A DNA stretch of 64,000 nucleotides from a candidate division KSB1 bacterium (GTDB taxonomy: Bacteria; Zhuqueibacterota; Zhuqueibacteria; JANLFK01; Oleimicrobiaceae). Shown in pieces: positions 1 through 64,000 of this stretch (its first letter is position 1; each line of letters begins with the position of its first letter). The translations under genes and the position numbers were made by a program. The stretch spans positions 1-64,000 of the forward strand of contig JANLFK010000013.1 of assembly GCA_024655945.1 (NCBI GenBank). The letters are read 5' to 3'. The notes beneath the pieces were generated by a model. It was not told the DNA's origin, made no database searches, and saw nothing but the letters and a program-made list of their open reading frames with translations.

Positions 1-369
1 TGTCTGGAGGCCTTACGGCGAGCCCTTCGGGTTTCGAAGCCGGAGGTTTTCAATACGGACCAGGGCTCCCAGTTTACGAGCCTGGAGTTCACCGGGCTTT
101 TGGAAGAGGCAGGGATTCGAGTCAGCATGGATGGACGGGGCCGGGTTTATGACAACATTTTTGTTGAGCGTCTCTGGCGGACGGTGAAATATGAGGAAGT
201 CTATCTTCATGAGTATCGCACTGTCCCGGAAGCCCAGGAGCATCTTTCAGCCTATTTTCGGTTTTATAACTCGGAACGGCCGCATGAGGCTTTGGGTTAC
301 CGGACACCGCAGGAAGTTTATTTTGGGTTGCCGGCAGCGCCTGAGATCTTACTGGAGCCAAGGGTTTGA
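1..369 (+). CDS. IS3-family transposase OrfB, C-terminal part (5' end outside window)
   Basis: The frame is open from base 1, so the gene begins outside the window. The visible ~122 residues contain the NTDQGSQFTS segment with the second Asp of the DDE integrase core, and later FVERLWRTVKYEEVYL with the catalytic Glu. It ends with the NSERPHEALGY/TP segment typical of IS3-family OrfB enzymes, which cut and join the ends of a circular transposition intermediate. The first catalytic Asp is not in view. It stops at TGA 367-369. No other transposition gene is visible, so it is unknown whether the element is complete. Confidence 0.9.
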   Translation, partial: CLEALRRALRVSKPEVFNTDQGSQFTSLEFTGLLEEAGIRVSMDGRGRVYDNIFVERLWRTVKYEEVYLHEYRTVPEAQEHLSAYFRFYNSERPHEALGYRTPQEVYFGLPAAPEILLEPRV

Positions 370-417
370 TATGGACCGAGTCGAGATCGGCGATTGTAGG
401 GCAAATGGTGAAGCTGT

Positions 418-440
418 TTTTTCGCGGTTTCTGCGAAAAA
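418..440. terminator. Stem-loop after the IS3 transposase
   Basis: TTTTTCGC (418-425) and GCGAAAAA (433-440) form a perfect 8-bp stem with a 7-base loop. The A/T ends can serve as the U-tract in either direction. It probably ends transposase transcription or shields it from readthrough. Confidence 0.5.
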
Positions 441-560
441 TGGCTTTTGAGCATAAAAAGGACTAAAATGGTCACGGACGGTAGGTCTTCATTGCACCTT
501 CAGAAGGCCCCTAGACTGTCCAAACAATGAGGTCCACCTCAAACTTGTCCGAGGGAGGCC

Positions 561-2138
561 ATGCAAAGACGCGGAAGATGTTCGACAAGGTGCTTTGGGC
601 TGGCGGCTACTCTGTTGCTGGCGCTGACCTTCCTGCACACGGAGGCTTCTGCGCAGTATGCCAACGGCTCCTACCAGGGGACCGTCCCCGAAGCGTGCTT
701 GATGTTCCTCAATCCTGGGTATCTGAACCCGGCTCGCGGCCAGGGGGCATTGGGGATTAGCGCAAACCCGGCGGCCTTGTACAGCGTGAAGGGCACGCAG
801 GCGGCGGTGGCCTTCGGCTTGCCCGAAAGCTCGGAAGGGAACTTCACCTTCCGCGTGAGCGACAGCTCTCTTGCCTACGGTGCCATTGACGTCGAGGCAG
901 GCTTGAAGCTGAAGGAGATGGGCGGGTTGGCAGGACTGGGCATAGCGCAACAATATCGGCGCTGGCGGTTCGGTGTCGCCCTGTTTCAGCCGCGGCGCGG
1001 AGGTGTGGCCATGCGCGCCGGTGGCGACTTTGTTCTCCAGACCCACTTTCAGGTACAAACGCCCATCCCCCGCCAGATGGTCCCCGACCTGCCCGTGGAG
1101 GAGATCCCTGTGAGTTGGGACGTCACCACGAGGGTCGAGGCTTCTTTTGCCGGTGGGCCGGGCGAGCTCTCCCTGTCGGTCCTCCCTGTGGCGGCCGCCG
1201 TTTCCTATACGCTTCGCCCCTTGACGCTGGGGGTGGGCCTGACCTACTACCGTTTGAGCACCAGCGGCCGTCCCATGCAGTTCCGTAGCCACATCTCGGG
1301 GGAGGGTGTAGTCACCGGCACGCCCGGGGGAATTGACCCGCTGACCAACCAACCCTGGTGGGGCACGCTCCAAGGCTATTTCAGCCTGGAGGACGACCCA
1401 ATCTGCGGCGGCTACAAGCTCGACCTTAGAGGAGACCGCTTCGCCGCCTCTGTGGGTGCCAACCTCGCTCTTGGTCCCCTTTCGCTGGGGGCCACGTACA
1501 CCCGCGGGTTTCCCACCACCCTGCATGGCAGTTATGAGCTAAGGACAGTGCGCACCATCGGACCGCCTGCGGATGTGCGCCTGCCACAAGTCAGCCTGAG
1601 TTGGGCCAATCGCCCGCAGCTCACCGGGCAGGCGAGTCTGCTGTTGGCTAACTTCGAGAAGGACAGTGTGGTGTACCGCGACGAGGGCGAGCTACGCCTG
1701 CGTGGCTCACACTCTATTGCCGCTGGCCTGCACCTTTTCGTCCTCGGCGTGTTCGGTGGCATGGAGATGGCACAAGACTTTCCGGACCTCAGCTCCGCCT
1801 ATGTGGGTGTCTATTTGGACGTGCCGCTGCCGTGGTTGCCAGTGCGACTCAACGCCGGGGTGCTGCAGCGGGCCGATGCCGTGCAGACGGAGCACAACTT
1901 CTTCGCGCCTTTCCGCGTGATCAGCCACCTGGGCGCTGGGGTAGCAGTGCGCCTCCCCTTGGCGCGGTGGCTGGCCCTGGGCACGCAGCCGTCGTGGTTG
2001 CGCATAGGGGTGCGGTCGTCGCTCACCTCGGTGGCCTTGAAGCTCTTCACCGAGAAAACCGAGGCCCCGGAGAAGCAGGTGCTGCCGAAGGTGACCGAGA
2101 CCCTCGCCTTAGGCATGGGTCTGGATTTTCCGTTCTGA
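561..2138 (+). CDS. Outer-membrane beta-barrel protein, unknown function
   Basis: A 525-residue protein with an N-terminal signal peptide (basic MQRRGR, hydrophobic LAATLLLALTFL, cleavage near ASA-QY). Beyond it are many alternating amphipathic segments rich in Gly, aromatic residues and LRL/VRL strands, as in outer-membrane beta-barrels. An early segment, LNPGYLNPARGQGALGISANPAAL, resembles the N-terminal hatch of FadL/PorV-like proteins of FCB bacteria. The ATG follows a GGGAGG Shine-Dalgarno. It lies just beyond the IS element and is transcribed alone. No substrate can be inferred, and a T9SS-linked PorV-like role is only one possibility. Confidence 0.75.
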   Translation: MQRRGRCSTRCFGLAATLLLALTFLHTEASAQYANGSYQGTVPEACLMFLNPGYLNPARGQGALGISANPAALYSVKGTQAAVAFGLPESSEGNFTFRVSDSSLAYGAIDVEAGLKLKEMGGLAGLGIAQQYRRWRFGVALFQPRRGGVAMRAGGDFVLQTHFQVQTPIPRQMVPDLPVEEIPVSWDVTTRVEASFAGGPGELSLSVLPVAAAVSYTLRPLTLGVGLTYYRLSTSGRPMQFRSHISGEGVVTGTPGGIDPLTNQPWWGTLQGYFSLEDDPICGGYKLDLRGDRFAASVGANLALGPLSLGATYTRGFPTTLHGSYELRTVRTIGPPADVRLPQVSLSWANRPQLTGQASLLLANFEKDSVVYRDEGELRLRGSHSIAAGLHLFVLGVFGGMEMAQDFPDLSSAYVGVYLDVPLPWLPVRLNAGVLQRADAVQTEHNFFAPFRVISHLGAGVAVRLPLARWLALGTQPSWLRIGVRSSLTSVALKLFTEKTEAPEKQVLPKVTETLALGMGLDFPF

Positions 2139-2167
2139 ACTGACACGGCGACAAATGAACTGTGGCA

Positions 2168-2196
2168 CGAGGGCGAGGCACCAAGCTTCGCCCTCG
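2168..2196 (+). terminator. Strong hairpin after the beta-barrel gene
   Basis: CGAGGGCGA (2168-2176) pairs perfectly with TCGCCCTCG (2188-2196), and further G-C pairs may form inside the loop. It lies 30 bases after the stop codon. No U-tract follows directly, so intrinsic termination is plausible but not proven. Confidence 0.45.
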
Positions 2197-2230
2197 GCGC
2201 AGGGCCCAGCACCTGCACTCCTCTTTCTGC

Positions 2231-2259
2231 TTGCCTTTTTACCCCGGTTTTGTTAAACT
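2231..2259 (+). promoter_or_regulatory. Sigma-70-type promoter for the Pycsar-effector-like gene
   Basis: TTGCCT (2231-2236), a 17-base spacer and TAAACT (2254-2259). A start near 2266 would leave a ~65-base leader before the ATG at 2330. Confidence 0.5.
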
Positions 2260-2329
2260 TGCTCGACCGATTCGCAGCTTGGTGCACCGCCGGCACGTTT
2301 GCGCACAGAAGCAGTGCAAGGAGGGAGGT

Positions 2330-2860
2330 ATGAACATCCAGCAGCCGGGTCCGCATCTGGACCACATGCTCAAACAGACGCGCGAGCACCATGTCGCCTT
2401 GAGTTCCATGGCCGACCTTAAGGCCAACATCTTGATGACGCTGTCCTCGGTGGTTCTCACCCTATCGGTGCGCTATGTGGAGACCCCCCGCAGCCGGGCG
2501 GCGGCCTTGATCCTCATTTTCTTCTGTCTGCTGACCATGGTCTTTGCGGTGTACACCGTGATGCCCAAGGTCTCCCTGCTCATCCGACGCAGGGGCAAAC
2601 CCGATGTGCGCGACCCCAATTTCAACTTGCTCTTTTTCAGCGACTATCTGCAGTTGGACTACGGCGAGTACGTGAAGGCCATGGAAGTGATGATGAACGA
2701 TCCCTCACGCTCTTATGAGATGCAGCTGCGGGAGCTGTACACGCTGGGGCGTTTCTTGGCGCGGAAGAAGTATCGCTTTGTGCAGCTGGCCTATCTGGCC
2801 TTTCTCACCGGCGTCTTTGCCAGCGGGGTCATCATGCTGGTGAGCGGCCTGCTGCGTTAG
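2330..2860 (+). CDS. Pycsar-effector-like transmembrane protein (DUF5706 type), orphan
   Basis: A 176-residue membrane protein. Its N-terminal part holds the family signature LSSMADLKANIL, which runs directly into a first hydrophobic segment. A second membrane segment (LILIFFCLLTMVF) and a C-terminal third (LAFLTGVFASGVIML) follow. A soluble stretch between them contains NLLFFSDYLQLDYGEYVKAM, and the LGRFLARKKYRF segment precedes the last helix, as in proteins named Pycsar system effector family. Known members respond to cyclic UMP/CMP and damage the inner membrane during phage infection. No nucleotide cyclase lies beside it, so it is an orphan and may do something else. The start was chosen at 2330 because GGAGGGAG precedes it; a longer upstream frame lacks membrane-protein character. 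Confidence 0.75.
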   Translation: MNIQQPGPHLDHMLKQTREHHVALSSMADLKANILMTLSSVVLTLSVRYVETPRSRAAALILIFFCLLTMVFAVYTVMPKVSLLIRRRGKPDVRDPNFNLLFFSDYLQLDYGEYVKAMEVMMNDPSRSYEMQLRELYTLGRFLARKKYRFVQLAYLAFLTGVFASGVIMLVSGLLR

Positions 2861-2889
2861 GCGGGCGAGGACGGGCGTCCCCCGGCAAG

Positions 2890-4293
2890 TTACAACGAGC
2901 AGAGGTACTCATGAATTGAGCGGGCGGCCTTGCGCCCGGCCCCCATGGCCAAGATCACGGTGGCGGCGCCGGTGACCACATCGCCCCCAGCCCAGACGCG
3001 CTCGCGCGAGGTTTTGCCCGTTTCTTCGTCCACCACGATGTTGCCGTTCTTGCCCACTTCCAAGCCTGGGGTAGTGGCGGCAATCAGGGGGTTGGGGCTG
3101 TTGCCAATGGCGCAGACCACCGCATCCACCGGCAGCCGGTATTCAGAGCCCTCGATGGGGATGGGTCGGCGGCGACCTGAGGCATCCGGTTCGCCCAGCT
3201 TCATGCGCAGGCATTCCATCTCATTGACCCACCCGTTGCCGTCGCCGAGGTAGCGCACCGGCAAGGTGAGGAAATCGAAAATGACCCCTTCCTCCTCGGC
3301 GTTTTCGATCTCTTCGGCGCGTGCCGGCAGTTCCTCGCGCGGGCGCCGGTAGACGATGCGCACCTCGGCCCCTAACCGCAGGGCGGTGCGGGCGCAATCC
3401 ATGGCCACATTCCCTCCCCCGATGACCCCCACCCGCTTGTGCTCCTTGATCGGCGTGCGAAACTTGGGGAAGAGGAAACCCTTCATCAGGTTCATGCGCG
3501 TCAGATACTCGTTGGCCGAGTACACACCGTTGAGGTTCTCTCCCGGGATCTTCATGAACCAAGGCAGGCCGGCCCCGGAACCGATGAAGACGGCATCGTA
3601 CTCTTCCAAAAGGCTGTCGACGGTGCGCGTTTTGCCAACCACAAAGTCGGTCACGATGTGTACGCCCAGGCGCCGCAGGTAGTCCACCTCGCGGTGGACG
3701 ATGGCCTTGGGGAGGCGGAACTCCGGGATGCCGTAGACCAGTACCCCGCCCATCTTGTGCAGTGCCTCGAAAATGGTCACGGCGTGCCCCAACCTGATGA
3801 GGTCACCTGCCACCGTGAGCCCGGCCGGCCCCCCGCCGACTACAGCCACCTTCCTGCCCGTGGGCGACGGAACAGGGGGGATCTCCCGTTCCCCCTGGGC
3901 GGCCTCCCAGTCCGCAAGGAAACGCTCCAACCTACCGATGGCAATCTGGCCCCCGCGCTTCTTCAGCAGGCATGCCGCCTCGCACTGTTCTTCCTGCGGG
4001 CACACTCTCCCGCACACCGCCGGCAGACAGTTCTTCTCCTTGATGACCCTAATGCCCGCGGCAAAATCCTTGGCGGCGATGCACTGGATGAAGCGCGGGA
4101 TATCGATCTCCACGGGGCAGCCGCTAATGCAAGACGGCTTAGGGCAATTGAGGCAGCGCAGCGCTTCCTCTACCGCCGTCTCCACCGGGTAGCCCAGCGC
4201 CACTTCGTTAAAGTTGCGCCTGCGCACCTCGGGTGACCGTTTGGGCATCTCGCGACGATGGAGATCGAGCTTTTTCTTGTTAGGCTCAGGCAT
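2890..4293 (-). CDS. nfnB: NfnB / GltA-type NADPH-binding Fe-S flavoprotein subunit
   Basis: A 467-residue homologue of the glutamate-synthase small subunit and NfnB, the large subunit of NADH-dependent ferredoxin:NADP+ oxidoreductase. N-terminal Cys-rich motifs CLNCPKPSCISGCP (~47-60) and CGRVCPQEEQCEAAC bind two [4Fe-4S] clusters. An FAD motif VVGGGPAGL (~150) and an NADPH motif GVIGGGNVAMD follow, with a C-terminal GGDVVTGAATVILAMGAGR FAD segment. The ATG at 4293 is preferred over an upstream in-frame Met because ATGCCTGA overlaps the end of the nfnA reading frame exactly. With NfnA it would reversibly bifurcate electrons from NADPH to NAD+ and ferredoxin. It is the last gene of the operon. 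Assignment as NfnB rather than GltA rests on the neighbouring nfnA. Confidence 0.93.
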   Translation of the reverse strand: MPEPNKKKLDLHRREMPKRSPEVRRRNFNEVALGYPVETAVEEALRCLNCPKPSCISGCPVEIDIPRFIQCIAAKDFAAGIRVIKEKNCLPAVCGRVCPQEEQCEAACLLKKRGGQIAIGRLERFLADWEAAQGEREIPPVPSPTGRKVAVVGGGPAGLTVAGDLIRLGHAVTIFEALHKMGGVLVYGIPEFRLPKAIVHREVDYLRRLGVHIVTDFVVGKTRTVDSLLEEYDAVFIGSGAGLPWFMKIPGENLNGVYSANEYLTRMNLMKGFLFPKFRTPIKEHKRVGVIGGGNVAMDCARTALRLGAEVRIVYRRPREELPARAEEIENAEEEGVIFDFLTLPVRYLGDGNGWVNEMECLRMKLGEPDASGRRRPIPIEGSEYRLPVDAVVCAIGNSPNPLIAATTPGLEVGKNGNIVVDEETGKTSRERVWAGGDVVTGAATVILAMGAGRKAARSIHEYLCSL

Positions 4294-5137
4294 GGGTGTG
4301 TCCCTGACAGATGCCGTGTTCTTCGCCTCTGCTGCTGCGAAACGCAAGCGTCTCCTCGCGCACGTACTGTTTGCGGCGTTGCAAAAGCTCGCGCCAATCT
4401 ACCTGGTGCCCGAAGTCCGGGCCATCCCCACACGCAAACTACGTACTGTCCCCCACGGTCACCCGGCAGACGCCACACATGCCGGTGCCGTCGATCATGA
4501 TGGGATTGAGGCTGACCATGGTCTTGATGGCAAAAGGCTTGCTGACATCCGCAACCCGCTTGAGAAGAAAGGTACACCCGTTGACCAGGATGCGGTGTAC
4601 CGGCTGTGAGGCGGCAATAATCTCGGTCAACCTGCCCACATGGCCGCGCAGCCCCTTGCTGCCGTCGCGGGTGATGATGTGCAGTGCATCGGCCACAGAG
4701 CGCAGGCGCTCCTCCCAGAAGAGGAGAAAGCTGCTGCGCGCCTCCAGCACGACGATCACCCTGTTGCCGGCCTGGTGCAGTGCTCGCGCGATGGGAAAGA
4801 TGCTGCCGAGGCCAAAACAACCCGCCACACCGAGCACGGTCCCGAAGCGGTCGATTTCCGTGGGCTTGCCCAGGGGCCCCACCACACTGGGCAGTGTGTT
4901 CCCCGCAGGCAGGCCAGCAAGGGCGTTGGTGGTACCTCCGACGTTCATGAACACAATGCTGAGGGTCCCCTGCTCTTCATCCCAATCGGCGACCGAAAGT
5001 GGAATGGGCTCGCCTTCCTCCTCGGCCCGCACGATGACGAACTGTCCAGGCCGCATGCCGCACGCGACCTCCGGAGCAAAAACCGTCAGTAGGTGCATAT
5101 TGGGGACAAGCATCTGGGTTGCGCGCAATTCAGCCAT
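4286..5137 (-). pseudogene. nfnA: nfnA, NAD-binding subunit, interrupted by an in-frame TAG
   Basis: Ferredoxin-NADP reductase-like FAD/NAD domain (RPGQFVIVRAEEEGEPIPLSVAD; GVAGCFGLGSIFPIARAL) followed by the [2Fe-2S] region DGTGMCGVCRVTV. The frame stops at TAG (4441-4439, codon 233), just after VGDST. Past that codon the same frame continues FACGDGPDFGHQVDW for ~50 residues and ends at 4286, overlapping the nfnB start by the usual 8 bases. FAC carries the last Cys ligand of the [2Fe-2S] cluster, so the 232-residue product would lack it and the C-terminus. The family normally has ~280 residues and the read-through form has 283. Options are a recent nonsense mutation (CAG or AAG to TAG), a consensus error, or suppression. 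Confidence 0.88.
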
Positions 5138-7562
5138 AGATCACCCTCACCGTGACCGGACCAGAAAGCCCAAGAGGCATGGAGGCCCCTGCCAGTTCCA
5201 CCGCGGCGATCCCACGCAACTGCTGCGGGCGCACTTCGGCTTTGCCCCGCCACTGCAGGCCGTTGCCACTAAGCTCCACTTCCGCCCCATCCTCGATGCC
5301 GAGTGCGGCAGCATCTGCAGGGTTGAACACCGCGGCACCTTCCCCGAGTATGGCCCTTGCCCCCTCCACAAATGCTGCCAGCGGAAAGCCCCGATGGGTG
5401 TGGGCGCTAAGATAGGCGTAGGCCAGGAGGGAATCCTCCTCTGCCGTGGCAGCTTCTGCCGTCACCGCCACTGACGGCGTGACGGTTTCGTCCCACGGCC
5501 ATCGCTGCGGCCTTCGCGCCGGCAGAGCAAGTCCGCTCTGCGCCCAGCGCACCTGTATCTCCCGTTGCACCTGCTGCACATTGTCATAGTCGAATCCCGA
5601 CTTGCCCATCTGCCTGGCCGGGCACGCCAGGATCATCCAGTCGGGCATTGCCTGGCCGGGTGGGGGAGCCGCTCTGCTCACTACGCGCAGCCTGCCGTCA
5701 CCGTTGATCAGTGACCCCTCCACTTCGGTGAACGCCGCCGCCGGCAGCACTACGTCCACCCGGCTCTGCTCAGGAGGCAGGTAACAGTGCTGGTAGATGA
5801 CATAGTCTGCCCACCGCTGCGCCCCAGGAAGGTGCTCGCCGACGAGATAGAGGACGCACGGCCTTTTCGTCGCACCGAACAGCGGCACATTGCCCGAGGG
5901 CGCTTCTGGTCGACTGAGCAACCTCTGCACCAGCATCGCTCCAAGGAAATTGGCGTGGACAGGCAAAGGCAGGACGCCTGCGCCACAGGCCCGGGCCAGT
6001 TCCTCCACAGCGCTCGCAATCTCCGTGGCAAGGGGCTGGCGCATGAAATCCGGCCCCAGGAGGATCACTAGCCGGCGCGCTTTGCGCAGGAGGCGGGCCG
6101 CGGTCTGTACCTCGTCGCCGCTCGCCACCCTCGAGCCGGCCACGCTGCTCGTGACCTGTGCGGTCATTTCCCGGAGGAGCTCTCCCTCCTTTCCAGGCTC
6201 GGGGCGCAACCAGAGGTCCGCCACCAGGGCCAGATTGTGGTCTCTGGGGCTAAGTGTCAGCAGGCGTGCACCTCGGCGCTGCGCGCGCCGCAGTTCCACT
6301 CCCACCACCGACATGCCGAAGCGTGTGTCCGCCATCACGCAGAGCACCACGTCCGCCCGCCGCAGCTCCGTCACGGGGACAGACAGGGCATGAAGTCGCA
6401 AATACGACGGCAACACCTTGCCATAGTAAAGGCTCGCCGAGGTGAACACGTGCGGCGAACCGACCACCTGCGCGGCCAATTTGTAGGCCACGTAGAGGTC
6501 CTCGGTAGTGCAGTCCGCCGACACGAGCATGGCAAACTCTTCAGGCCGGCAGGCAGCCACTTGTCCTGCCGCTTCGGCCAGTGCTTGCTCCCACGCCACC
6601 TCCACATATGCCCCTCCCTTGCGCACTGCCGGGAGGCGGGCACGCTCCGGCGTGTTCATCAATTCAGTGATGCAGAAGCGCCCCTTGACGCAAAGGTGGC
6701 CGGCATTGACCAAGGGATCATCGGCGGGCAGGCTGCCAATGACTTCACCACCCTTCACTTCCAGCTGGATGCGACACCCTATGCCACAGAGTCCGCACGT
6801 GCTGCCTACGGTGCGCTCCGGCTTCCCTTCCCACTTTCTTGTCTTTTCTGCCAATGCCCCAGTGGGGCAGACCTCCACACATGCGCCGCAAAATTCGCAG
6901 CCTGCCTCTAAGTGGCTGCGCTGGAAAGCGGGCCCGATCACCGTGTACCTGCCCCTCTGCTTGAACGAAAGGGTGTTGGCCAAGCGAACGTCCTGACACA
7001 CTCTTATGCAGCGGCCGCACAGAATGCACAGGTTGTAGTCCCGATCGTAGAAAGGGTCTTCTTTCTCCACCCGCAGACCTCGGTAGTACACCGGGTAGCC
7101 GATCTCTTTCACGCCCAGGTAGCGAACGACCTCCTGGAGCTCGCAGCGGTTGTCATTGGGACAGAAGCGGCAGCCGGTGGTGACCCCCACCTTGCGGATG
7201 GTGTGCATGTACTCGCGGCACTCCTGCTCCTCGTCGCATACCAAGCAGCTTGCGGGGTGTTCGCTGAGGATGAGGCGCAGAATTTCGCTGCGCATTTGCT
7301 GCAACTGCACGGTATGCGTGCGCACGACCATGCCGTCTTCGGCCGGGGTGGTGCAGGCCGTAGGAAAGCCGCGCATGCCCTCCACCTCCACCACGCACAG
7401 ACGGCACACCCCGAACGGCGCCAAGTCCTTGTGCGCGCACAGCGTGGGGATGTAGATGCCATGCTGCTGCGCTGCCTGCAGGATGGTCGATCCGGCCGCC
7501 ACGCGCAGGGGCTGGTTGTCGATGCGAATGCTAATGCTGTTCCTGCTCTTGCGTTTGCTCAT
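5130..7562 (-). CDS. NuoG/HydA-like Fe-S and molybdopterin-fold subunit of a soluble NADH-linked oxidoreductase
   Basis: An 810-residue protein with several Fe-S domains. It has an N-terminal [2Fe-2S] ferredoxin fold (CAHKDLAPFGVCRLC ... C), then a His-Cys region HPASCLVC with an unusual second run CRFCPNDNRC. Two [4Fe-4S] sites follow (CILCGRCIRVC; CEFCGACVEVCP), then CGLCGIGC...HLCVKGRF leading into a molybdopterin-oxidoreductase fold. Formate dehydrogenases carry a catalytic Cys/Sec-His pair. In the matching segment (SPHVFTSASLYYGKV) no such pair is seen, so it resembles NuoG-type electron conduits rather than an active formate dehydrogenase. Its ATG lies 32 bases inside the nuoF frame and its TGA overlaps the nfnA ATG (ATGGCTGA). 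It would pass electrons between NuoEF and an unknown acceptor. Confidence 0.85.
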   Translation of the reverse strand: MSKRKSRNSISIRIDNQPLRVAAGSTILQAAQQHGIYIPTLCAHKDLAPFGVCRLCVVEVEGMRGFPTACTTPAEDGMVVRTHTVQLQQMRSEILRLILSEHPASCLVCDEEQECREYMHTIRKVGVTTGCRFCPNDNRCELQEVVRYLGVKEIGYPVYYRGLRVEKEDPFYDRDYNLCILCGRCIRVCQDVRLANTLSFKQRGRYTVIGPAFQRSHLEAGCEFCGACVEVCPTGALAEKTRKWEGKPERTVGSTCGLCGIGCRIQLEVKGGEVIGSLPADDPLVNAGHLCVKGRFCITELMNTPERARLPAVRKGGAYVEVAWEQALAEAAGQVAACRPEEFAMLVSADCTTEDLYVAYKLAAQVVGSPHVFTSASLYYGKVLPSYLRLHALSVPVTELRRADVVLCVMADTRFGMSVVGVELRRAQRRGARLLTLSPRDHNLALVADLWLRPEPGKEGELLREMTAQVTSSVAGSRVASGDEVQTAARLLRKARRLVILLGPDFMRQPLATEIASAVEELARACGAGVLPLPVHANFLGAMLVQRLLSRPEAPSGNVPLFGATKRPCVLYLVGEHLPGAQRWADYVIYQHCYLPPEQSRVDVVLPAAAFTEVEGSLINGDGRLRVVSRAAPPPGQAMPDWMILACPARQMGKSGFDYDNVQQVQREIQVRWAQSGLALPARRPQRWPWDETVTPSVAVTAEAATAEEDSLLAYAYLSAHTHRGFPLAAFVEGARAILGEGAAVFNPADAAALGIEDGAEVELSGNGLQWRGKAEVRPQQLRGIAAVELAGASMPLGLSGPVTVRVIYG

Positions 7563-9456
7563 CGCTTGCTTTCCGTCGCGATCTGATGACGATGGCGTCG
7601 CCTGCTATGGCGTCGAAGCGGCAGATTTCATAGCAGGCACGACACTTGATGCACTTGCTCGGATCGAGGTTGTGCGGTTCGGCGCGCGGGCCTGTGATGG
7701 CCCCAGTGGGACAGACGCTCACACAGCGCTGACAGCCGGTGCACTTTTCGGGGATGACCCGGTATTCAATGAGCTCGCGACAGACGGTGGCCGGACAGTA
7801 CTTCTCGCTGACGTGGGCGAGGTATTCGGGCCGGAAGTAGCGCAGCGTGGTAAGCACCGGGTTAGGGGCTGTCTGTCCCAGCCCGCACAGTGAGCCGCGC
7901 CTGACAGTTTCGCCCAGGGTCTCCAGGCGCGTCAGGTCCTCCGGCTCGCCGCGCCCCGACACGATGCGCTCCAGGATTTCCACCAGATGACGCGACCCGA
8001 CCCGGCAAGGGGAACACTTGCCGCACGATTCTTTCTGGGTAACATCCAAAAAGTAGCGCGCCACATCGACCACGCAGGTGTCCTCATCCATGACAATCAG
8101 TCCGCCGGAGCCCATGATAGAACCTGCTGCGGCTAACGACTCGTAATTTATGGGCGTGTCCAGAAACTCCGCCGAAAGGCACCCGCCCGAAGGCCCACCG
8201 GTCTGCACTGCCTTGAAGGGCTTGCGCGTGCCGCCACCAATATCGAAAATGATGCGGCGCAAAGTCGTGCCCAACGGCACTTCGATGAGGCCAGTGCGCC
8301 GCACCTTACCCACCAGCGAGAAGGTCTTGGTGCCATAGTTCCCCTCGGTGCCGAACTGCCGGTACCAGCGCGCCCCGTTCCGCAGAATGTGCGGCAGCGT
8401 GCCCAGCGTCTCCACATTGTTGATGATGGTCGGGTTGCCGTAAAGGCCGCTCACCGCGGGATAGGGTGGCCGCGACCGCGGCATGCCCCGCTTCCCTTCA
8501 ATGGAGGCGATGAGCGCGGTTTCCTCGCCGCACACGAATGCTCCTGCGCCCTCTTTGCTGGTGATGTCAAAGCTAAAGCCTGAGCCCTGAATGTCGTGCC
8601 CCAAGAAACCGCAGGCCCGCATCTGGGCCAGGGCGTGCTTCAGGCGTTGCACGGCCAAAGGGTACTCGGCGCGAATGTAGATGTATCCCTGCGTAGCCCC
8701 CATGGCAAAGGCGGCAATCACCATCCCTTCCAGCACCGCGTGTGGGTCGCTCTCCAAGAGCGAGCGATTCATGAAAGCACCTGGGTCCCCCTCGTCGGCG
8801 TTACAGATGAGGTACTTCACCTTGCCGGGCGCATTGCGGCAGATTTCTCACTTCCGGTACGTAGGAAAGCCGGCGCCGCCACGGCCACGCAGCCCTGCCT
8901 CCTTGACTTCCTCGACCACCGCCTCCGGGCCCATGGCAAAGGCGCGCATCAACCCGGCATAGCCATCGTTCGCTACGTAGTGGTGCACGTCCTCGGGGTC
9001 AATGAAGCCGCAGTTCTTCAGTACCACCCTCACCTGCGGCCTGAGCATGGGCAGGTCGAAAAAGCGGGGTAGTGCGGAGGATAACTGGCCTTCGCCGTCG
9101 CCAAAGTGGCCGACCGCTTGCGTGAGGGGTACTTCTCCCTGTCGCAGGCTCTTACTAACGATGCGCCGGGCCTGCTCGGGCGTCACGTTGGCGAAGCTGA
9201 TGCGCGGTTGGCCTGGGAGGGCAATGTCCAACAACGGCTCCAGATAGCACGGCCCGATACAGCCAGTTTGCACGATGCGCGCCTGGAGGTTCTCCTCGGC
9301 CAGCGTCTGCTGCACGGCAGCCAACACCTCGCCTGCGCCCGCCGCCCGCCCACGCGAGGCCATGCCGGTGTAGATGACAGGCACTTGGCTCTGCTGCAGG
9401 GCCTGCCACCTCTCGGCGGCCCTGTCGTGCAACTCATCAAACCTACTGGTAGGCAC
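7531..9456 (-). pseudogene. NuoF/HydB-like FMN- and NADH-binding subunit, interrupted by an in-frame TGA
   Basis: The full frame encodes ~641 residues in HydB/HndC order: N-terminal thioredoxin-like [2Fe-2S] domain (VQTGCIGPC), NADH/FMN domain with GRGGAGFPT and NADEGDPGAF, SLBB region, a [4Fe-4S] site CGKCSPCRVG, and C-terminal 2x[4Fe-4S] ferredoxin (CTGCQRCVSVCP, CIKCRACYEIC). TGA at 8850-8848 is codon 203, between GFPTYRK and EICRNAPGKVKYLICNADEG. Relatives have Trp there (RKWEF-type), so a TGG to TGA change fits. The GTG start at 9456 is supported by AAGGAG seven bases upstream inside nuoE. If intact, this subunit oxidises or reduces NAD(H) at FMN and is the likely bifurcation site in HydABC-type enzymes. 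As written, only short fragments would be made. Confidence 0.9.
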
Positions 9457-9889
9457 TCAGCATCTCCTTGAGACGAATCACCGTCACTCGGCTGTGGATG
9501 TCCTCATTCACCTCCACCACCGGGGCCAGGGCACAGCACCCCAGGCACGCCACACGTTGCAAGTCAAACCGCCCGTCGGCCGATGTCTGTCCCGGGGCGA
9601 TGCCCACCTCCCTTTGCACCGCTTCTAAGAGGATCTGCCCGCCACGCACATGGCAGGCCGTCCCTAAGCAGACGCGAATTGAATGACGACCAGGGGGCAC
9701 AAAGCGGAATTGGGAGTAGAACGAAGCGACACCGTAGACTTGATTCTCGGACACCTTCAAGAAGCGCGCAATCTTGCGCACGCTCTCCTCGGAAATATAG
9801 CCATCCCTCTGCTGCACGCGCTGCAAGATGGGGATCAGCTCGCCTTCCTCCCCTGTGCACCCGACAAAGATGTCATCCTCTGTTCGCAC
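9443..9889 (-). CDS. NuoE/HydC-like thioredoxin-fold [2Fe-2S] subunit
   Basis: A 148-residue protein of the NuoE/24-kDa family. It has a helical N-terminus (IPILQRVQQRDGYISEESVRKIARFL), the CLGTACHVRG motif and a later CLGCCALAP motif, supplying the four Cys ligands of a [2Fe-2S] cluster. It partners NuoF/HydB in soluble NADH-linked hydrogenases and related complexes. The start is GTG at 9889 with AGGAGG five bases before it, directly after the hydS stop. Its 3' end overlaps nuoF by 14 bases. Nothing in it is broken. Confidence 0.93.
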   Translation of the reverse strand: MRTEDDIFVGCTGEEGELIPILQRVQQRDGYISEESVRKIARFLKVSENQVYGVASFYSQFRFVPPGRHSIRVCLGTACHVRGGQILLEAVQREVGIAPGQTSADGRFDLQRVACLGCCALAPVVEVNEDIHSRVTVIRLKEMLSAYQ

Positions 9890-9898
9890 ATTCCCTCC

Positions 9899-11177
9899 TC
9901 AGCTGGGCAGTCGCACGTCGCGTTGGCTTAGGAAGATGCGGTCGGTCAACTCCACTTCCCCACGGACAAAGTCCTCGGCAAAGGCCAGGCATGTGGGGGC
10001 GCCGCAACAGCCGCAGTCAATTTGCCGCAGCTTCTGATACACCCGCTCCCTCTCCTTGAGCCGCTTGATGGATGTTTCCAGATCGGTGTCGAAGTAGCGC
10101 GTCGGCCTCGGCAGAATGGGGTGCTCGAAGAAATGGTATCGCTCCTTGAGTTTCTGCTCGATTTCTGCCATATCCACCGCGCACTGCTGGGCGTGGCGCT
10201 GCCGCTGCCGCTCGATATTGGCCCGCGCAACGTAAGGGTTTTCCACCACAAAGGGGCCGCCGATGCACCCCATCATGCAGGCTAAGGCTTCCACAAAATC
10301 CACGTTGCGCAGCTTTGAATTCTCGATGTCATCAAAGATGCGCATGACCTGATCGATACCCGAGACCGCCAACCAATTGCCCGAGGTAGCAAAGCAGGTT
10401 AACGCCCCTGCAGTGGCCCATCCCGGGTCGAAAGTGAACCCCTCGGGCACGTCCTGTGCCGCAAAGCGCTTCTTGGCGGCCACCACGTGCGGCAAGAGCA
10501 CGGGGTAGACATCGCGGATGGCGACTGCACCGTCAAAGTAGGACTTTTCCTTTTCCGCTGGTTGCTTGATGGAGACGATCTTTGCCGGACAGGGCGCAAT
10601 GTAGATGATGCCCACCTTCTCTGGCGGGAGGCCCAGTCGCGCCGGTAGGGTTTTGCGCAGTTCCCGGGCCGTCACCTCACGCGGCACATCCAACGGCACG
10701 ATCAGTTCCACCAGGTCGGGGTACTTCACCTGAATCAGGCGCAGTGTCGACGGGCAATGGGAGGAAATCAGGGGGCGCCGCCCCTGGTAGGTTTCCAGGT
10801 AGCGCGCCAAAGTAGCAGCCAAGGCGGCGGTGGAAGCGCTGACATCCACCACCTCGTCGAAACCCAACTCGCGCAGCGCCAGGTGCACCAGGTAGGGGTG
10901 AATGTCCGGGCCGAACTGGGCGTACAGTACCGGCGATGGCACGACCACTGAGTAGGCAAAGCGGGATATCTCAGTGACCTGATTCGGCAATGGGCACCAC
11001 CGCGCCTTCGGGACACACCGACAGGCACAGCCCGCAGTCCACACACAATTCCTCCGAGATGACCGCTTGCCCGCGTCTCACCCTGATGGCCTGAATGGGA
11101 CAACGCCTCATGCAGGCCATGTGTCCCCGGCACTTCTCCTGCGCCACTCTGTGTGCGTGGTAGTACTGCATCGCCAT
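9899..11177 (-). pseudogene. HydS-like [FeFe]-hydrogenase sensor protein, broken by a +1 frameshift
   Basis: The N-terminal part (MQYYHAHRV...) is a two-cluster ferredoxin domain. Its first motif reads CRGHMACMRRCP, with His where the second Cys is usual; the second is CVDCGLCLSVCP. After PIAESGH the frame hits TGA. Moving one base continues with QVTEISRFAYSVVVPSPVLYAQF and the H-cluster domain: SSHCPS, APCPAK and LACMMGCIGGPF. A C-terminal [4Fe-4S] motif CGCCGAPTC closes it. Deleting one T of TT at 10983-10984 gives A-DQVTEIS and restores a ~425-residue protein. The reduced Cys set at H-cluster motif 1 and the C-terminal motif fit the sensory (HydS, group C) class, which is thought to report redox or H2 state rather than turn over H2. 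The half from ~10980 to 9899 has no good start of its own. Confidence 0.85.
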
Positions 11178-11184
11178 TCCGCAG

Positions 11185-11985
11185 TTACACCAAGAACTTC
11201 ATGCGCACGGTAGTGCCCTTGCCCACCTGGCTCTCGATGGCCAAGTCATCGGCGTTGCGCTTCATGTTGGGCAACCCCATGCCAGAACCGAACCCCATGG
11301 CGCGCATCTCCTCGGTGGCAGTGGAAAAGCCCTCCTGCATTGCTAACTCGATATCCTCAATACCCTTGCCCTGGTCCGTGATGGTGATGACAACCACGCG
11401 GGGGTCAACCATCAGCTCGACCGTTCCCCGCTCTGCGTGCATCACCACGTTCATTTCGCCCTCGTAGGTGGCGATGGCCACTCGGCGCACGAGCATGGGA
11501 TCAAACCCGATCGTCTTGAGCAGCGACTTGACCTCGGTGGACACCAGTCCAGCGTTGACGAAATCGCCCCCCTGCACGGTGAAGGAGTGCGTCAGATAGG
11601 GGGTCTGAGGCGCTCTTTCGGCAGCTGGCAGCCTGTGCGCCGGCGCTTTCTCTCGCCGCAGCGAGTCGATGCGCACGCAGGCCTCGTACATGTCCAAATC
11701 CGTGCCCAGCAAGACCAGGCCGTGCGCCCCTGCAAATTGCTCGCACCCGCCTTTGGGCTTCTTGCCCCGCAGGAACACCACCCCTACGAGCTCTGCCATC
11801 AGCGCCGAGACGACGGCCTGTTGCGTGGCCAGGCCGGTCAGGAGGAGGGAGTCCGGCTGCCCAAAGGCCAGCACGTCGCTCATCAGGTCGGATGCGTACA
11901 CGTGCTGCACTGGCACATCCAGTCGCTCAGCCCCGACCAGCACCGTCGCCCCCAGAGCCTCCTTGACCTGCTTGAGCTGCAGCAT
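11185..11985 (-). CDS. DRTGG domain fused to an anti-sigma-type histidine-kinase-like ATPase
   Basis: A 266-residue protein. Residues ~1-105 form a DRTGG domain (LGATVLVG...DVLAFGQPDSLLLTGLATQQAV). Residues ~130-266 are a GHKL ATPase of the RsbW type, with the N-box region AIATYEGEMNVVMHA, DQGKGIED and GFGSGMGLPNMKRNAD. Separate DRTGG and ATPase proteins often accompany [FeFe]-hydrogenase and NuoEF genes; here they are joined. It may phosphorylate or sequester a partner in redox signalling with HydS, but this is inferred from position. ATG 11985 follows GAGAGG; a TTG eleven codons upstream is less likely. Confidence 0.8.
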   Translation of the reverse strand: MLQLKQVKEALGATVLVGAERLDVPVQHVYASDLMSDVLAFGQPDSLLLTGLATQQAVVSALMAELVGVVFLRGKKPKGGCEQFAGAHGLVLLGTDLDMYEACVRIDSLRREKAPAHRLPAAERAPQTPYLTHSFTVQGGDFVNAGLVSTEVKSLLKTIGFDPMLVRRVAIATYEGEMNVVMHAERGTVELMVDPRVVVITITDQGKGIEDIELAMQEGFSTATEEMRAMGFGSGMGLPNMKRNADDLAIESQVGKGTTVRMKFLV

Positions 11986-12033
11986 GGGCCTCTCGTGCGC
12001 GAAACCACCCAGGGCCAACCGCCGCTGGAGGTG

Positions 12034-12369
12034 CTACAGGCTCCGCAGGCCAAGGTCATGGAGCCTGCCCGCCAGGGCGAAAGTCGACATCGACGTCCAC
12101 AGGATGGGAATGCCGAACTTGCTGGCTAAGTCAATGGTCTCTTGTGGCACCTCTTTGCCGCTGGTCACCACTACTGCAGCTACGTCGACCAGATTGGCGG
12201 CCGGAACGATGCTCTTGTGCGTCTGCACCGTGAGCCAGAGGTCGCCCTGACGTGCCGAGGCCATGACATCACTCACCATGTCGGAGATGATCACCCCCTT
12301 GACCTCGCGGTGGGCAAAGGTGCTCATGGCACGCAAATCGAGCTTCTCCATCAAGTCCTTGGTAGTCAT
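12034..12369 (-). CDS. DRTGG-domain protein
   Basis: A 111-residue single-domain protein. It starts MTTKDLMEKLDLRAMS, followed by KGVIISDMVSDVMASARQGDLWLTVQTHKSIVPAA and VVVTSGKEVPQETIDLASKFGIPIL, the usual DRTGG pattern. DRTGG domains are of unknown function and also occur beside CBS and BioD-like domains. Here it precedes the DRTGG-ATPase fusion by under 50 bases and belongs to the hydrogenase-type operon, so a role in redox or ligand sensing is likely but unproven. A GGAGAA Shine-Dalgarno lies before the ATG. Confidence 0.82.
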   Translation of the reverse strand: MTTKDLMEKLDLRAMSTFAHREVKGVIISDMVSDVMASARQGDLWLTVQTHKSIVPAANLVDVAAVVVTSGKEVPQETIDLASKFGIPILWTSMSTFALAGRLHDLGLRSL

Positions 12370-12407
12370 GCAGGTTCTCCTTGTAGCTGGCCGTCCCGTC
12401 GCTTCGC

Positions 12408-12959
12408 CTAAGAAAAAAGTGGCTTGCGTTCCCCAGGTGGTTCCTGGGAAAGCATGCCCACGTCGTGGAGGAACTCACCGCCACAACGAGAAAGGTCGGG
12501 GATGAGGGTAAACGGCACGACTTTGCGCGAGCGTGTCACGTCACGCCGCTGGTTGAAGTAATCGGTGAGGATGGACAGTTTCTGCTCGGCAGGCGGCCTG
12601 TGCAATGCTTGCGGCAGGAAGCCGAAGGCCACCACCAGCCACGTCCGCTCTTGCTCCAGAGCCCTCCGCTGCTGCTCCACCGGACAGTCTTCCATGCAGG
12701 CGGTGCAGTGCATCAACCCCATCAATTCGGAAAACCCTTCCACCTGCCCGCAGAGGGAGCACTGCAGGTCGAAGCGAAACGACTGCGCCGTCTCCACCCG
12801 ACTCCAGAAGTGATCCTCTTCCCGATACTCCTCGCCCAGAGGCAGGGCGTCCTCTGCGGAGAAGTAGGTTCTGATCATGCCACAATGGAAGCACTTCTCG
12901 AAAGCGATCAGCCCGAAGCGGACGTGGGCCATCTGCCAGCGGTGTGTACAGGTTGCCAT
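12408..12959 (-). CDS. Cys-rich putative metal-binding protein heading the hydrogenase operon
   Basis: A 183-residue protein I do not recognise. It has CTHRW at the start, then CFHCGM, CSLCGQ and HCTACMEDCP, suggesting one or two zinc sites or Fe-S clusters. The rest is soluble and charged, with aromatic patches (HFWSRVETAQSFRFDLQ). The ATG at 12959 follows AGGAG. The frame stays open far upstream to 13805, but that part is Arg/Gly/Pro-rich shadow sequence opposite the T9SS gene. It is first in the operon, 38 bases before the DRTGG gene. A redox-sensing or maturation role is a guess. Confidence 0.65.
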   Translation of the reverse strand: MATCTHRWQMAHVRFGLIAFEKCFHCGMIRTYFSAEDALPLGEEYREEDHFWSRVETAQSFRFDLQCSLCGQVEGFSELMGLMHCTACMEDCPVEQQRRALEQERTWLVVAFGFLPQALHRPPAEQKLSILTDYFNQRRDVTRSRKVVPFTLIPDLSRCGGEFLHDVGMLSQEPPGERKPLFS

Positions 12960-13264
12960 GGTCGCCTGCTCCTGTCTGCTGCGTGCGTTTCTGCTTGGCG
13001 GTCTCCTGCACGGTGCTTTTTGGAGGTAATCATAATCATCTGGGAACGCGGGGGCACACAGCGGAAAAAGGGGAGGGGATAGACCACGTAGGGGTGCACT
13101 GCGGCCTCTGGGAGGAAGCCTGAGAACCCGCAGGGGCTCCAGAGAGCAAGGGCCTGCCGCAGTTCCCCGCCGTGGCTGCCCCCAGCGCGAAGGGCCGGCT
13201 CGGCTCTTCCGGAGCGGCTCTGGCCCCCTCCCGCGCCTCGTCACCCAATTGCTGCTCGGCAGCC
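12960..13264. other. Gene-free stretch upstream of the hydrogenase operon
   Basis: About 305 bases that must hold the promoter of the nine-gene operon and the 3' flank of the T9SS gene. A TATGAT (minus, 13034-13029) resembles a -10 box, but no good -35 is placed 17 bases upstream. No sigma-54 element or clear terminator was found. Confidence 0.4.
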
Positions 13265-13792
13265 CTACTCGAGCACGGTCATCTTTTTCACCGCTGCCAG
13301 TCCCTCGGTGGTCAGCCGGCACAAATACACCCCAGCCGGCACCGCCCCTGCATCCCATTCCACCTTGTGCCGCCCCGCAGAGAGGCGCGCAGAGACCAGC
13401 ACCGCAACCTCCCTGCCCAACACATCGCACACCACCAGCCTGACAAGACCTGCGTGCGGCAGAGAGAATTCGATGGTCGTCGCCGGGTTGAACGGGTTCG
13501 GATAGTTCTGCGCAAGACTGAACTGCGTCGGCAAGTCGGTGGACCTGTCTTCGGCGGGCACTGACGTAATCATCTCCGACAACGGTCGTCTCCAGACGCC
13601 GCCACCCGGAGTCCCGGCAAAGAGATTCGTGCCGCCTGCCCCCTTGGGGGAGACCGCAAGAGCAGAAACAACGCCGCCGTAGGGACCGCTGGTCTGGACC
13701 CATTGGGCGTGCAAGGAAACGCCGGCGGCGCACAGGCAAGAGGCCGCCAAGAGGAATTCCCCGCAGCGGGCAGGTCGGAAAATGTTTTTCAT
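13265..13792 (-). CDS. Secreted protein with one beta-propeller-like repeat and a T9SS sorting domain
   Basis: 175 residues. The signal peptide is MKNIFRPARCGEFLLAASCLCAAGVSLHAQ in outline, followed by WVQTSGPYGGVVSALAVSP. A NLFAGTPGGGVWRRPLSEM segment then leads straight to a C-terminal Por-type sorting domain (SLAQNYPNPFNP, EFSLP, VCDVLGREV, LSAGRHKVEWDA, PAGVYLCRL). Relatives usually carry many NLFAGT/BNR-like repeats between signal and sorting domain; this one has about one, as if the array collapsed. ATG 13792 follows GGGAGGAACAG. It should be exported by Sec and then anchored or released through the type IX system. No catalytic function is visible. Confidence 0.8.
   Translation of the reverse strand: MKNIFRPARCGEFLLAASCLCAAGVSLHAQWVQTSGPYGGVVSALAVSPKGAGGTNLFAGTPGGGVWRRPLSEMITSVPAEDRSTDLPTQFSLAQNYPNPFNPATTIEFSLPHAGLVRLVVCDVLGREVAVLVSARLSAGRHKVEWDAGAVPAGVYLCRLTTEGLAAVKKMTVLE
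13569..13607. repeat. 39-bp junction repeat, copy 1 (second copy 14892-14930)
   Basis: The stretch encoding GGGVW-R-RPLSEMI matches 14892-14930 in the next T9SS gene with only four mismatches in 39 bases. The flanking propeller and sorting domains are far more diverged. It marks the seam between repeats and sorting-domain linker. Confidence 0.75.
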
Positions 13793-14590
13793 CTGTTCCT
13801 CCCATGAACGCACGTTTTTGTTAGGTTTTTGGTCATGTAGTAGCAATCGGTAGCACTCCCCTTGAGGGGTAGAGACCGTCCCTTAGGGGGCTTAGTGACG
13901 ATCCTCCCGTTGGTGCCGGCTATCCTACGGCACACGCCGTTAGCTCTGCTGGGGGTCCTCGGCTTCCCAATGTCTTCAAGTTATGGACTCCAGTCGCGGA
14001 ACGCCAATGGAGCCGCCACTACACAAGGAGACTCAGGACAGCGGCACCTGCACCTTGCCCTTGGCGCCGCGCGGTTCGCCGGGGGGTGCACGGACTTGCG
14101 ATCGAAAGAAATGCACACGTGTCGACACCGTTCTTGCGGGACCATGCAGAGATCAGCTCAGACCTCCGGGCGGTTAACCAACCGCATTCGCTCGGCCGCG
14201 AACACCTTGCGGAGATTACCTCTTCATGCACCTGGAAGCTCCATGAATGCCAGTGGCAGAGCCATAACCATCACGGCAAGCGAGTAGCGCTGCCCATCGC
14301 TCCTTTCTGCCCTGTTCCTCCACTGTCCCGCGGGCCTGAAAATGCCCACCTTCCTGCGCAAATGCGCGTGAGGAGCCTGTTAATTTATCCCACCATCCCC
14401 ACGCGCGGCGTACAACGTGCTGCGCGTTGACGCCGTGCGCTTTGCCGCCTATCAATAAATCAATTCTTTCCGCGGCAAACGGCCCGGGGCGAACCCGCAT
14501 TTCCCCTCAACACATGTGAGCGTCCTAACCACGCCTGTTGGCTGCAGTTGCCCGCCTGCGGGCCGAAACGGCGCCCTTCGTGCAGGCCCG
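13793..14590. other. Gene-free stretch between the two T9SS genes
   Basis: Nearly 800 bases with no convincing gene on either strand; the open frames here lack Shine-Dalgarno sites and protein-like composition. It holds small GC hairpins such as CCCCTTGAGGGG (13857-13868). I recognise no riboswitch, tRNA or promoter. It may be the remains of deleted propeller-repeat coding sequence, which is speculation. Confidence 0.5.
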
Positions 14591-15507
14591 TTATCTCGGC
14601 AAAATGAGTTTCTTTGTTGCAGCGAATGTACCAGCTTCCAAGCGACAAAGGTAAACGCCGCTTGGAAGGTTTACAGCATGCCATTGCCGCCTGTACGTTC
14701 CTGCAGACAACCCTTCTGAAGCCAATGTTGCTGTTTCTCTTCCCAAAGCATCAAATACTTTCAGCGATACAAACGACTTGGCGGGAAGACTAAAGGAGAT
14801 AACCGTCGCTGAATTGAACGGGTTTGGATGGTTCTGCTCAAGAGTAAAGAGGCCCACCACTGCTCCAGAGGGATCTGCGCCTGGCACCCGGATCATCTCC
14901 GACAGGGGTCGCTTCCAGACGCCGCCACCCTCGGTCTCCGCACACAGAGTCGGAGCCTCTATCGCCGGCGCGGATACGTAGAGGTTGGTCACACCGGTGT
15001 TGGCCGCGTTCCAGTACGCGCTCCCGTCGGTGGTCTTGAATATCCCCCGCCATTTGTGCCGGCGTAGACAGTGGTGGGCGTCTGCGGGGCAATGGTGAGA
15101 CAAAGGATTTTGCTATTGGTGAGGCCGTTGTTGGCCTGGTTCCGGTACGCGCCCCCGTTTGTGCTCTTGAATACCCCGACACCATAGGTCCCCAGAAACA
15201 CCGTGGCCGGCGTCTGCGGGTCAACGGCCGGCGCGCGCACTTTGTTGGAATAGAGATAGACCAGGTCGCCGTTGATCTGGCTCCAATGCGCGCCAGCGTC
15301 TGTGCTCTTGTATACGCCGTACTTCCAGGTCCCGGCGTAGAGGGTAGTCGGCCTCTGGGGGTCGATCGCCAAGGCGTAGACGGTCGCCAATTCAGGGCCC
15401 AGGCAGACCCAGCCATCGCTGGCAGCAGAGGCTAAAGCCAGCCCGCCATGCCCGATGGTCAGGCACAGCAGGGCAATGAGCGCCACTTGTTCTCCCTTGC
15501 ATGTCAT
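14591..15507 (-). pseudogene. T9SS-sorted beta-propeller protein with a frameshift in a G5 run
   Basis: The N-terminal part has a signal peptide (VALIALLCLTIG...ALA) and three BNR-like repeats of the type TLYAGTWKYGVYKSTDAGAHW, VFLGTYGVGVFKST and VYAGTNGGG. There the frame leaves the family pattern. One frame over, it resumes as IFKTTDGSAYWNAANTG, then GGGVWKRPLSEMI and a complete T9SS sorting domain (LEQNHPNPFNSATVISFSLP ... SGVYLCRLEAG). Adding one G to the run GGGGG (minus strand of 15044-15048) joins them as NGGGIFKTTD and gives ~305 residues. A TAAGGAGGT site precedes the ATG at 15507. As written, the exported part would lose its sorting signal. Confidence 0.85.
14892..14930. repeat. 39-bp junction repeat, copy 2
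   Basis: Second copy of the GGGVW-K-RPLSEMI coding stretch, 35 of 39 bases identical to 13569-13607 and in the same orientation. Such conserved seams could promote recombination between paralogous surface-protein genes. Confidence 0.75.
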
Positions 15508-16370
15508 CGTACACCTCCTTAGCTGGTCAGGCGTTACTGCACTCGCGCGGCCCGTCGCCTACCCACTTACCGTAAAGGAGGCGGCCTGGGCCAAAACTGC
15601 GCCTCTCGCCCAAGGAGATGCTACCCGCTACTTCCTGGGTTGATGCATCATTGCTTGCTGCTGTCCGTGGCTCGCCAATGCCCTGGACCTTCGACAAACA
15701 CGGTGAAGCAGTCGCGGGGCCAAAGCAGCCAGGACAGGCACTTCGGCCGGCGCAATGTCGTCACGACGAAAGTTCCCCCCGGGGGGAGAGGTCTCTGGCC
15801 TCCCCGGCTGCTCGTGGTTAGCACGCCCCGGCACTTGTCGAGCACTGACTGCCCGTCCCCCTTTGCTCTTCACGGGGGGGATCCTCCCGCGTCATGGTCT
15901 GTGCCGACCGCCACTTCAGGACGCGTCGCCCGAAGCGCTCACCATCAAGCACGGCCGCACCCGCCACCTGGGGCCGCCACTGTCACACCTCACGCCGGAA
16001 AGTCTATCCTTGGAGAGGAGAAAACCTGCGGGCGTTGATCCTTCGCAGAAGCGGTGCCGCGCCCCTGTTGTGGGACTGCCCTGAGAAAAGCAATCAGGCG
16101 GGGACAATGATGTGACGCCCTGGGGTGCCACCTCCTCTCGCCACCTCTGTGCCCGGCCCGGGATTCGGCGGTGTACATCGCTCGCCCTTCGCGGAGCAGC
16201 CACGGCAAACGCTCGTCTTGACGCATTGTTGGCCGCATCAGCTGGCCTGCTGCCAGCTCCCCATCGCAGTTCAGGGGTCGAGCAAGGCTACCCGACATAC
16301 CCACGCCGCCCCGGCCGCTGACGTGTCCAGCAGGGGAAGGAGCCCCGAGGAGGTCGCTCATAGAGGGGCC
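15508..16370. other. Gene-free stretch upstream of the T9SS gene
   Basis: About 860 bases without a supportable gene. It includes the self-complementary dodecamer CCCCCCGGGGGG (15775-15786) and several GC-rich short inverted repeats. No promoter, riboswitch or RNA gene could be recognised. Open frames across it lack start signals and normal composition. Confidence 0.45.
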
Positions 16371-16406
16371 AAAAGAGCAACGGCCTCAAGTGCGCGCACT
16401 GAGGCC
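16371..16406 (-). terminator. Rho-independent terminator of tRNA-Asn
   Basis: On the minus strand GGCCTCAGTGCG pairs with CGCAC-TTGAGGCC (16406-16382) with one bulged base, followed by GTTGCTCTTTT. It starts 11 bases after the tRNA end. Confidence 0.8.
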
Positions 16407-16416
16407 TCTTCCTTCG

Positions 16417-16489
16417 CTCCGGTGGTAGGACTCGAACCTACAACCTAGTGGTTAACAGCCACCCGCTCTGCCAATTGAGCTACACCGGA
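16417..16489 (-). tRNA. tRNA-Asn (GTT)
   Basis: Reverse-strand cloverleaf of 73 bases. The acceptor TCCGGTG pairs with CACCGGA. The D-arm is GCTC...GAGC, the anticodon loop is CTGTTAA with anticodon GTT, and the T-loop is GGTTCGAGTCC. The 3' CCA is not encoded. It has its own promoter and terminator. Confidence 0.96.
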
Positions 16490-16508
16490 TCCTCACATTT
16501 GCTGCGCA

Positions 16509-16537
16509 AATATATGAAACTCCCCCGAAGAAATCAA
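16509..16537 (-). promoter_or_regulatory. Sigma-70 promoter of tRNA-Asn
   Basis: On the minus strand: TTGATT (16537-16532), 17-base spacer, TATATT (16514-16509). The -35 box overlaps the stop codon region of the YhaM-like gene, so the tRNA can be transcribed independently. Confidence 0.75.
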
Positions 16538-17517
16538 GACTTTTGCTCGCCTGCAGACTCCCCTTCGTCACCCAGATAGAGAAAGCGATCCATGAGTTCC
16601 ACGTATCGGCTCCACCTCTTGCCCGCCTCTCTGTCGCGACCCATGATGCGCTCGAAGGCGTTGGCCTTGGAGTCCAACTCGTCGGCGTAGTAGAGGATGA
16701 TGGCCTCTATGGTCATAGGCACCACCGGCGACCCGTACTCGCCTTTGCCCTGATGCGCAAGAACCAGATGGACCAGGCGCATGGCCAACTCCTCGGGGAA
16801 ATCGGGGAGGGTCTGAATCTTCTCCCTCACCATCTGCGCACCCAGGACGATGTGCCCGACAAGCCGCCCCTCGTCGGAGTAGTCGATGAAGCCGGTCACT
16901 TTCAGTTCGCGCACCTTGCCCACATCGTGCAAGAGCGCTCCGGTCACCAGGAGGTCGCGATCCACGCGCGCGTAGCGCTGGTGCACGGCATCGCACGTCT
17001 CAGCCACGGCCACAGTGTGTTCCAACAGGCCGCCGCGATAGTTGTGGTGCCAGAGCTTGCCGGCAGGCGCCTGGCCAAAGGCGCGTCGAAAGTCCTGGTC
17101 GCCAAACAGCGCCCGCAACAGCCTGCCCAGGTGCTCGTTGCCCACGCTTGCCACCAATCGATCCAGACGTTCCCAGAGCTGCGCGACGTCCTTGGGACAG
17201 ACTGGGACAAAGGCCTCGGCGGCCTCCACTTCCTCCTCGCGCGCCGGCCGGATCTTTTCCACGTTCACATGGGGCTTGCCGCAGTAGTCCACCACTGTTC
17301 CTTTGGCCTTGATGACCTGCCCAATGGCAATTTTGGCGTAGGTGGCCTCGGCATCGTCCCACACCGTGGCCGAAATGCGCCCCGACTGGCCTCCTAACTG
17401 CAGGGCGAGGTACGATTCGTTCGTCCCCCGCTTCAAGCGGAGCTCTTTCTTACGGACGACGAAAAAATCAAGAACCTGGTCGCCGGGGCGCAGGTCCTTG
17501 ATCAACGCATGGGCCAT
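16534..17517 (-). CDS. YhaM-like 3'-5' exoribonuclease (OB fold plus HD domain)
   Basis: 327 residues. An N-terminal OB nucleic-acid-binding fold (LRPGDQVLDFFVVRKKELRLKRG...VEKIRPA, ~5-90) is followed by an HD metal-dependent phosphohydrolase domain. Its motifs include HHNYRGGLLEHTVAVAE (~160) and the HD pair GALLHDVGKVRE, with a later HLVLAHQGKGEYGSP. This matches the YhaM/CBF1 family, which trims RNA or DNA 3' ends. ATGATG lies at 17520-17515; the second ATG is preferred because AAGGAGG stands five bases before it. The penicillin-acylase TGA overlaps this ATG, so translation is probably coupled. Confidence 0.88.
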   Translation of the reverse strand: MAHALIKDLRPGDQVLDFFVVRKKELRLKRGTNESYLALQLGGQSGRISATVWDDAEATYAKIAIGQVIKAKGTVVDYCGKPHVNVEKIRPAREEEVEAAEAFVPVCPKDVAQLWERLDRLVASVGNEHLGRLLRALFGDQDFRRAFGQAPAGKLWHHNYRGGLLEHTVAVAETCDAVHQRYARVDRDLLVTGALLHDVGKVRELKVTGFIDYSDEGRLVGHIVLGAQMVREKIQTLPDFPEELAMRLVHLVLAHQGKGEYGSPVVPMTIEAIILYYADELDSKANAFERIMGRDREAGKRWSRYVELMDRFLYLGDEGESAGEQKS

Positions 17518-19943
17518 CATGACCTCCTTTCCTGCCTGGGGCGTAGCACAAGCAGCTTGTGCGGCGCCCGGTGCAGGGCTTGCCGGTCCATCGTGGTCAC
17601 GTGGTACCTCCCCTGCAACCAGGCGCGCGTCTGGTCGGCGTAGTGCTTGCTCATGCGGTGCCCTGACTGCCCAGTGGGAAGCACAAAGCGGACGACACCC
17701 CCCTCCGCAAAGTCCACCACCATGCGCATGGACACGCCCCAGTGCGGATGGTACGGTTCGCCCAAGGGATAGCCGATGTTGCACACCGTGGTCGTCGAGC
17801 CGCCTATCGGGAAGGGGCCGATGTCGAAGTACTTCCCCAGAACTGGCGCTTGCGAGAAGGCATGGTGGATGGTAATGGCATGCACCTCGCCCCACTGCCA
17901 GCGGCTCAGCTCCGGGCCTCTTTCGCCCCGCAGCTCGGCAACGCCATCGACCAGGCTCCGGACAAGGAGGTCGTCTAGCGATTCGCTCTTTTCCGGGGTG
18001 GAGATGTCGTCGAACCATGGGGAGTTTCCACGCGCAATGACCTGGTCGGTCACGCGGAAAGCCACTCCTGGAAAGGCAACAAACGCGGTGAAGAGCTCCT
18101 CCCCCATTTCGTCGGCAAAGATATTGTGCAACAGGTGGCGGTGGGCAGCGTGAAAAACCGTGCAGGCCAGACTCTGGGGCTCCTCGACGCAGTCCCAGCC
18201 ACGGAGCATGAGGTAGGCCTGGTGCAGCAAACCTGTGTCCGGGAGCGCTGCCCTCTCATACGCGCGCAGAAACAGAGGAACCACCGCCTTTGCGCGGAGC
18301 GACAGACGGTCCATCTGCAGGCGCTCGCAGTCCTCGCGTGACAGTTGCGGCTTCCCCTCGATCGTTTGGGTGATGCGCGTGATGCGGTCTGGCGGTTCCC
18401 AGTAGGCCGAGAGGTAACCAAGACTCGCCTGGTCCCAGATCTCGTTGTTGGCTGTGGCCACGAAGCCCTTGGCTGGATTGAAGAGGCGCGGATGACGCTC
18501 GAAGGGCAAGCGCCCCTGCCAGTCGTTCTTGGCTTCCCAACCCGGGCGCGGAAGGACGCCGTCGGCGCCGCCACGGGAAGGGACAGTGCCGCCCAGGAGG
18601 TAACCAATGTTGCCGTCTGCATCGGCGTAGACAAAGTTCTGCGCGGGCGTGCCGGAGGACTGCAAGCCTGCCAGCACCTCCGACCAACTGTTCGCCCGGA
18701 TAACCATGCGCAAGGCAGCGATCTCGTCGCTGTAGTCGTGCCCCACCCAGCGAAGGGCGATTGCCTTTCCCACCTTTCCTGCCAACGCGTGGACGTCGTT
18801 GATTACCGGCCCATGCACAGTCAGGTGTACTTCGTGGACCACCGGCGCAGCACCCTTGACCGCGATCGTCTCGGCCACTGTGCTCATCGTCAGCCACTGC
18901 CCGTCGCGCAGGTAGCGGTATGCATCGGCAGTATCCACGCGTTCCACGAAAAAGTCGGCGTCGTCAATCATGCCGTTGGTAATGCCCCAGGCGATGCGAC
19001 GGTTGCGGCCGATGGACATGCCTGGCAGGCCGGGGATGGACATTCCGCAGGCATCGATGCCGCCGCCGCAAAGGTGGACCTCGTACCAAAAGGCGGGTAC
19101 GCTGAGCATGAGGTGAGGGTCGTTGCACAGGACGGGCTTGCCGGTGGTGGTCTTGCTCCCTGAGAGCGCCCAATTGTTGCTGCCCAGCGCCCCCTCGGCC
19201 AAGCCCACTTGGGCGCGCGCCTTCGTCAATGCGTGCAGCGCGTCAAGGCATAGCCGGTAATCTTCCCGGTCGCCAATGTCGGTGACGCGTGGTCCACCGT
19301 AGGGGCCCACTGGGAGAATCTCGCTCAGCCGCTGCGGGTCTACCTTGCCTGCCAGGGCGCCGTAGGTTAGGTCCACTGCCCAGGACATGCAGAGCGCCCA
19401 CGAGACAAAGCGAATGATGGCAACGCAGTCCTCGCCTCGCCAGCGGGAGGGGGCGTATCGCAAGACCAGGCATTCCACCGGCAGCCGGTGTCTTCCTGAC
19501 CCGAGAAAGGCGTTCACCCCTTCGGCGTAAGCATCCAACGCGGCTCTGGATTCTTCTGGCAAGCGCTGGTACAGTGCCGCAGCGGTGCGTCCGATGCCTA
19601 TGGTGCGCATCAGACGGTCGTGCTCCAGCACCTGGGTGCCAAAGAGCTCGGCCAATTGCCCGCGTGCAGCGCGCCGCATGAGGTCCATTTGCCACAGCCT
19701 GTCCTGGGCCGTCACAAAGCCCTGGGCCATGAGCAGGTCGTGTTCATCGCGCGCAAAAATGTGCGGCACGCCCTGAGCGTCGCGCAGGACGTCCACTGGC
19801 GCGTGCAGGCCCGCTAACTCTAATGTGCCGCTTGTCTGAGGGAGCGCTCGCCGCAGGGTAAGATAGCCGAAGAGGAGTGCGCTGAACACCCCTACCACAA
19901 GCACGATGAGCAAACCGAGCAACACACGTTTCAGCCTTCCCAT
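17517..19943 (-). CDS. Penicillin acylase family Ntn-hydrolase
   Basis: 808 residues. An N-terminal membrane or signal segment (VLLGLLIVLVVGVFSALLFGYL) leads to the alpha-subunit part with GVPHIFARDEHDLLMAQGFVTAQDRLWQMD. The autocleavage site is GALG-SNNWALSGSKTTTGKP, whose Ser becomes the N-terminal nucleophile of the beta chain. PHLMLSVPAFWYEVHL and a conserved Asn-bearing C-terminal region follow. These enzymes hydrolyse amide bonds of acylated amino compounds; physiological substrates include acyl-homoserine lactones in some bacteria, but none can be assigned here. ATG 19943 was chosen because an upstream in-frame extension is Gly/Arg-rich. It overlaps the yhaM-like start. Confidence 0.92.
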   Translation of the reverse strand: MGRLKRVLLGLLIVLVVGVFSALLFGYLTLRRALPQTSGTLELAGLHAPVDVLRDAQGVPHIFARDEHDLLMAQGFVTAQDRLWQMDLMRRAARGQLAELFGTQVLEHDRLMRTIGIGRTAAALYQRLPEESRAALDAYAEGVNAFLGSGRHRLPVECLVLRYAPSRWRGEDCVAIIRFVSWALCMSWAVDLTYGALAGKVDPQRLSEILPVGPYGGPRVTDIGDREDYRLCLDALHALTKARAQVGLAEGALGSNNWALSGSKTTTGKPVLCNDPHLMLSVPAFWYEVHLCGGGIDACGMSIPGLPGMSIGRNRRIAWGITNGMIDDADFFVERVDTADAYRYLRDGQWLTMSTVAETIAVKGAAPVVHEVHLTVHGPVINDVHALAGKVGKAIALRWVGHDYSDEIAALRMVIRANSWSEVLAGLQSSGTPAQNFVYADADGNIGYLLGGTVPSRGGADGVLPRPGWEAKNDWQGRLPFERHPRLFNPAKGFVATANNEIWDQASLGYLSAYWEPPDRITRITQTIEGKPQLSREDCERLQMDRLSLRAKAVVPLFLRAYERAALPDTGLLHQAYLMLRGWDCVEEPQSLACTVFHAAHRHLLHNIFADEMGEELFTAFVAFPGVAFRVTDQVIARGNSPWFDDISTPEKSESLDDLLVRSLVDGVAELRGERGPELSRWQWGEVHAITIHHAFSQAPVLGKYFDIGPFPIGGSTTTVCNIGYPLGEPYHPHWGVSMRMVVDFAEGGVVRFVLPTGQSGHRMSKHYADQTRAWLQGRYHVTTMDRQALHRAPHKLLVLRPRQERRS

Positions 19944-20075
19944 GCCAGACCGTCCCTGTTTTGCCCTTGTTCGGGTACGCTCTCTTCTCACAAACAACAG
20001 GCGACCCGCTACGCCTGAGCCGCCGTTGCCCCCCTTAGGCCTCCCGTTGCCTCCTCCCTGCAACGGGCGGTGGTT

Positions 20076-20651
20076 CTACTCTTGCTTCTTTGTCTTTGTC
20101 GGGTCCGTCTGTTGCTGGCCAGCACTGTTGGGCTGCCGTTGACGCTCACCCGCCTGCTCGCCCTCCCGCCGGGTAAAATCCCTGCGCGGGTCAGGGACAG
20201 GGGCTGCAGCTGGGGTCTGACCACTGTCGGCGCTTGTCTTCCCTATGGGCGGCGCCATGCCGGATTGTCCACCCACGGTGGCTGGAGCGTAGGTGGCCTC
20301 GGGGGGTGCCACCTGCCGCCGCGAAAAGTCGCGCGCCTCCGACTGCGGCGCAACGGCATTCTCCCCACCGCCTGCATACGGCGCATCTGCCCACCAGGGG
20401 ACCGCGTAGTACCACTGCCAGGCGTAGAGGTCTGGGTCGTGGTAGAAGGCGGGTCCAAAGGCCGTCTGCTGGTAAGGATTCCCCCCGTGGCAACTGGAGC
20501 AGTCGTCGCGATAATCAACCCGGTAGGTGGTCATCCCCTCGCCGCCCACTTCAACAGGGCGATGCGCCAGCTTTGTGTAGCAGCCACTTCCGGCGACGGC
20601 AGACACCAGGGTAGCAAATGCAATTGCGCGCCAACGTGCTGACACTCTCAT
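20076..20651 (-). CDS. Putative lipoprotein with a CxxCH motif
   Basis: 191 residues. The signal peptide ends in a lipobox-like AGSGC, so it is probably lipid-anchored after CYTKLAHRP. A CSSCHGG motif follows within ~40 residues; CxxCH can bind c-type haem, but one motif alone is weak evidence. The middle is aromatic (YAWQWYYAVPWW) and the C-terminus is hydrophilic and Gln/Arg/Pro-rich. The CYTKLA start resembles the CYTQIA start of the lipoprotein at 33824-34855, so the two may be distant paralogues. GGGAAGAGAGG precedes the ATG. Function unknown. Confidence 0.7.
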   Translation of the reverse strand: MRVSARWRAIAFATLVSAVAGSGCYTKLAHRPVEVGGEGMTTYRVDYRDDCSSCHGGNPYQQTAFGPAFYHDPDLYAWQWYYAVPWWADAPYAGGGENAVAPQSEARDFSRRQVAPPEATYAPATVGGQSGMAPPIGKTSADSGQTPAAAPVPDPRRDFTRREGEQAGERQRQPNSAGQQQTDPTKTKKQE

Positions 20652-20683
20652 CCTCTCTTCCCGCCGCAGCGGGCTCATCACGC

Positions 20684-21469
20684 CTAAAAGTACTCCAGGT
20701 ACATAATCTTCAGCTCGCGATTGGCGTACTTCATGTCCTCGCGATTGTCGAGGATGTTTTTGAACGCGAACTCGACATACAAGCGTTGGGCGAAAATCCA
20801 GCGCAGGCCCAAGTTGAGGTACCCCTTCCCGCTCCCGATGGCCAGGCTGTTGTTGTCATTCATGCCCATGTCATAGTCCGCCACCAGCGTCAGCTCTTCG
20901 TTGAGCTTAAGATCGACCCCCATGAACGCGTCGAAATCCTTGTCACCATCCTTGTTCTCGAGGCTATAACAGACACCAACGTGCCCACCGAGAACCAGGG
21001 GGAGGCCATAGTTCTTGCTGGCGACGGCGTAGAAGCCCCGGGACTTGACCGTATAGCGCTCCAAGTCTTCGTGATAGGGCCCGTAGCCTTGCGAGTCGTA
21101 GCCAATGACGATATCCGGCATCGCATAGCTCTCTTCGAAAATGCGATAGGCGAAATGGACGCCAGGGTTTGGGTTCCAGTTCACCTTGCCAGCACCTATG
21201 ATATTGGTGCCGCCAAAGGTAGCGCCAAAATTGAAGCGATGGGTGAGACCTACGGAGACACTCCCCAGCAGACCACCTTCCGGGTACGCGCGTACGCCAA
21301 CCATGAAACTCCCCCGGTCAAGGATCTGCGCCGTGGGTTGGTCGATGAGTATGGGGCTCAACAGGCGGTTAGAACCCACCCGAGGGATGGCAGGCTTCTG
21401 CTGCGCGTACGATGCCCCGAAGCTCCCCACCAACACCACCCCACTCACGAGCACCGCTAACTTTCGCAT
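20684..21469 (-). CDS. Outer-membrane beta-barrel protein, unknown function
   Basis: 261 residues with a signal peptide (LAVLVSGVVLVGSFGASYA-QQ). Repeated amphipathic strands end in aromatic residues (FMVGVRAYPEGG, VSVGLTHRFNFGATFGG, YLNLGLRWIF, LYVEFAFKNI) and the C-terminus is LEYF, as expected for a small barrel. The layout recalls YjbH/bacterial-surface barrel proteins, but I cannot assign it. It ends 33 bases before the CxxCH lipoprotein start, so both are probably co-transcribed. Confidence 0.75.
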   Translation of the reverse strand: MRKLAVLVSGVVLVGSFGASYAQQKPAIPRVGSNRLLSPILIDQPTAQILDRGSFMVGVRAYPEGGLLGSVSVGLTHRFNFGATFGGTNIIGAGKVNWNPNPGVHFAYRIFEESYAMPDIVIGYDSQGYGPYHEDLERYTVKSRGFYAVASKNYGLPLVLGGHVGVCYSLENKDGDKDFDAFMGVDLKLNEELTLVADYDMGMNDNNSLAIGSGKGYLNLGLRWIFAQRLYVEFAFKNILDNREDMKYANRELKIMYLEYF

Positions 21470-21635
21470 GGCTCAGGACCCTCCTCCTATACCCACTTGC
21501 CGCGCCAGGATCCCGTCGACTCCTGGTGGAAGTCGCCATTAACCGGTGTAAATGTACCAAATACCTTCCGAAAAGTCAAGGGAAAAGCTGCGCCATGCGG
21601 CCAGCCCACCCTGGGAAGGCAGAGCGCGTCCCAGC

Positions 21636-22601
21636 TCAGAGCGCCTCGAGCGGCGGCAGGCCCTCCAGCGCCAGCGGCGCCAGGTCGGAGGCGGCGCAGT
21701 TTTCCGCCACCTGCTCCGGCGTCTTGGCCCCGGGTATGGCCACGTGACATGCCGGATGAGAAAGGCAGAAAGCCAAGCTCACCTGTGCCGGCGTGTACTC
21801 CACGTAGCGCTCAAATAGGAACCGGCATCTGTCCAAACGCCGGAAATACTCCTCAAGCCTCTCGGGCGAAAGGTTCATGCGTCTGTGGTCGTCAGGACCA
21901 AACCGGGTCTGGCGGGTGAACTTGCCGGTGAGAAAGCCAAATAGCAGGGGTATGCGGACGATCACCCCAAGACCGTAGCGCGCCGCTTTGGGCAGCAGTA
22001 CTCTCTCCGCTTCCCGCTCAAGGAGGTTGTAACGCACCTGGATGCAATCCAGAACGTCGTGGTGCTCGTCCAGCAGAAAGGCCTGCTCGGTCTCTTTGAA
22101 CGACTGCACACTGAACCCGGCGTAGCGGATCTTGCCTTCACGCTTCAGCTGTTCGAGGGCCAGCCACGGCTCATCACGGGTCAGCTTGTCAAGGTCGGGG
22201 CTGTGGAGCTGCAGGATGTCGATGGCCTCCAATCGCAAACGGCGCAGCGACTGCTCGGCAGCCCAGACCAGGTAGTCCCGCGAGTAGGTCTGGCGAATCG
22301 GGCCATAGCCCTGATCGTCCGCGGCGGTGGCGTGGTAGAAATCGTTGCCGACCTTTGTGGCCACCACTACCTCGCCTTTTCCCCTTTCGGCCAGCACGTC
22401 GGCGATCAATTCCTCCGAGTGGCCAAAGCCGTAGACGTCGGCAGTGTCGATGAGCGTGACGCCGCGCTCGATCGCCTCATGCAGGGCGCGCTTGGAGACC
22501 TGGTCGTCTGTTGGCCCCCAGTTTGTGCCCCCAATTGCCCACGCGCCGAAGCCTATGGTCGAGACCACAGGACCCCGCGCGCCAAGACGCACGTACTTCA
22601 T
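21636..22601 (-). CDS. Aldo/keto reductase
   Basis: 321 residues with the (beta/alpha)8 family signatures. GTNWGPTDDQVSKRALHEAIERGVTLIDTADVYGFGHSEEL carries the catalytic Asp and Tyr, VVATKVG the Lys, and LQLHSPD the His region. A C-terminal IPGAKTPEQVAEN binds NADPH. It would reduce carbonyls to alcohols with NADPH; the substrate is unknown. ATG 22601 follows GGAGGT. It lies downstream of the photolyase group on the same strand with ~110 bases between. Confidence 0.92.
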   Translation of the reverse strand: MKYVRLGARGPVVSTIGFGAWAIGGTNWGPTDDQVSKRALHEAIERGVTLIDTADVYGFGHSEELIADVLAERGKGEVVVATKVGNDFYHATAADDQGYGPIRQTYSRDYLVWAAEQSLRRLRLEAIDILQLHSPDLDKLTRDEPWLALEQLKREGKIRYAGFSVQSFKETEQAFLLDEHHDVLDCIQVRYNLLEREAERVLLPKAARYGLGVIVRIPLLFGFLTGKFTRQTRFGPDDHRRMNLSPERLEEYFRRLDRCRFLFERYVEYTPAQVSLAFCLSHPACHVAIPGAKTPEQVAENCAASDLAPLALEGLPPLEAL

Positions 22602-22712
22602 CTGCTGACCTCCAGCCTGTTCTCGGGGCGAGGCCATTGTCCCCACGCACCGTCCTCATTGCCGCTCGCTTTGCCATGCTCCCCCTCTTGGCTCTCGCCG
22701 CTTCCCCTTTCC

Positions 22713-24086
22713 TCAGACGGGCTCGTCTGGCTTCGCCTGCTGGTGGCGTTGGACGGCGCGCACATATCGTTCCACATCGAACTTGCGCCGCAAGCCCGCC
22801 TCAGTCATGGAGCGCACGTTGCCAAAGACTGGCCGTTCGCCCCAGGGACGGTCGTGCTTGCCGAAGCACCAGGCGACCCCGGCAAAGCCATTGGGGTCAC
22901 GACCGTCTATTTCGTATTTGTTGTTCAGGTGAAGACAACGAGAGAACGCTTCAGCCGGCGTAGGGCTCCATTCCAGAATCTTTTTCCCCCAGTACATGCG
23001 CATGTAGCCGTGCATCTTGCCGGTAAGCACCATCTCCTGCTGGGCGGCATTCCAGCAGGGATCGTGCGTCTGTGCCTGCTCCAGCTCCGCCAAGGAGTAC
23101 GAATAGGGCCTGGCGTCCGCAAGGTGCTTTTGCAGCGTCTTCTGGGCCCAGGCAGGCAGCCCGGCGAAGGAGTCATAGTGAGGATTGAAATAGACAAAGT
23201 TCATGCTCAGCTCACGCCGCACGATGAGCTCCTCCAGGTAGGCGGGTACGCCCGGGCTCCCCGTGGCCTGCACCTGCAAGGCAATGTAGAGTGGCGAAAT
23301 CTGCCCAAAGTGCAGGTACGGGCTCATGTGGGAAAGGTAGTCCACGCTGGGGTCGTTGCGGAGCTCGGCAAAGCGATCCAGCTTCTGCGCGATGAACGCC
23401 CGCAGGCGACGTTTCGCCTCTCCGGTGCCGCCCCGGAACAGAGGACTCGGTGGGACCGAGCGATCCACGGCCAACAATGTCCACAGGGCCCCTATATCGG
23501 CCAGCGACAGACCTTCCAAATCGATGCCTGAGGACGGAACACGCGGCTCGCGCGCAGCCAGAGGCTTGAGGAAGTACTCCAGGTGTTGGGCGAGCTTGCG
23601 CCGCAAGGTCGCCGCCGAGTACTCCTCCTTATCAGAAGCCACCTCAATCGGCACGACCACGTCCGTTTCCACCTGCCCGAGCAGACACGGCAGGCGCGCC
23701 GCCGCCAGCTGTCGCCACTGACGCTGGAGGCGGAGGTAACCGCAGTCGACCACCACCAGCGCCGCCTCATTTGCAACCCGCACCACCTCTTTTTCCGGGG
23801 GACCGTGCCGCACGAGGAAGGAAATGCCTCTCTCGCGAAGCGCGCTCTCCACCTCGGCAAGGCCTTGGAGCATGAAGGCGTAGTGGCGCGCGTTTGCCTC
23901 GGGGAAAGACCCCGTAAGCCCGAAGAAGGTCACTATCGGCAGGCCGAGCTCATTGGCGCGTTGTATGGCGTACTCGAGGGCGTGGTTGTATTCGGCCCGC
24001 TGGCTAGCCTGCATCCAGTAGAGGACGTATTTGCCCTTCCTCACCGGCTTGCCATTCAGTGCCCTGATGCGCTCCGGGTGAATCAC
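22713..24086 (-). CDS. Class II CPD DNA photolyase
   Basis: 457 residues. Class II hallmarks are VRKGKYVLYWMQASQRAEYNHALEYA near the N-terminus and KYEIDGRDPNGFAGVAWCFGKHDRPW with ERPVFGNVR near the C-terminus, forming the FAD site. It repairs cyclobutane pyrimidine dimers using light. I place the start at GTG 24086 (V-IHPERIRALNGKP) because AGGTAAGG precedes it and relatives begin at this point; a TTG at 24107 is the alternative. The upstream beta-barrel gene ends six bases earlier. YbgA-type and TspO genes follow the same theme of light and oxidative stress. Confidence 0.94.
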   Translation of the reverse strand: MIHPERIRALNGKPVRKGKYVLYWMQASQRAEYNHALEYAIQRANELGLPIVTFFGLTGSFPEANARHYAFMLQGLAEVESALRERGISFLVRHGPPEKEVVRVANEAALVVVDCGYLRLQRQWRQLAAARLPCLLGQVETDVVVPIEVASDKEEYSAATLRRKLAQHLEYFLKPLAAREPRVPSSGIDLEGLSLADIGALWTLLAVDRSVPPSPLFRGGTGEAKRRLRAFIAQKLDRFAELRNDPSVDYLSHMSPYLHFGQISPLYIALQVQATGSPGVPAYLEELIVRRELSMNFVYFNPHYDSFAGLPAWAQKTLQKHLADARPYSYSLAELEQAQTHDPCWNAAQQEMVLTGKMHGYMRMYWGKKILEWSPTPAEAFSRCLHLNNKYEIDGRDPNGFAGVAWCFGKHDRPWGERPVFGNVRSMTEAGLRRKFDVERYVRAVQRHQQAKPDEPV

Positions 24087-24091
24087 CGCCC

Positions 24092-24826
24092 TTACCTCAC
24101 ACTCCAACGCATGCCAACCAGAAAGGCGTGGGTGAAATTGCGCAGCTCGATGATCGGGAAATCAACTCCCCGGAACTCCGGAATGTACACAGGGTCGGTG
24201 TCCAGCGTCAGGTCCACAAGGCCCATGCTGTAGCGGTACTTGGCCAGCAACGAGAGCCTTCCCAAGTTCACCTCCCAACCGAAGCCCGAGACGAAACCCA
24301 CGTCGCCCTGTTCCACTGCATTCAGTTTGCGGCTTGCCGAGCCTTTCGCTGCATTGTAGAATTTGTACTTCTTGCCAAGAGCGAGGCCCACATAGCCCCC
24401 GCCGTAGGTGTAAAAACGCACGGCTCCAAGTGTCAGCCAGTAGGTGCGGACGGTAGCGGGCAACTCAATGTAGCGAAAGTCGTAGGTGAGCAGCATGTCG
24501 CCAAAAGGGAAGGAGCGCGTGCGCACGGTGTGCTGCGCGCCCTTTTCGGCGTAGGTCAGCCCGAGCTCTGCCGTCGCGAATCGCGCCAAGCGTGCGGTGC
24601 CGCTGAGCGAGAGACAGAGTCCGGAACGCCAATCCACGATCACTTCGGTGCCGGGCGGTTTTTCTCGCGGGCTCCAGTGGCTGGCCCACACCGGGCCTAC
24701 GCTCAACTCGCGTGCGTAACGGCCCCCGGCGTGCCCAGCGGAGGTGGCGAGCACCACAAGAGCGACCACGGTGCCGGTAACCTGGCACCATCGGCCGGCA
24801 AGAGTCCCCAGCATCGGAGTCTTCAA
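24092..24826 (-). CDS. PorT/OmpW-like outer-membrane beta-barrel protein
   Basis: 244 residues. The signal peptide spans about residues 1-33 (VVALVVLATSAGHAGG). Paired beta strands follow (LSVGPVWASHWSP, VDWRSGLCLSLSGTARLARFATAELGLTYAEKG, YVGLALGKKYKFY) and the terminal strand is HAFLVGMRWSVR. Length and pattern fit small outer-membrane barrels common in Bacteroidota relatives. It overlaps the end of the kinase-like gene by four bases. Function unknown. Confidence 0.72.
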   Translation of the reverse strand: MKTPMLGTLAGRWCQVTGTVVALVVLATSAGHAGGRYARELSVGPVWASHWSPREKPPGTEVIVDWRSGLCLSLSGTARLARFATAELGLTYAEKGAQHTVRTRSFPFGDMLLTYDFRYIELPATVRTYWLTLGAVRFYTYGGGYVGLALGKKYKFYNAAKGSASRKLNAVEQGDVGFVSGFGWEVNLGRLSLLAKYRYSMGLVDLTLDTDPVYIPEFRGVDFPIIELRNFTHAFLVGMRWSVR

Positions 24827-25485
24827 ATGTAGAGCCCTCCTGTCGTTTCAAACCAATGTGCGATCTGCTCAACTGCCCTGTTCACACCGTCATGGCTCAC
24901 CTCCACTTCCATGCTGGGCAGGTGCGACCGCCGCGTGAACTCGCGGAAAAGCGCCTGTTCCGCAGCGAAAAGGCCAAGATCGTCGTACTGCGCGGGGTTG
25001 CCTGACACTGCCAACCGCTTCTCCCGGGCTGCGCCAAACGAGTCCGGCGCTCGGGTGCACAGCACCAGACGAAAGCCCAGAGGCAGCAACCGCTCCTCAA
25101 GCCAGCCAACGTCGAGTTGCCTTCCCAGCACCCGCCACTGATAGACCTGTGCGGAGATGTGGAATCGGTCCACGATGCACGAGTAGAAACGCAGAAGCTC
25201 GAAGAGGCGGGCCCAGGTGCGGTAGGTCTCCGTGGCAAGGGCCTCCTCAGCCGGCGCAAAGTTGATGAGCCCTCTGCCCCAGGGGTAGTTGCTGAAGGCA
25301 CACCACTCAGCGGAGATGAGTGGCGAGTGGTAGCGGTACCTGCGCGGGCCGACGATGCGGGGATGTTCGTTGAGGGGAAAGGCAATCTCCGTCTTGAAGG
25401 TAAGCCACGTATCTTCGAGGATGACCTTGGAGCACGGCTTGCGAGATGCGCCTTGCTGGGGCTGGCGCGGCTCAGCAGAGCACAT
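24823..25485 (-). CDS. Nucleoside/nucleotide-kinase-like protein with a degenerate Walker A
   Basis: 220 residues, tentatively of the P-loop kinase fold. KVILEDTWLTFKTEIAF sits where a P-loop (GxxxxGKT) should be: K-T are kept, but both Gly positions are Asp and Phe. CIVDRFHISAQVYQW resembles the DR-F/H nucleoside site of thymidylate-kinase relatives, and FRLVLCTRAPDSF the following beta strand. The C-terminal part carries an EVSHDG strand and helix. ATG 25485 with GGGAGG five bases upstream was chosen over a TTG at 25554. If the loop cannot bind ATP it may be non-catalytic. The substrate is unknown. Confidence 0.5.
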   Translation of the reverse strand: MCSAEPRQPQQGASRKPCSKVILEDTWLTFKTEIAFPLNEHPRIVGPRRYRYHSPLISAEWCAFSNYPWGRGLINFAPAEEALATETYRTWARLFELLRFYSCIVDRFHISAQVYQWRVLGRQLDVGWLEERLLPLGFRLVLCTRAPDSFGAAREKRLAVSGNPAQYDDLGLFAAEQALFREFTRRSHLPSMEVEVSHDGVNRAVEQIAHWFETTGGLYI

Positions 25486-25563
25486 GGCTGCCTCCCGCGG
25501 AGAAACATGCCCACCACGCGCCAGCGCTGGGTCCCAAAATGCCACGATGGCCAACGAACATCC

Positions 25564-26532
25564 TCAAAGCTCACGCCCTTTGCCGGAGTCAGAAATCTCC
25601 ACCAGCGCCTCAGGATAAGGGTCGAAAAACAGTTGCGCTTCCAGATATGGCTGCCCAAAGCGCGCGATCCAGGACTTCACCACCGCCACCGGGACGCTGA
25701 GCGGAACCCGCCCCTCCCGAAACTTGAGCAGCGTCTCGAGAAAGAAGGCTTTCTCTTTGGCCCCAAGCTGCGGCGAAAAGTAGCCCAGGGCGTGCATGAG
25801 CACATTGATCACTGCTGAAGAGCGCGCAGGACGGGCAAATGCGGCGTGTAGGTGTCGCTCATACTCATCGAGCAGTTGGGCTACCGGCTTCAGTTCCGGG
25901 TTGGCCACAATTCTGCCCATCTCCTTGAGGTGCTTCTGGCTGTAACCCATGAGCAAGAGCTTGTGCCGGCTGTGAAACTCCACCAACGCGCCCATTGTGC
26001 CGCTCGCCTTGACCTGGTCAAAACGAGCCGTGACGAATAGGTGCGTGAGAAAATGCTCGCGAAGGCGGAAGTTGCTCAAACGGCCCTCATCCTCAATCGG
26101 GAGGTGGCCAAACTGCTCAAGCACCGCGGCCCCGAAGAAACCACTCCTCTTCGCGACCGGGATGGGGTCTTCGGCCGCGGCGAAGATTTTGACGTCCTTG
26201 ATGCCACAGGATGGCGAGCGGCCTTTCAGAATGAAACCGTGCGCGTCGAGGTGCGAGGCAAGAAAGGCCGCAGCAAAGGCAACCATCTTCTCGGTCACGT
26301 CCGCACCGGTAGCCGGCTGCAGCAGGCGACGCCCCTTCCTGCTTTGCACCACGCGTATCGGCTCGCGGGGCACTCCGAGGCCGATCTCCACCTCCGGGCA
26401 GACCGGCACAAAGCGCACAAAAGGCGCCAGTTTGGCCACCACCTCGCTGGTGATGGTCACGCCATTGTAGCGACAGGCCTCGAAGCCGAGGCACTTGCTG
26501 ACCACCACAACTGGCTTTACCTCCGTGCTCAT
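25564..26532 (-). CDS. DUF523-DUF1722 (YbgA-like) protein
   Basis: 322 residues. The N-terminal DUF523 part has VVSKCLGFEACRYNG, FVPVCPEVEIGLGVPREPIR and ILKGRSPSCG. The C-terminal DUF1722 part has FHSRHKLLLMGYSQKHLKEMGRIV and INVLMHALGYFS. In E. coli ybgA lies beside the photolyase gene phrB, and here too a photolyase is close by. This supports a conserved but undefined link to photoreactivation or oxidative damage. The conserved Cys residues suggest a metal or Fe-S site (inference). Confidence 0.9.
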   Translation of the reverse strand: MSTEVKPVVVVSKCLGFEACRYNGVTITSEVVAKLAPFVRFVPVCPEVEIGLGVPREPIRVVQSRKGRRLLQPATGADVTEKMVAFAAAFLASHLDAHGFILKGRSPSCGIKDVKIFAAAEDPIPVAKRSGFFGAAVLEQFGHLPIEDEGRLSNFRLREHFLTHLFVTARFDQVKASGTMGALVEFHSRHKLLLMGYSQKHLKEMGRIVANPELKPVAQLLDEYERHLHAAFARPARSSAVINVLMHALGYFSPQLGAKEKAFFLETLLKFREGRVPLSVPVAVVKSWIARFGQPYLEAQLFFDPYPEALVEISDSGKGREL

Positions 26533-26551
26533 TGCTCGGCGCGGCAGGTCA

Positions 26552-27028
26552 TCACCTATTCAGCCACACGATGGAGGCGTTCAGCATGGTGGCAAAGCTC
26601 ACCCAAAGCAGGTACGGGACGAGGAGCGCTCCGGCAGCCGGTTGCGTCCGCCAAAACAGGACGAGCGTGGCGACAATAGCCCCCCAAAGGAGAGCAATGT
26701 CGACCAACGCGAGGGCTGGCAAGCGCAGGCCGAAAAAGAACAGTGACCACAGCACATTGAGGACGAGCTGCACGCTGAACACTGTCAGGGCAGCGTTGAC
26801 GCCAGAGCTCCTCTGCCACACCAGCGCCACTGCGACACCCATGAGAATGTACAGCACCGTCCACACCGGACCGAACAGCCAGCCCGGAGGCGTGAAGGGC
26901 GGCTTGTTGAGGGTGGGATACCAGGTGCGGACCCCACTGCTGGTGAATACGCTTCCTAACACCACCGCCAGGAGGCAGACCCCGATTCCCACGACCAACT
27001 TCAAGACCAATGCCTTCGACAGGCCCAT
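26552..27028 (-). CDS. tspO: TspO/MBR family tryptophan-rich sensory membrane protein
   Basis: 158 residues with five membrane helices. Family motifs are WYPTLNKPPFTPPGWLFGPVWTVLYILMGVA after helix 1 and LNVLWSLFFF in helix 3. TspO binds porphyrins and acts in stress and photosynthesis-gene regulation in other bacteria. It is the first gene after a consensus promoter (27204-27176) and heads the group containing YbgA-like, kinase-like, beta-barrel and photolyase genes, consistent with a light/oxidative-stress unit. Confidence 0.93.
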   Translation of the reverse strand: MGLSKALVLKLVVGIGVCLLAVVLGSVFTSSGVRTWYPTLNKPPFTPPGWLFGPVWTVLYILMGVAVALVWQRSSGVNAALTVFSVQLVLNVLWSLFFFGLRLPALALVDIALLWGAIVATLVLFWRTQPAAGALLVPYLLWVSFATMLNASIVWLNR

Positions 27029-27175
27029 TCGTCACCTCGCTTTCTCCCCAGCAGTTCTCGGGAATGCTCCGTCAGTCGACGGGCTAACCCTAAAGACAGG
27101 CCGCGCTCGCCATGCCACATCCCACGCGAATGCCCCTTTGCCGGGCGAATTGCGCAACGCACAGAGGCGTGGCCC

Positions 27176-27204
27176 AATATAGCACCGCCACGAGAAAGAT
27201 GCAA
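27176..27204 (-). promoter_or_regulatory. Sigma-70 promoter upstream of tspO
   Basis: On the minus strand: TTGCAT (27204-27199), 17-base spacer, TATATT (27181-27176). Expected start near 27169, giving a ~140-base leader before tspO. Confidence 0.7.
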
Positions 27205-27235
27205 GTGGTTTTCTACCTCAACTTGCAGAACCCTG

Positions 27236-27270
27236 GGGCAAGGAAAAGGAGGCCCAGTGCAGCCTTGCCC
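27236..27270 (-). terminator. Hairpin after the lipoprotein gene
   Basis: GGGCAAGG (27270-27263 on the minus strand) pairs perfectly with CCTTGCCC (27243-27236). It starts 10 bases after the stop of the lipoprotein gene and lies upstream of the tspO promoter. No U-run follows. Confidence 0.45.
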
Positions 27271-27280
27271 AACGAGGCGT

Positions 27281-27739
27281 TCAGGGCAGGACAACTAAGG
27301 TGATGTCAAAGGTCATCTGGCCGGTGGCGGGTACCGTGGCATTGGGCGCCGCTGGGATGGTGCCCTGCGTGCCGTAGAAGCCGACGTAGTCGCCGCTCTT
27401 CGGCGGCGTCAGCGGGGTACTGACCACCCAAACAACGGCATAGACAAAGAATGTCCCTGCTGGCACATCTTTCATCTCGTAGGAGACTTTGGTGCCTGGA
27501 CCGCAGGTACCGGTTGCCACCTTCACGAAGCCGTTGGCGTTGCTGGTATCGCTATCCACGACCACCGCGAAGGATTTGCCATTAGCCTCTGCCGGCAAGG
27601 AGAGCGTGCCCACCACATTGGGGCTGCTCTGCTGCTCTTCCTTCGGGGAGGTGGAATTCTTGCCACAAGAAGCCAACACCAGCATTGCACAGAGCGTACA
27701 GACCGTCAGCGCCAAGAGATGTGTCCTTTGCATATCCAT
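27281..27739 (-). CDS. Putative lipoprotein with a beta-sandwich-like body
   Basis: 152 residues. The signal peptide ends in the lipobox LVLASC, followed by GKNSTSPKEEQQSS, a typical flexible tether. The body alternates short beta strands (VVGTLSLPAEANGKSFAVVVDSD, VSYEMKDVPAGTFFVYAVVWV, QMTFDITLVVLP), suggesting an extracytoplasmic Ig-like fold. It follows the aminotransferase gene on the same strand with ~30 bases between. The ATG at 27739 or the one at 27733 could start it. Function unknown. Confidence 0.72.
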   Translation of the reverse strand: MDMQRTHLLALTVCTLCAMLVLASCGKNSTSPKEEQQSSPNVVGTLSLPAEANGKSFAVVVDSDTSNANGFVKVATGTCGPGTKVSYEMKDVPAGTFFVYAVVWVVSTPLTPPKSGDYVGFYGTQGTIPAAPNATVPATGQMTFDITLVVLP

Positions 27740-27770
27740 CCTTGCTGCAGTTCTTTTCTGTTCGCACATC

Positions 27771-29000
27771 TTAGGCCCGCACCGACGACGCCATCAACGA
27801 TCGTCGGGCAAGCAGCCCCAACTTCTGCACGATCGCCTCCACCTCGGCTTCGGTGTTCCCCACCGAGAATGAGAAGCGCAACATGGCCGGAGTCTTGATC
27901 TGATCGGCATAGGCGGCCGGGGAATGCCCGATCAGGGCACAGTGGATCCCCTCTGCCAGGAGGTCGTCGTGCAGCCGTTCCAGCGTTTGGCGGCCAGCAC
28001 CGGCGCCTGGGAGAACCAGGGAGACAATCGCCGTGCGCCCGTCACATTGGGAGTCCGGGTAGACGCGGAGGAAGTCTCCGAGCTCGTGCACACACCGTGA
28101 GCGAAACTGCTCTGCCAAGGCAAAGGCATACGCTTGGGCACGCGAAAGTGCCTCTTTGTCCATGAACGGCTCGAGGCTGTCGCCCAGGGCCGCCAGAGAG
28201 GTGGCCACCGCCCCGCTGCGCGAGCCCTTGTCGTGGTTGAGGCGCGGGTGAACGGCAAAGGGGGAAGAGGCGTCGCGCGCGATGATTGCCAGGTGCGCCG
28301 CCGAGCGCACATAGAGGAAGCCGGTCTGGTCGGGGCCGACAAGCCACTTGTGCGCGTCCCCAGCGTAAAAGTCGCACCCCAGCGCGGCAACGCCCACCGC
28401 AATGTGCCCCACGGCCTGGGCGCCGTCGACAAGGACGAACACCTCGGGCTGGGCCGCCTTCAGTTGGCGACAAATCTCGGCGACGGGTAGCGCCACGCCT
28501 GTGTTGTAACACACATGGCTGACCAGCACCAATTTGGTATCCGGGCGAAGTCGGGTCAGCAGTTCATCGACAATCTCCTGGGCCTTGGTCTTGGCGGCAA
28601 CGGGCGCCACGTCTGCATGATAGCGGGGCGGCGCGATCTTGCTGTAGATCCCGTAAAACTCGCAGTCGGTCACCAGAATGCGCGAACCCCATGGGATGAT
28701 CTGGTGAGCAAAGAGCACTTCTTTCAGGGCGGCCTCTGAGCCCGTGGAAAAGAGAAGATGCGCAGGGTCGGGGCAGCCCACGAACTCCGCGAGCCGGGCG
28801 CGGGAGTTGTTGACCGCCAGGCGCAGCGCGCGCATGCTGGCTTTGGGGTCATCCTCGTAGAGGTGCTGCCACTTGCGATAGCGGTTCTCGATGCCCAGCA
28901 CGTCCGTCCGGATCCGTTCTGCTCCTGCCCAGTTGGCATAGATCTTGGAACGGTCGGAAAGCCAGCTGATGTTTGCCAGTTGCGGAGGCGGTTTGAGCAT
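27771..29000 (-). CDS. PLP-dependent aminotransferase class V (cysteine desulfurase / isopenicillin-epimerase-like)
   Basis: 409 residues with the class V fold. There is a phosphate-binding STGSEAALKEVLFA, then VDGAQAVGHIAV with the PLP Asp, and GDAHKWLVGPDQTGFLYVR with the Schiff-base Lys. The C-terminal part (LRFSFSVGNTEAEVEAIVQKL) is conserved. An active-site Cys loop typical of desulfurases is not obvious, so the reaction remains open. It starts 10 bases after the response-regulator gene and probably belongs to the regulatory operon from 32237. Confidence 0.85.
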   Translation of the reverse strand: MLKPPPQLANISWLSDRSKIYANWAGAERIRTDVLGIENRYRKWQHLYEDDPKASMRALRLAVNNSRARLAEFVGCPDPAHLLFSTGSEAALKEVLFAHQIIPWGSRILVTDCEFYGIYSKIAPPRYHADVAPVAAKTKAQEIVDELLTRLRPDTKLVLVSHVCYNTGVALPVAEICRQLKAAQPEVFVLVDGAQAVGHIAVGVAALGCDFYAGDAHKWLVGPDQTGFLYVRSAAHLAIIARDASSPFAVHPRLNHDKGSRSGAVATSLAALGDSLEPFMDKEALSRAQAYAFALAEQFRSRCVHELGDFLRVYPDSQCDGRTAIVSLVLPGAGAGRQTLERLHDDLLAEGIHCALIGHSPAAYADQIKTPAMLRFSFSVGNTEAEVEAIVQKLGLLARRSLMASSVRA

Positions 29001-29010
29001 TGCGGCGGTC

Positions 29011-29397
29011 TCAGTTCCTCATCACCCGGGTGATCTCGCGCACGATCCGCTCGCTGGTGGTGGGCTTGGTCACGATGCCGTCGGCCAGGCCCTGTGCCAA
29101 TGCTGCGCGGATGGCCTCGTCATCCTGGCGAAAGATGGTGAGCAGCAGCACCTTCATGCGTCCCTGTTTGCGCAGTGGATGCTCGCGCAGGTGCGCGGCG
29201 ATGGAGAGCCCCTCGTGGATGTTCATCTCGCTCATGACGTCCAACAAGAGCACGTCGGGCTGCTGCGCCTCTACGTTCCGCAGCGCCTCTTGTCGGTCCA
29301 GCGGACAGGAGGCCACCTCGAAGCCTGCCTCGCGCAGGTCCGCGCAGATGCCCTGACGCAGGAATTCCACGTCCTCAGCGTACAGTACCTTAGTCAT
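29011..29397 (-). CDS. Stand-alone response-regulator receiver protein
   Basis: 128 residues consisting of a receiver domain only. Acidic pocket VLYAEDVEF, phospho-acceptor Asp in VLLLDVMSE (~53), Thr in LLLTIF and Lys in VTKPTT are all present. It has no output domain, so it must act by contact, for example on the kinase or the sigma-54 activator encoded upstream. Its ATG overlaps the kinase stop by eight bases (ATGACTAA), indicating coupled translation. Confidence 0.93.
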   Translation of the reverse strand: MTKVLYAEDVEFLRQGICADLREAGFEVASCPLDRQEALRNVEAQQPDVLLLDVMSEMNIHEGLSIAAHLREHPLRKQGRMKVLLLTIFRQDDEAIRAALAQGLADGIVTKPTTSERIVREITRVMRN

Positions 29398-30778
29398 TGC
29401 TCGATGCTCCTCCCAGCGCGTAGGAAGGGAAGACCACCGTGAAGGTGGTTCCTTTCCCGGGCGCGCTCTCCACGTTCATGTGGCCGCCGTGGGCATGCAC
29501 GATGTGCTGCGCCAACGACAAGCCCAGGCCGGCGCCGGCCGGGTGCACCTTGGTGAAGCGCTTGCCACGATATCCCTGCTCGAAAATCCTCGGCAGTTCC
29601 TCGGGCCTGATGCCACAGCCGTTGTCGGCGCAGGTCACCACGATGCCGCCATTGGCCTGCGTCGCGCTTAGACGGATGCGGCCGGCGCCGTCTTCCACCG
29701 CATAGATGGCGTTCTCCAACAAGGTGCTGAACAGAAAATCCAGATCGTCCGGACGCCCCCACAACGAGGCGCCTCCGGTGCGCACCCGTACGTCCACGGC
29801 GATCCTCTTGTGGTCGATAAGCGGCTTCTTGGCCTGCACAACGTTCCGCAACAACTTGCGCAGATCCACCTCGCGCTTTTCGGTGAGAGCCAGCCACTGC
29901 GTGTCGCTCAGTGCCAGGCCCCGCATGGACTGCAGTGTGTACTCCTCCACCTGCCTGATGGCCGAGATAATCTGCCGATAGGATTTTTCCCGATCGCGGT
30001 TCGCCCGCAGGTTCTCGGCGGCGGTGACGATGACCTGGTACGGCATCAGCGTCTTGTGCAGGCCGATTTTCTTCTCCTCGGCGATTTTGCGCAAGGCATA
30101 CCGCAGAAAGAGGTTCTGCAGCTTGATGATGTTCTTGAGAATGAGAAAGCTGCTCAACTCGTCCGCCGAGAAGCGCAACCAATCCTGTTCTGCGAGCCTG
30201 GTGTATTTCCGCACCAGCAGGTCAAAGCTCAAGCTGATTTCGCCCATCAGGATGTCGGCAATCACCCGCGCCAAAAACTCCGTGGAGGCGATCAGACCCT
30301 TGATGTTCTCTTCGGTGAAGATCGGGACGTTCTTGCGGATGTCCTCGTCAATCTCCTCTCGCGGCAGACCGTATTGCTCGACAACCTCGAAAAAGCGATC
30401 CGACAACCTGGGACGGTCGACGGTGAGGAATTCGCCAATGGAGATGAGTCCCACCACGCGCTCGTAGACCACGATTGGCACCATGAAGCAGGTAAACCCA
30501 GACCAGCAGACGTAGCGCTGCGGTTTGGAGGTCTCGATGACCTTGCGCGCGTACTTCAGGTCGTCCACGTCGCAGAAGCGGTGGCGGATCTCCGCATTGT
30601 TGAAAAGGTAGTACTTGCAGATGCGGTGGCAAAAATGCCGCTCCGTGATCTGATGCGCCTCGTTGTCCCATACTGCCGTGGAACAGCGCGTGGTAGCGGT
30701 GTCCTCTTCGCAGATGTCGTTGAGCTTGTCGATCATGTCGCGCTCCTTGAGGCGCGCGGTGAAAATGTCCTCAGGCAT
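29390..30778 (-). CDS. PocR-domain sensor kinase-like protein without an obvious phospho-acceptor His
   Basis: 462 residues. A PocR sensory domain (~20-180) has a Cys/His-rich core (RHFCHRICKYYLFNN, HRFCD, YVCWSGFTCFMVPIVV) and VGLISIGEFL. A helical linker follows, then a complete HATPase_c: LLENAIYAVEDG (N box), ADNGCGI, GYRGKRF, GAGLGLSLAQHIV and GKGTTFTVVFP. The dimerisation region (EKSYRQIISAIRQVEEY) lacks the usual H-E/D-x-x-T/N-P box. PocR domains bind small hydrocarbons or related ligands in other systems. It overlaps the sigma-54 activator upstream (ATGCCTGA) and the receiver gene downstream, making a tightly coupled three-gene signalling unit. Confidence 0.85.
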   Translation of the reverse strand: MPEDIFTARLKERDMIDKLNDICEEDTATTRCSTAVWDNEAHQITERHFCHRICKYYLFNNAEIRHRFCDVDDLKYARKVIETSKPQRYVCWSGFTCFMVPIVVYERVVGLISIGEFLTVDRPRLSDRFFEVVEQYGLPREEIDEDIRKNVPIFTEENIKGLIASTEFLARVIADILMGEISLSFDLLVRKYTRLAEQDWLRFSADELSSFLILKNIIKLQNLFLRYALRKIAEEKKIGLHKTLMPYQVIVTAAENLRANRDREKSYRQIISAIRQVEEYTLQSMRGLALSDTQWLALTEKREVDLRKLLRNVVQAKKPLIDHKRIAVDVRVRTGGASLWGRPDDLDFLFSTLLENAIYAVEDGAGRIRLSATQANGGIVVTCADNGCGIRPEELPRIFEQGYRGKRFTKVHPAGAGLGLSLAQHIVHAHGGHMNVESAPGKGTTFTVVFPSYALGGASSND

Positions 30779-32237
30779 CGATATCCACCCCCTGCAGGTA
30801 CTTGTTGAAGATCATCCTGCTGATGCCCAAGGCTGCGGCTGCCTTGGACTTGTTGCCGGCGAAGAGTTCCAGCGCGGCTCTGCAATAGGCCTGCCGCACC
30901 TCGGCCACCACCTCGCGCAACGGCCGCGTTTCGCCACGAAAATCAAGCGCGCCCAGCCCTTTGCCCCGCACCGGCTCCAAGCGCAGGTCCTTCTCATCGA
31001 TCACCGTGCTGGAGGCGAGGGTGATGGTGCGCTCCAACAGGTTCTCCAACTCGCGCACGTTGCCCACCCAGGGGTAGCTCTGCAGGCGGGCAATCGCCTT
31101 CGGGGTGAAACTGTAGCGGATTCCGAGGCGCGCGCTGAAACGATTGAGGATGTGCTCCAAGAGGTCCGGGATGTCCTCTGGCCTCTCCCGTAGCGGTGGA
31201 ATGTAGATGGGAATCACATTCAGCCGATAGAACAGGTCCCGCCGGAACTGCCCCTTCTCGATGAGCTCTTCCAGGCTCTGGTTGGTGGCGCTGATCACGC
31301 GGATATCGGCCTTGACCTTCTCATTGCCGCCGACGCGCGTGAATTCCCCTTCCTGCAGTACGCGCAGCATCTTCACCTGCATGGCCAACGAGGTGTCGCC
31401 GATTTCGTCAAGGAAGAGCGTGCCCCCATTGGCCAGCTCGAACTTGCCGATCTTCTGGCTGATGGCCCCGGTGAAGGAACCCTTCTCGTGGCCGAAGAGC
31501 TCGCTCTCCAAGAGGGTCTCTGGCAGCGCGGCACAGTTGACATCCACAAAGACCTTGCCCCGGCGGCGACTGCGCTCGTGGATGAGCCAGGCAATGAGCT
31601 CCTTGCCGGTGCCCGACTCGCCTCGGATCAACACGTTGGCCTCCGACTGCGCCACTTTCTCCACCATGTCGCGCACTGCGGCCATGGCTGCCGAACGTCC
31701 CCAGACAATCTCCCGCTCCACTTTGGTGCGGGAAAAGAGCTCCTCCACGAGATTGGCTAAACTCTCGATGAGATCGAGCTCAAAAGTGTTGAGGATGCGG
31801 TCGTCGGCGCAGCCAAAGAAAAGCACGCCGTAGTCGCCTCCCCCCTCGGCTCTCTGCAGCCGCACGGCCAATCCTGAGCCGAGTCCTGGGTGCTCTGCGA
31901 GATTCTTGTAGGGAGTTGCGTGGATGGCGTTGAGACGGACAAAGCGCTCGTCCGGGTGGGCAGCCAACTCGGACGTGACCAGCGCCACCAGCTCGCGGCC
32001 CACCTCGGTGGAGCCGGGGGCCCGGAACCCGCGCGGCCGAGGACTCCCGTCGGCGCACTCCAAAGCGGAGCCGCGCCGTTCCAGAAAGAGGATGAACTTG
32101 TACCGCGTGATGGAGGCCAGCACGTCGAATCCCTGCTCCAGCATCTCGCGCGGGTCCTGCGTCTTGGACAGCGCATCGATGAACTGCTGCAGGTAGCCGG
32201 AGTATTTGTAGTCAAAGTCGTAGCGCTGCTGGGTCAT
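30771..32237 (-). CDS. Sigma-54-dependent transcriptional activator (GAF-like, AAA+, Fis HTH)
   Basis: 488 residues. The N-terminal GAF-like sensor is ~1-170. The AAA+ domain has Walker A GESGTGKE, a GSFTGA loop (the sigma-54 contact, normally GAFTGA), Walker B TLFLDEIGD and the arginine-finger region. The C-terminal Fis-type helix-turn-helix is NKSKAAAALGISRMIFNKYL. It should open sigma-54 promoters after a ligand or partner signal. It is translationally coupled to the PocR kinase and receiver protein. It is one of two such activators in view and so a candidate regulator of the sigma-54 promoters found here. No consensus promoter was seen directly upstream. Confidence 0.95.
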   Translation of the reverse strand: MTQQRYDFDYKYSGYLQQFIDALSKTQDPREMLEQGFDVLASITRYKFILFLERRGSALECADGSPRPRGFRAPGSTEVGRELVALVTSELAAHPDERFVRLNAIHATPYKNLAEHPGLGSGLAVRLQRAEGGGDYGVLFFGCADDRILNTFELDLIESLANLVEELFSRTKVEREIVWGRSAAMAAVRDMVEKVAQSEANVLIRGESGTGKELIAWLIHERSRRRGKVFVDVNCAALPETLLESELFGHEKGSFTGAISQKIGKFELANGGTLFLDEIGDTSLAMQVKMLRVLQEGEFTRVGGNEKVKADIRVISATNQSLEELIEKGQFRRDLFYRLNVIPIYIPPLRERPEDIPDLLEHILNRFSARLGIRYSFTPKAIARLQSYPWVGNVRELENLLERTITLASSTVIDEKDLRLEPVRGKGLGALDFRGETRPLREVVAEVRQAYCRAALELFAGNKSKAAAALGISRMIFNKYLQGVDIDA

Positions 32238-32407
32238 TGGTCCATCTCTAAGGAGCCGGCCACATCCCTCTTGCCCGCCGCAACATGGGGCCAGAAAGCA
32301 GAAGGCGCGAGCATGGGCCCGCGTCTTGCCAGACGCTCACGGATGGTGCTTTGCCGCGGCGCCGACCCGTGCCGCGGAAGCACTTGTCTATCTACCCCAC
32401 CTCGGGT

Positions 32408-32448
32408 ACAAAAAGGCGCGGCCTCAGTTGACTCCACCGAAGCCGCGC
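32408..32448 (-). terminator. Rho-independent terminator after the FadL-like gene
   Basis: On the minus strand GCGCGGC (32448-32442) pairs with GCCGCGC (32422-32416), then CTTTTTGT. It starts 11 bases after the stop codon. Confidence 0.82.
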
Positions 32449-32459
32449 GCGAAACAACC

Positions 32460-33767
32460 TCAGAACCGAACCCCGACGGACGCAAACACTGTGGTCGTGG
32501 TCACTTGCTCATCGACGCGCGCCAGGTCTTCAGAGAGCGAACCGGTGGTCTGCTCCCACTTGCCTCGCACCCACGCCAGGTCAAACTTGACCTGCTTGTC
32601 CAGGAGAAAACCCACGCCAAGCGTCAGGTACTCTCGGTCATGGGTAGCAGGGGCCCCCTTGAAGGGGGAGGGCAGGATGGCATAGCCGGCACGCACCTGG
32701 GTGCCAACCCCGGGGATGGTCAGCTCTCCCCCGAGCCGCACTTGGGTGGTGGCCCGATAGGTCCGCTGGATGGCCAAGTTCGCCTCGCCCTTCGTCCAGC
32801 CCGCCACTGGCGGGTCAGTCTTGAAGCGCACCTGCGACCAGTCCTGATACGTCACCTCGCCTGCTACGGCCAGCCAGGCCACGGTGGCAGCTGCCCCAAA
32901 ACCGAAGGCAAACGGCGAGGAAACCTTGTACTCGAAGGTGCCTGAGCGCTGGGACACATCGCGCGAGCCGTTGTCAAAGGTCTCGGTATCCACGTAGCCC
33001 CAGTCTTCCTTGCCGGTAAGGGTGAGCGGAGTGCTCATCGTGGCAGCCACCCGCAGGATGTTGCCCACGCGGTACAGGCCGCCAAGCCGGAAATTGGTGC
33101 CGCTGAAGCGGGTGTCGATGTTGTCGTTCTTCTCAAACACATCGAACGTATAGAGGTTCAGGTGGTCGTCCTCGCGGAAACTGAGCTGGTAATCGTCCCG
33201 CCCGGTCCAGAAGTTGAGTGAGGCGCCGAGCGATAGGTTCGGAGACATGTCCACCGCGCCGCTCAAGACCCAGTTGTTCAAGCCGCCACCCTCGAGCTCG
33301 TTCCAGCTCTGCCGCACTGCCCCTTCCGGCGTGGCCAGCTGCCAGGCAAAGTCGAACTGGCCGTCAAAGCTCTGCACCCGATTGTAGCCGCCGGCAAACA
33401 CCAGGCTGCCCCTGTAGGTCGGCACCGGGATAACCAGGCCTATGGCGCCCAGCTTAGTGAAGCTGGCTTCCGACGTCGTCTGGTACCCATAGGCGCTGGC
33501 CTGGTCCTTGGCCACCATGTGGGAGAGGGTGCCGAAAAACTCCATGCGTCTGATCTGGGCCAGGCCGGCCGGGTTCCAGTAGGTCGCAGAGTGGTCTTCC
33601 GCCACCGCCTGGTAGGCACCGCCCATCCCTGCAGCTCGCGCACTCACGCACAAGGGCTCGCCAATTTGGAACACGGTGTTCTCGAAGGTCTGCCCGCCTG
33701 CGCTCCCGGCAACGCCGCCTAAGAAGCAGATGAGGAGCAACATCCTGCTGCGCGCGTCTATCTTCAT
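32460..33767 (-). CDS. FadL/OMPP1-like outer-membrane transport protein
   Basis: 435 residues. The signal peptide is MLLLICFLGGVAGSAGG-QT in outline. The N-terminal hatch has the family pattern SARAAGMGGAYQAVAEDHSATYWNPAGLAQI, then ~14 beta strands with alternating residues, ending VFASVGVRF. FadL-like proteins let hydrophobic molecules such as fatty acids or aromatics cross the outer membrane. ATG ATG at 33770-33765 follow AGGAG; I chose the second for spacing. The upstream aromatic-rich lipoprotein ends ~55 bases before it, and both are probably expressed from promoters near 35.1 kb. Confidence 0.85.
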   Translation of the reverse strand: MKIDARSRMLLLICFLGGVAGSAGGQTFENTVFQIGEPLCVSARAAGMGGAYQAVAEDHSATYWNPAGLAQIRRMEFFGTLSHMVAKDQASAYGYQTTSEASFTKLGAIGLVIPVPTYRGSLVFAGGYNRVQSFDGQFDFAWQLATPEGAVRQSWNELEGGGLNNWVLSGAVDMSPNLSLGASLNFWTGRDDYQLSFREDDHLNLYTFDVFEKNDNIDTRFSGTNFRLGGLYRVGNILRVAATMSTPLTLTGKEDWGYVDTETFDNGSRDVSQRSGTFEYKVSSPFAFGFGAAATVAWLAVAGEVTYQDWSQVRFKTDPPVAGWTKGEANLAIQRTYRATTQVRLGGELTIPGVGTQVRAGYAILPSPFKGAPATHDREYLTLGVGFLLDKQVKFDLAWVRGKWEQTTGSLSEDLARVDEQVTTTTVFASVGVRF

Positions 33768-33823
33768 CATCTCCTGCTCCGATTTTTCACCATGCGCTGT
33801 CCGTTCGCACACGGAGGCATGCA

Positions 33824-34855
33824 CTAACTCCGGGAGCGGGTGCGGCTGCTCCCCGAAGACTGCCTGCTTCCACCACTGCTGCTGCCCGCCGACGACCCAG
33901 AGTGCGAAGAGGGCGGTGGTGAATAGCTTGCTGGCGGACTGTAGCTTGGCTGCGGCGTCGACCCTGCCGGTGGCGGACTGGTGGCGGTCCGCTGGTGTTC
34001 ACGCGGCGCCGACTTGGTCTCCTCAGGCTTAGCAGGGGCGCTTGCCGGAGGTGCACTCCTGGGCACGCGCCGGGCGATGTCCGAGTCGCGTTTCGCCTGT
34101 CGCGCCGGTGTGGCATCGTCCCGCGCAATCCGCCGACCCTGGTCAGTCGCATTGGGGTTCCGCTCGTCGCGCACCACCCTCCTGGTGGGGACCGCGTCGC
34201 CGCGCCGCTCTACGGTGCGACGCGTGTCGCTCGCCGGCCGCGCCAACTCCTGCCCGGCGCCCACCCCTTCGTGGGGCGAACGGGTCCGCGTTCCGGACAC
34301 AGCCGTCATTGGCGGGGCAGTCGGCTGCGCTCCCACACCTCCACCCGCCACCATCGTCCTGCGTTGGAACGGTCGCCGGGCATAGGTCTCCTCCCAATAC
34401 CAATAGCGCGGATAGCGCGGGTAGTAGTACCATCCCCAACCAGGCCCATAGTAGGCCCACCCGCCGTAGTACGAGAACGGCGTCCAATACCACGGATCTC
34501 CCCAGTAAGGATACCAACTGTACCACGGGTCCCAGTAGGAGTGCACCCGCCAGCCAAAGTAGAAGCGCCACGGGTAGTTGTAGTAGGGGTCCCACCAGTA
34601 CCACCAGGGATCATAGACGATGTAAGGGCGCCCGTACAGCCCGTGGTGATAGACGTCCACCCGATGGTAGACAGTCGAGTCGGCAGTAGTCGCAGCTGAG
34701 GTGTCTTGCTCGACATAGCGCTCCTCGTATTCGTCGTAGGAGGTGGCCTCGCTCTCCACCCTCACTTTGGCAATCTGGGTGTAGCACCCTGCCACGAGGA
34801 ACAGCCCCATGACTGCTAACGTGGCAACCAGCGCACGGCTTCTTGTCGTTGCCAT
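33824..34855 (-). CDS. Lipoprotein with an extremely Trp/Tyr-rich middle and a Ser/Pro/Arg-rich tail
   Basis: 343 residues. The lipobox is FLVAGC, then YTQIAKVRVESEATSYDEYEERYVEQD. Residues ~75-155 are dominated by Trp, Tyr, Pro and Gly (IVYDPWWYWWDPYYNYPW; YWTPFSYYGGWAYYGPGWGW). The tail is Arg- and then Ser/Pro-rich (PPSSHSGSSAGSSSGG). No catalytic motif is visible. Such lipoproteins are probably anchored at the outer membrane and might bind polymers or cell-wall glycans, but this is a guess. It lies downstream of a sigma-70/sigma-54 promoter pair with a ~190-220-base leader. Confidence 0.75.
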   Translation of the reverse strand: MATTRSRALVATLAVMGLFLVAGCYTQIAKVRVESEATSYDEYEERYVEQDTSAATTADSTVYHRVDVYHHGLYGRPYIVYDPWWYWWDPYYNYPWRFYFGWRVHSYWDPWYSWYPYWGDPWYWTPFSYYGGWAYYGPGWGWYYYPRYPRYWYWEETYARRPFQRRTMVAGGGVGAQPTAPPMTAVSGTRTRSPHEGVGAGQELARPASDTRRTVERRGDAVPTRRVVRDERNPNATDQGRRIARDDATPARQAKRDSDIARRVPRSAPPASAPAKPEETKSAPREHQRTATSPPPAGSTPQPSYSPPASYSPPPSSHSGSSAGSSSGGSRQSSGSSRTRSRS

Positions 34856-35050
34856 CAGTATCGCCTCCTCAATTGCTCAGAGCGCAGGGCATCTTTCCGC
34901 ACCCTTTCTGCATCCGAACCTTAAGTCAGCTCGTCACGCCTCCGCAGCCCTGCTCCCACAAGCACAATCTTCCGTCGCGGCCTTGGGCAGCGCTCGCTCC
35001 TCTCTTGCTCTCCATACGAGCTCGCGGCTACCCTTTCTTGCCCGCTTTCA

Positions 35051-35079
35051 AATATACGAAAACCAACGGCGGTTGTCAA
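35051..35079 (-). promoter_or_regulatory. Consensus sigma-70 promoter of the aromatic-rich lipoprotein gene
   Basis: Minus strand TTGACA (35079-35074), 17-base spacer, TATATT (35056-35051), in the 402-base gene-free stretch 34856-35257. It is the closest sigma-70 match seen in the window. Expected start near 35044. Confidence 0.8.
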
Positions 35080-35088
35080 CCTGTAATT

Positions 35089-35105
35089 TGCAAAGGCTGT
35101 GCCAG
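35089..35105 (-). promoter_or_regulatory. Sigma-54 (-24/-12) promoter in tandem with the sigma-70 promoter
   Basis: Minus strand CTGGCAC-AGCCT-TTGCA, a full match to the TGGCAC-N5-TTGC core, ten bases upstream of the sigma-70 -35 box. Transcription would start near 35078. No TGACAG/CTGTCA element is seen above it, so a different activator is likely. Confidence 0.7.
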
Positions 35106-35257
35106 CACTGGCTGGCGCCAGCGGGGCGCCAACTCCTTGAGGATTTGTGAGATGCCCTGTCGCCATGCACAACCAACTCCCCACGGCTTTGCATATTCAT
35201 GCCGAGATGCCAACTTTCTTAGCAGGCCTGGCCAGCTTGTTAGCAGAGGCGAGGGCC

Positions 35258-35872
35258 TCAGAAATGGAAGCCATACTCCCTGGTCGTCCAGGTTGCCACC
35301 GGCACGCCACGTTCCTCGCCGGGGACGAAGCGGGTGGCGCGCGCCGCCCTTAGGGCAGCCAGGGCGCACTCCTCGCTCCCCGTCGTGTTCAGGACAACCA
35401 CCGCCTCGGCGACCGAACCGTCAGGCTTCACCAGGAGGCTGACTTTGACCACCCCCTGGGCCCCTTTCTGCCGGGCAGCCTTCGGGTACTCCGGAAAGAC
35501 CTCGGCGATCGGCCGCGGCGGTGTGACTGACGAGGCGCTACTTTCGGGCGCCCCGCCCAGCAGCGAGGACGAGGCAGCCTGGAAAGAAATCTCCGTTAGG
35601 TCAATGGTTTCGTCCAGGGGCAGAGCCGGGTCGTCCACAGGCACCGGTACCGCCGGACGCGGAGGTGGAGCGAGCGCCCCAACTTGGCGCGTCACCGGCA
35701 CCTCTTCCACCTGCACCTGGACGGGCAGCAGAGCAACTGGCCTTCTTCCGACTTCGAACCGCGGCGAGAGCTGAAAAAAAAAGATGAGGAGGAGCAGAGC
35801 AATCACCGCAGCGCGCTCCAGCCGCACCCGGTACCCGGCTTTGAAGACCTCATGTGCGGTGGAAGTTGCCAT
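35258..35872 (-). CDS. TonB-like energy transducer
   Basis: 204 residues. There is a short cytoplasmic start, one membrane helix (AAVIALLLLIFFFQL, ~19-33) and a Pro-rich periplasmic linker (APPPRPAVPVPVDDPALP). The C-terminal TonB domain is EVFPEYPKAARQKGAQGVVKVSLLVKPDG plus ALRAARATRFVPGEERGVPV. It couples the proton-motive force to outer-membrane receptors. No ExbBD or TonB receptor is nearby. A terminator separates it from the bat operon, and a GAGGA site precedes ATG 35872. Confidence 0.9.
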   Translation of the reverse strand: MATSTAHEVFKAGYRVRLERAAVIALLLLIFFFQLSPRFEVGRRPVALLPVQVQVEEVPVTRQVGALAPPPRPAVPVPVDDPALPLDETIDLTEISFQAASSSLLGGAPESSASSVTPPRPIAEVFPEYPKAARQKGAQGVVKVSLLVKPDGSVAEAVVVLNTTGSEECALAALRAARATRFVPGEERGVPVATWTTREYGFHF

Positions 35873-35921
35873 CTTGTCGATCCTCGCGGAGCAAGGGGAG
35901 CCCGTCCTTCCCACCTTGCCC

Positions 35922-35948
35922 AAAACGACAAAGCCCCGCGCCGGGGCT
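35922..35948 (-). terminator. Terminator of the bat operon
   Basis: Minus strand AGCCCCG-GCG-CGGGGCT (35948-35932), then TTGTCGTTTT. It starts six bases after the batE stop. Confidence 0.75.
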
Positions 35949-35953
35949 CTGTT

Positions 35954-36724
35954 TCAGATGCGCTCCATGGCAGCTGCAGGGAGCCAGCCCACCTTGCCAT
36001 CAGGCAGGCGAATCCGGCACCAGGAGCCGCTCACTTCCTCGATGCGCACCTTGGCGCCGGCATGGAGGAAAAACTGTTCTGCAGCCTCCTCGCCGGGTCC
36101 ACTGAGGGCCGCGACCTTCTCCTCCAAGACGACGGCCTCTGCCAAGCGGGTCGCTTCGTGAAGGCGTGCGGCCAATGTGACGGCAAAGAGGACAAGCAGG
36201 AAGCCAAAGAGCCAAAGTCCGGCCCTGAGCGGGCGATGGACCCTGCCCGGCCTGTCCAAGACCAGGCCTATGACCAAGGCGACCACAATGAGATAGAGTC
36301 CCATCACCACTCGAAAAAGCGTACCAAAAGCCAGCCAGTCCTTGAAGCTTTCCACGAAGCGGAAGAGTATGAACTTGGGAGGCACCACGATGTGGTCAAC
36401 CGTCTTGAGGTTAGCCAACTCCAGGTTGAATCGCACCTCCTCGTCCTCAGGCAGGAGCCGCCTGGCCCTTTCGTAGTTGAGAATCGCCCTGCCGATATCG
36501 CCCAGGCGGTAGTAGGCGTTCCCCAGGTTGAAGTAAAGGGCCCCGCTTTCGAAACCTGAAGCTAACGCCTGCTGGTACTTGGCCACCGCGCCCTGGTAGT
36601 CTCCCCGTTCGTACAGCGAATTTCCTTCGCGAACCACGCTCTCGGCTGCACTACGCCCTTGGGCAAGCACGAGCGCGACAGGCAAGCACACGACAAGAAA
36701 GGCTATCAACCAGTACTTACGCAT
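35954..36724 (-). CDS. batE: BatE-like TPR and SH3 protein
   Basis: 256 residues. After a signal peptide come TPR repeats (GNSLYERGDYQGAVAKYQQALASG; ALYFNLGNAYYRLGDIGRAILNYERA). Two membrane helices follow (VVMGLYLIVVALVIGLVL; GLWLFGFLLVLFAVTLAA), then a C-terminal bacterial SH3 domain (VEEVSG-like SWCRIRLPDGKVGWLP). BatE closes the Bat set and is thought to act with BatA/B in the envelope. It starts three bases after the batD stop. Confidence 0.85.
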   Translation of the reverse strand: MRKYWLIAFLVVCLPVALVLAQGRSAAESVVREGNSLYERGDYQGAVAKYQQALASGFESGALYFNLGNAYYRLGDIGRAILNYERARRLLPEDEEVRFNLELANLKTVDHIVVPPKFILFRFVESFKDWLAFGTLFRVVMGLYLIVVALVIGLVLDRPGRVHRPLRAGLWLFGFLLVLFAVTLAARLHEATRLAEAVVLEEKVAALSGPGEEAAEQFFLHAGAKVRIEEVSGSWCRIRLPDGKVGWLPAAAMERI

Positions 36725-36727
36725 AGT

Positions 36728-38599
36728 TCACAAGGCCTCTTCCAGACCGACGATTGCCGCCCGAGCCCGTTTGTAGAACTGTCTCATGTCCTCCACAGTG
36801 GCAGTGGTGGGTGCAAAACGGCGGTAGTCGCACTCCCGCAGGCAGCTCATCAGAGCCTCTACCTGCTCGTGTGGCACATTGCGTTGGAGGAGCTGGCGTT
36901 CGGCTTTCTCGCTGATCAGGCCGGCGGCAGAGGTGTTGAGCTTGTCGGCAACATAGCCGAGCAGGCTGCGTGCAACCTCGGCGTAGAATTCCTTCTCGGT
37001 CTTGGTGCTGATCAACCCCTTGGCCTTGTGCAGACGGCGCATTGCCAGGCGATTGGCGCGCCTGTTGCGCGCGTAGGCCACGTCGCCAGCCAACCGGTCA
37101 AGGTGGCGTCGGTAGACCACGGCACCTGCCAGCAGTACCAAGGGGAAAATGGTCACACCCCAGAAGAGGCCCGCGCCGAAAGGTCTGCCTCCACATGGGT
37201 AGAGTCGAATGTCCGACTTGATAAAGCGAATGTCCTGGCCCACCAGGCGCACTTCCTCCTTGGTCATCGGGCCGGCCATGGCCGCCACTTCGCGGGCCCC
37301 CTTGCGCACCCGCAGCACCAGCTCCGGCGTGGTCAGCGTGCGGTAGGAGCCAGCGGCCGGATCGAAGAAGGAGAAACGTACCGGCTTGATGTGATGCTCG
37401 CCGGGGAAACGGGGCACCAGCACGTACTCGAAAGTCTTCGCCCCGGAAATCGCCTCGCTGCCGCGGTTGATCTCCTCGCTTACCTTTGGCTTGTACTGCT
37501 CCAGGTCAGAGGAGATGGCAACCACGGGTTCCTTGACCATCATGATGTTACCTGTGCCGCTGATCCTCACCGTGAGCGTCACCGCCTCGTTGGTCTCCAC
37601 TTCGGCTTTGTCCAGCCCTGCAGAGATGTGGAAACTCCCCACGGCACCAGAAAAGTCAGCGGGCTTGCCCGCCTCCGGAAGAGGCAGCACCTCCACCGTC
37701 ACCGGCTGCGAGTAGACGGCCTTGCGTACCACGCGCGCGAAAAAAGGGTCATCGAAAAAGCTATCGAAAAAGTCCCGGGGCCGGCGCGAGCGCGGCTCCC
37801 GCACCTCGCATTCGATGCCCATAGGATCGATGGTCACCTTGCCAGGAGATGTGGGGAAAAGGATCATCTTCCTCAGGTCGGCGATCACGAACTGGCGACC
37901 ACCCACCACCTCCTGACCCTGCACCGGTCGCTGCGGCAAAGGGAGCTCCTCGGCCCAAAACCCAGAAGTCGCGGGCAACTTGGTGATGGCGTAGTTGGTC
38001 ACCTCCACCCGCGTGTAGATACGAAAGGTGACCACCACAGGTTGGTTCTGGTACACGCGCCGCCGATCGACAATGGCCTTGAGGAAGAGATTGCCCTCGA
38101 TGTCGGAGTCGCTGCCCAACTGTTCCGGCGGGCGGCCTGCGGGGGCCGGCTGTTGCGCAGGGGCAGGGCCCGCCACCACTTGCAACGTCACCGGCTGTGC
38201 CTTGAAAACCTCCCCCTTGTAATTGACCTGCACCGCAGGGATCTCGAACTGCCCCTCCTTGACCGCAAGGTAGCGGAAGGAAAAGCTCTTGCTGACCGAC
38301 ATGCGGCCGTTAATGAACTGAAAGCTCGACGAGGTGCCACTGGAGCCGAGATAAGTGGCAAAGGCGCTCAAGTCAGGCAGCTCAGGGGGAGCAGCATCGT
38401 TGGCATTTGCCCCCTGGTACTCAACGATCAGAGTAAAGGGCTGATTGACCGCCACCACCTTGGCGTCCACGCTCATGGTGACCGTCAGGTCGGCACCCCA
38501 TAGCGGGCCAAGGCCGCAAAGGAGCAGGAGCACAGCGGCCACGCTGCTGTAATTGCAGCGCTTCCACGCAGTGACGGTTGTGGAAAGAGTCTTGCTCAT
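36728..38599 (-). CDS. batD: BatD protein
   Basis: 623 residues. A signal peptide (VAAVLLLLCGLGPLWG-AD) is followed by Ig-like oxygen-tolerance domains typical of BatD (VAVNQPFTLIVEYQGAN, YRYLAVKEGQFEIPAVQVNYKG, VVTFRIYTRVEVTNYAITKLP). A membrane helix (FWGVTIFPLVLLAGAVVY) lies near residue 480, with a cytoplasmic helical tail. Expression sits between batC and batE with a two-base gap to batC, so the genes are co-translated. Bat proteins affect aerotolerance, virulence and envelope integrity in Bacteroides and Leptospira; the biochemical role is undefined. Confidence 0.92.
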   Translation of the reverse strand: MSKTLSTTVTAWKRCNYSSVAAVLLLLCGLGPLWGADLTVTMSVDAKVVAVNQPFTLIVEYQGANANDAAPPELPDLSAFATYLGSSGTSSSFQFINGRMSVSKSFSFRYLAVKEGQFEIPAVQVNYKGEVFKAQPVTLQVVAGPAPAQQPAPAGRPPEQLGSDSDIEGNLFLKAIVDRRRVYQNQPVVVTFRIYTRVEVTNYAITKLPATSGFWAEELPLPQRPVQGQEVVGGRQFVIADLRKMILFPTSPGKVTIDPMGIECEVREPRSRRPRDFFDSFFDDPFFARVVRKAVYSQPVTVEVLPLPEAGKPADFSGAVGSFHISAGLDKAEVETNEAVTLTVRISGTGNIMMVKEPVVAISSDLEQYKPKVSEEINRGSEAISGAKTFEYVLVPRFPGEHHIKPVRFSFFDPAAGSYRTLTTPELVLRVRKGAREVAAMAGPMTKEEVRLVGQDIRFIKSDIRLYPCGGRPFGAGLFWGVTIFPLVLLAGAVVYRRHLDRLAGDVAYARNRRANRLAMRRLHKAKGLISTKTEKEFYAEVARSLLGYVADKLNTSAAGLISEKAERQLLQRNVPHEQVEALMSCLRECDYRRFAPTTATVEDMRQFYKRARAAIVGLEEAL

Positions 38600-38600
38600 G

Positions 38601-39323
38601 CTACCAGTCCTTCAGCACACGCCTACTGCCCTGGGATGCTACCTTGCGGCTCTCCTGGGCGTCCTTTTCGCTCTGATTGAGCGCATCGAGGATGCGCGCC
38701 GCATCCTCCTTGGACATCTCCTGCTGGTCCTTCTGCTGCCTGGCCTGCTCCTGTTCTTTTTCCTGGCCGGATTGCTCCTGTTCCTGGCGCTGCTGCTCTT
38801 GCTCACCTTGGTCGCCCGCCTGCTGCTGCGCCTGTTGCTGCTGTTCTGGTTGCTGCTGTTGCTGTTGCTGCTGACCGGCTGGCTGCTTCTGGGCGTTGTT
38901 CTTCAGGAGGGCGCGCACATACTCGAGGTTATACTTGGCGTCCACATCGTCAGGGTCCAGTTGCAGGGCCTTCTGGTAGGCAAGGATGCTTTCCGGCAGC
39001 TTCCCCATTTGAAATAGGGTGTTGCCCACGTTGTAGTAGGCCTTTGCCTGCGTGGCGACTTCCGGACTGTTCAAGGACTGGTCGTACTCTTTGAGCGCCT
39101 CCTCGTAGTTCTGGCGCTTGTAGCTAGTGTTGCCAAGGTTGAAGTGAATCACGGGCGAAAGCGGGTCCTGGTTGAGGGCATCCCGATACTTGTCGGCAGC
39201 TGCCTCATACTTCTCCTGGGCATAGAGGCGATTGCCTTCCAACACCCGTTTGCGCCCCGCCTGGGCACACGCGATGGCAGGGAGCATGAGGACAAGCACA
39301 ATTGTCGTCAACCGATTCAGCAT
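38601..39323 (-). CDS. batC: BatC TPR protein with a Gln-rich tract
   Basis: 240 residues. Signal peptide, then three TPR repeats (GNRLYAQEKYEAAADKYRDALNQDP; VIHFNLGNTSYKRQNYEEALKEYDQSL; AYYNVGNTLFQMGKLPESILAYQKAL). A long low-complexity Gln/Glu segment at ~155-205, encoded by CAG/CAA repeats, follows. It ends SRRVLKDW. TPRs suggest a scaffold for BatA and BatB. The CAG/CAA tract (38.75-38.88 kb) could vary in length by slippage. Confidence 0.9.
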   Translation of the reverse strand: MLNRLTTIVLVLMLPAIACAQAGRKRVLEGNRLYAQEKYEAAADKYRDALNQDPLSPVIHFNLGNTSYKRQNYEEALKEYDQSLNSPEVATQAKAYYNVGNTLFQMGKLPESILAYQKALQLDPDDVDAKYNLEYVRALLKNNAQKQPAGQQQQQQQQPEQQQQAQQQAGDQGEQEQQRQEQEQSGQEKEQEQARQQKDQQEMSKEDAARILDALNQSEKDAQESRKVASQGSRRVLKDW

Positions 39324-39338
39324 AAGCCGTTCTCGCCA

Positions 39339-40370
39339 CTATTCAAAGCGCCCGTGCCATTCTCGCCTAAGTGTACGTCGTTCCGGGATGAGCGGTTCCA
39401 CAATCAGCAGCAGCAACACGACGAAGAGGATGTACTGAAAGCGGTCTTCGAACTGGGAAAAGCGCAAGGAGGCCAGTTCTTTCTTCTCCATGCCGGCAAT
39501 CCGCTCGTAGATTTTGTCGAGCTCCATGGCGCCACCCGTGGCGCGGTAGTAGGCACCACCTGTCTCCTGGGCGATCTTCTGTAGGGTGATCTCATCCAGT
39601 TTGCTAGTGACGCGTTGCCCACTTCTGTCCTTCTTGTAGTCCACCAGCTGGCCGCGCTGGTCATACACGGGGATGGGCACCCCTTCCACCGAGCCGATGC
39701 CAATGGTGTAAATGACAATTCCCTCGCGGGCGGCCTGCTTGGCCACTTCCACAGGGTTGGAGCCGTGGTCCTCGCCATCGGTGACCAGCACCAGCACCTT
39801 GTGCTTGCGTTCTTTCTGCTCGAAGGCTCGCATCGCCACGGCGATGGCCTCGCCGATGGCGGTGCCCGGCGTCGGGATGAGGCTGGGATCCATGATGTCC
39901 AGAAACATCTCTGCCCCCGCGTAATCCAGGGTCAGCGGGCACTGCAGGAATGCCTCACCGGCAAAGGCGACCAAGCCGATCCTATCACCTTGCAAGCGAT
40001 CAATAAACTGCTGGATCTCCCTCTTTGCCTTGGCGAGCCGGTTAGGCTTTACATCCTCGGCCTGCATGGAGAGCGACACGTCGAGCGCGACAACGATGTC
40101 GACGCCGCTGCGTTTGACTTCCTCAAGCTTGGTGCCGATCTGCGGGCGGGCCAGCGCCAAAATCATCAGGCTGACGGCAAGCACGAGCAACGCCGCTTTC
40201 AATACCTGGCGCCGCCTGCTGGTGTTGGCCGCAAGCTTCTGCAGCAAGGGCAGATGCCCAAACCGCTCCATCGCTCGGCGCTTCCAGCGAAAGGCCAGCG
40301 CGTAGAAAGCCACCAGCAGGGGGACCAGCAGCAACAGGTACAGCAAGTGTTCGTTGGCAAACCGCAGCAT
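39339..40370 (-). CDS. batB: BatB von Willebrand factor A protein
   Basis: 343 residues. Two N-terminal membrane helices (LLYLLLLVPLLVAFYAL; LKAALLVLAVSLMILAL) are followed by a VWA domain with the complete MIDAS: DVSLSM, the Thr in PGTAIGEAI and TDGEDHG. A C-terminal membrane helix (YILFVVLLLLIVEPLI) closes it. The domain faces the periplasm and binds a metal for protein contacts. It starts 14 bases after the batA stop. Confidence 0.94.
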   Translation of the reverse strand: MLRFANEHLLYLLLLVPLLVAFYALAFRWKRRAMERFGHLPLLQKLAANTSRRRQVLKAALLVLAVSLMILALARPQIGTKLEEVKRSGVDIVVALDVSLSMQAEDVKPNRLAKAKREIQQFIDRLQGDRIGLVAFAGEAFLQCPLTLDYAGAEMFLDIMDPSLIPTPGTAIGEAIAVAMRAFEQKERKHKVLVLVTDGEDHGSNPVEVAKQAAREGIVIYTIGIGSVEGVPIPVYDQRGQLVDYKKDRSGQRVTSKLDEITLQKIAQETGGAYYRATGGAMELDKIYERIAGMEKKELASLRFSQFEDRFQYILFVVLLLLIVEPLIPERRTLRREWHGRFE

Positions 40371-40383
40371 ATGGCTCAGGTCC

Positions 40384-41376
40384 CTATGGGATCTTGCGGA
40401 ACCGCGTGTGCGCCAGTACTACTTCAACCATCAGCGCGGCGAAAGCTACCCCCAAGAAGCGCACGAAGAGCTCCTTGTAGGTCGTATACTCCTTGACTTC
40501 GATCTTCGTCTTCTCTAACTCATCGATCTCCTGATAGATGCGGGCCAAGGTGGCTGTGTCGGTCGCCCGAAAATATCGGCCGCCGGTGATCCTCGCGATC
40601 TCCTTGAGCAAGTCCTCGTCAATTTCCACCGGCATGCGCACATATCTCTTGCCGAAAAATGGGTCTTGTACCGGGTACAGCGCCTCCCCCCGTGTACCGA
40701 CGCCGATGGTGTAGACGCGTACCTTGAAAGCCCGGGCAATGCGTGCCGCGGTGATGGGGTCGACCTCGCCGCGATTGTTTCTTCCATCCGTGAGCAGGAT
40801 GATGACCTTGCTCTTGGCGGTACTTTGCCGGAGCCTGTTAACGGCATTCGCCAGCCCCATGCCAATGGCGGTGCCATCTTCGATCATGCCCGGCTCGATC
40901 TGGCTCATGAAGGTCAGCAGCACACCGTAATCCATAGTCAGCGGGCACTGCGTGAAGCTCTTGCCGGCGAACACCACCAGGCCGATGCGGTCGCTCTTGC
41001 GACCACGAATGAACTGCGCGGCCACTTCCTTGGCGGCCTCGACGCGATTCTTCGGCTTAAAGTCCTCAGCCAGCATGCTGGTGGAGATGTCCAGGGCCAT
41101 GACGATGTCTACGCCCTCGGTGGTCACCTCCTGCGCCGTGCGCCCTGACTGCGGCCGGGCAAACGCGACGATGGCCATGACGATGGCCAACAGGCGCGCC
41201 ACGAACAGCGAGTGCCGCCACGGGGAGGTGCGTGCCGCCCCCACTTGCTTGAGGGTCCCCACCTGGGAATACTTTATGGTGCCCGAGGCACGGCGCTGCC
41301 GCTTGAGGTACCACAGAACCAGCAGCGGCACGACGGCCAGTAGGGCGAGAAATTCCGGGTTGGCAAAGCGCACCAT
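40384..41376 (-). CDS. batA: BatA von Willebrand factor A protein
   Basis: 330 residues built like BatB: N-terminal helices, VWA domain with MIDAS residues DISTSM, DGTAIGMGL and TDGRNNRG, and a terminal helix (FLGVAFAALMVEVVLA). BatA and BatB are paralogues that probably form a membrane complex. Its ATG directly abuts the stop of the upstream Ig-domain gene (TAGATG). Confidence 0.94.
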   Translation of the reverse strand: MVRFANPEFLALLAVVPLLVLWYLKRQRRASGTIKYSQVGTLKQVGAARTSPWRHSLFVARLLAIVMAIVAFARPQSGRTAQEVTTEGVDIVMALDISTSMLAEDFKPKNRVEAAKEVAAQFIRGRKSDRIGLVVFAGKSFTQCPLTMDYGVLLTFMSQIEPGMIEDGTAIGMGLANAVNRLRQSTAKSKVIILLTDGRNNRGEVDPITAARIARAFKVRVYTIGVGTRGEALYPVQDPFFGKRYVRMPVEIDEDLLKEIARITGGRYFRATDTATLARIYQEIDELEKTKIEVKEYTTYKELFVRFLGVAFAALMVEVVLAHTRFRKIP

Positions 41377-42426
41377 CTACCCGCCCTCCTGGTCCCGCTG
41401 CGCCTCTGCTTCCGGGCCTGCCGCCGCGCCAACTAACTCCACTTCCTGGTTGGCCATGGCTTCGGCCTCTGCGGCCACCTCGGCCACGACTAACTTCGTG
41501 CGCTGCACAAAGTCGTAAGCCAACTGCACGGCGCGCTCGTTCTCCTGAACACTGGGGAGATACTTGGCAAATTTCACCAGGTCGCTCAACTCGAGCAATT
41601 CGCGCAGGAGCTCGCGCTCCGCGCTGCCCACGGCGGCTTCCGCCATCGCCTGCAGCACCTCGCCGGTGGTCATCTCCAGAGCTGCAACATAGAACCGCCC
41701 CTCGATGTAGCGTCGCACGATCTCGGAAAGGGCGCTGTAGAACTGCTTCGTCTCACCTCTTTCCAACAGGCCAGACCCGACAAGCGCATCAAGCTCCTCC
41801 AGAGCAACCTCGTGGGCAGGTCGCGGGGGCTTTTCTCTCCTGGGGAGCAGTCCTTTGCCTTTCCGGTAGCGAATGAAGGCCAACACTGCCGCCGCCAGCA
41901 GAAGCAGAGCCAGCGCCCCGATCCCCACATGGCGGAGGAGCCTGCGCCAGTCTCGCGGTATCTCCAGCGGCGGTTTGATGTCGCGTATGTCCCCGGCTTG
42001 GTCAGGATTCAGGCTCAGCACGGTAATCTTTATCGGCTCGGTGCACAGTTCCCGCCTGGTGGTGTCCGCGCTCGTGTAGTAGCGAATGGTGAGCGGCGGT
42101 ATCTCGAAGTCGCCAGTCTCAAACGTGGAAATCACATACTCCGTCTGCTCGGTGATGAGGTCCCCTTGCTTGCTGGGCTCTTGCACGGCATAGTCGCGGA
42201 TTTCGAACATGCCCAAGTTTGCACCCAGGCTCGGCATTTCCACCACCACGTCGGCAGTCCGCTTCACAGCCACCGTGTACACGATGCGGTCGCCGATGTA
42301 GATGGTGGCGCGGTCGACCTTCGACTCCACCGTGATGGCCGCCTGCGCCGGCGCCAGAAGAGCCGCACCAGCCACCACGCCGGCGGCCAATAGCTTCCGC
42401 ACTTTATGCCCGAGAGAAATCATCAC
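41377..42426 (-). CDS. BatD/DUF4381-like membrane protein of the bat operon
   Basis: 349 residues. Signal peptide, an Ig-like oxygen-tolerance domain (VDRATIYIGDRIVYTVAVKRTADVVVEMPSL; FEIPPLTIRYYT), one membrane helix (VGIGALALLLLAAAVLAFI, ~170) and a cytoplasmic helical domain (LEELDALVGSGLLERGETKQFYSALSEIVRRYIEGRF...LSDLVKFAKYLPS) as in DUF4381 proteins. Such genes sit between DUF58/MoxR and batA in many Bacteroidota-type operons. A second, similar protein is encoded at 45380-46303. Confidence 0.85.
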   Translation of the reverse strand: MMISLGHKVRKLLAAGVVAGAALLAPAQAAITVESKVDRATIYIGDRIVYTVAVKRTADVVVEMPSLGANLGMFEIRDYAVQEPSKQGDLITEQTEYVISTFETGDFEIPPLTIRYYTSADTTRRELCTEPIKITVLSLNPDQAGDIRDIKPPLEIPRDWRRLLRHVGIGALALLLLAAAVLAFIRYRKGKGLLPRREKPPRPAHEVALEELDALVGSGLLERGETKQFYSALSEIVRRYIEGRFYVAALEMTTGEVLQAMAEAAVGSAERELLRELLELSDLVKFAKYLPSVQENERAVQLAYDFVQRTKLVVAEVAAEAEAMANQEVELVGAAAGPEAEAQRDQEGG

Positions 42427-42448
42427 CGTGACCTTCGCTGCGCCTGAC

Positions 42449-43390
42449 TCAGCGCACCTTGCTGTCGTAGATCTGCGCCTGCTCGGCAGCCATCACCCTG
42501 CTAAGCAACTCCTCGTACTTCTCCTGAAACTTCTCCCGGTAGTAATCCCGCGCCACCTGGTCCCGAACGTCTGTAAAGAGCTTCTCCTCGATGACCTTGC
42601 CGTCCTTGTCCTTCACCGCATAGCGGTCCTTGTAGGCCTGGAAGTAGAGCTTCAAGGCGGACTCGTCTATCTCGATCTTTTGGGCGATCTCCTGCTGCAA
42701 CAGTTTGTTGACCATGAGCGAGCGCTTGGCCTGGAAAGCGCCCTCAATCACTTCTTTGTCATTCTCCAAGCCTTGTCGCTTCGCCGTGTCGTACAAGAGC
42801 TCAGTAGCGACTAAATTCTTGAGGAACTCCATCTTCTTCTCCGGGGTGTTGAATTCCGCCTGCATGTACGGCGGCAGCTGGCTGATCTCAAAGTCCAAAT
42901 CCCCTTGGGTAATGGTACGGGAGCCGATCCTTGCCAGAACCTCGCCGGGGCGACTGGTGCGCACCTGGCTCTTGTCCAGGGCGCTGCTTTCCTCCAGTGC
43001 GCGCTGCGCATCGACCGAGCGCTGCATGCGCTCCAGGCAGGCGACGATCTTCTTGTTGGCCTCGCTCACTAAGGGAGAATTCGGATACAGGTGCTTGACG
43101 CGGAGATAGCAGGCCAGCGCATTCTCATAGTCCTTGAGGCGGTCGAAGTAGATGTCGCCAATGATGTAGGTGATGTTGGCCCTCTCCCGGTCATTCTTGG
43201 CGAACTCGGCAAGGTAGCGCTCATACTCCTGCACTGCCTGCTTGAAGAGTTGCTGGTTGTAGAGCACATTGGCAAATTCCCTGACCAGCTCCGCGTTGGC
43301 ACTGGGGGCGGACTTCTTGCCGCACCCCACGACCAGCCCAGTCAACAACGCAACAACCAAGCCTGTGGCAAGAAAAAGCGTACGCTTCAT
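42449..43390 (-). CDS. Lipoprotein with TPR repeats and a SurA-N-like chaperone domain
   Basis: 313 residues. The lipobox is LVVGC, followed by KKSAPSANAELV. TPR repeats come next (VLYNQQLFKQAVQEYERYLAEF; ITYIIGDIYFDRLKDYENALACYLRVKHLYP). Then comes a SurA/PrsA N-terminal-like helical domain (GEVLARIGSRTITQGDLDFEISQLPPYM; VATELLYDTAKRQG; DESALKLYFQAYKDRYAVKDKDG). No parvulin catalytic domain follows, so it is probably a chaperone or folding helper rather than an isomerase. Its insertion within the bat operon is unusual. ATG 43390 is chosen because the signal peptide begins there. Confidence 0.78.
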   Translation of the reverse strand: MKRTLFLATGLVVALLTGLVVGCGKKSAPSANAELVREFANVLYNQQLFKQAVQEYERYLAEFAKNDRERANITYIIGDIYFDRLKDYENALACYLRVKHLYPNSPLVSEANKKIVACLERMQRSVDAQRALEESSALDKSQVRTSRPGEVLARIGSRTITQGDLDFEISQLPPYMQAEFNTPEKKMEFLKNLVATELLYDTAKRQGLENDKEVIEGAFQAKRSLMVNKLLQQEIAQKIEIDESALKLYFQAYKDRYAVKDKDGKVIEEKLFTDVRDQVARDYYREKFQEKYEELLSRVMAAEQAQIYDSKVR

Positions 43391-43419
43391 GCACAAACCT
43401 CGTCGAAGTGCATTCCTGG

Positions 43420-44298
43420 TCAACGGAAACGCTTGGCGCGCATGCGGAAAAAGCGAATAAGAGGCTCGACGTATGACTGGTCAGTGCGAATGTCGACGTG
43501 GTCGACGTTCATGGTGCGCAACATGCGCGCCCGCTCCTCCGCATCGGTGAATGCCCGCTGCCGGAACATCTCGCGCACCTCGGCGCTGGAGGTATCCACC
43601 AGCACGACCTCACCACTTTCGGCGTCCTCCAGCTCGATGAAACCGACGTCGGGCAACGACACCTCGCGCGGGTCGGTGATGGTCAACGCCACCAGGTCGT
43701 GTTTCTTGTTGGCCACGCGCAGGGCCTTCTCATAGCCGCTGCTGATGAAATCCGACACGAGAAACACCACGCTGCGCCGAGTAATCACGCGGCTGAGGTA
43801 CTCCAGCGCGCCGGCGATATCCGTGCCCGTCCCCTGTGGGCGGTGGTAGAGCAATTCGCGCACCACACGCAGTACGTGCGTCTTGCCCTTCTTCGGCGGC
43901 ACGAACTTTTCGATGCGGTCGGTGAAGATGATGAGCCCGACTTTGTCGTTGTTGCGAATCGCGGAAAACGCCAGGAGAGCGCAGATTTCGGTGGCGATCT
44001 CGCCCTTCATGCGCTCCACACTGCCAAAGTTGCCGGAGGAGCTGGCGTCCACCAGCAGCACCACCGTGAGCTCGCGCTCTTCTTCGAAGACCTTGACATA
44101 CGGGTGGCCCATGCGGGCAGTGACGTTCCAATCGATGGTGCGAATATCGTCACCGATCTGGTAGTCCCGCACCTCTGAAAAGTCCATGCCCCGGCCCTTA
44201 AATACCGAGTGGTACTCGCCGGAGAAGACGTCGTTGACAAGGCCACGGGTCTGTATCTCGATGGCCTTGACTTTTTTCAAAATCTCCTTGGGGATCAT
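43420..44298 (-). CDS. DUF58 protein (MoxR-associated VWA-like)
   Basis: 292 residues. The DUF58 signature [40 protein letters not shown] is followed by a VWA-like fold starting [12 protein letters not shown], with [14 protein letters not shown] and [16 protein letters not shown]58 proteins work with MoxR ATPases and Bat proteins. It starts 36 bases after moxR. Confidence 0.94.
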
Positions 44299-44334
44299 CG
44301 CTCTCTTCGCAGCCCATCTCCGCGCTCCTGCGCA

Positions 44335-45324
44335 TCACGGCACTTCGATCTTGTTGAGGATCTTGCGCACCACATCTTCGGTGGTGACCTCCTCGGCTTC
44401 GGCCTCGTAGGTGAGGATGATGCGATGACGCAAAACATCCATGCCGATGCTGCGCACGTCCTCCGGCGTCACGTAGCCGCGATGGCGCAGGAAAGCATGG
44501 GCTTTCGCCGCAAGCGACAGGTAGATGGAAGCACGCGGCGAAGCGCCGTAGGCAATGAGGTCCTCCAGCTCGTCCAAGCCGTACTCTTTGGGGGTGCGGC
44601 TGGCAAAGACGATGTCGATGATGTAGCGCTCCACTTTCTCGTCGATGTACACTTCCCGCACTACGGCACGCGCCTTGATGATATCCTCTGGCGAGACGAC
44701 CGCGCTTGCCTGTGGCACTTCGTCCTTGGTCATGCGGCGCATGATCTCCAGCTCTTCGTTCTTGTCAGGGTAGCCGATGGAGAGCTTCAGCATGAAGCGA
44801 TCCACCTGCGCCTCAGGCAGCGGGTAGGTACCCTCCTGCTCGATGGGGTTCTGCGTGGCCAGCACTAAAAACGGGTCGTCCAGCTTGAAGGTCTGTTCGC
44901 CGATCGTGACCTGTCGCTCCTGCATCGCCTCCAAGAGAGCCGACTGCACCTTGGCAGGCGAGCGGTTGATTTCGTCGGCAAGCAGCAAGTTGGCGAAGAT
45001 GGGGCCCTTCTTGGTGTTGAACTTGCCGGTCCGCTGATCGTAGATCAACGTGCCAATCAGGTCGGCAGGCAACAGGTCAGGTGTGAATTGGATGCGCTGG
45101 AATTTGGTGTTGATGCTGGCCGAAAGGGTCTTCACCGCCATGGTCTTGGCCAAGCCCGGCACGCCCTCCAGAAGCACATGGCCGTTGGACAGCAGCCCAA
45201 TGAGGAGCCTCTCGATCATGTATTTCTGGCCGACGATGACCTTGCCGATCTCGGCCGTAATGTCTTCAACAAACTTGCTCTCCTGCTGGATCTTGCGATG
45301 TATCGCTTCGATGTCGACGTGCAT
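44335..45324 (-). CDS. MoxR-family AAA+ ATPase
   Basis: 329 residues. Walker A is [16 protein letters not shown] (~52-60), Walker [26 protein letters not shown], sensor 1 [27 protein letters not shown], and the C-terminal lid contains [19 protein letters not shown]. MoxR ATPases act as chaperones that mature or activate VWA proteins; here the DUF58, BatA and BatB proteins are the obvious partners. Confidence 0.96.
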
Positions 45325-45379
45325 CAGCTTTCCTCCGGGTGTCTTTCCATGTCAGTCCGCATCGGCTTGGGGGATAGGT

Positions 45380-46303
45380 TCATGCGCTGCCCTGGGCGGG
45401 CGAAGGGGCGCGCAGATTTCGTTGCAAAATGTCCTCGACAAGCGTGTAAAGGCGTTGCACCGTCGCGGGATCCCCCGCACTGGGGCCGGCAAACTTGAGG
45501 ACATCGCACTGGCGGAGAATTTCAGAAGTCTCCTCCACCAGGCGTTCTTCCGCACCTGCCGCCTTGAGGCTGGCGATCACCTCGTCGGTGGTGGCTTCCA
45601 GGGCGCGCACACTGTACTTCTCGCTCAGGTAGCGGCGGAGCAAGCGGGACAGGCGTGCCGAACTCTCCTTGGCATCCAGCGCAGGGGCCCTGAGGTCGAC
45701 GGCCTGCGGCAGCTCTTGCAGGTACTGTTCTTCCAGCGGCACCACCTGCTGGGCCTGTTCTTGGCGGTGTCGCTGGGCCTGTCGCTCTTTGACAGCCCAA
45801 AAAGAAAGGCCAGCGACAGCTCCGAGCACTACTCCCACAACCACCCACAGCACCGGGAGCCGCCGCCGGCCAGATTCCGGCACCGGATCCACCACCCGCA
45901 CCTCCAGGCGAGGCGTCACCACGCTCCTCCGCTCGCCGCTGCTCGCCTCCTGGTAGTTGACCACCATCGCCTCCACGTAGGCCATGCCCAGGCTCTGCGG
46001 GCGATAGGTAAACTCGTATTGGCGCACGGCGTAGGGCCGGCCATCCACCTCCCCCACCCGATTGGCGCTGGCAGTGCCCACCAGCTCCAAATTGGACACC
46101 ACCGGCGAGACGTCCTCGATGTGGTACTCATCCAAGTTACCCGACCACTCCACGCTGACCGTGACGGTCACCGTGCGATTCAGAGGCACCCGCGTGTCGC
46201 TCAGCTTAGCACTGGCCTTGACACCGCCCAGGTCGACGGGCTGAGCAGCTGCCAAGGTTGCGCCTAAGGTCAGGGCGAACAGGCCAACACCGATTCTTCG
46301 CAT
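45380..46303 (-). CDS. BatD-like Ig-domain membrane protein upstream of moxR
   Basis: 307 residues. A signal peptide (IGVGLFALTLGATLAAA-QP) is followed by an Ig-like domain (LNRTVTVTVSVEWSGNLDEYHIEDVSP; YRPQSLGMAYVEAMVVNYQ), a membrane helix (LPVLWVVVGVVLGAVAGLSFWAV, ~170) and a cytoplasmic helical region (SARLSRLLRRYLSEKYSVRALEATTDEVIASLK...CDVLKFAG). It has the same plan as the 41377-42426 protein. It heads the moxR-bat operon. ATG 46303 follows GGAGAGG. Confidence 0.82.
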   Translation of the reverse strand: MRRIGVGLFALTLGATLAAAQPVDLGGVKASAKLSDTRVPLNRTVTVTVSVEWSGNLDEYHIEDVSPVVSNLELVGTASANRVGEVDGRPYAVRQYEFTYRPQSLGMAYVEAMVVNYQEASSGERRSVVTPRLEVRVVDPVPESGRRRLPVLWVVVGVVLGAVAGLSFWAVKERQAQRHRQEQAQQVVPLEEQYLQELPQAVDLRAPALDAKESSARLSRLLRRYLSEKYSVRALEATTDEVIASLKAAGAEERLVEETSEILRQCDVLKFAGPSAGDPATVQRLYTLVEDILQRNLRAPSPAQGSA

Positions 46304-46390
46304 ACCTCTCCACTGTTGTGCTGCGCGCAAAACTCGATGGTATATACCGCCGCGCGGGAGCAAAAGTTCCGCTGCCGCACAGGCAATAAA

Positions 46391-46438
46391 AAGCCGACGC
46401 GATCCTTCCCCTGTTAGGGGAAAAGGCACATCGGCTGA
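46391..46438 (-). terminator. Terminator after the BamD-like lipoprotein gene
   Basis: Minus strand AGCCGA...TCGGCT, enclosing a second perfect hairpin TTCCCC-TAACA-GGGGAA, then TTTTTATT. It separates the BamD-like gene from the moxR-bat operon. Confidence 0.8.
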
Positions 46439-46472
46439 CAATGCACCGCCCAGAAAGGAAACGGCGCAGAAG

Positions 46473-47030
46473 CTACTTGCTCACCGCCGGCGTCGACTCC
46501 TGGCCGACGTCCTCCAAGAACTTGATCTCACTCAGGTCCTTGCCCAAGTTCTCCAACTCCCATTTGACCGAAAGGGCGAGCTCATGATCGGGGTACTGCT
46601 CGAGGAAGCGATTGTACGCCTCGCACGCCTTGTCGAGGTCCTTGACGTCGTTGGCGTAACGATAGCCTATCATGAAGAGCGACTGGGGCACCCACTGGCA
46701 GGTGGGGTACTTCTCGATGAGCCGACGGTAGGCATCGATGGACTTTTCGGCGTCCTTCAGGTTATTGAAGTACAGGGTGCCCAGCCGGTACAGGGCCTCT
46801 GGGCTCTTTTCCGCCTTGGGGTACCTGGCAATGAGCTTCTCATAACTCTTCGCCGCCTCTTTATACATGTTGAGGCTCTCGGCCGCCTTGCCCTGCTCGT
46901 CAAGCTGGCTCCCCTTGAGCTCAAAGTTTTCGCCTTGTGAGTAAAGCTGCTCGGCGGTCTGCCGCGGGCCGCAGCCGAACAGCAGGACGACCACCAGAAG
47001 AGAAATCGCCAACAGCCACGAACGCCTCAT
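46473..47030 (-). CDS. BamD/YbgF-like TPR lipoprotein
   Basis: 185 residues. The lipobox is VLLFGC, followed by GPRQTAEQLYSQGENFELKG. Three to four TPR-like repeats follow (AKSYEKLIARYPKAEKSPEALYRLGTLYFNNLKDAEKSIDAYRRLIEKYP; ACEAYNRFLEQYPDHELA). The pattern with YP repeats resembles BamD and the outer-membrane assembly lipoproteins. At this length it could be a truncated or alternative member. It lies between clpB and the bat operon with its own terminator. Confidence 0.8.
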   Translation of the reverse strand: MRRSWLLAISLLVVVLLFGCGPRQTAEQLYSQGENFELKGSQLDEQGKAAESLNMYKEAAKSYEKLIARYPKAEKSPEALYRLGTLYFNNLKDAEKSIDAYRRLIEKYPTCQWVPQSLFMIGYRYANDVKDLDKACEAYNRFLEQYPDHELALSVKWELENLGKDLSEIKFLEDVGQESTPAVSK

Positions 47031-47097
47031 GTCTGCCCTCCCTGTCTCGTATTCGCAAACCTACCGATGAGAACGCCCCAAAGCGGTGAAAACAATA

Positions 47098-47132
47098 GCG
47101 CGGGCTTGCCAAGAACCGGGCAAAACCCGCGC
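47098..47132 (-). terminator. Terminator of clpB
   Basis: Minus strand GCGCGGG (47132-47126) pairs with CCCGCGC (47104-47098), followed by TATTGTTTTC. It begins six bases after the clpB stop. Confidence 0.7.
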
Positions 47133-47137
47133 AAAAT

Positions 47138-49753
<2,616 letters not shown>

Positions 49754-49784
49754 CTATCTTCACCCTCCTCAGAATGCAGTTGCG

Positions 49785-49812
49785 AAAAAGGCGAGAAGTC
49801 AACCTCCTCGCC
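49785..49812 (-). terminator. Rho-independent terminator of dnaK
   Basis: Minus strand GGCGAG (49812-49807) pairs with CTCGCC (49795-49790), then TTTTT. It lies ~50 bases after the dnaK stop. Confidence 0.8.
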
Positions 49813-49860
49813 CTCGCATCCATCCCACAATCACGCAAGCTCACATGCACATCGCCATCA

Positions 49861-51747
49861 TCACTTGCTCTTCTTGTCATCATCCACAACTTCATAGTCG
49901 GCCTCTTGCGCCTGCTCCCCGCCCTGGGCAGAAGCCCGTTGCTGAGCGGTGGTCCGCTCGTAGAGCTTGGAGGAGACGTCGGCCCAGACTTGGTTCAGGC
50001 CGTCAACCGCCGACTTGATTTCTTGCACGTTGTCGCCCCTTATGGCGTCTTTGACCCGCGACATGGCGCCCTCCAGACGGCTCTTGCTGTCGCTGTCGAT
50101 CTTGTCGCCCAGCTCCTTGAGGTTCTTTTCCGTCTGGTAGACGACGTTATCGGCCATGTTGCGGGCGTCCACTAATTCGCGACGCTTCCTATCCTCTGCT
50201 GCATGCTGCTGCGCGTCGCGCACCATCTTCTCCACCTCTTCCTTGGTCAGACCGGTAGAAGCCTCGATGCGGATGGACTGCTCCTTGCCGGTTGCCTTGT
50301 CGCGCGCGCTGACATTGAGGATGCCATTGGCGTCGATGTCGAAGGTGACCTCGATTTGGGGCACGCCGCGCGGCGCAGGGGGAATACCATCTAGGTGGAA
50401 GCGGCCGAGCGTACGATTGTCGATCGCCATGGGCCGCTCGCCCTGCAGCACGTGAATCTCCACCGAGGTCTGCCCGTCGGCAGCCGTCGAGAAGATCTCC
50501 GTCTTCCGCGTGGGGATGGTGGTGTTCTTCTCGATGAGCTTGGTGAACACCCCACCCAGCGTCTCGATACCAAGGGACAGCGGCGTCACGTCCAGGAGCA
50601 GCACGTCGGAGACCTCACCGGCCAACACCCCGCCCTGAATGGCCGCGCCTACGGCGACGACCTCGTCCGGGTTCACGCCCTTGTGGGGCTCCTTGCCAAA
50701 GAGCTCGCGCACAATCTGCTGTACCTTAGGCATGCGCGTGGCGCCACCCACCAGCACCACCTCGTCGATGTCGGCGGGCGTCAGACCTGCATCCTTCAAG
50801 GCAATGCGGCACGGCTCAATGGTCCTCTGGAAAAGGTCCTCACACAGCTGCTCGAACTTGGCCCGTGTCAGGGTCATGTTCAGATGCTTGGGCCCTGTGT
50901 CCGTCGCCGTAATGAACGGCAAGTTGATGTCGGTCTGCGTCACTGTGGAGAGCTCACACTTGGCCTTTTCTGCCGCTTCCTTGAGGCGCTGCAAGGCCAT
51001 GGGGTCCTTGGACAGATCCACCCCTTCCTGCTTCTTGAACTCGCTCACAATCCAATCGATGATGCGCTGATCAAAGTCATCGCCGCCCAAATGGGTGTCG
51101 CCATTGGTCGCCTTGACTTCGAAGACGCCGTCGCCGATCTCCAGAATGGAAATGTCGAAGGTGCCGCCGCCCAGGTCGAACACGGCGATCTTCTCGTCCT
51201 TCTTCTTGTCCAGGCCGTACGCTAACGAGGCCGCAGTGGGCTCGTTGATGATGCGCCGCACCTTGAGGCCCGCAATCTCGCCCGCCTCTTTGGTGGCGTT
51301 GCGCTGGCTGTCGTTGAAGTAGGCGGGCACCGTGATCACCGCCTCGGTGACCTTCTCGCCTAAATAGTCCTCAGCAGTCTGCTTCATCTTCTGCAGAATC
51401 ATAGCGGAGATCTCTTGCGGCGAGTACTCCTTGTCGCCGATCTTGACACGGGCGACGTCGTTCTTGCCACGGACGACCTTGTACGGCACCTGCTGGCTTT
51501 CATCCAGGACCTCGTCATAGCGCCGGCCCATGAAGCGCTTGATGGAATAGACGGTGTTTTCCGGGTTGGTTATCGCCTGACGCTTGGCGACCTGCCCCAC
51601 CAATCGTTCGCCGGTCTTGGTGAAGGCGACCTCCGACGGCGTGGTGCGCGACCCTTCCTGGTTGGGAATAACCACCGGCTCGCCGCCTTCCATCACCGCC
51701 ACGCAGGAGTTGGTCGTCCCCAAATCAATGCCGATTATCTTTCCCAT
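49861..51747 (-). CDS. dnaK: DnaK (Hsp70) chaperone
   Basis: 628 residues. The ATPase domain starts [20 protein letters not shown] and has [16 protein letters not shown] and [14 protein letters not shown]. The linker is [19 protein letters not shown] substrate-binding beta domain and helical lid follow, ending [10 protein letters not shown]. It binds exposed hydrophobic peptides, assisted by DnaJ and GrpE encoded upstream. The promoter region above contains a near-consensus sigma-54 site and a TGACAG palindrome. GGAGGTTTGACTC precedes the ATG. Confidence 0.98.
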
Positions 51748-51818
51748 GAGTCAAACCTCCTTTTGCCCATTTTGTGATGTTCCCTCACCACGAGGCTTGC
51801 GCCATCGAGGGAGGAACA

Positions 51819-51835
51819 TTCAAATGTTGTGCCAC
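51819..51835 (-). promoter_or_regulatory. Near-consensus sigma-54 promoter of dnaK
   Basis: Minus strand GTGGCAC-AACAT-TTGAA. The -24 TGGCAC and 5-base spacing are exact, but the -12 element is TTGA instead of TTGC. The -12 GC is normally critical, so activity is uncertain. A start near 51807 would leave a 60-base leader, the same as for the hsp20 at 55662. Confidence 0.5.
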
Positions 51836-51932
51836 AGCTAGTGATAGCCCCTGGCGTCTCTGCCGCTCCTTGAAATTGCAAGAGTTAGCCACCAGCTCGT
51901 GCGCCGCGATGCGCCCCCTATTCCTTGCCAAT

Positions 51933-51947
51933 CTGTCACGATGACAG
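51933..51947. promoter_or_regulatory. CTGTCA-N3-TGACAG palindrome upstream of dnaK
   Basis: A perfect inverted repeat, CTGTCA (51933-51938) and TGACAG (51942-51947), centred ~106 bp above the -24 element. The same hexamers occur above both hsp20 promoters, so it is a candidate enhancer site for a sigma-54 activator. Confidence 0.6.
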
Positions 51948-51965
51948 TCTACCCTGGCAGAGTTC

Positions 51966-52229
51966 TCAGGGCAGGGGGCAGTCGGAGCTGTCAGTGCTCG
52001 AACCCCCGCCCTTGCCTGAATCGTTCTTGCCGCCGGACTTCTGCCCTTTGTTGCGGTAGTCGGTGATGTAAAAACCACTGCCTTTGAAGATCAGGCCATT
52101 TCCCCCGCCTATCAGGCGGCGGACCCTGCCACCGCACCGTGGGCACGTCTTCACAGGCTCGTCCTTGATGGACTGAAAGACCTCAAACTGATACTCACAC
52201 TGTGCGCAGCGATACTCGTAGGTCGGCAT
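51966..52229 (-). CDS. FmdB-family zinc-ribbon protein
   Basis: 87 residues. It starts MPTYEYRCAQCEYQFEVFQ and has CPRCG (two CxxC knuckles, ~8-11 and ~29-32) and GNGLIFKGSGFYITDYRNK, typical of FmdB-like regulatory or ribosome-associated small proteins. The tail is Gly/Ser-rich. It sits between htrA and dnaK. Confidence 0.92.
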   Translation of the reverse strand: MPTYEYRCAQCEYQFEVFQSIKDEPVKTCPRCGGRVRRLIGGGNGLIFKGSGFYITDYRNKGQKSGGKNDSGKGGGSSTDSSDCPLP

Positions 52230-52285
52230 CTGCTCGCTCCCTCCGTTTCCTCGGCCCTTCCTCTGCCCGGATGGGTGTCAATCGT

Positions 52286-53794
52286 TCACTCTTCTGGCAC
52301 CGGTATGGAAATGAACAGGTGCCGGTTCTGGTAGTAGATGCGCAGCAGGAGGACGTCGCCTGGGCTCAACTTGTCCAGCTCCTCCTGAAGCTCGCGCACG
52401 TTGCGCACGGGCACCTGGTTGGCCTCTTTGATCAGCTGGCCAGGGCGCAGCCCACTGCGCGCTGCGATGCTGCCGCGCTCCACCGCGGTGACCAGCACGC
52501 CCTCTTGGCCCTTGAGCCCATAGCGCGCCGCCAGCTCGTCAGTCAGGTCCTGGACGCTGAACCCCAGCCTGGTGGAAGATTTCCTCGCCCCGCCCACCTT
52601 GACGCTGCCTTCTTCGGGCAGCGTGCCCAACTTGACCGACACTTGGCGAGTATTCCCCTTGCGGTTGATGGTCAGAGTAACCCGCGTGCCCGGGGCAGTA
52701 GATGCAATGCGCGTGGAGAGCTGGTCCGGGTTGTCCACTGGTGTGCCATCGACCGCAAGGATGATGTCGCCCTCTTTGATGCCCGCTTTCTCCGCGGGGC
52801 TCCCCTGGCTCACCTCGGACACCACCACGCCGCGCGGGGAGTCCATCTTCAGCGCCTTGGCCATGGCAGCATCCACCGGCTGAATGATCACGCCCAACCA
52901 GCCACGGGTCACCTCGCCTTTCTCGATGAGCTGTTCCATGACCCATTTCGCGGTGTTGATGGGGATGGCGAAGCCGATACCCACATTGGCCTGCCCGACG
53001 ATGGCGGTGTTGATGCCCACCAACTCGCCATAGAGGTTCACCAGCGGCCCACCGCTATTGCCGGGGTTGATGGCCGCATCGGTTTGAATAAAGTTGAAGT
53101 ACCTGATCTCGCTCCCCTGGATGGGGAGGTTCGCTCGCCCCTTGGCGCTGACAATGCCCTTGCTGACGGAGCATTCCAGCTGTGGGCTGAACGGTGTGCC
53201 AAAGGCCAGCACTTCCTCACCGATGCGCAGCTTGTCAGAGTCGCCAAACGGCGCTGTGGCGAACTTTTTCCCGTCCTGAATCTGCAGCACCGCCACGTCG
53301 GTCTTCGCGTCGCTGCCGACGACTTTCGCCTTGTACTCGTCCTTGCCCAGCAAAACCTTCACCTGGACGGCCTCAGCCACTACGTGGTGGTTGGTGAGCA
53401 CGTACCCTTCCGGCCGCACTACCACGCCCGAGCCCAAAACCTGCGCTAACTCCTCCTGCTGCTCGGGGAAGTCGAAGAAGCGCCGGAAGAACTCATCCCC
53501 GAAGAACTCGGCAAACGGGCTGCGGCGCCTCACCTTGCTCTCGCTGATGATGGTGACCACCGCCGGGCTTACCCTGTCGACAATATCCACGTACAGGTCG
53601 TTGATGGCCTCGGCCAGCGCGCGCCTGTCCAAATTGAGCGGCTGTGCCTGGCCAATGGCGGTTGTGGCTGGCTGCAGGGCCTTCTCCTCGGCCAGACCAT
53701 GCTTGGTCCAATCGAAGTTGGCCGCCACCAGCAGTCCCACAACGACGCCAAGCACGATGCCGCCAATCAGCACTCCCCTGGTCTTCCGCGTCAT
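52286..53794 (-). CDS. DegP/HtrA-type periplasmic serine protease
   Basis: 502 residues. An N-terminal signal anchor (VLIGGIVLGVVVGLLVAA) precedes a trypsin-like domain with the triad His in VLTNHHVVAEA, Asp in KTDVAVLQI and Ser in INPGNSGGPLVN. Two PDZ domains follow (GWLGVIIQPVDAAMAKALKM; LGFSVQDLTDELAARYGLKGQEG). It degrades or refolds damaged envelope proteins. ATG 53794 with GAGGAAAAGG was preferred over a longer frame. It is encoded between dnaJ and fmdB, tying envelope and cytoplasmic protein quality control together. Confidence 0.96.
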   Translation of the reverse strand: MTRKTRGVLIGGIVLGVVVGLLVAANFDWTKHGLAEEKALQPATTAIGQAQPLNLDRRALAEAINDLYVDIVDRVSPAVVTIISESKVRRRSPFAEFFGDEFFRRFFDFPEQQEELAQVLGSGVVVRPEGYVLTNHHVVAEAVQVKVLLGKDEYKAKVVGSDAKTDVAVLQIQDGKKFATAPFGDSDKLRIGEEVLAFGTPFSPQLECSVSKGIVSAKGRANLPIQGSEIRYFNFIQTDAAINPGNSGGPLVNLYGELVGINTAIVGQANVGIGFAIPINTAKWVMEQLIEKGEVTRGWLGVIIQPVDAAMAKALKMDSPRGVVVSEVSQGSPAEKAGIKEGDIILAVDGTPVDNPDQLSTRIASTAPGTRVTLTINRKGNTRQVSVKLGTLPEEGSVKVGGARKSSTRLGFSVQDLTDELAARYGLKGQEGVLVTAVERGSIAARSGLRPGQLIKEANQVPVRNVRELQEELDKLSPGDVLLLRIYYQNRHLFISIPVPEE

Positions 53795-53861
53795 AGCCTT
53801 TTCCTCGGTTGTTTCGCAATGCACGCTCTGGTGCGCCCCAGGCCTGTTTGGTCGGGCACGC

Positions 53862-54923
53862 TTAGTCTTTGACCTTCACCCTCACGTATTGGTTCCCTTG
53901 GCGTCCATCGGTCTTCAGCCCAAGACCGGTCAGGCGGAACACTGCTCCGTCCTGCGTGCCAGGGGGGATTCTCAGTTCCACCTTGCGGCCATCGATGGTG
54001 CGCACGCGCAGGCGCGTGCCCTGCTCGGCATGCCTCCGGTCGATGTACACGTCGCAGTAGACGTCGGCACCACGCACATCAAAGAAGCCCTTGCCCCGCA
54101 CGCGGAGTACCACCAAGAGGTCACCTGGCGCAGCCCGGGGTCCGCTCGGTTCGCCTTGGCCGCGCAGGCGGAGCTTCAGGCCATCATGGGCGCCAGGCGG
54201 AATGCGCACCGCATAGGTCTTGCGAACCCTCTGCACCCCGCGACCAGCACATGCGCGACACACCTTCTTGAACACCACTCCACGCCCCAAGCATCTGGGG
54301 CACGGCCGGCTTACGGAAAAGAACCCTTGACTGGAAATGACGTGTCCGGTCCCGCCGCAGTTGGGGCAAGTTGTGGGATCCTCCCCGCCGCGGCCTTCAC
54401 AATGGGAACACCTCTCGTCTTTGTCTACGGTGAAACTCTGCTTGCCACCCTGCTGTGCCACCTCTGGCGCCACTTCCAGTTCCACCTGGATGTCGCCGGC
54501 GGCCTCCTCTCTCTCGCGCCCTCTGAACAGGTCACTGTGGTCGAAGAATTGGCTGAGCAGATCGCCCAGGCCACCGAATCCCCCAAAATCCTCGAAGGAG
54601 AAGCGACGCGCCCCGGTGCGGCGGCCACCGCCAAAAATGCTGGCCAGGTCGGAAAAGTCAAAGCCTGCGCCCTGAAACCTGCGCGCACCATCAGCATCGA
54701 ACGCCCCCAAACGCCGCATCTGGTCATATTGCGCACGCTTCTTCGGATCGCTCAGCACGGCGTGCGCCTCAGAAATCTCCTTGAACTTTTCTTCGGCCGC
54801 CTTGTTGCCGGGATTCGCATCGGGATGATACTGCTTGGCCAGCCGCCGATAGGCCTTCTTGATCTCATCGGCGGTAGCGTTCTCGCTCACTCCGAGTATT
54901 TCGTAGTAATCCCGCTTGGGCAT
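53862..54923 (-). CDS. dnaJ: DnaJ (Hsp40) co-chaperone
   Basis: 353 residues. J domain with YHPDANP (HPD, ~33), Gly/Phe-rich linker, and four zinc repeats [32 protein letters not shown]. Two substrate-binding beta domains follow. It stimulates DnaK ATPase. ATG 54923 follows the grpE stop; a GTG six bases earlier overlaps it. It is one operon unit with grpE. Confidence 0.97.
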
Positions 54924-54925
54924 AG

Positions 54926-55549
54926 TCACAGCTCACCTTCGCGCCCCGCTCGCCCGACCTTGACCTTGGCGGCCCGCAGCACCTGGCCATCTACCCTGTA
55001 GCCAGGCTGCCACACTTCCAGAAGCAGCCCATCCAACTCTGGCGAACATGGCTCGGTCGCCACGGCCTCATGCAGCTCGGGATCGAAACGCTCTCCGACC
55101 TCGCCGAAACGCTGCAGGCCGCTGTCGGTAAGAACGCGCCGCAGCTTCTCGGCAACCTGACGCAGGCCAGTTGCTGCACCGCCTTGCTCCTGTCCGTGGT
55201 AAGCGAGCAGATTGTCGAAATCGTCCAACACCGGCAATAGGGCCCTGAGCACCTCGCGCCGGCCCGCAGCGGCGAAATCGGCGCGCTCACGTTCCACACG
55301 CCGTTTGTAGTTGACAAAGTCCGCCTGGGTACGACGCAGTTGATCAAGGTAAGTGGCAGCGCTCTCCGCCAGCTTCTGTTCCGCAGGGTGCTCGCTTTCG
55401 CCGCCGACAATCTGCACAGGGATGATCTCCTCACGCGCCTCCTCGCCGCTGCCCTGGGCCCCGGCGTCTACGGAGATGCGGGCCTCTTCTGCGCTCGGCA
55501 CCATCTGTTCGTCATTTTCTCGCATAACCAGTCTTTCGCATTTCGCCAT
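54926..55549 (-). CDS. grpE: GrpE nucleotide-exchange factor
   Basis: 207 residues. An acidic variable N-terminus is followed by a long coiled coil ([22 protein letters not shown]) and the beta domain with [13 protein letters not shown] and [21 protein letters not shown]. It releases ADP from DnaK. The first ATG (55549) is only 11 bases after a strong hairpin and has no clear Shine-Dalgarno; a second ATG at MRENDEQM nine codons in is an alternative start. Confidence 0.96.
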
Positions 55550-55560
55550 CTATACAAAAC

Positions 55561-55591
55561 GTGAGTACCCCATTTGAGGTGGGGTACTCAC
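55561..55591. promoter_or_regulatory. Perfect 12-bp inverted repeat in front of grpE
   Basis: GTGAGTACCCCA (55561-55572) and TGGGGTACTCAC (55580-55591) with a 7-base loop, then GTTTTGT on the minus strand, 11 bases before the grpE ATG. It could terminate hsp20 mRNA, bind a repressor, or act as an RNA thermometer. It is not CIRCE. Confidence 0.6.
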
Positions 55592-55661
55592 GAAGCCCTC
55601 ATTCACGCGGCGGGAACGCCGCATCGGTCCAGAAGGACAGCCGCTGTTGTCGCACTCAGGA

Positions 55662-56105
55662 TCACTGGACGCTGATCGGGATTTCCTTGGGCCGCGCCTC
55701 CTCCTTCTTCGGCAGCTCGATCCTGAGCACACCGTCCTTGTAGGAGGCCTTCACCTTCGAAGCGTCCACCGAGGCCGGCAGGCTGAAGGACCGACGGAAG
55801 CTCCCGTACACACGCTCCAGCCGATGGTAGTTCTCCTGCTTCGCCTCCTTCTCCTGATGCTTCTCCCCCTTGAGCATCAGCACGTTGTCCTGGATGGAGA
55901 TCTTGATGTCATCCTTCTTCATGCCGGGAACTTCGGCGGTCACAATCACCGCATCCTCGGTCTCGCAAATGTCCACGCTGGGACTCCACATGCCGGTCTC
56001 GACCTCACGGCCCGGGAACCCATGGAAGAAGTCATCGATGAAGCGATCCATGTCCTCCTGGAGCCGATACAGGTCACGCCACGGACGCCATCTGACGATT
56101 GCCAT
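55662..56105 (-). CDS. Hsp20 small heat-shock protein (proximal copy)
   Basis: 147 residues. An N-terminal arm (RWRPWRDLYRLQEDMDRFIDDFFHGF) precedes an alpha-crystallin domain (WSPSVDICETEDAVIVTAEVPGMKKDDIKISI...DGVLRIELPKKE) and a C-terminal PISVQ extension with an I-x-V-type tail. It holds unfolding proteins for DnaK/ClpB. The gene has a perfect sigma-54 promoter ~70 bp upstream with TGACAG repeats above it, and it is followed by grpE-dnaJ. Confidence 0.96.
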   Translation of the reverse strand: MAIVRWRPWRDLYRLQEDMDRFIDDFFHGFPGREVETGMWSPSVDICETEDAVIVTAEVPGMKKDDIKISIQDNVLMLKGEKHQEKEAKQENYHRLERVYGSFRRSFSLPASVDASKVKASYKDGVLRIELPKKEEARPKEIPISVQ

Positions 56106-56175
56106 GACCTCTCACCTCCTGCTTTTGCTTGATTCCCTCTATCTTGAACCCCCGCACATGTTCGCCCCACGTAGC

Positions 56176-56192
56176 TGCAACAAGCGTGCCAA
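56176..56192 (-). promoter_or_regulatory. Sigma-54 promoter of the proximal hsp20
   Basis: Minus strand TTGGCAC-GCTTG-TTGCA matches the YTGGCACG-N4-TTGCW consensus at every fixed position. The start is expected near 56164, ~60 bases before the ATG, in the 344-base gene-free stretch 56106-56449. Confidence 0.85.
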
Positions 56193-56253
56193 CAAGCAGA
56201 TCGCCGCGGCAAGCTTGGCACTTTCAAAGCCTTAGGTCACCATGCGGATTTCT

Positions 56254-56319
56254 CTGTCCTGCAAGGGGAGCATGACAGAAGTGGCAGGTCGCCGCCTTCG
56301 CCTGACAGACAGGTGACAG
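56254..56319. promoter_or_regulatory. TGACAG/CTGTC repeats above the hsp20 sigma-54 promoter
   Basis: TGACAG at 56273-56278, 56303-56308 and 56314-56319, the last two as a direct repeat with N5 spacing, and CTGTC at 56254-56258. They lie ~65-125 bp above the -24 element, the usual place for enhancer sites. Confidence 0.6.
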
Positions 56320-56449
56320 ACTTGAAGGCAGACTCGAAGGAAAAACGCTACGCCTGCGCCCTCTGGACCGATCGCAACCGACTAAGGCCAGCGGAGAGGC
56401 TGAAGGAGACGTGGCTGCACCCCATGGTGCAGCCCGCACAACCCCAAGC

Positions 56450-57127
56450 TCAGTCCCGCGAGCTGCGCAGCATGATCAAGCGGAGCAGCTGCACCAGGGC
56501 CACCGCGGTGGCAGCGATGTAGGTGAGCGCTGCGGCGCTCAACACCTTCCGCGCCCCTCCCACCTCGCTTTCGCTCAGGAAGCCAGCCGACTGCAGACGC
56601 GCTAAGGCCCGCCTGCTGGCATCGAACTCTACCGGCAGGGTCACCACCTGGAAAAGCACCGCCCCGGCAAAGAACAGGATTCCCAGAGTCATCAAACTGG
56701 GGATGCTCAGCAGCAGACCCACCAAGAAGAGCGGAATCGCCAGCGAGGAGCCAAAGTTCGCCAAGGCCACGATGCTGTGGCGGAGACGCAAGGGTAGGTA
56801 CCCGGTGGCGTGCTGCTCAGCGTGTCCTGTCTCATGGGCTGCCACCCCCAAAGCCGCTATCGAATCAGAGGCGTAGACACCCGAAGAGAGCCGGAGAACC
56901 TTTCTCACCGGATCGTAGTGGTCCGAAAGGGTGCCGCTCGTCTCTTCCACCGTCACATCGTTAATATTGCTCGCTCGAAGCAGTCGGTTTGCCACCTGTG
57001 CGCCCGTAAGGCCGGCGGCGGCGCGGATTTGGCTGAAACGTTGGTAGGTAGAGCGCACCTTGTACTGGGCGTACAAGGCCAGCGCCATCGCAGGTAGCAG
57101 GAGCCAATCGTAGGGTGAATAGAACAT
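56450..57127 (-). CDS. YugP-type zinc metallopeptidase
   Basis: 225 residues. An N-terminal membrane helix (WLLLPAMALALYAQY) and the zinc motif HETGHAEQHATGY (HExxH, ~95-102) are followed by two membrane helices (LAIPLFLVGLLLSI; LGILFFAGAVLFQVVTLPVEFDASRRAL), typical of the YugP/DUF neutral zinc protease family. The PVEFDASRRA segment is the family signature. It lies between the two hsp20 genes, consistent with membrane-protein quality control. Confidence 0.92.
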   Translation of the reverse strand: MFYSPYDWLLLPAMALALYAQYKVRSTYQRFSQIRAAAGLTGAQVANRLLRASNINDVTVEETSGTLSDHYDPVRKVLRLSSGVYASDSIAALGVAAHETGHAEQHATGYLPLRLRHSIVALANFGSSLAIPLFLVGLLLSIPSLMTLGILFFAGAVLFQVVTLPVEFDASRRALARLQSAGFLSESEVGGARKVLSAAALTYIAATAVALVQLLRLIMLRSSRD

Positions 57128-57295
57128 CGCCGCGTTACCTCCTCTCGGTTAGGGTCAGCAAGGTTTGGGATTTCTTGGCCACTGGTGCTCATTTGACTGT
57201 CGCTTCGTGCTTCGAGTTCCTTTTTCCAGAAAACAGTGAGGGGCCCCTGCCCACCGTGCGGCCCAGCGGGACCCCTCTGTGCGCAACTCTTCTGC

Positions 57296-57724
57296 TCAGT
57301 CGGCAACCACTTCGATGGACTTCGGCTTGGCCGCCTCGCTCTTGTGCAGGATGACCTTGAGCACGCCATCACGCAGCTGTGCCTCGATGCGCGCCGGGTC
57401 GATGGTGGACGGCACGTGCAGGCTGCGGCAGAAACGGCCGTAGACGCGCTCGCTCAGGTACGGCGTCTGCACCGTCTCCTTTTTCTTCTCGCCGCTGATG
57501 ACGATCAGACCGTCGTGGTAGTTGACCTTGACGTCTTCCTTCTTCACGCCCGGCAGGTCCAGCGAGACAATCCACTCACTTTCCGTCTCAACCACATCCA
57601 TGCGGGGAGCCCAGTTGCATTCATCGATCTTCTCGGATTCGCCCAGGCCCATCTCGTTCAACCAGCGCGCCCACCGCTCTGCGCGGCGAAGTGCTCTCTC
57701 GCGCAACACATCCCAATCTTGCAT
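57296..57724 (-). CDS. Hsp20 small heat-shock protein (distal copy)
   Basis: 142 residues. The alpha-crystallin domain includes WAPRMDVVETESEWIVSLDLPGVKKEDVKVNYHDGLIVISGEKK and RIEAQLRDGVLKVILHKSE, ending KSIEVVAD with an I-x-V tail. The ATG at 57724 is favoured because AAGGAG lies six bases before it; one at 57730 directly abuts the site. A perfect sigma-54 promoter and a TGACAG palindrome lie upstream. It is the more divergent of the two hsp20 copies. Confidence 0.95.
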   Translation of the reverse strand: MQDWDVLRERALRRAERWARWLNEMGLGESEKIDECNWAPRMDVVETESEWIVSLDLPGVKKEDVKVNYHDGLIVISGEKKKETVQTPYLSERVYGRFCRSLHVPSTIDPARIEAQLRDGVLKVILHKSEAAKPKSIEVVAD

Positions 57725-57776
57725 AGCCATCTCCTTCACCTCCTCTTTTCGTGATGACCACTTCGCCCCATGGAGG

Positions 57777-57793
57777 TGCAACCCCTGTGCCAA
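57777..57793 (-). promoter_or_regulatory. Sigma-54 promoter of the distal hsp20
   Basis: Minus strand TTGGCAC-AGGGG-TTGCA, a full match of the TGGCAC-N5-TTGC core. Start near 57765, ~40 bases before the ATG. Confidence 0.85.
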
Positions 57794-57892
57794 GGCGCGC
57801 GGTGCTCACTGAGCAGGTCGCAAGGCTTGCATAATCAGTGCTCTAAAGTCTTGGCGTCCCCCTTGTCGATGTCGCTGCCAATGGTGCCACAG

Positions 57893-57909
57893 TGACAGCC
57901 TTCCTGTCA
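57893..57909. promoter_or_regulatory. TGACAG-N5-CTGTCA palindrome above the distal hsp20
   Basis: A perfect inverted repeat, TGACAG (57893-57898) and CTGTCA (57904-57909), centred ~109 bp above the -24 element, almost the same distance as the palindrome above dnaK. Confidence 0.65.
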
Positions 57910-57946
57910 GGCCGCTTGCCGTGCCATCAGCAGGGGGAGGCTCCTT

Positions 57947-58846
57947 TCAAAACGCCGCGAGAAGGTTCCTCTCCACCCCAAGGATGCGGAGGAACTCCTT
58001 TGCCACCGGTGACAAATATTTGCCTTTCCGAATGGCCACCCCGTAGCCCAGCTCGCCAAGGTACTCAGTCACCGGGATCATCGCCAAAGGTTGGGCATCT
58101 TGGACAGACAGGGAAATGCCTGAGATAATGGTCACGCCAAGCCCTCTGCGCACGTACTCCTTGATGACCTCGGCTCCCCCGGCCTCAATTCTGACCGTGG
58201 GCCACAAGCCGGCGCGTTCGAACACCTCGTCGATGCACCGCCTGATGGAGTTGCAACGCTCGTACAGGATGAGGGGCTCCTGGGCAATCTCCCGGAGTGT
58301 GACTCGGGCGCGCCCGGCAAGACGATGGCCCGGCGCAGTGCAGAGGAAGATGTCGTAGCGGGCGATCTCAAAGAAATCCATGCCGGCGAAATCGTTCCAG
58401 GAAGCCGTGATGCCAAAGTCGATTTCCCCGGCCAGGACCATAGCCAGGATCTCACTGTCCAGGATGCGGTTCATGATGGTCACCTGCACGTCCGGGTGGC
58501 GCCTCTGGAACTCCTCGACGCACTGCGGCAATCGGTACATCATGAACCCTCGGTAGGCAGCAAGAGCACTCCGTCTGCTCCCCTTGTGCGCGAGCTCGAC
58601 AAAGTGTGCCTCCAAGTCGTCCAGTTTCCGGATGACGGCGGCGGCATACTCGAACAGGACCTTCCCGTTTTCGGTGAGCTGGATGCCCTTGCCCACGCGT
58701 TCATAGAGCTTGACCCCCAGCTCAGCCTCCAACGCCTTCACCTGGTGGCTGATGGCCGACTGGCCGACGTTCAAGCACCGGGCGGCGAGGGAAAAGCTGT
58801 TGTAGCGCGCACTCCAATAGAAACCCGCCAGCTGTTGCAACTGCAT
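57947..58846 (-). CDS. LysR-family transcriptional regulator (CysB-like)
   Basis: 299 residues. The N-terminal winged HTH is SLAARCLNVGQSAISHQVKALEAELGVKLYER. A C-terminal periplasmic-binding-like effector domain follows (VQVTIMNRILDSEILAMVLAGEIDFGITA; LGVTIISGISLSVQDAQPLAMIPV), resembling CysB/Cbl. It probably senses a small metabolite and is transcribed away from the unknown gene and OPT transporter, with a LysR-type operator between. Ligand unknown. Confidence 0.93.
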   Translation of the reverse strand: MQLQQLAGFYWSARYNSFSLAARCLNVGQSAISHQVKALEAELGVKLYERVGKGIQLTENGKVLFEYAAAVIRKLDDLEAHFVELAHKGSRRSALAAYRGFMMYRLPQCVEEFQRRHPDVQVTIMNRILDSEILAMVLAGEIDFGITASWNDFAGMDFFEIARYDIFLCTAPGHRLAGRARVTLREIAQEPLILYERCNSIRRCIDEVFERAGLWPTVRIEAGGAEVIKEYVRRGLGVTIISGISLSVQDAQPLAMIPVTEYLGELGYGVAIRKGKYLSPVAKEFLRILGVERNLLAAF

Positions 58847-58938
58847 CTCTCTTCTCCCCTCGTTCTCTCACCCCAAGGCGGCGTCGCGCAGCACTCGCCC
58901 AAGACGCCGCGGAAACATCAACGGGATACATGAACAGA

Positions 58939-58958
58939 GATACGATATAAATCGCATC
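58939..58958. promoter_or_regulatory. LysR-type operator between divergent genes
   Basis: GATACGAT-ATAA-ATCGCATC, an inverted repeat with one mismatch and a T-N11-A core (AT...AT), between the LysR gene and the plus-strand gene, just upstream of the plus-strand -35 box. Confidence 0.6.
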
Positions 58959-58964
58959 GATGCC

Positions 58965-58993
58965 TTGCATTCATGAAAAGGTTTTGTTATACT
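58965..58993 (+). promoter_or_regulatory. Sigma-70 promoter of the unknown gene
   Basis: TTGCAT (58965-58970), 17-base spacer, TATACT (58988-58993). The start is near 59000, ~56 bases before the Shine-Dalgarno-led ATG at 59056. Confidence 0.75.
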
Positions 58994-59055
58994 GCGTCCG
59001 GGGCAAGCCATTTTCCCGCGACCGCCCAAAAATGCACTCGGCGATGAGAAAGGAG

Positions 59056-59079
59056 ATGGCCATGAGCGCAACTACCTGA
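59056..59079 (+). other. Seven-codon ORF at the natural start of the unknown gene (in-frame TGA)
   Basis: AAAGGAG directly precedes ATG 59056. The frame MAMSATT ends at TGA 59077-59079 but is in the same frame as the downstream gene. Past the TGA it continues PHLLAGHVIPPLLRP. This is either a lesion in codon 8 of a 276-residue gene or a leader peptide. Confidence 0.6.
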
Positions 59080-59100
59080 CCTCATCTACTTGCGGGCCAT

Positions 59101-59886
59101 GTGATCCCGCCGCTTCTCCGTCCACTCCCTGCCCTTTTCGTGTGCGCAGAGCACAGCAACGAACGGCCGGAGCGTGCAGGTGCAGCTTTTCTGCGTGACG
59201 TCTATGGGTGGCACCGGTCCTGTCTGATTGCACTCATTGAGAAGGCGGCGGAGTTGGCTGGCCTCGAGCCATCCTCTTGGCGCGAGCTGGAGGAGCAAGC
59301 ACGCGCCCTGCCAGAGGAACTGTCTGCCGAGCTGGGCACGCGCATGGGAGCACTGGACCTGGAGCTGGCCCACCTCTCGGAGGTGCACCGCACTGCTCTC
59401 AGGCAGGCGTACAACATGCATCCAGAGGTATTTCGCCACATCTACCGCAGCCATGTGCCCCCTTGGAAGGTGGCCCTCATCTACTCCCGCCCGGATGATG
59501 AGCAAGTGCCAAAGCTCCTTGAGACCCTGAGCCAGCGTTGCTACTACGACGCCAAGTCGGCAACCGACCACTACCTGGCGGCCATGGCGCGCTGGGCGGA
59601 CGTCGTGCTCTTTGCGCCGCGCTGGGAACCCGTTTCGCCTGACGCCATTGCCCTCCTGAGGCACAGCGGCGTGCCCTTCCTTGTCCTGGTCAACCTGGGC
59701 AGCGACGTCACCGGGGTGGACATGGACCAGGTTCGTATGGCGGCTCTGTATCAACGCAACGCCATACCGGTATTGCACCGACCGTTTCCGGCTATCCGGC
59801 TTTTTCAAAGAATTGACCGCGATCTGCTTCTCCATCGGCTGCAGGTTGCGGAGAAAGAGCCGCAGCGGGCCGGACGGGTCATTTGA
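59101..59886 (+). CDS. Unknown protein divergent from lysR (5' end interrupted by TGA)
   Basis: 261 residues from GTG 59101, or 276 if the frame is read from 59056 through the TGA at codon 8. The GTG has no Shine-Dalgarno, so 59056 is the natural start. The body begins LPALFVCAEHSNERPERAGAAFLRDVYGWHRS, then helical stretches (LEEQARALPEELSAELGTRMGALDLELAHLSEVHR). A Rossmann-like alternation follows (VALIYSRPDDEQVPKLLETL; VVLFAPRWEPVSPDAIALLRHSGVPFLVLVNLGSDVTG). I do not recognise the family. It is transcribed towards the OPT transporter and lies under the LysR operator. Confidence 0.6.
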   Translation: MIPPLLRPLPALFVCAEHSNERPERAGAAFLRDVYGWHRSCLIALIEKAAELAGLEPSSWRELEEQARALPEELSAELGTRMGALDLELAHLSEVHRTALRQAYNMHPEVFRHIYRSHVPPWKVALIYSRPDDEQVPKLLETLSQRCYYDAKSATDHYLAAMARWADVVLFAPRWEPVSPDAIALLRHSGVPFLVLVNLGSDVTGVDMDQVRMAALYQRNAIPVLHRPFPAIRLFQRIDRDLLLHRLQVAEKEPQRAGRVI

Positions 59887-60152
59887 GAGCCAGGGCGCGC
59901 CGGGTACACACCGCTCCGGCGTGTCCTGCCATCCCGCCAACTTGCTCGCCTGCCCTCCCGGGCGTCGAGTGCAAATTTAACCGACTCCTTCCTCCTTTGC
60001 AAGTGGTTTTCGGCTTTCTGATGAGCGCAAAGAGCTTCGGGAGACCTTTTCCTGCTTGCGCGCTATGCGGATTTTGCGTATATTTGGCGCAACCTGACGC
60101 TGCTGAGGTAGCAGAGCAGACTCCTATGTCGAAGGCATATTACGGAGGAGCT

Positions 60153-62153
60153 ATGGAACCGACGCACAAGACCCTGCCGCCAAACGCCTACCGTCCGCTC
60201 AATAAGGGCGAGGTGTACGTGCCTTATGTGCCGCCTTCTCCAGTGCCCGCAGAGGCCAGTGGACGGGCCATCTTCTGGGGCCTGCTCATGGCGGCCGTGT
60301 TTACAGCCGCTGCAGCCTACCTCGGTCTGAAGATCGGCCAGGTCTTCGAAGCCGCAATCCCCATTGCGATCCTGGCAGTGGGACTGGCCGGGCTCTACGC
60401 GCGGCGGAACACCATCCTGGAAAACGTGATCATCCAGTCCATCGGCGCTGCCTCTGGGGTCATCGTGGCGGGGGCGATATTCACCATCCCCGCTCTGTAC
60501 ATCCTCAAGCTGCAGGCCAACTTTTTTCAGATCTTCTTAGCCTCCCTTTTCGGCGGAATTTTGGGCATCCTCTTTCTCATCCCGCTGCGCCGTTACTTTG
60601 TCGCGGAACAGCACGGTCATCTCCCGTTTCCCGAGGCGACGGCCACAACCGAGGTGTTGGTGACCGGGGAGAGTGGCGGAGCGCAAGCGGTTGTCTTGCT
60701 CATTTCTGCCGCGATGGGAGGCATCTACGACTTTGCGGTTGCCACATTTGGCATGTGGGCGGAGGTAATCTCCACGCGCTTGGTGCCATGGGGCGCGGCG
60801 CTTGCCGACAAGGCAAAGTTGGTGCTCAAGCTCAACGCCGGGGCGGCGGTCATGGGCTTGGGCTACATCATCGGCTTGCGCTATGCATCGATCATCTGCG
60901 CCGGGAGCTTCGTTTCCTGGCTGGTGCTCATTCCTCTGACCTGGTTCTTCGGGCAGCACCTGGGCGTCACCCTTCTGCCCGGAAGCTTACCCATCAGTCA
61001 CATGTCTGCCGAGCAGATTTTCACCTCTTATATCCGCCACATCGGCATCGGCGGGATCGCCTGCGCGGGTATCATTGGCATCGCCAAAAACATCAAGATT
61101 ATCGCCCAGGCATTTACCGTGGGCTTCAAGGAGATTTTCGCGGGTAAAGCGGCCAGCACCGGTGGCGACGTTGCCAGGACTGACCGCGACATCCCCATGT
61201 CCGTGCTCCTCCTCCTCATTGGCCTGGTCACCGTGTGCATTCTCCTATTCTTCCGCGCCTGGGTGGTAGCGAGCTGGCTCCATGCGGTGGCGGCGCTGCT
61301 CCTGGCATTAGTCATCGCGTTTCTGTTCACCACGGTGGCTGCGCGCGCCACGGCCATTGTGGGGGTCAACCCCGTTTCCGGCATGACGCTCATGACCCTG
61401 ATTGTCAGCAGCATCATCCTGGTGAAGTTGGGGCTTTCTGGAACAAGCGGCATGCTGTCGGCACTGATCATCGGCACCGTCGTCTGCACTGCGCTCTCCA
61501 TGGCCGGGGGGTTCATCACCGACCTGAAGATCGGCTATTGGATCGGTTCTACGCCGTTCAACCAGGAGCGGCTCAAGTTCTTAGGGGCCCTGGTAGCCTC
61601 CTTGGCCGTGGGCGGCGTCGTGTTGCTCCTCAACAAAGTGTACGGGTTTGTGCCCTCTGAGGAGCACCCCTCGCCGATGGCCGCTCCCCAGGCGAACGCA
61701 ATGGCGGCGGTCCTCAACGTCCTTTTCACCAGCTCGCAAGTGCCGTGGGGCCTGTACGGGGCAGGGGTCTTTATGGCCCTCACGCTGGAGATGATCGGCG
61801 TGCCACCTCTCGCCTTTGCCTTGGGCATGTACCTGCCCATCGAGCTCAACACCCCGCTTATCGTCGGAGGGCTGATCGCTCACTGGGTGGCGCATCGCAG
61901 CAAGGACGAGGCCCTGAACACTGCCCGGCGCGAGAAAGGGACGCTCATCGCCTCGGGCTTCATCGCCGGGGGATCCATCATGGGAGTGGTGAGCGCCTTC
62001 CTGGCACTTGTGGCGGGCGACAGGCTGCACATTGGCCTTGCCGAGACGATGCTCGGCAACTGGCATGTGGGGATGCTGGTGAGTCTTGGGGCTTTCCTCG
62101 GTCTCTGCCTGTTTCTCTACCGTTATGCCATGAGCGCACGGGCACAGCGGTAG
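60153..62153 (+). CDS. OPT-family oligopeptide/metal-chelate transporter
   Basis: 666 residues with about 16 membrane helices. Family segments include FTAAAAYLGLKIGQVFEAAIPIAILAVGL, the PFPEATATTEVLVTGESG loop and the C-terminal GMYLPIELNTPLIVGGLIAHWVAHRS, then LIASGFIAGGSIMGV. OPT proteins use the proton gradient to import peptides or metal chelates; the substrate here is unknown. ATG 60153 follows GGAGGAG closely; the frame opens upstream at 59883 but that part is not membrane-like. It lies ~270 bases after the unknown gene, possibly in one LysR-controlled unit. Confidence 0.9.
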   Translation: MEPTHKTLPPNAYRPLNKGEVYVPYVPPSPVPAEASGRAIFWGLLMAAVFTAAAAYLGLKIGQVFEAAIPIAILAVGLAGLYARRNTILENVIIQSIGAASGVIVAGAIFTIPALYILKLQANFFQIFLASLFGGILGILFLIPLRRYFVAEQHGHLPFPEATATTEVLVTGESGGAQAVVLLISAAMGGIYDFAVATFGMWAEVISTRLVPWGAALADKAKLVLKLNAGAAVMGLGYIIGLRYASIICAGSFVSWLVLIPLTWFFGQHLGVTLLPGSLPISHMSAEQIFTSYIRHIGIGGIACAGIIGIAKNIKIIAQAFTVGFKEIFAGKAASTGGDVARTDRDIPMSVLLLLIGLVTVCILLFFRAWVVASWLHAVAALLLALVIAFLFTTVAARATAIVGVNPVSGMTLMTLIVSSIILVKLGLSGTSGMLSALIIGTVVCTALSMAGGFITDLKIGYWIGSTPFNQERLKFLGALVASLAVGGVVLLLNKVYGFVPSEEHPSPMAAPQANAMAAVLNVLFTSSQVPWGLYGAGVFMALTLEMIGVPPLAFALGMYLPIELNTPLIVGGLIAHWVAHRSKDEALNTARREKGTLIASGFIAGGSIMGVVSAFLALVAGDRLHIGLAETMLGNWHVGMLVSLGAFLGLCLFLYRYAMSARAQR

Positions 62154-62180
62154 GAAGGGCTTGCGTCGCCAAAGACAAAA

Positions 62181-62218
62181 GGGCAGAGGACAGGAGCGAC
62201 AACTCCTGCCCTCTGCCC
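62181..62218. terminator. Bidirectional terminator between OPT and HEAT genes
   Basis: GGGCAGAGGACAGGAG (62181-62196) pairs with 62203-62218 with one mismatch in 16. On the minus strand TTTTGTCTTT follows, so it terminates the HEAT gene well; towards plus there is no U-tract. Confidence 0.75.
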
Positions 62219-62237
62219 ACTGTGCACACACCTTAGG

Positions 62238-62627
62238 TCAGAGCCGGTCTGCCAGCCTGGTGCTTTCCATGGCCTGCACGACTCCTGCCAGCACGCGTCG
62301 CACCGTCTTGTTGACGTCCTGCTTGGCGCGACGGCGCAAGAGCGGCAAGGCCTGCGGGTCGCCGATCTTGCACAGAGCCACCGCGGCAGTAATGCGCGCC
62401 GCATAGTCGAGGTCGTGTTCGACCATCCACATGAGGCGGGGCACCGCCGCCCGGCATTGCCTGTCGCCAAGGAGCTGCGCGGCGCTGGTGCGCACCCCGC
62501 GGTTGCCATCGCTCAGGCAGGCAATCAGGTAGCGCTCGTACTCTCCATTCGGCGCACCGGCCTTCGCCGGAAGGACGCCACACAGGGCGACGATGGCACT
62601 CAGCAGCACAACGCGTGTCGCTTTCAT
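62238..62627 (-). CDS. Exported HEAT-repeat protein
   Basis: 129 residues. A signal peptide (VVLLSAIVALCGVLPAKA-GA) is followed by two to three HEAT/PBS-lyase-like repeats (CLSDGNRGVRTSAAQLLGD; HDLDYAARITAAVALCKIGDPQALPLLRRRAKQDVNKTVRRVLAG). These mediate protein contacts outside the cytoplasm. ATG 62627 follows GGAGG. Partner unknown. Confidence 0.82.
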   Translation of the reverse strand: MKATRVVLLSAIVALCGVLPAKAGAPNGEYERYLIACLSDGNRGVRTSAAQLLGDRQCRAAVPRLMWMVEHDLDYAARITAAVALCKIGDPQALPLLRRRAKQDVNKTVRRVLAGVVQAMESTRLADRL

Positions 62628-62814
62628 CTCATGGGCCTCCTCGGTTTGTTCACCATCCTCCCAGCCCATCTTCAATTCCTATGCCATGACGGACGAAAAG
62701 CGGTTTGGGTGCTCTTTTCGTGGGCATTCTAACCATTTGTGAAGGCAAGAGATGGCAGGTCACAGAAAACGGTTCTGGCTACGCGGCAGAAGTGATTCTG
62801 GGGGGCCTCGGTGA

Positions 62815-62857
62815 AGTGGTACAAATCCCCCATGTCCGCGGCACGGGCCGTACCACT
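62815..62857 (-). terminator. Hairpin at the end of the truncated activator gene
   Basis: AGTGGTAC (62857-62850, minus) pairs perfectly with GTACCACT (62822-62815), with further GC pairing inside. It overlaps the stop codon and lacks a U-tract. Confidence 0.4.
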
Positions 62858-64000
62858 CACGGCGGGGCGATGCGGTATTTGACTAACTTTTCTCGCAGTG
62901 TCTTGCGGGCAATGCCCAAGATGCGCGCCGCTTGCGATTTGTTGTGCCCCACGGCGCGCATGACCTGCTCGATGTAGCGCCGCTCCAGTTGCTCGAGGGT
63001 CAAGTGCTCGCTGTCCGCTACCAGGGCCTTCCCCTCCAGCGGAGAAAAGGGCACGAGGTGAAAGGTGAGATAGGGTCCGCGCTCGAGAATCACGGCCCGT
63101 TCGATGATGTTTTGGAGCTCCCTGACGTTGCCGGGATAATCGTAGGCGACAAGCCTCTGCTGCGCGCGCGGGTCAATGCCTTTGAGGGGCTTCTGGTACC
63201 TCCTGGCAAAGCGCCTGACAAAGAAATCGGCCAACAGGGGGATATCCTCCCGACGCTGACGGAGGGGAGGAAGTGCGATTTCAACCACGTTGATCCGGTA
63301 GTAAAGATCTTCGCGGAACCTGCCCAGGTTAATCTCCTGGCGCAAGTCGCGGTTGGTGGCAGTAATCAGGCGCACGTCAACCTGCAAGGTGTCGTTACCA
63401 CCCACCCGCTGGAAAGTCCCCAATTCGATGACCCGCAAAAGCTTGGCCTGGACGGCGAGGCTCATGTCGCCTATTTCGTCCAAGAAGAGCGTTGAGCCAT
63501 GGGCAAACTCGAACTTGCCCATTTTGCGAGAACATGCGCCAGTGAAGGCTCCTTTCTCGTGGCCGAACAGCTCGCTCTCCACCAGAGCGTCGGGAAGTGC
63601 AGCGCAGTTGACCGTCACCATGGGACATGTGGCGCGCTGGCTCTTGCGGTGGATTGCTCGGGCCACCAGCTCTTTGCCCGTGCCACTCTCGCCGGCAATG
63701 AGCACGGGCACATCGCGGGGGGCCACCTCGTCGATGAGCTGGCGCACGGCTTGCATCGCCGGCGACTGCCCCAGCAGTTCAGGCTCCCCTTCCTGCCCTC
63801 GCACCTGGAAGCCAATCAGCCGTTGCCTGGCTTGTTTTCCCTGGCCGCCAGTCATGCGTTGCTCCTGTGGGAGGAGCCGCTCCAGGCACATCACCCCCTG
63901 GCTCATGAGCACACGCAAGGCGTCCAGCTCGCGAGCGCCATAGTCGGTGCCATCTCCCTTTTGCCCCAGACTGAGCACGCCCACCAGGAGGCCTTTCACG
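62857..64000 (-). CDS. Sigma-54-dependent activator, N-terminus outside window
   Basis: The gene runs off the window end; ~380 residues are visible. They begin in a GAF-type sensor (LLVGVLSLGQKGDGTDYGARELDALRVLMSQ). The AAA+ domain has Walker A GESGTGKE, GAFTGA and TLFLDEIGDM. The C-terminal Fis HTH is GHNKSQAARILGIARKTLREKLVKY. It should drive sigma-54 promoters and is the nearest activator to the hsp20/dnaK sigma-54 sites, so it is a candidate for binding the TGACAG elements; this is inference from position only. Confidence 0.94.
   Translation of the reverse strand, partial: VKGLLVGVLSLGQKGDGTDYGARELDALRVLMSQGVMCLERLLPQEQRMTGGQGKQARQRLIGFQVRGQEGEPELLGQSPAMQAVRQLIDEVAPRDVPVLIAGESGTGKELVARAIHRKSQRATCPMVTVNCAALPDALVESELFGHEKGAFTGACSRKMGKFEFAHGSTLFLDEIGDMSLAVQAKLLRVIELGTFQRVGGNDTLQVDVRLITATNRDLRQEINLGRFREDLYYRINVVEIALPPLRQRREDIPLLADFFVRRFARRYQKPLKGIDPRAQQRLVAYDYPGNVRELQNIIERAVILERGPYLTFHLVPFSPLEGKALVADSEHLTLEQLERRYIEQVMRAVGHNKSQAARILGIARKTLREKLVKYRIAPP

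Follow-up and report, generated by a model that had tools for sequence, protein, structure and literature searches.

Upstream of the distal small heat-shock gene of this locus (hsp20-2) stand a sigma-54-type -24/-12 element and, farther out, a perfect inverted repeat. The question is whether the two place the gene under the control of an enhancer-binding protein (EBP), and whether it shares that control with the other chaperone genes of the window (the whole stretch of 64,000 nucleotides that was analyzed). We propose that hsp20-2 very probably has a sigma-54 promoter with a predicted EBP array and belongs to a single chaperone regulon, the activator of which is most likely an EBP encoded beside lptE.

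Promoter and upstream sites of hsp20-2

On the minus strand, the elements run toward hsp20-2 in the order LysR stop codon (57947), palindrome (57909-57893), promoter (57793-57777), AGGAGG (57744-57739) and ATG (57730). The upstream sequence TTGGCACAGGGGTTGCACC carries the -24 element TGGCAC from 57792 and TTGCA to 57777, thus combining, close 5' of a gene, the -24 TGGCAY and -12 TTGC/TTGA elements of sigma-54-dependent promoters at a 5-bp spacing, with the motif and coordinates that the initial annotation had given. The transcription start, placed 12 nt past the -12 GC, would be at ~57766, and because the ATG is at 57730 the predicted leader is ~36 nt, in agreement with the ~40 bases first estimated in front of this gene, the product of which is a Pfam HSP20 protein. 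The genome has one copy of rpoN, and no sigma-70-like sites were found across 56100-58000. Genome-wide, TGGCAC-N5-TTGC had 24 matches compared to 8 for the reversed control, and a single exact match carries only modest weight. A putative zinc metallopeptidase gene 3' of hsp20-2 is possibly co-transcribed with it.

The palindrome TGACAG-N5-CTGTCA is exactly as initially described, its center lying 109 bp from the T of the -24 element. It is the unique exact copy in the 3.94-Mb genome; one mismatch adds just one further genomic place, below the count for the reversed control. By itself the palindrome is no evidence of a regulon, and we rejected it as a repeated 17-bp operator because the genome contains no second exact copy. 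It forms part of an array of four TGNCA cores at -117/-105/-97/-88 relative to the -24 element, within the range of ~80-150 bp where upstream activator sites of sigma-54-dependent promoters lie.

Conservation in a sister genome

Phylogenetic footprinting of this intergenic region had been suggested with the initial annotation, and the comparison with the sister genome G002 finds both the promoter and the upstream cores retained. The G002 promoter, TGGCACGTTGCTTGCA (L045:14548), is a perfect TGGCAC-GTTGC-TTGC in the equivalent position, and the G002 cores lie at -117/-104/-96/-87, each within 1 bp of its counterpart, a coincidence that none of 5000 random placements equaled. Across the 130-bp flank the two genomes share 81 identical columns (shuffled mean 76, maximum 82). 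Because they are conserved within DNA that is otherwise unalignable, the promoter and the palindrome stand above chance, and because the core positions coincide between the genomes, we read the palindrome as two cores of a longer array. The first reading of the palindrome as a position for an EBP is supported by the conserved upstream sites, with the correction that the 17-bp palindrome is not itself the binding unit. The LysR-type regulator gene 5' of hsp20-2 (57947-58846, minus strand) is absent from the aligned G002 stretch. At the first hsp20 gene of the window (hsp20-1), the cores lie 127, 116, 95 and 86 bp from the -24 element in both genomes.

Chaperone cluster of the window

The chaperone genes of the window belong to a syntenic cluster (47138-57127, minus strand) that is found in much of the class and comprises genes for an M48-type peptidase, hsp20, grpE, dnaJ, degP, dnaK, clpB, a TPR protein and moxR (Table 1). 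As in a sigma-54 chaperone regulon of the FCB group, -24/-12 promoters are present in the window at dnaK, hsp20-1 and hsp20-2; clpB probably belongs to the dnaK operon. In contrast, no CIRCE inverted repeat was found within the window when up to three mismatches were allowed, so that the window gives no sign of an HrcA/CIRCE system. The initial annotation considered hsp20-2 the clearest single example of the proposed regulon, which holds for the promoter, as hsp20-2 has the better -24/-12 element, but not for the operator, as dnaK has a perfect dyad at 51947-51933. A dyad with the 3-bp spacer is absent at hsp20-1 in the window (best match, three mismatches), and a spacer-4 variant takes its place. 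A combined pattern that joins a half-site to TGGCAY-N5-TTGC over 84-114 bp matches the genome exactly twice, in front of the window's two hsp20 genes, and its control has no match.

Table 1 Features of the chaperone locus and their coordinates in the window.
Feature	Coordinates	Strand	Basis
Cores 1 and 2 of the predicted activator array, palindrome TGACAG-N5-CTGTCA, TGACAGCCTTCCTGTCA	57893..57909	-	Sequence; -117/-105, conserved G002 counterparts at -117/-104
Regulon dyad CTGNCA-N3-TGNCAG with 1 mismatch, CTGTCACTGTGGCAC, cores 2 and 3	57884..57898	-	G002 carries CTGCCAGCTTGGCAT at matching distance (105 vs 106)
Core 4, TGGCAG, -88 from -24	57875..57880	-	-87 in G002
hsp20-2 sigma-54 -24/-12 promoter TTGGCAC-AGGGG-TTGCA (TTGGCACAGGGGTTGCA)	57793-57777	-	Sequence; conserved in G002
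Predicted 5' leader	57731..57766	-	Inferred from sigma-54 promoter geometry
Ribosome-binding site AGGAGG, 8 nt from ATG	57739..57744	-	Sequence
hsp20-2, small heat-shock protein, 144 aa, controlled gene	57296..57730	-	ORF; Pfam HSP20 1.8e-22; G002 orthologue 89% identical
Putative zinc metallopeptidase, 3' of hsp20-2	56450..57127	-	Pfam Zn_peptidase_2; cluster synteny
hsp20-1 activator array, TGNCA cores -127/-116/-95/-86	56273..56318	-	G002 positions identical
hsp20-1 sigma-54 -24/-12 promoter, TGGCACGCTTGTTGCA	56176..56191	-	Sequence; G002 = TGGCACGCAGCTTGCA
hsp20-1, first gene of hsp20-grpE-dnaJ-degP	55662..56105	-	ORF; Pfam
grpE	54926..55549	-	ORF; synteny
dnaJ	53862..54929	-	ORF; synteny
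degP/htrA-like protease	52286..53824	-	Synteny
dnaK perfect activator dyad CTGTCATCGTGACAG, 113 bp 5' of -24	51933..51947	-	
dnaK sigma-54 -24/-12 promoter, TGGCACAACATTTGAA	51819..51834	-	Class-wide 28/30
dnaK	49861..51747	-	
clpB, 3' of dnaK	47138..49753	-	Synteny

Promoter and operator across the class and in Bacteroidia

We searched for the same elements 5' of the dnaK genes of 30 class genomes. In 28 of these, TGGCA[CT]-N5-TTG was matched exactly (shuffles, mean 0.12, maximum 1). The common upstream unit was a 15-bp dyad, CTGNCA-N3-TGNCAG, which 24 genomes carried with no more than one mismatch (shuffle mean 0.04), a count that is partly circular because the operator was defined on this same dnaK set. 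The dyad occurred with spacer 3 only, mostly ~90-145 bp 5' of the -24 element. G3, C5, G11 and C13 are invariant among the aligned sites, an invariance inflated by the choice of sites for their similarity to the motif. One of the 30 genes (L077, G008) has the operator and lacks the -24/-12 element.

Independent tests of the operator come from Bacteroidia and from the hsp20, grpE and dnaJ units. The promoter-operator pair was also found in the class at units led by hsp20, grpE and dnaJ. Among the gene starts within the syntenic cluster, the promoter was present at 19/21 dnaK, 5/6 hsp20, 2/5 grpE and 6/17 dnaJ, and at none of the neighboring cluster genes (0/17 moxR, 0/17 TPR, 0/8 M48-type, 0/8 clpB and 0/4 batD). 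Across 40 genomes the combined pattern had ~57 sites compared to 15 for the reversed pattern, with ~12 dnaK, ~13 hsp20, two grpE and one clpB as the recognizable genes 3' of them, although such counts are not independent events because the genomes are related. The remaining sites are miscellaneous and probably include chance hits. Single cases, which may be due to chance, lie 5' of genes for a PrkA-like kinase and for a trigger-factor-like protein, the latter at 324 bp (L147 in G034; L129 in G033). With the pattern used, no sites were found at hsp20 genes from other groups (L036-L044) or at a third hsp20 of the genus, and therefore the regulon does not include every hsp20.

In a sample of 30 Bacteroidia dnaK genes, TGGCA[CT]-N5-TTG, typically ending in TTGA, was present in 25 (shuffles, 0.17). 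The dyad was found with up to two mismatches in 21 (1.1 in shuffles), again with spacer 3 favored, ~80-90 bp 5' of the promoter. At the level of sequence, this is an independent replication of the class-defined operator, which Bacteroidota thus have in common with the class, with more degenerate sites in Bacteroidia. The regulon suggested by the initial annotation is thereby supported, throughout the class at dnaK and further chaperone units and in Bacteroidia at dnaK.

The arrangement also appears in a reduced Bacteroidota genome, G067 (0.49 Mb, 22% GC), which has one rpoN and one EBP, of the lptE-clade type. Upstream of its dnaK, CTGCCATTTAGTCAG lies 61 bp 5' of TGGCACAAGTATTGAA and is the best-ranked site of the genome; groES has a weaker site, among the next three ranks. 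A weak -24/-12-like site was also seen 5' of lon in G067 (L320, L340-L365).

Candidate activator

The window genome encodes ~19 complete EBPs, four of which (L080, L088, L090 and L091) have reciprocal orthologues throughout the class. L090 (G000:C10, ~60.2-61.2 kb) adjoins lptE and has the AAA+ and Fis-type HTH domains of a bacterial EBP: a Sigma54_activat AAA+ domain (PF00158), a lid, a linker and a Fis-type HTH (PF02954), with no receiver domain in Pfam. Its orthologues precede lptE in other genomes of the class and in Neomarinimicrobiota. In Bacteroidota, the lptE-linked EBP often adjoins groESL, as in the order miaB-EBP-lptE-TPR-secG-groES-groEL of Fibrisoma, an order that several other Bacteroidia have too. 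The lptE-linked EBPs form a single clade (support 1.0) and have the recognition helix SERT[LI]YRKI in common.

Most Bacteroidia that share the operator encode 1-4 EBPs. Where two-EBP genomes were examined, the second protein combines a receiver with an AAA+ domain, lacks an HTH in Pfam (two scanned) and, in the sequences inspected, ends directly after the AAA+ domain. Elimination of the others leaves the lptE-linked EBP as the strongest candidate for binding the operator, and by this comparative reasoning the activator of hsp20-2 is most likely the receiver-less EBP at G000:C10, encoded outside the window. It is singled out from the class-wide L080, L088 and L091 by the Bacteroidota and G067 arguments only.

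The activator is probably not among the EBPs of the window. That at 30771-32237 was rejected as genus-specific; it belongs to a genus-specific pair (29390-32237, minus strand) of a GAF/AAA+/HTH EBP and a PocR-domain sensor kinase, 3' of genes for a lipoprotein and a FadL/TodX-like outer-membrane protein. The other, a GAF-type EBP (62857-63999, minus strand), runs past the window edge.

Proposed mechanism and alternatives

The sigma-54 holoenzyme waits at -24/-12 promoters until an EBP loops in and opens them by ATP hydrolysis, as is general for this family. We propose that sigma-54 RNA polymerase would transcribe hsp20-2 from the -24/-12 element at 57793-57777, and that the lptE-linked EBP may assemble on the phased TGNCA array (dyad CTGNCA-N3-TGNCAG) ~85-120 bp upstream, contact the polymerase via DNA looping and open the promoter through ATP hydrolysis. 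A single regulon would then comprise hsp20-2, hsp20-grpE-dnaJ-degP and dnaK-clpB. The predicted signal is protein-folding stress. Since the EBP has no receiver, control by a bound partner is the simplest guess, for instance an envelope factor or a chaperone that unfolded protein titrates away; such a partner could restrain the EBP as PspA restrains PspF. We know of no PspA-like inhibitor of the lptE-linked EBP.

The promoter and array could be real with another EBP as their activator, a reading that we consider unlikely. It would assign the array to the receiver-containing L080 or L088, to the PspF-like L091 or to one of the window EBPs; the first three have reciprocal best hits throughout the class, and the EBP at 62857 lies just 5 kb from hsp20-2. 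However, the EBP at 30771 is confined to the genus, that at 62857 has a reciprocal match (45%) in just one class genome out of four, and the few EBPs of same-operator Bacteroidia, with solely the lptE-linked type in G067, argue for the latter. A real though minor possibility is that the regulon serves envelope or surface stress instead of heat or folding stress. The sigma-54 promoters of Flavobacterium psychrophilum, some of which serve envelope functions, are responsive to blood agar and to osmotic stress (PMC9723704), the candidate EBP adjoins lptE, and some CYTQ-lipoprotein genes have -24/-12 sites. Against this, the recognized targets are mainly cytosolic chaperones, and the operator evidence at the CYTQ-lipoprotein genes is weak.

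Very improbable is the view that the palindrome, a perfect 6-bp inverted repeat located 38 bp past the LysR stop codon, is a terminator or attenuator hairpin of that gene next to a genuine promoter. We rejected it as a LysR terminator because it has no T-run, no terminator-like site was found there, it folds no better than shuffles (z -0.84), and G002 keeps the cores at equal distances where LysR is absent. It is scarcely credible that the elements match by chance and that hsp20-2 is transcribed from another promoter. The core motif alone has 24 genomic matches against 8 in its control and the palindrome is exact at one place only, but such a coincidence would have to include the conservation of promoter and array in G002, the restriction of combined sites to the two hsp20 genes, the replication across the class and in Bacteroidia, and the lack of sigma-70-like sites around hsp20-2.

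Relation to known systems

Sigma-54 control of chaperone genes is known in outline from two studies. In the first, mapped transcription starts of F. psychrophilum place sigma-54 (SM4) -24/-12 promoters at dnaK, grpE-dnaJ, groESL, lon, htpG and clpB, and in its accessible text none of the three EBPs is assigned as activator and no operator is given (PMC9723704). The second, a 2025 survey, predicts such promoters at dnaK, dnaJ, grpE, groEL/ES and ibpA in Bacteroidota and Planctomycetota; its accessible text uses promoter matrices only and does not mention KSB1, Calditrichota, an upstream operator or an activator (PMC12316311). As in F. psychrophilum, several core units of chaperone genes have -24/-12 promoters in the genomes of the class, which belong to a different phylum-level group and add hsp20 units. 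The operator, the activator assignment and the extension to the class appear to be new in the literature searched, which was short of most subscription papers. The lptE-linked EBP is thus a named candidate for the activator left open by the Flavobacterium start-site map.

The L090-type EBP has a counterpart in architecture in PspF of Escherichia coli, a receiver-less AAA+ EBP with a Fis-type HTH that acts at sigma-54 stress promoters. It differs from PspF in lineage, operator and targets, and in an extra linker between the AAA+ lid and the HTH. Individual heat-shock genes are controlled by an EBP or by sigma-54 at lonD of Myxococcus xanthus (HsfA/HsfB), where HsfA is a phosphorelay response regulator, and at ibpB of E. 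coli; these are not a conserved core-chaperone regulon. In other bacteria the same chaperone genes are controlled by HrcA/CIRCE or sigma-32, that is, by a repressor or a dedicated sigma-70-type factor in contrast to the enhancer-dependent control predicted here.

It seems rather likely that the FCB group shares a sigma-54 heat-shock regulon governed by one receiver-less, lptE/groESL-linked EBP via CTGNCA-N3-TGNCAG arrays. This would be a third ancestral way of controlling core chaperones, next to sigma-32 and HrcA/CIRCE, and old enough to persist in a reduced 0.49-Mb genome. Textbooks usually link sigma-54 to nitrogen, motility and the cell surface, whereas in Bacteroidia and throughout this class it appears to drive core chaperones via one operator and one predicted activator. 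One gene deletion and one binding assay would thus suffice to test heat-shock control in both.

Other observations in the window

A further -24/-12 element, TGGCACAGCCTTTGCA, lies at 35104-35089 (minus strand), with a near-perfect sigma-70-like TTGACA-N17-TATATT close behind it, 5' of the gene for a CYTQ-type lipoprotein (34855-33824). A -24/-12 site is also present at its homologues in three further genomes of the class. Because the operator evidence is weak both here and at the homologues, we rejected the lipoprotein as a firm regulon member, despite its promoter. Elsewhere in the window, the protein encoded at 13265-13846 (minus strand) has a C-terminal NYPNPFNPATTIEFSL-type sorting-like domain, which we take to be typical of secreted proteins of the FCB group.
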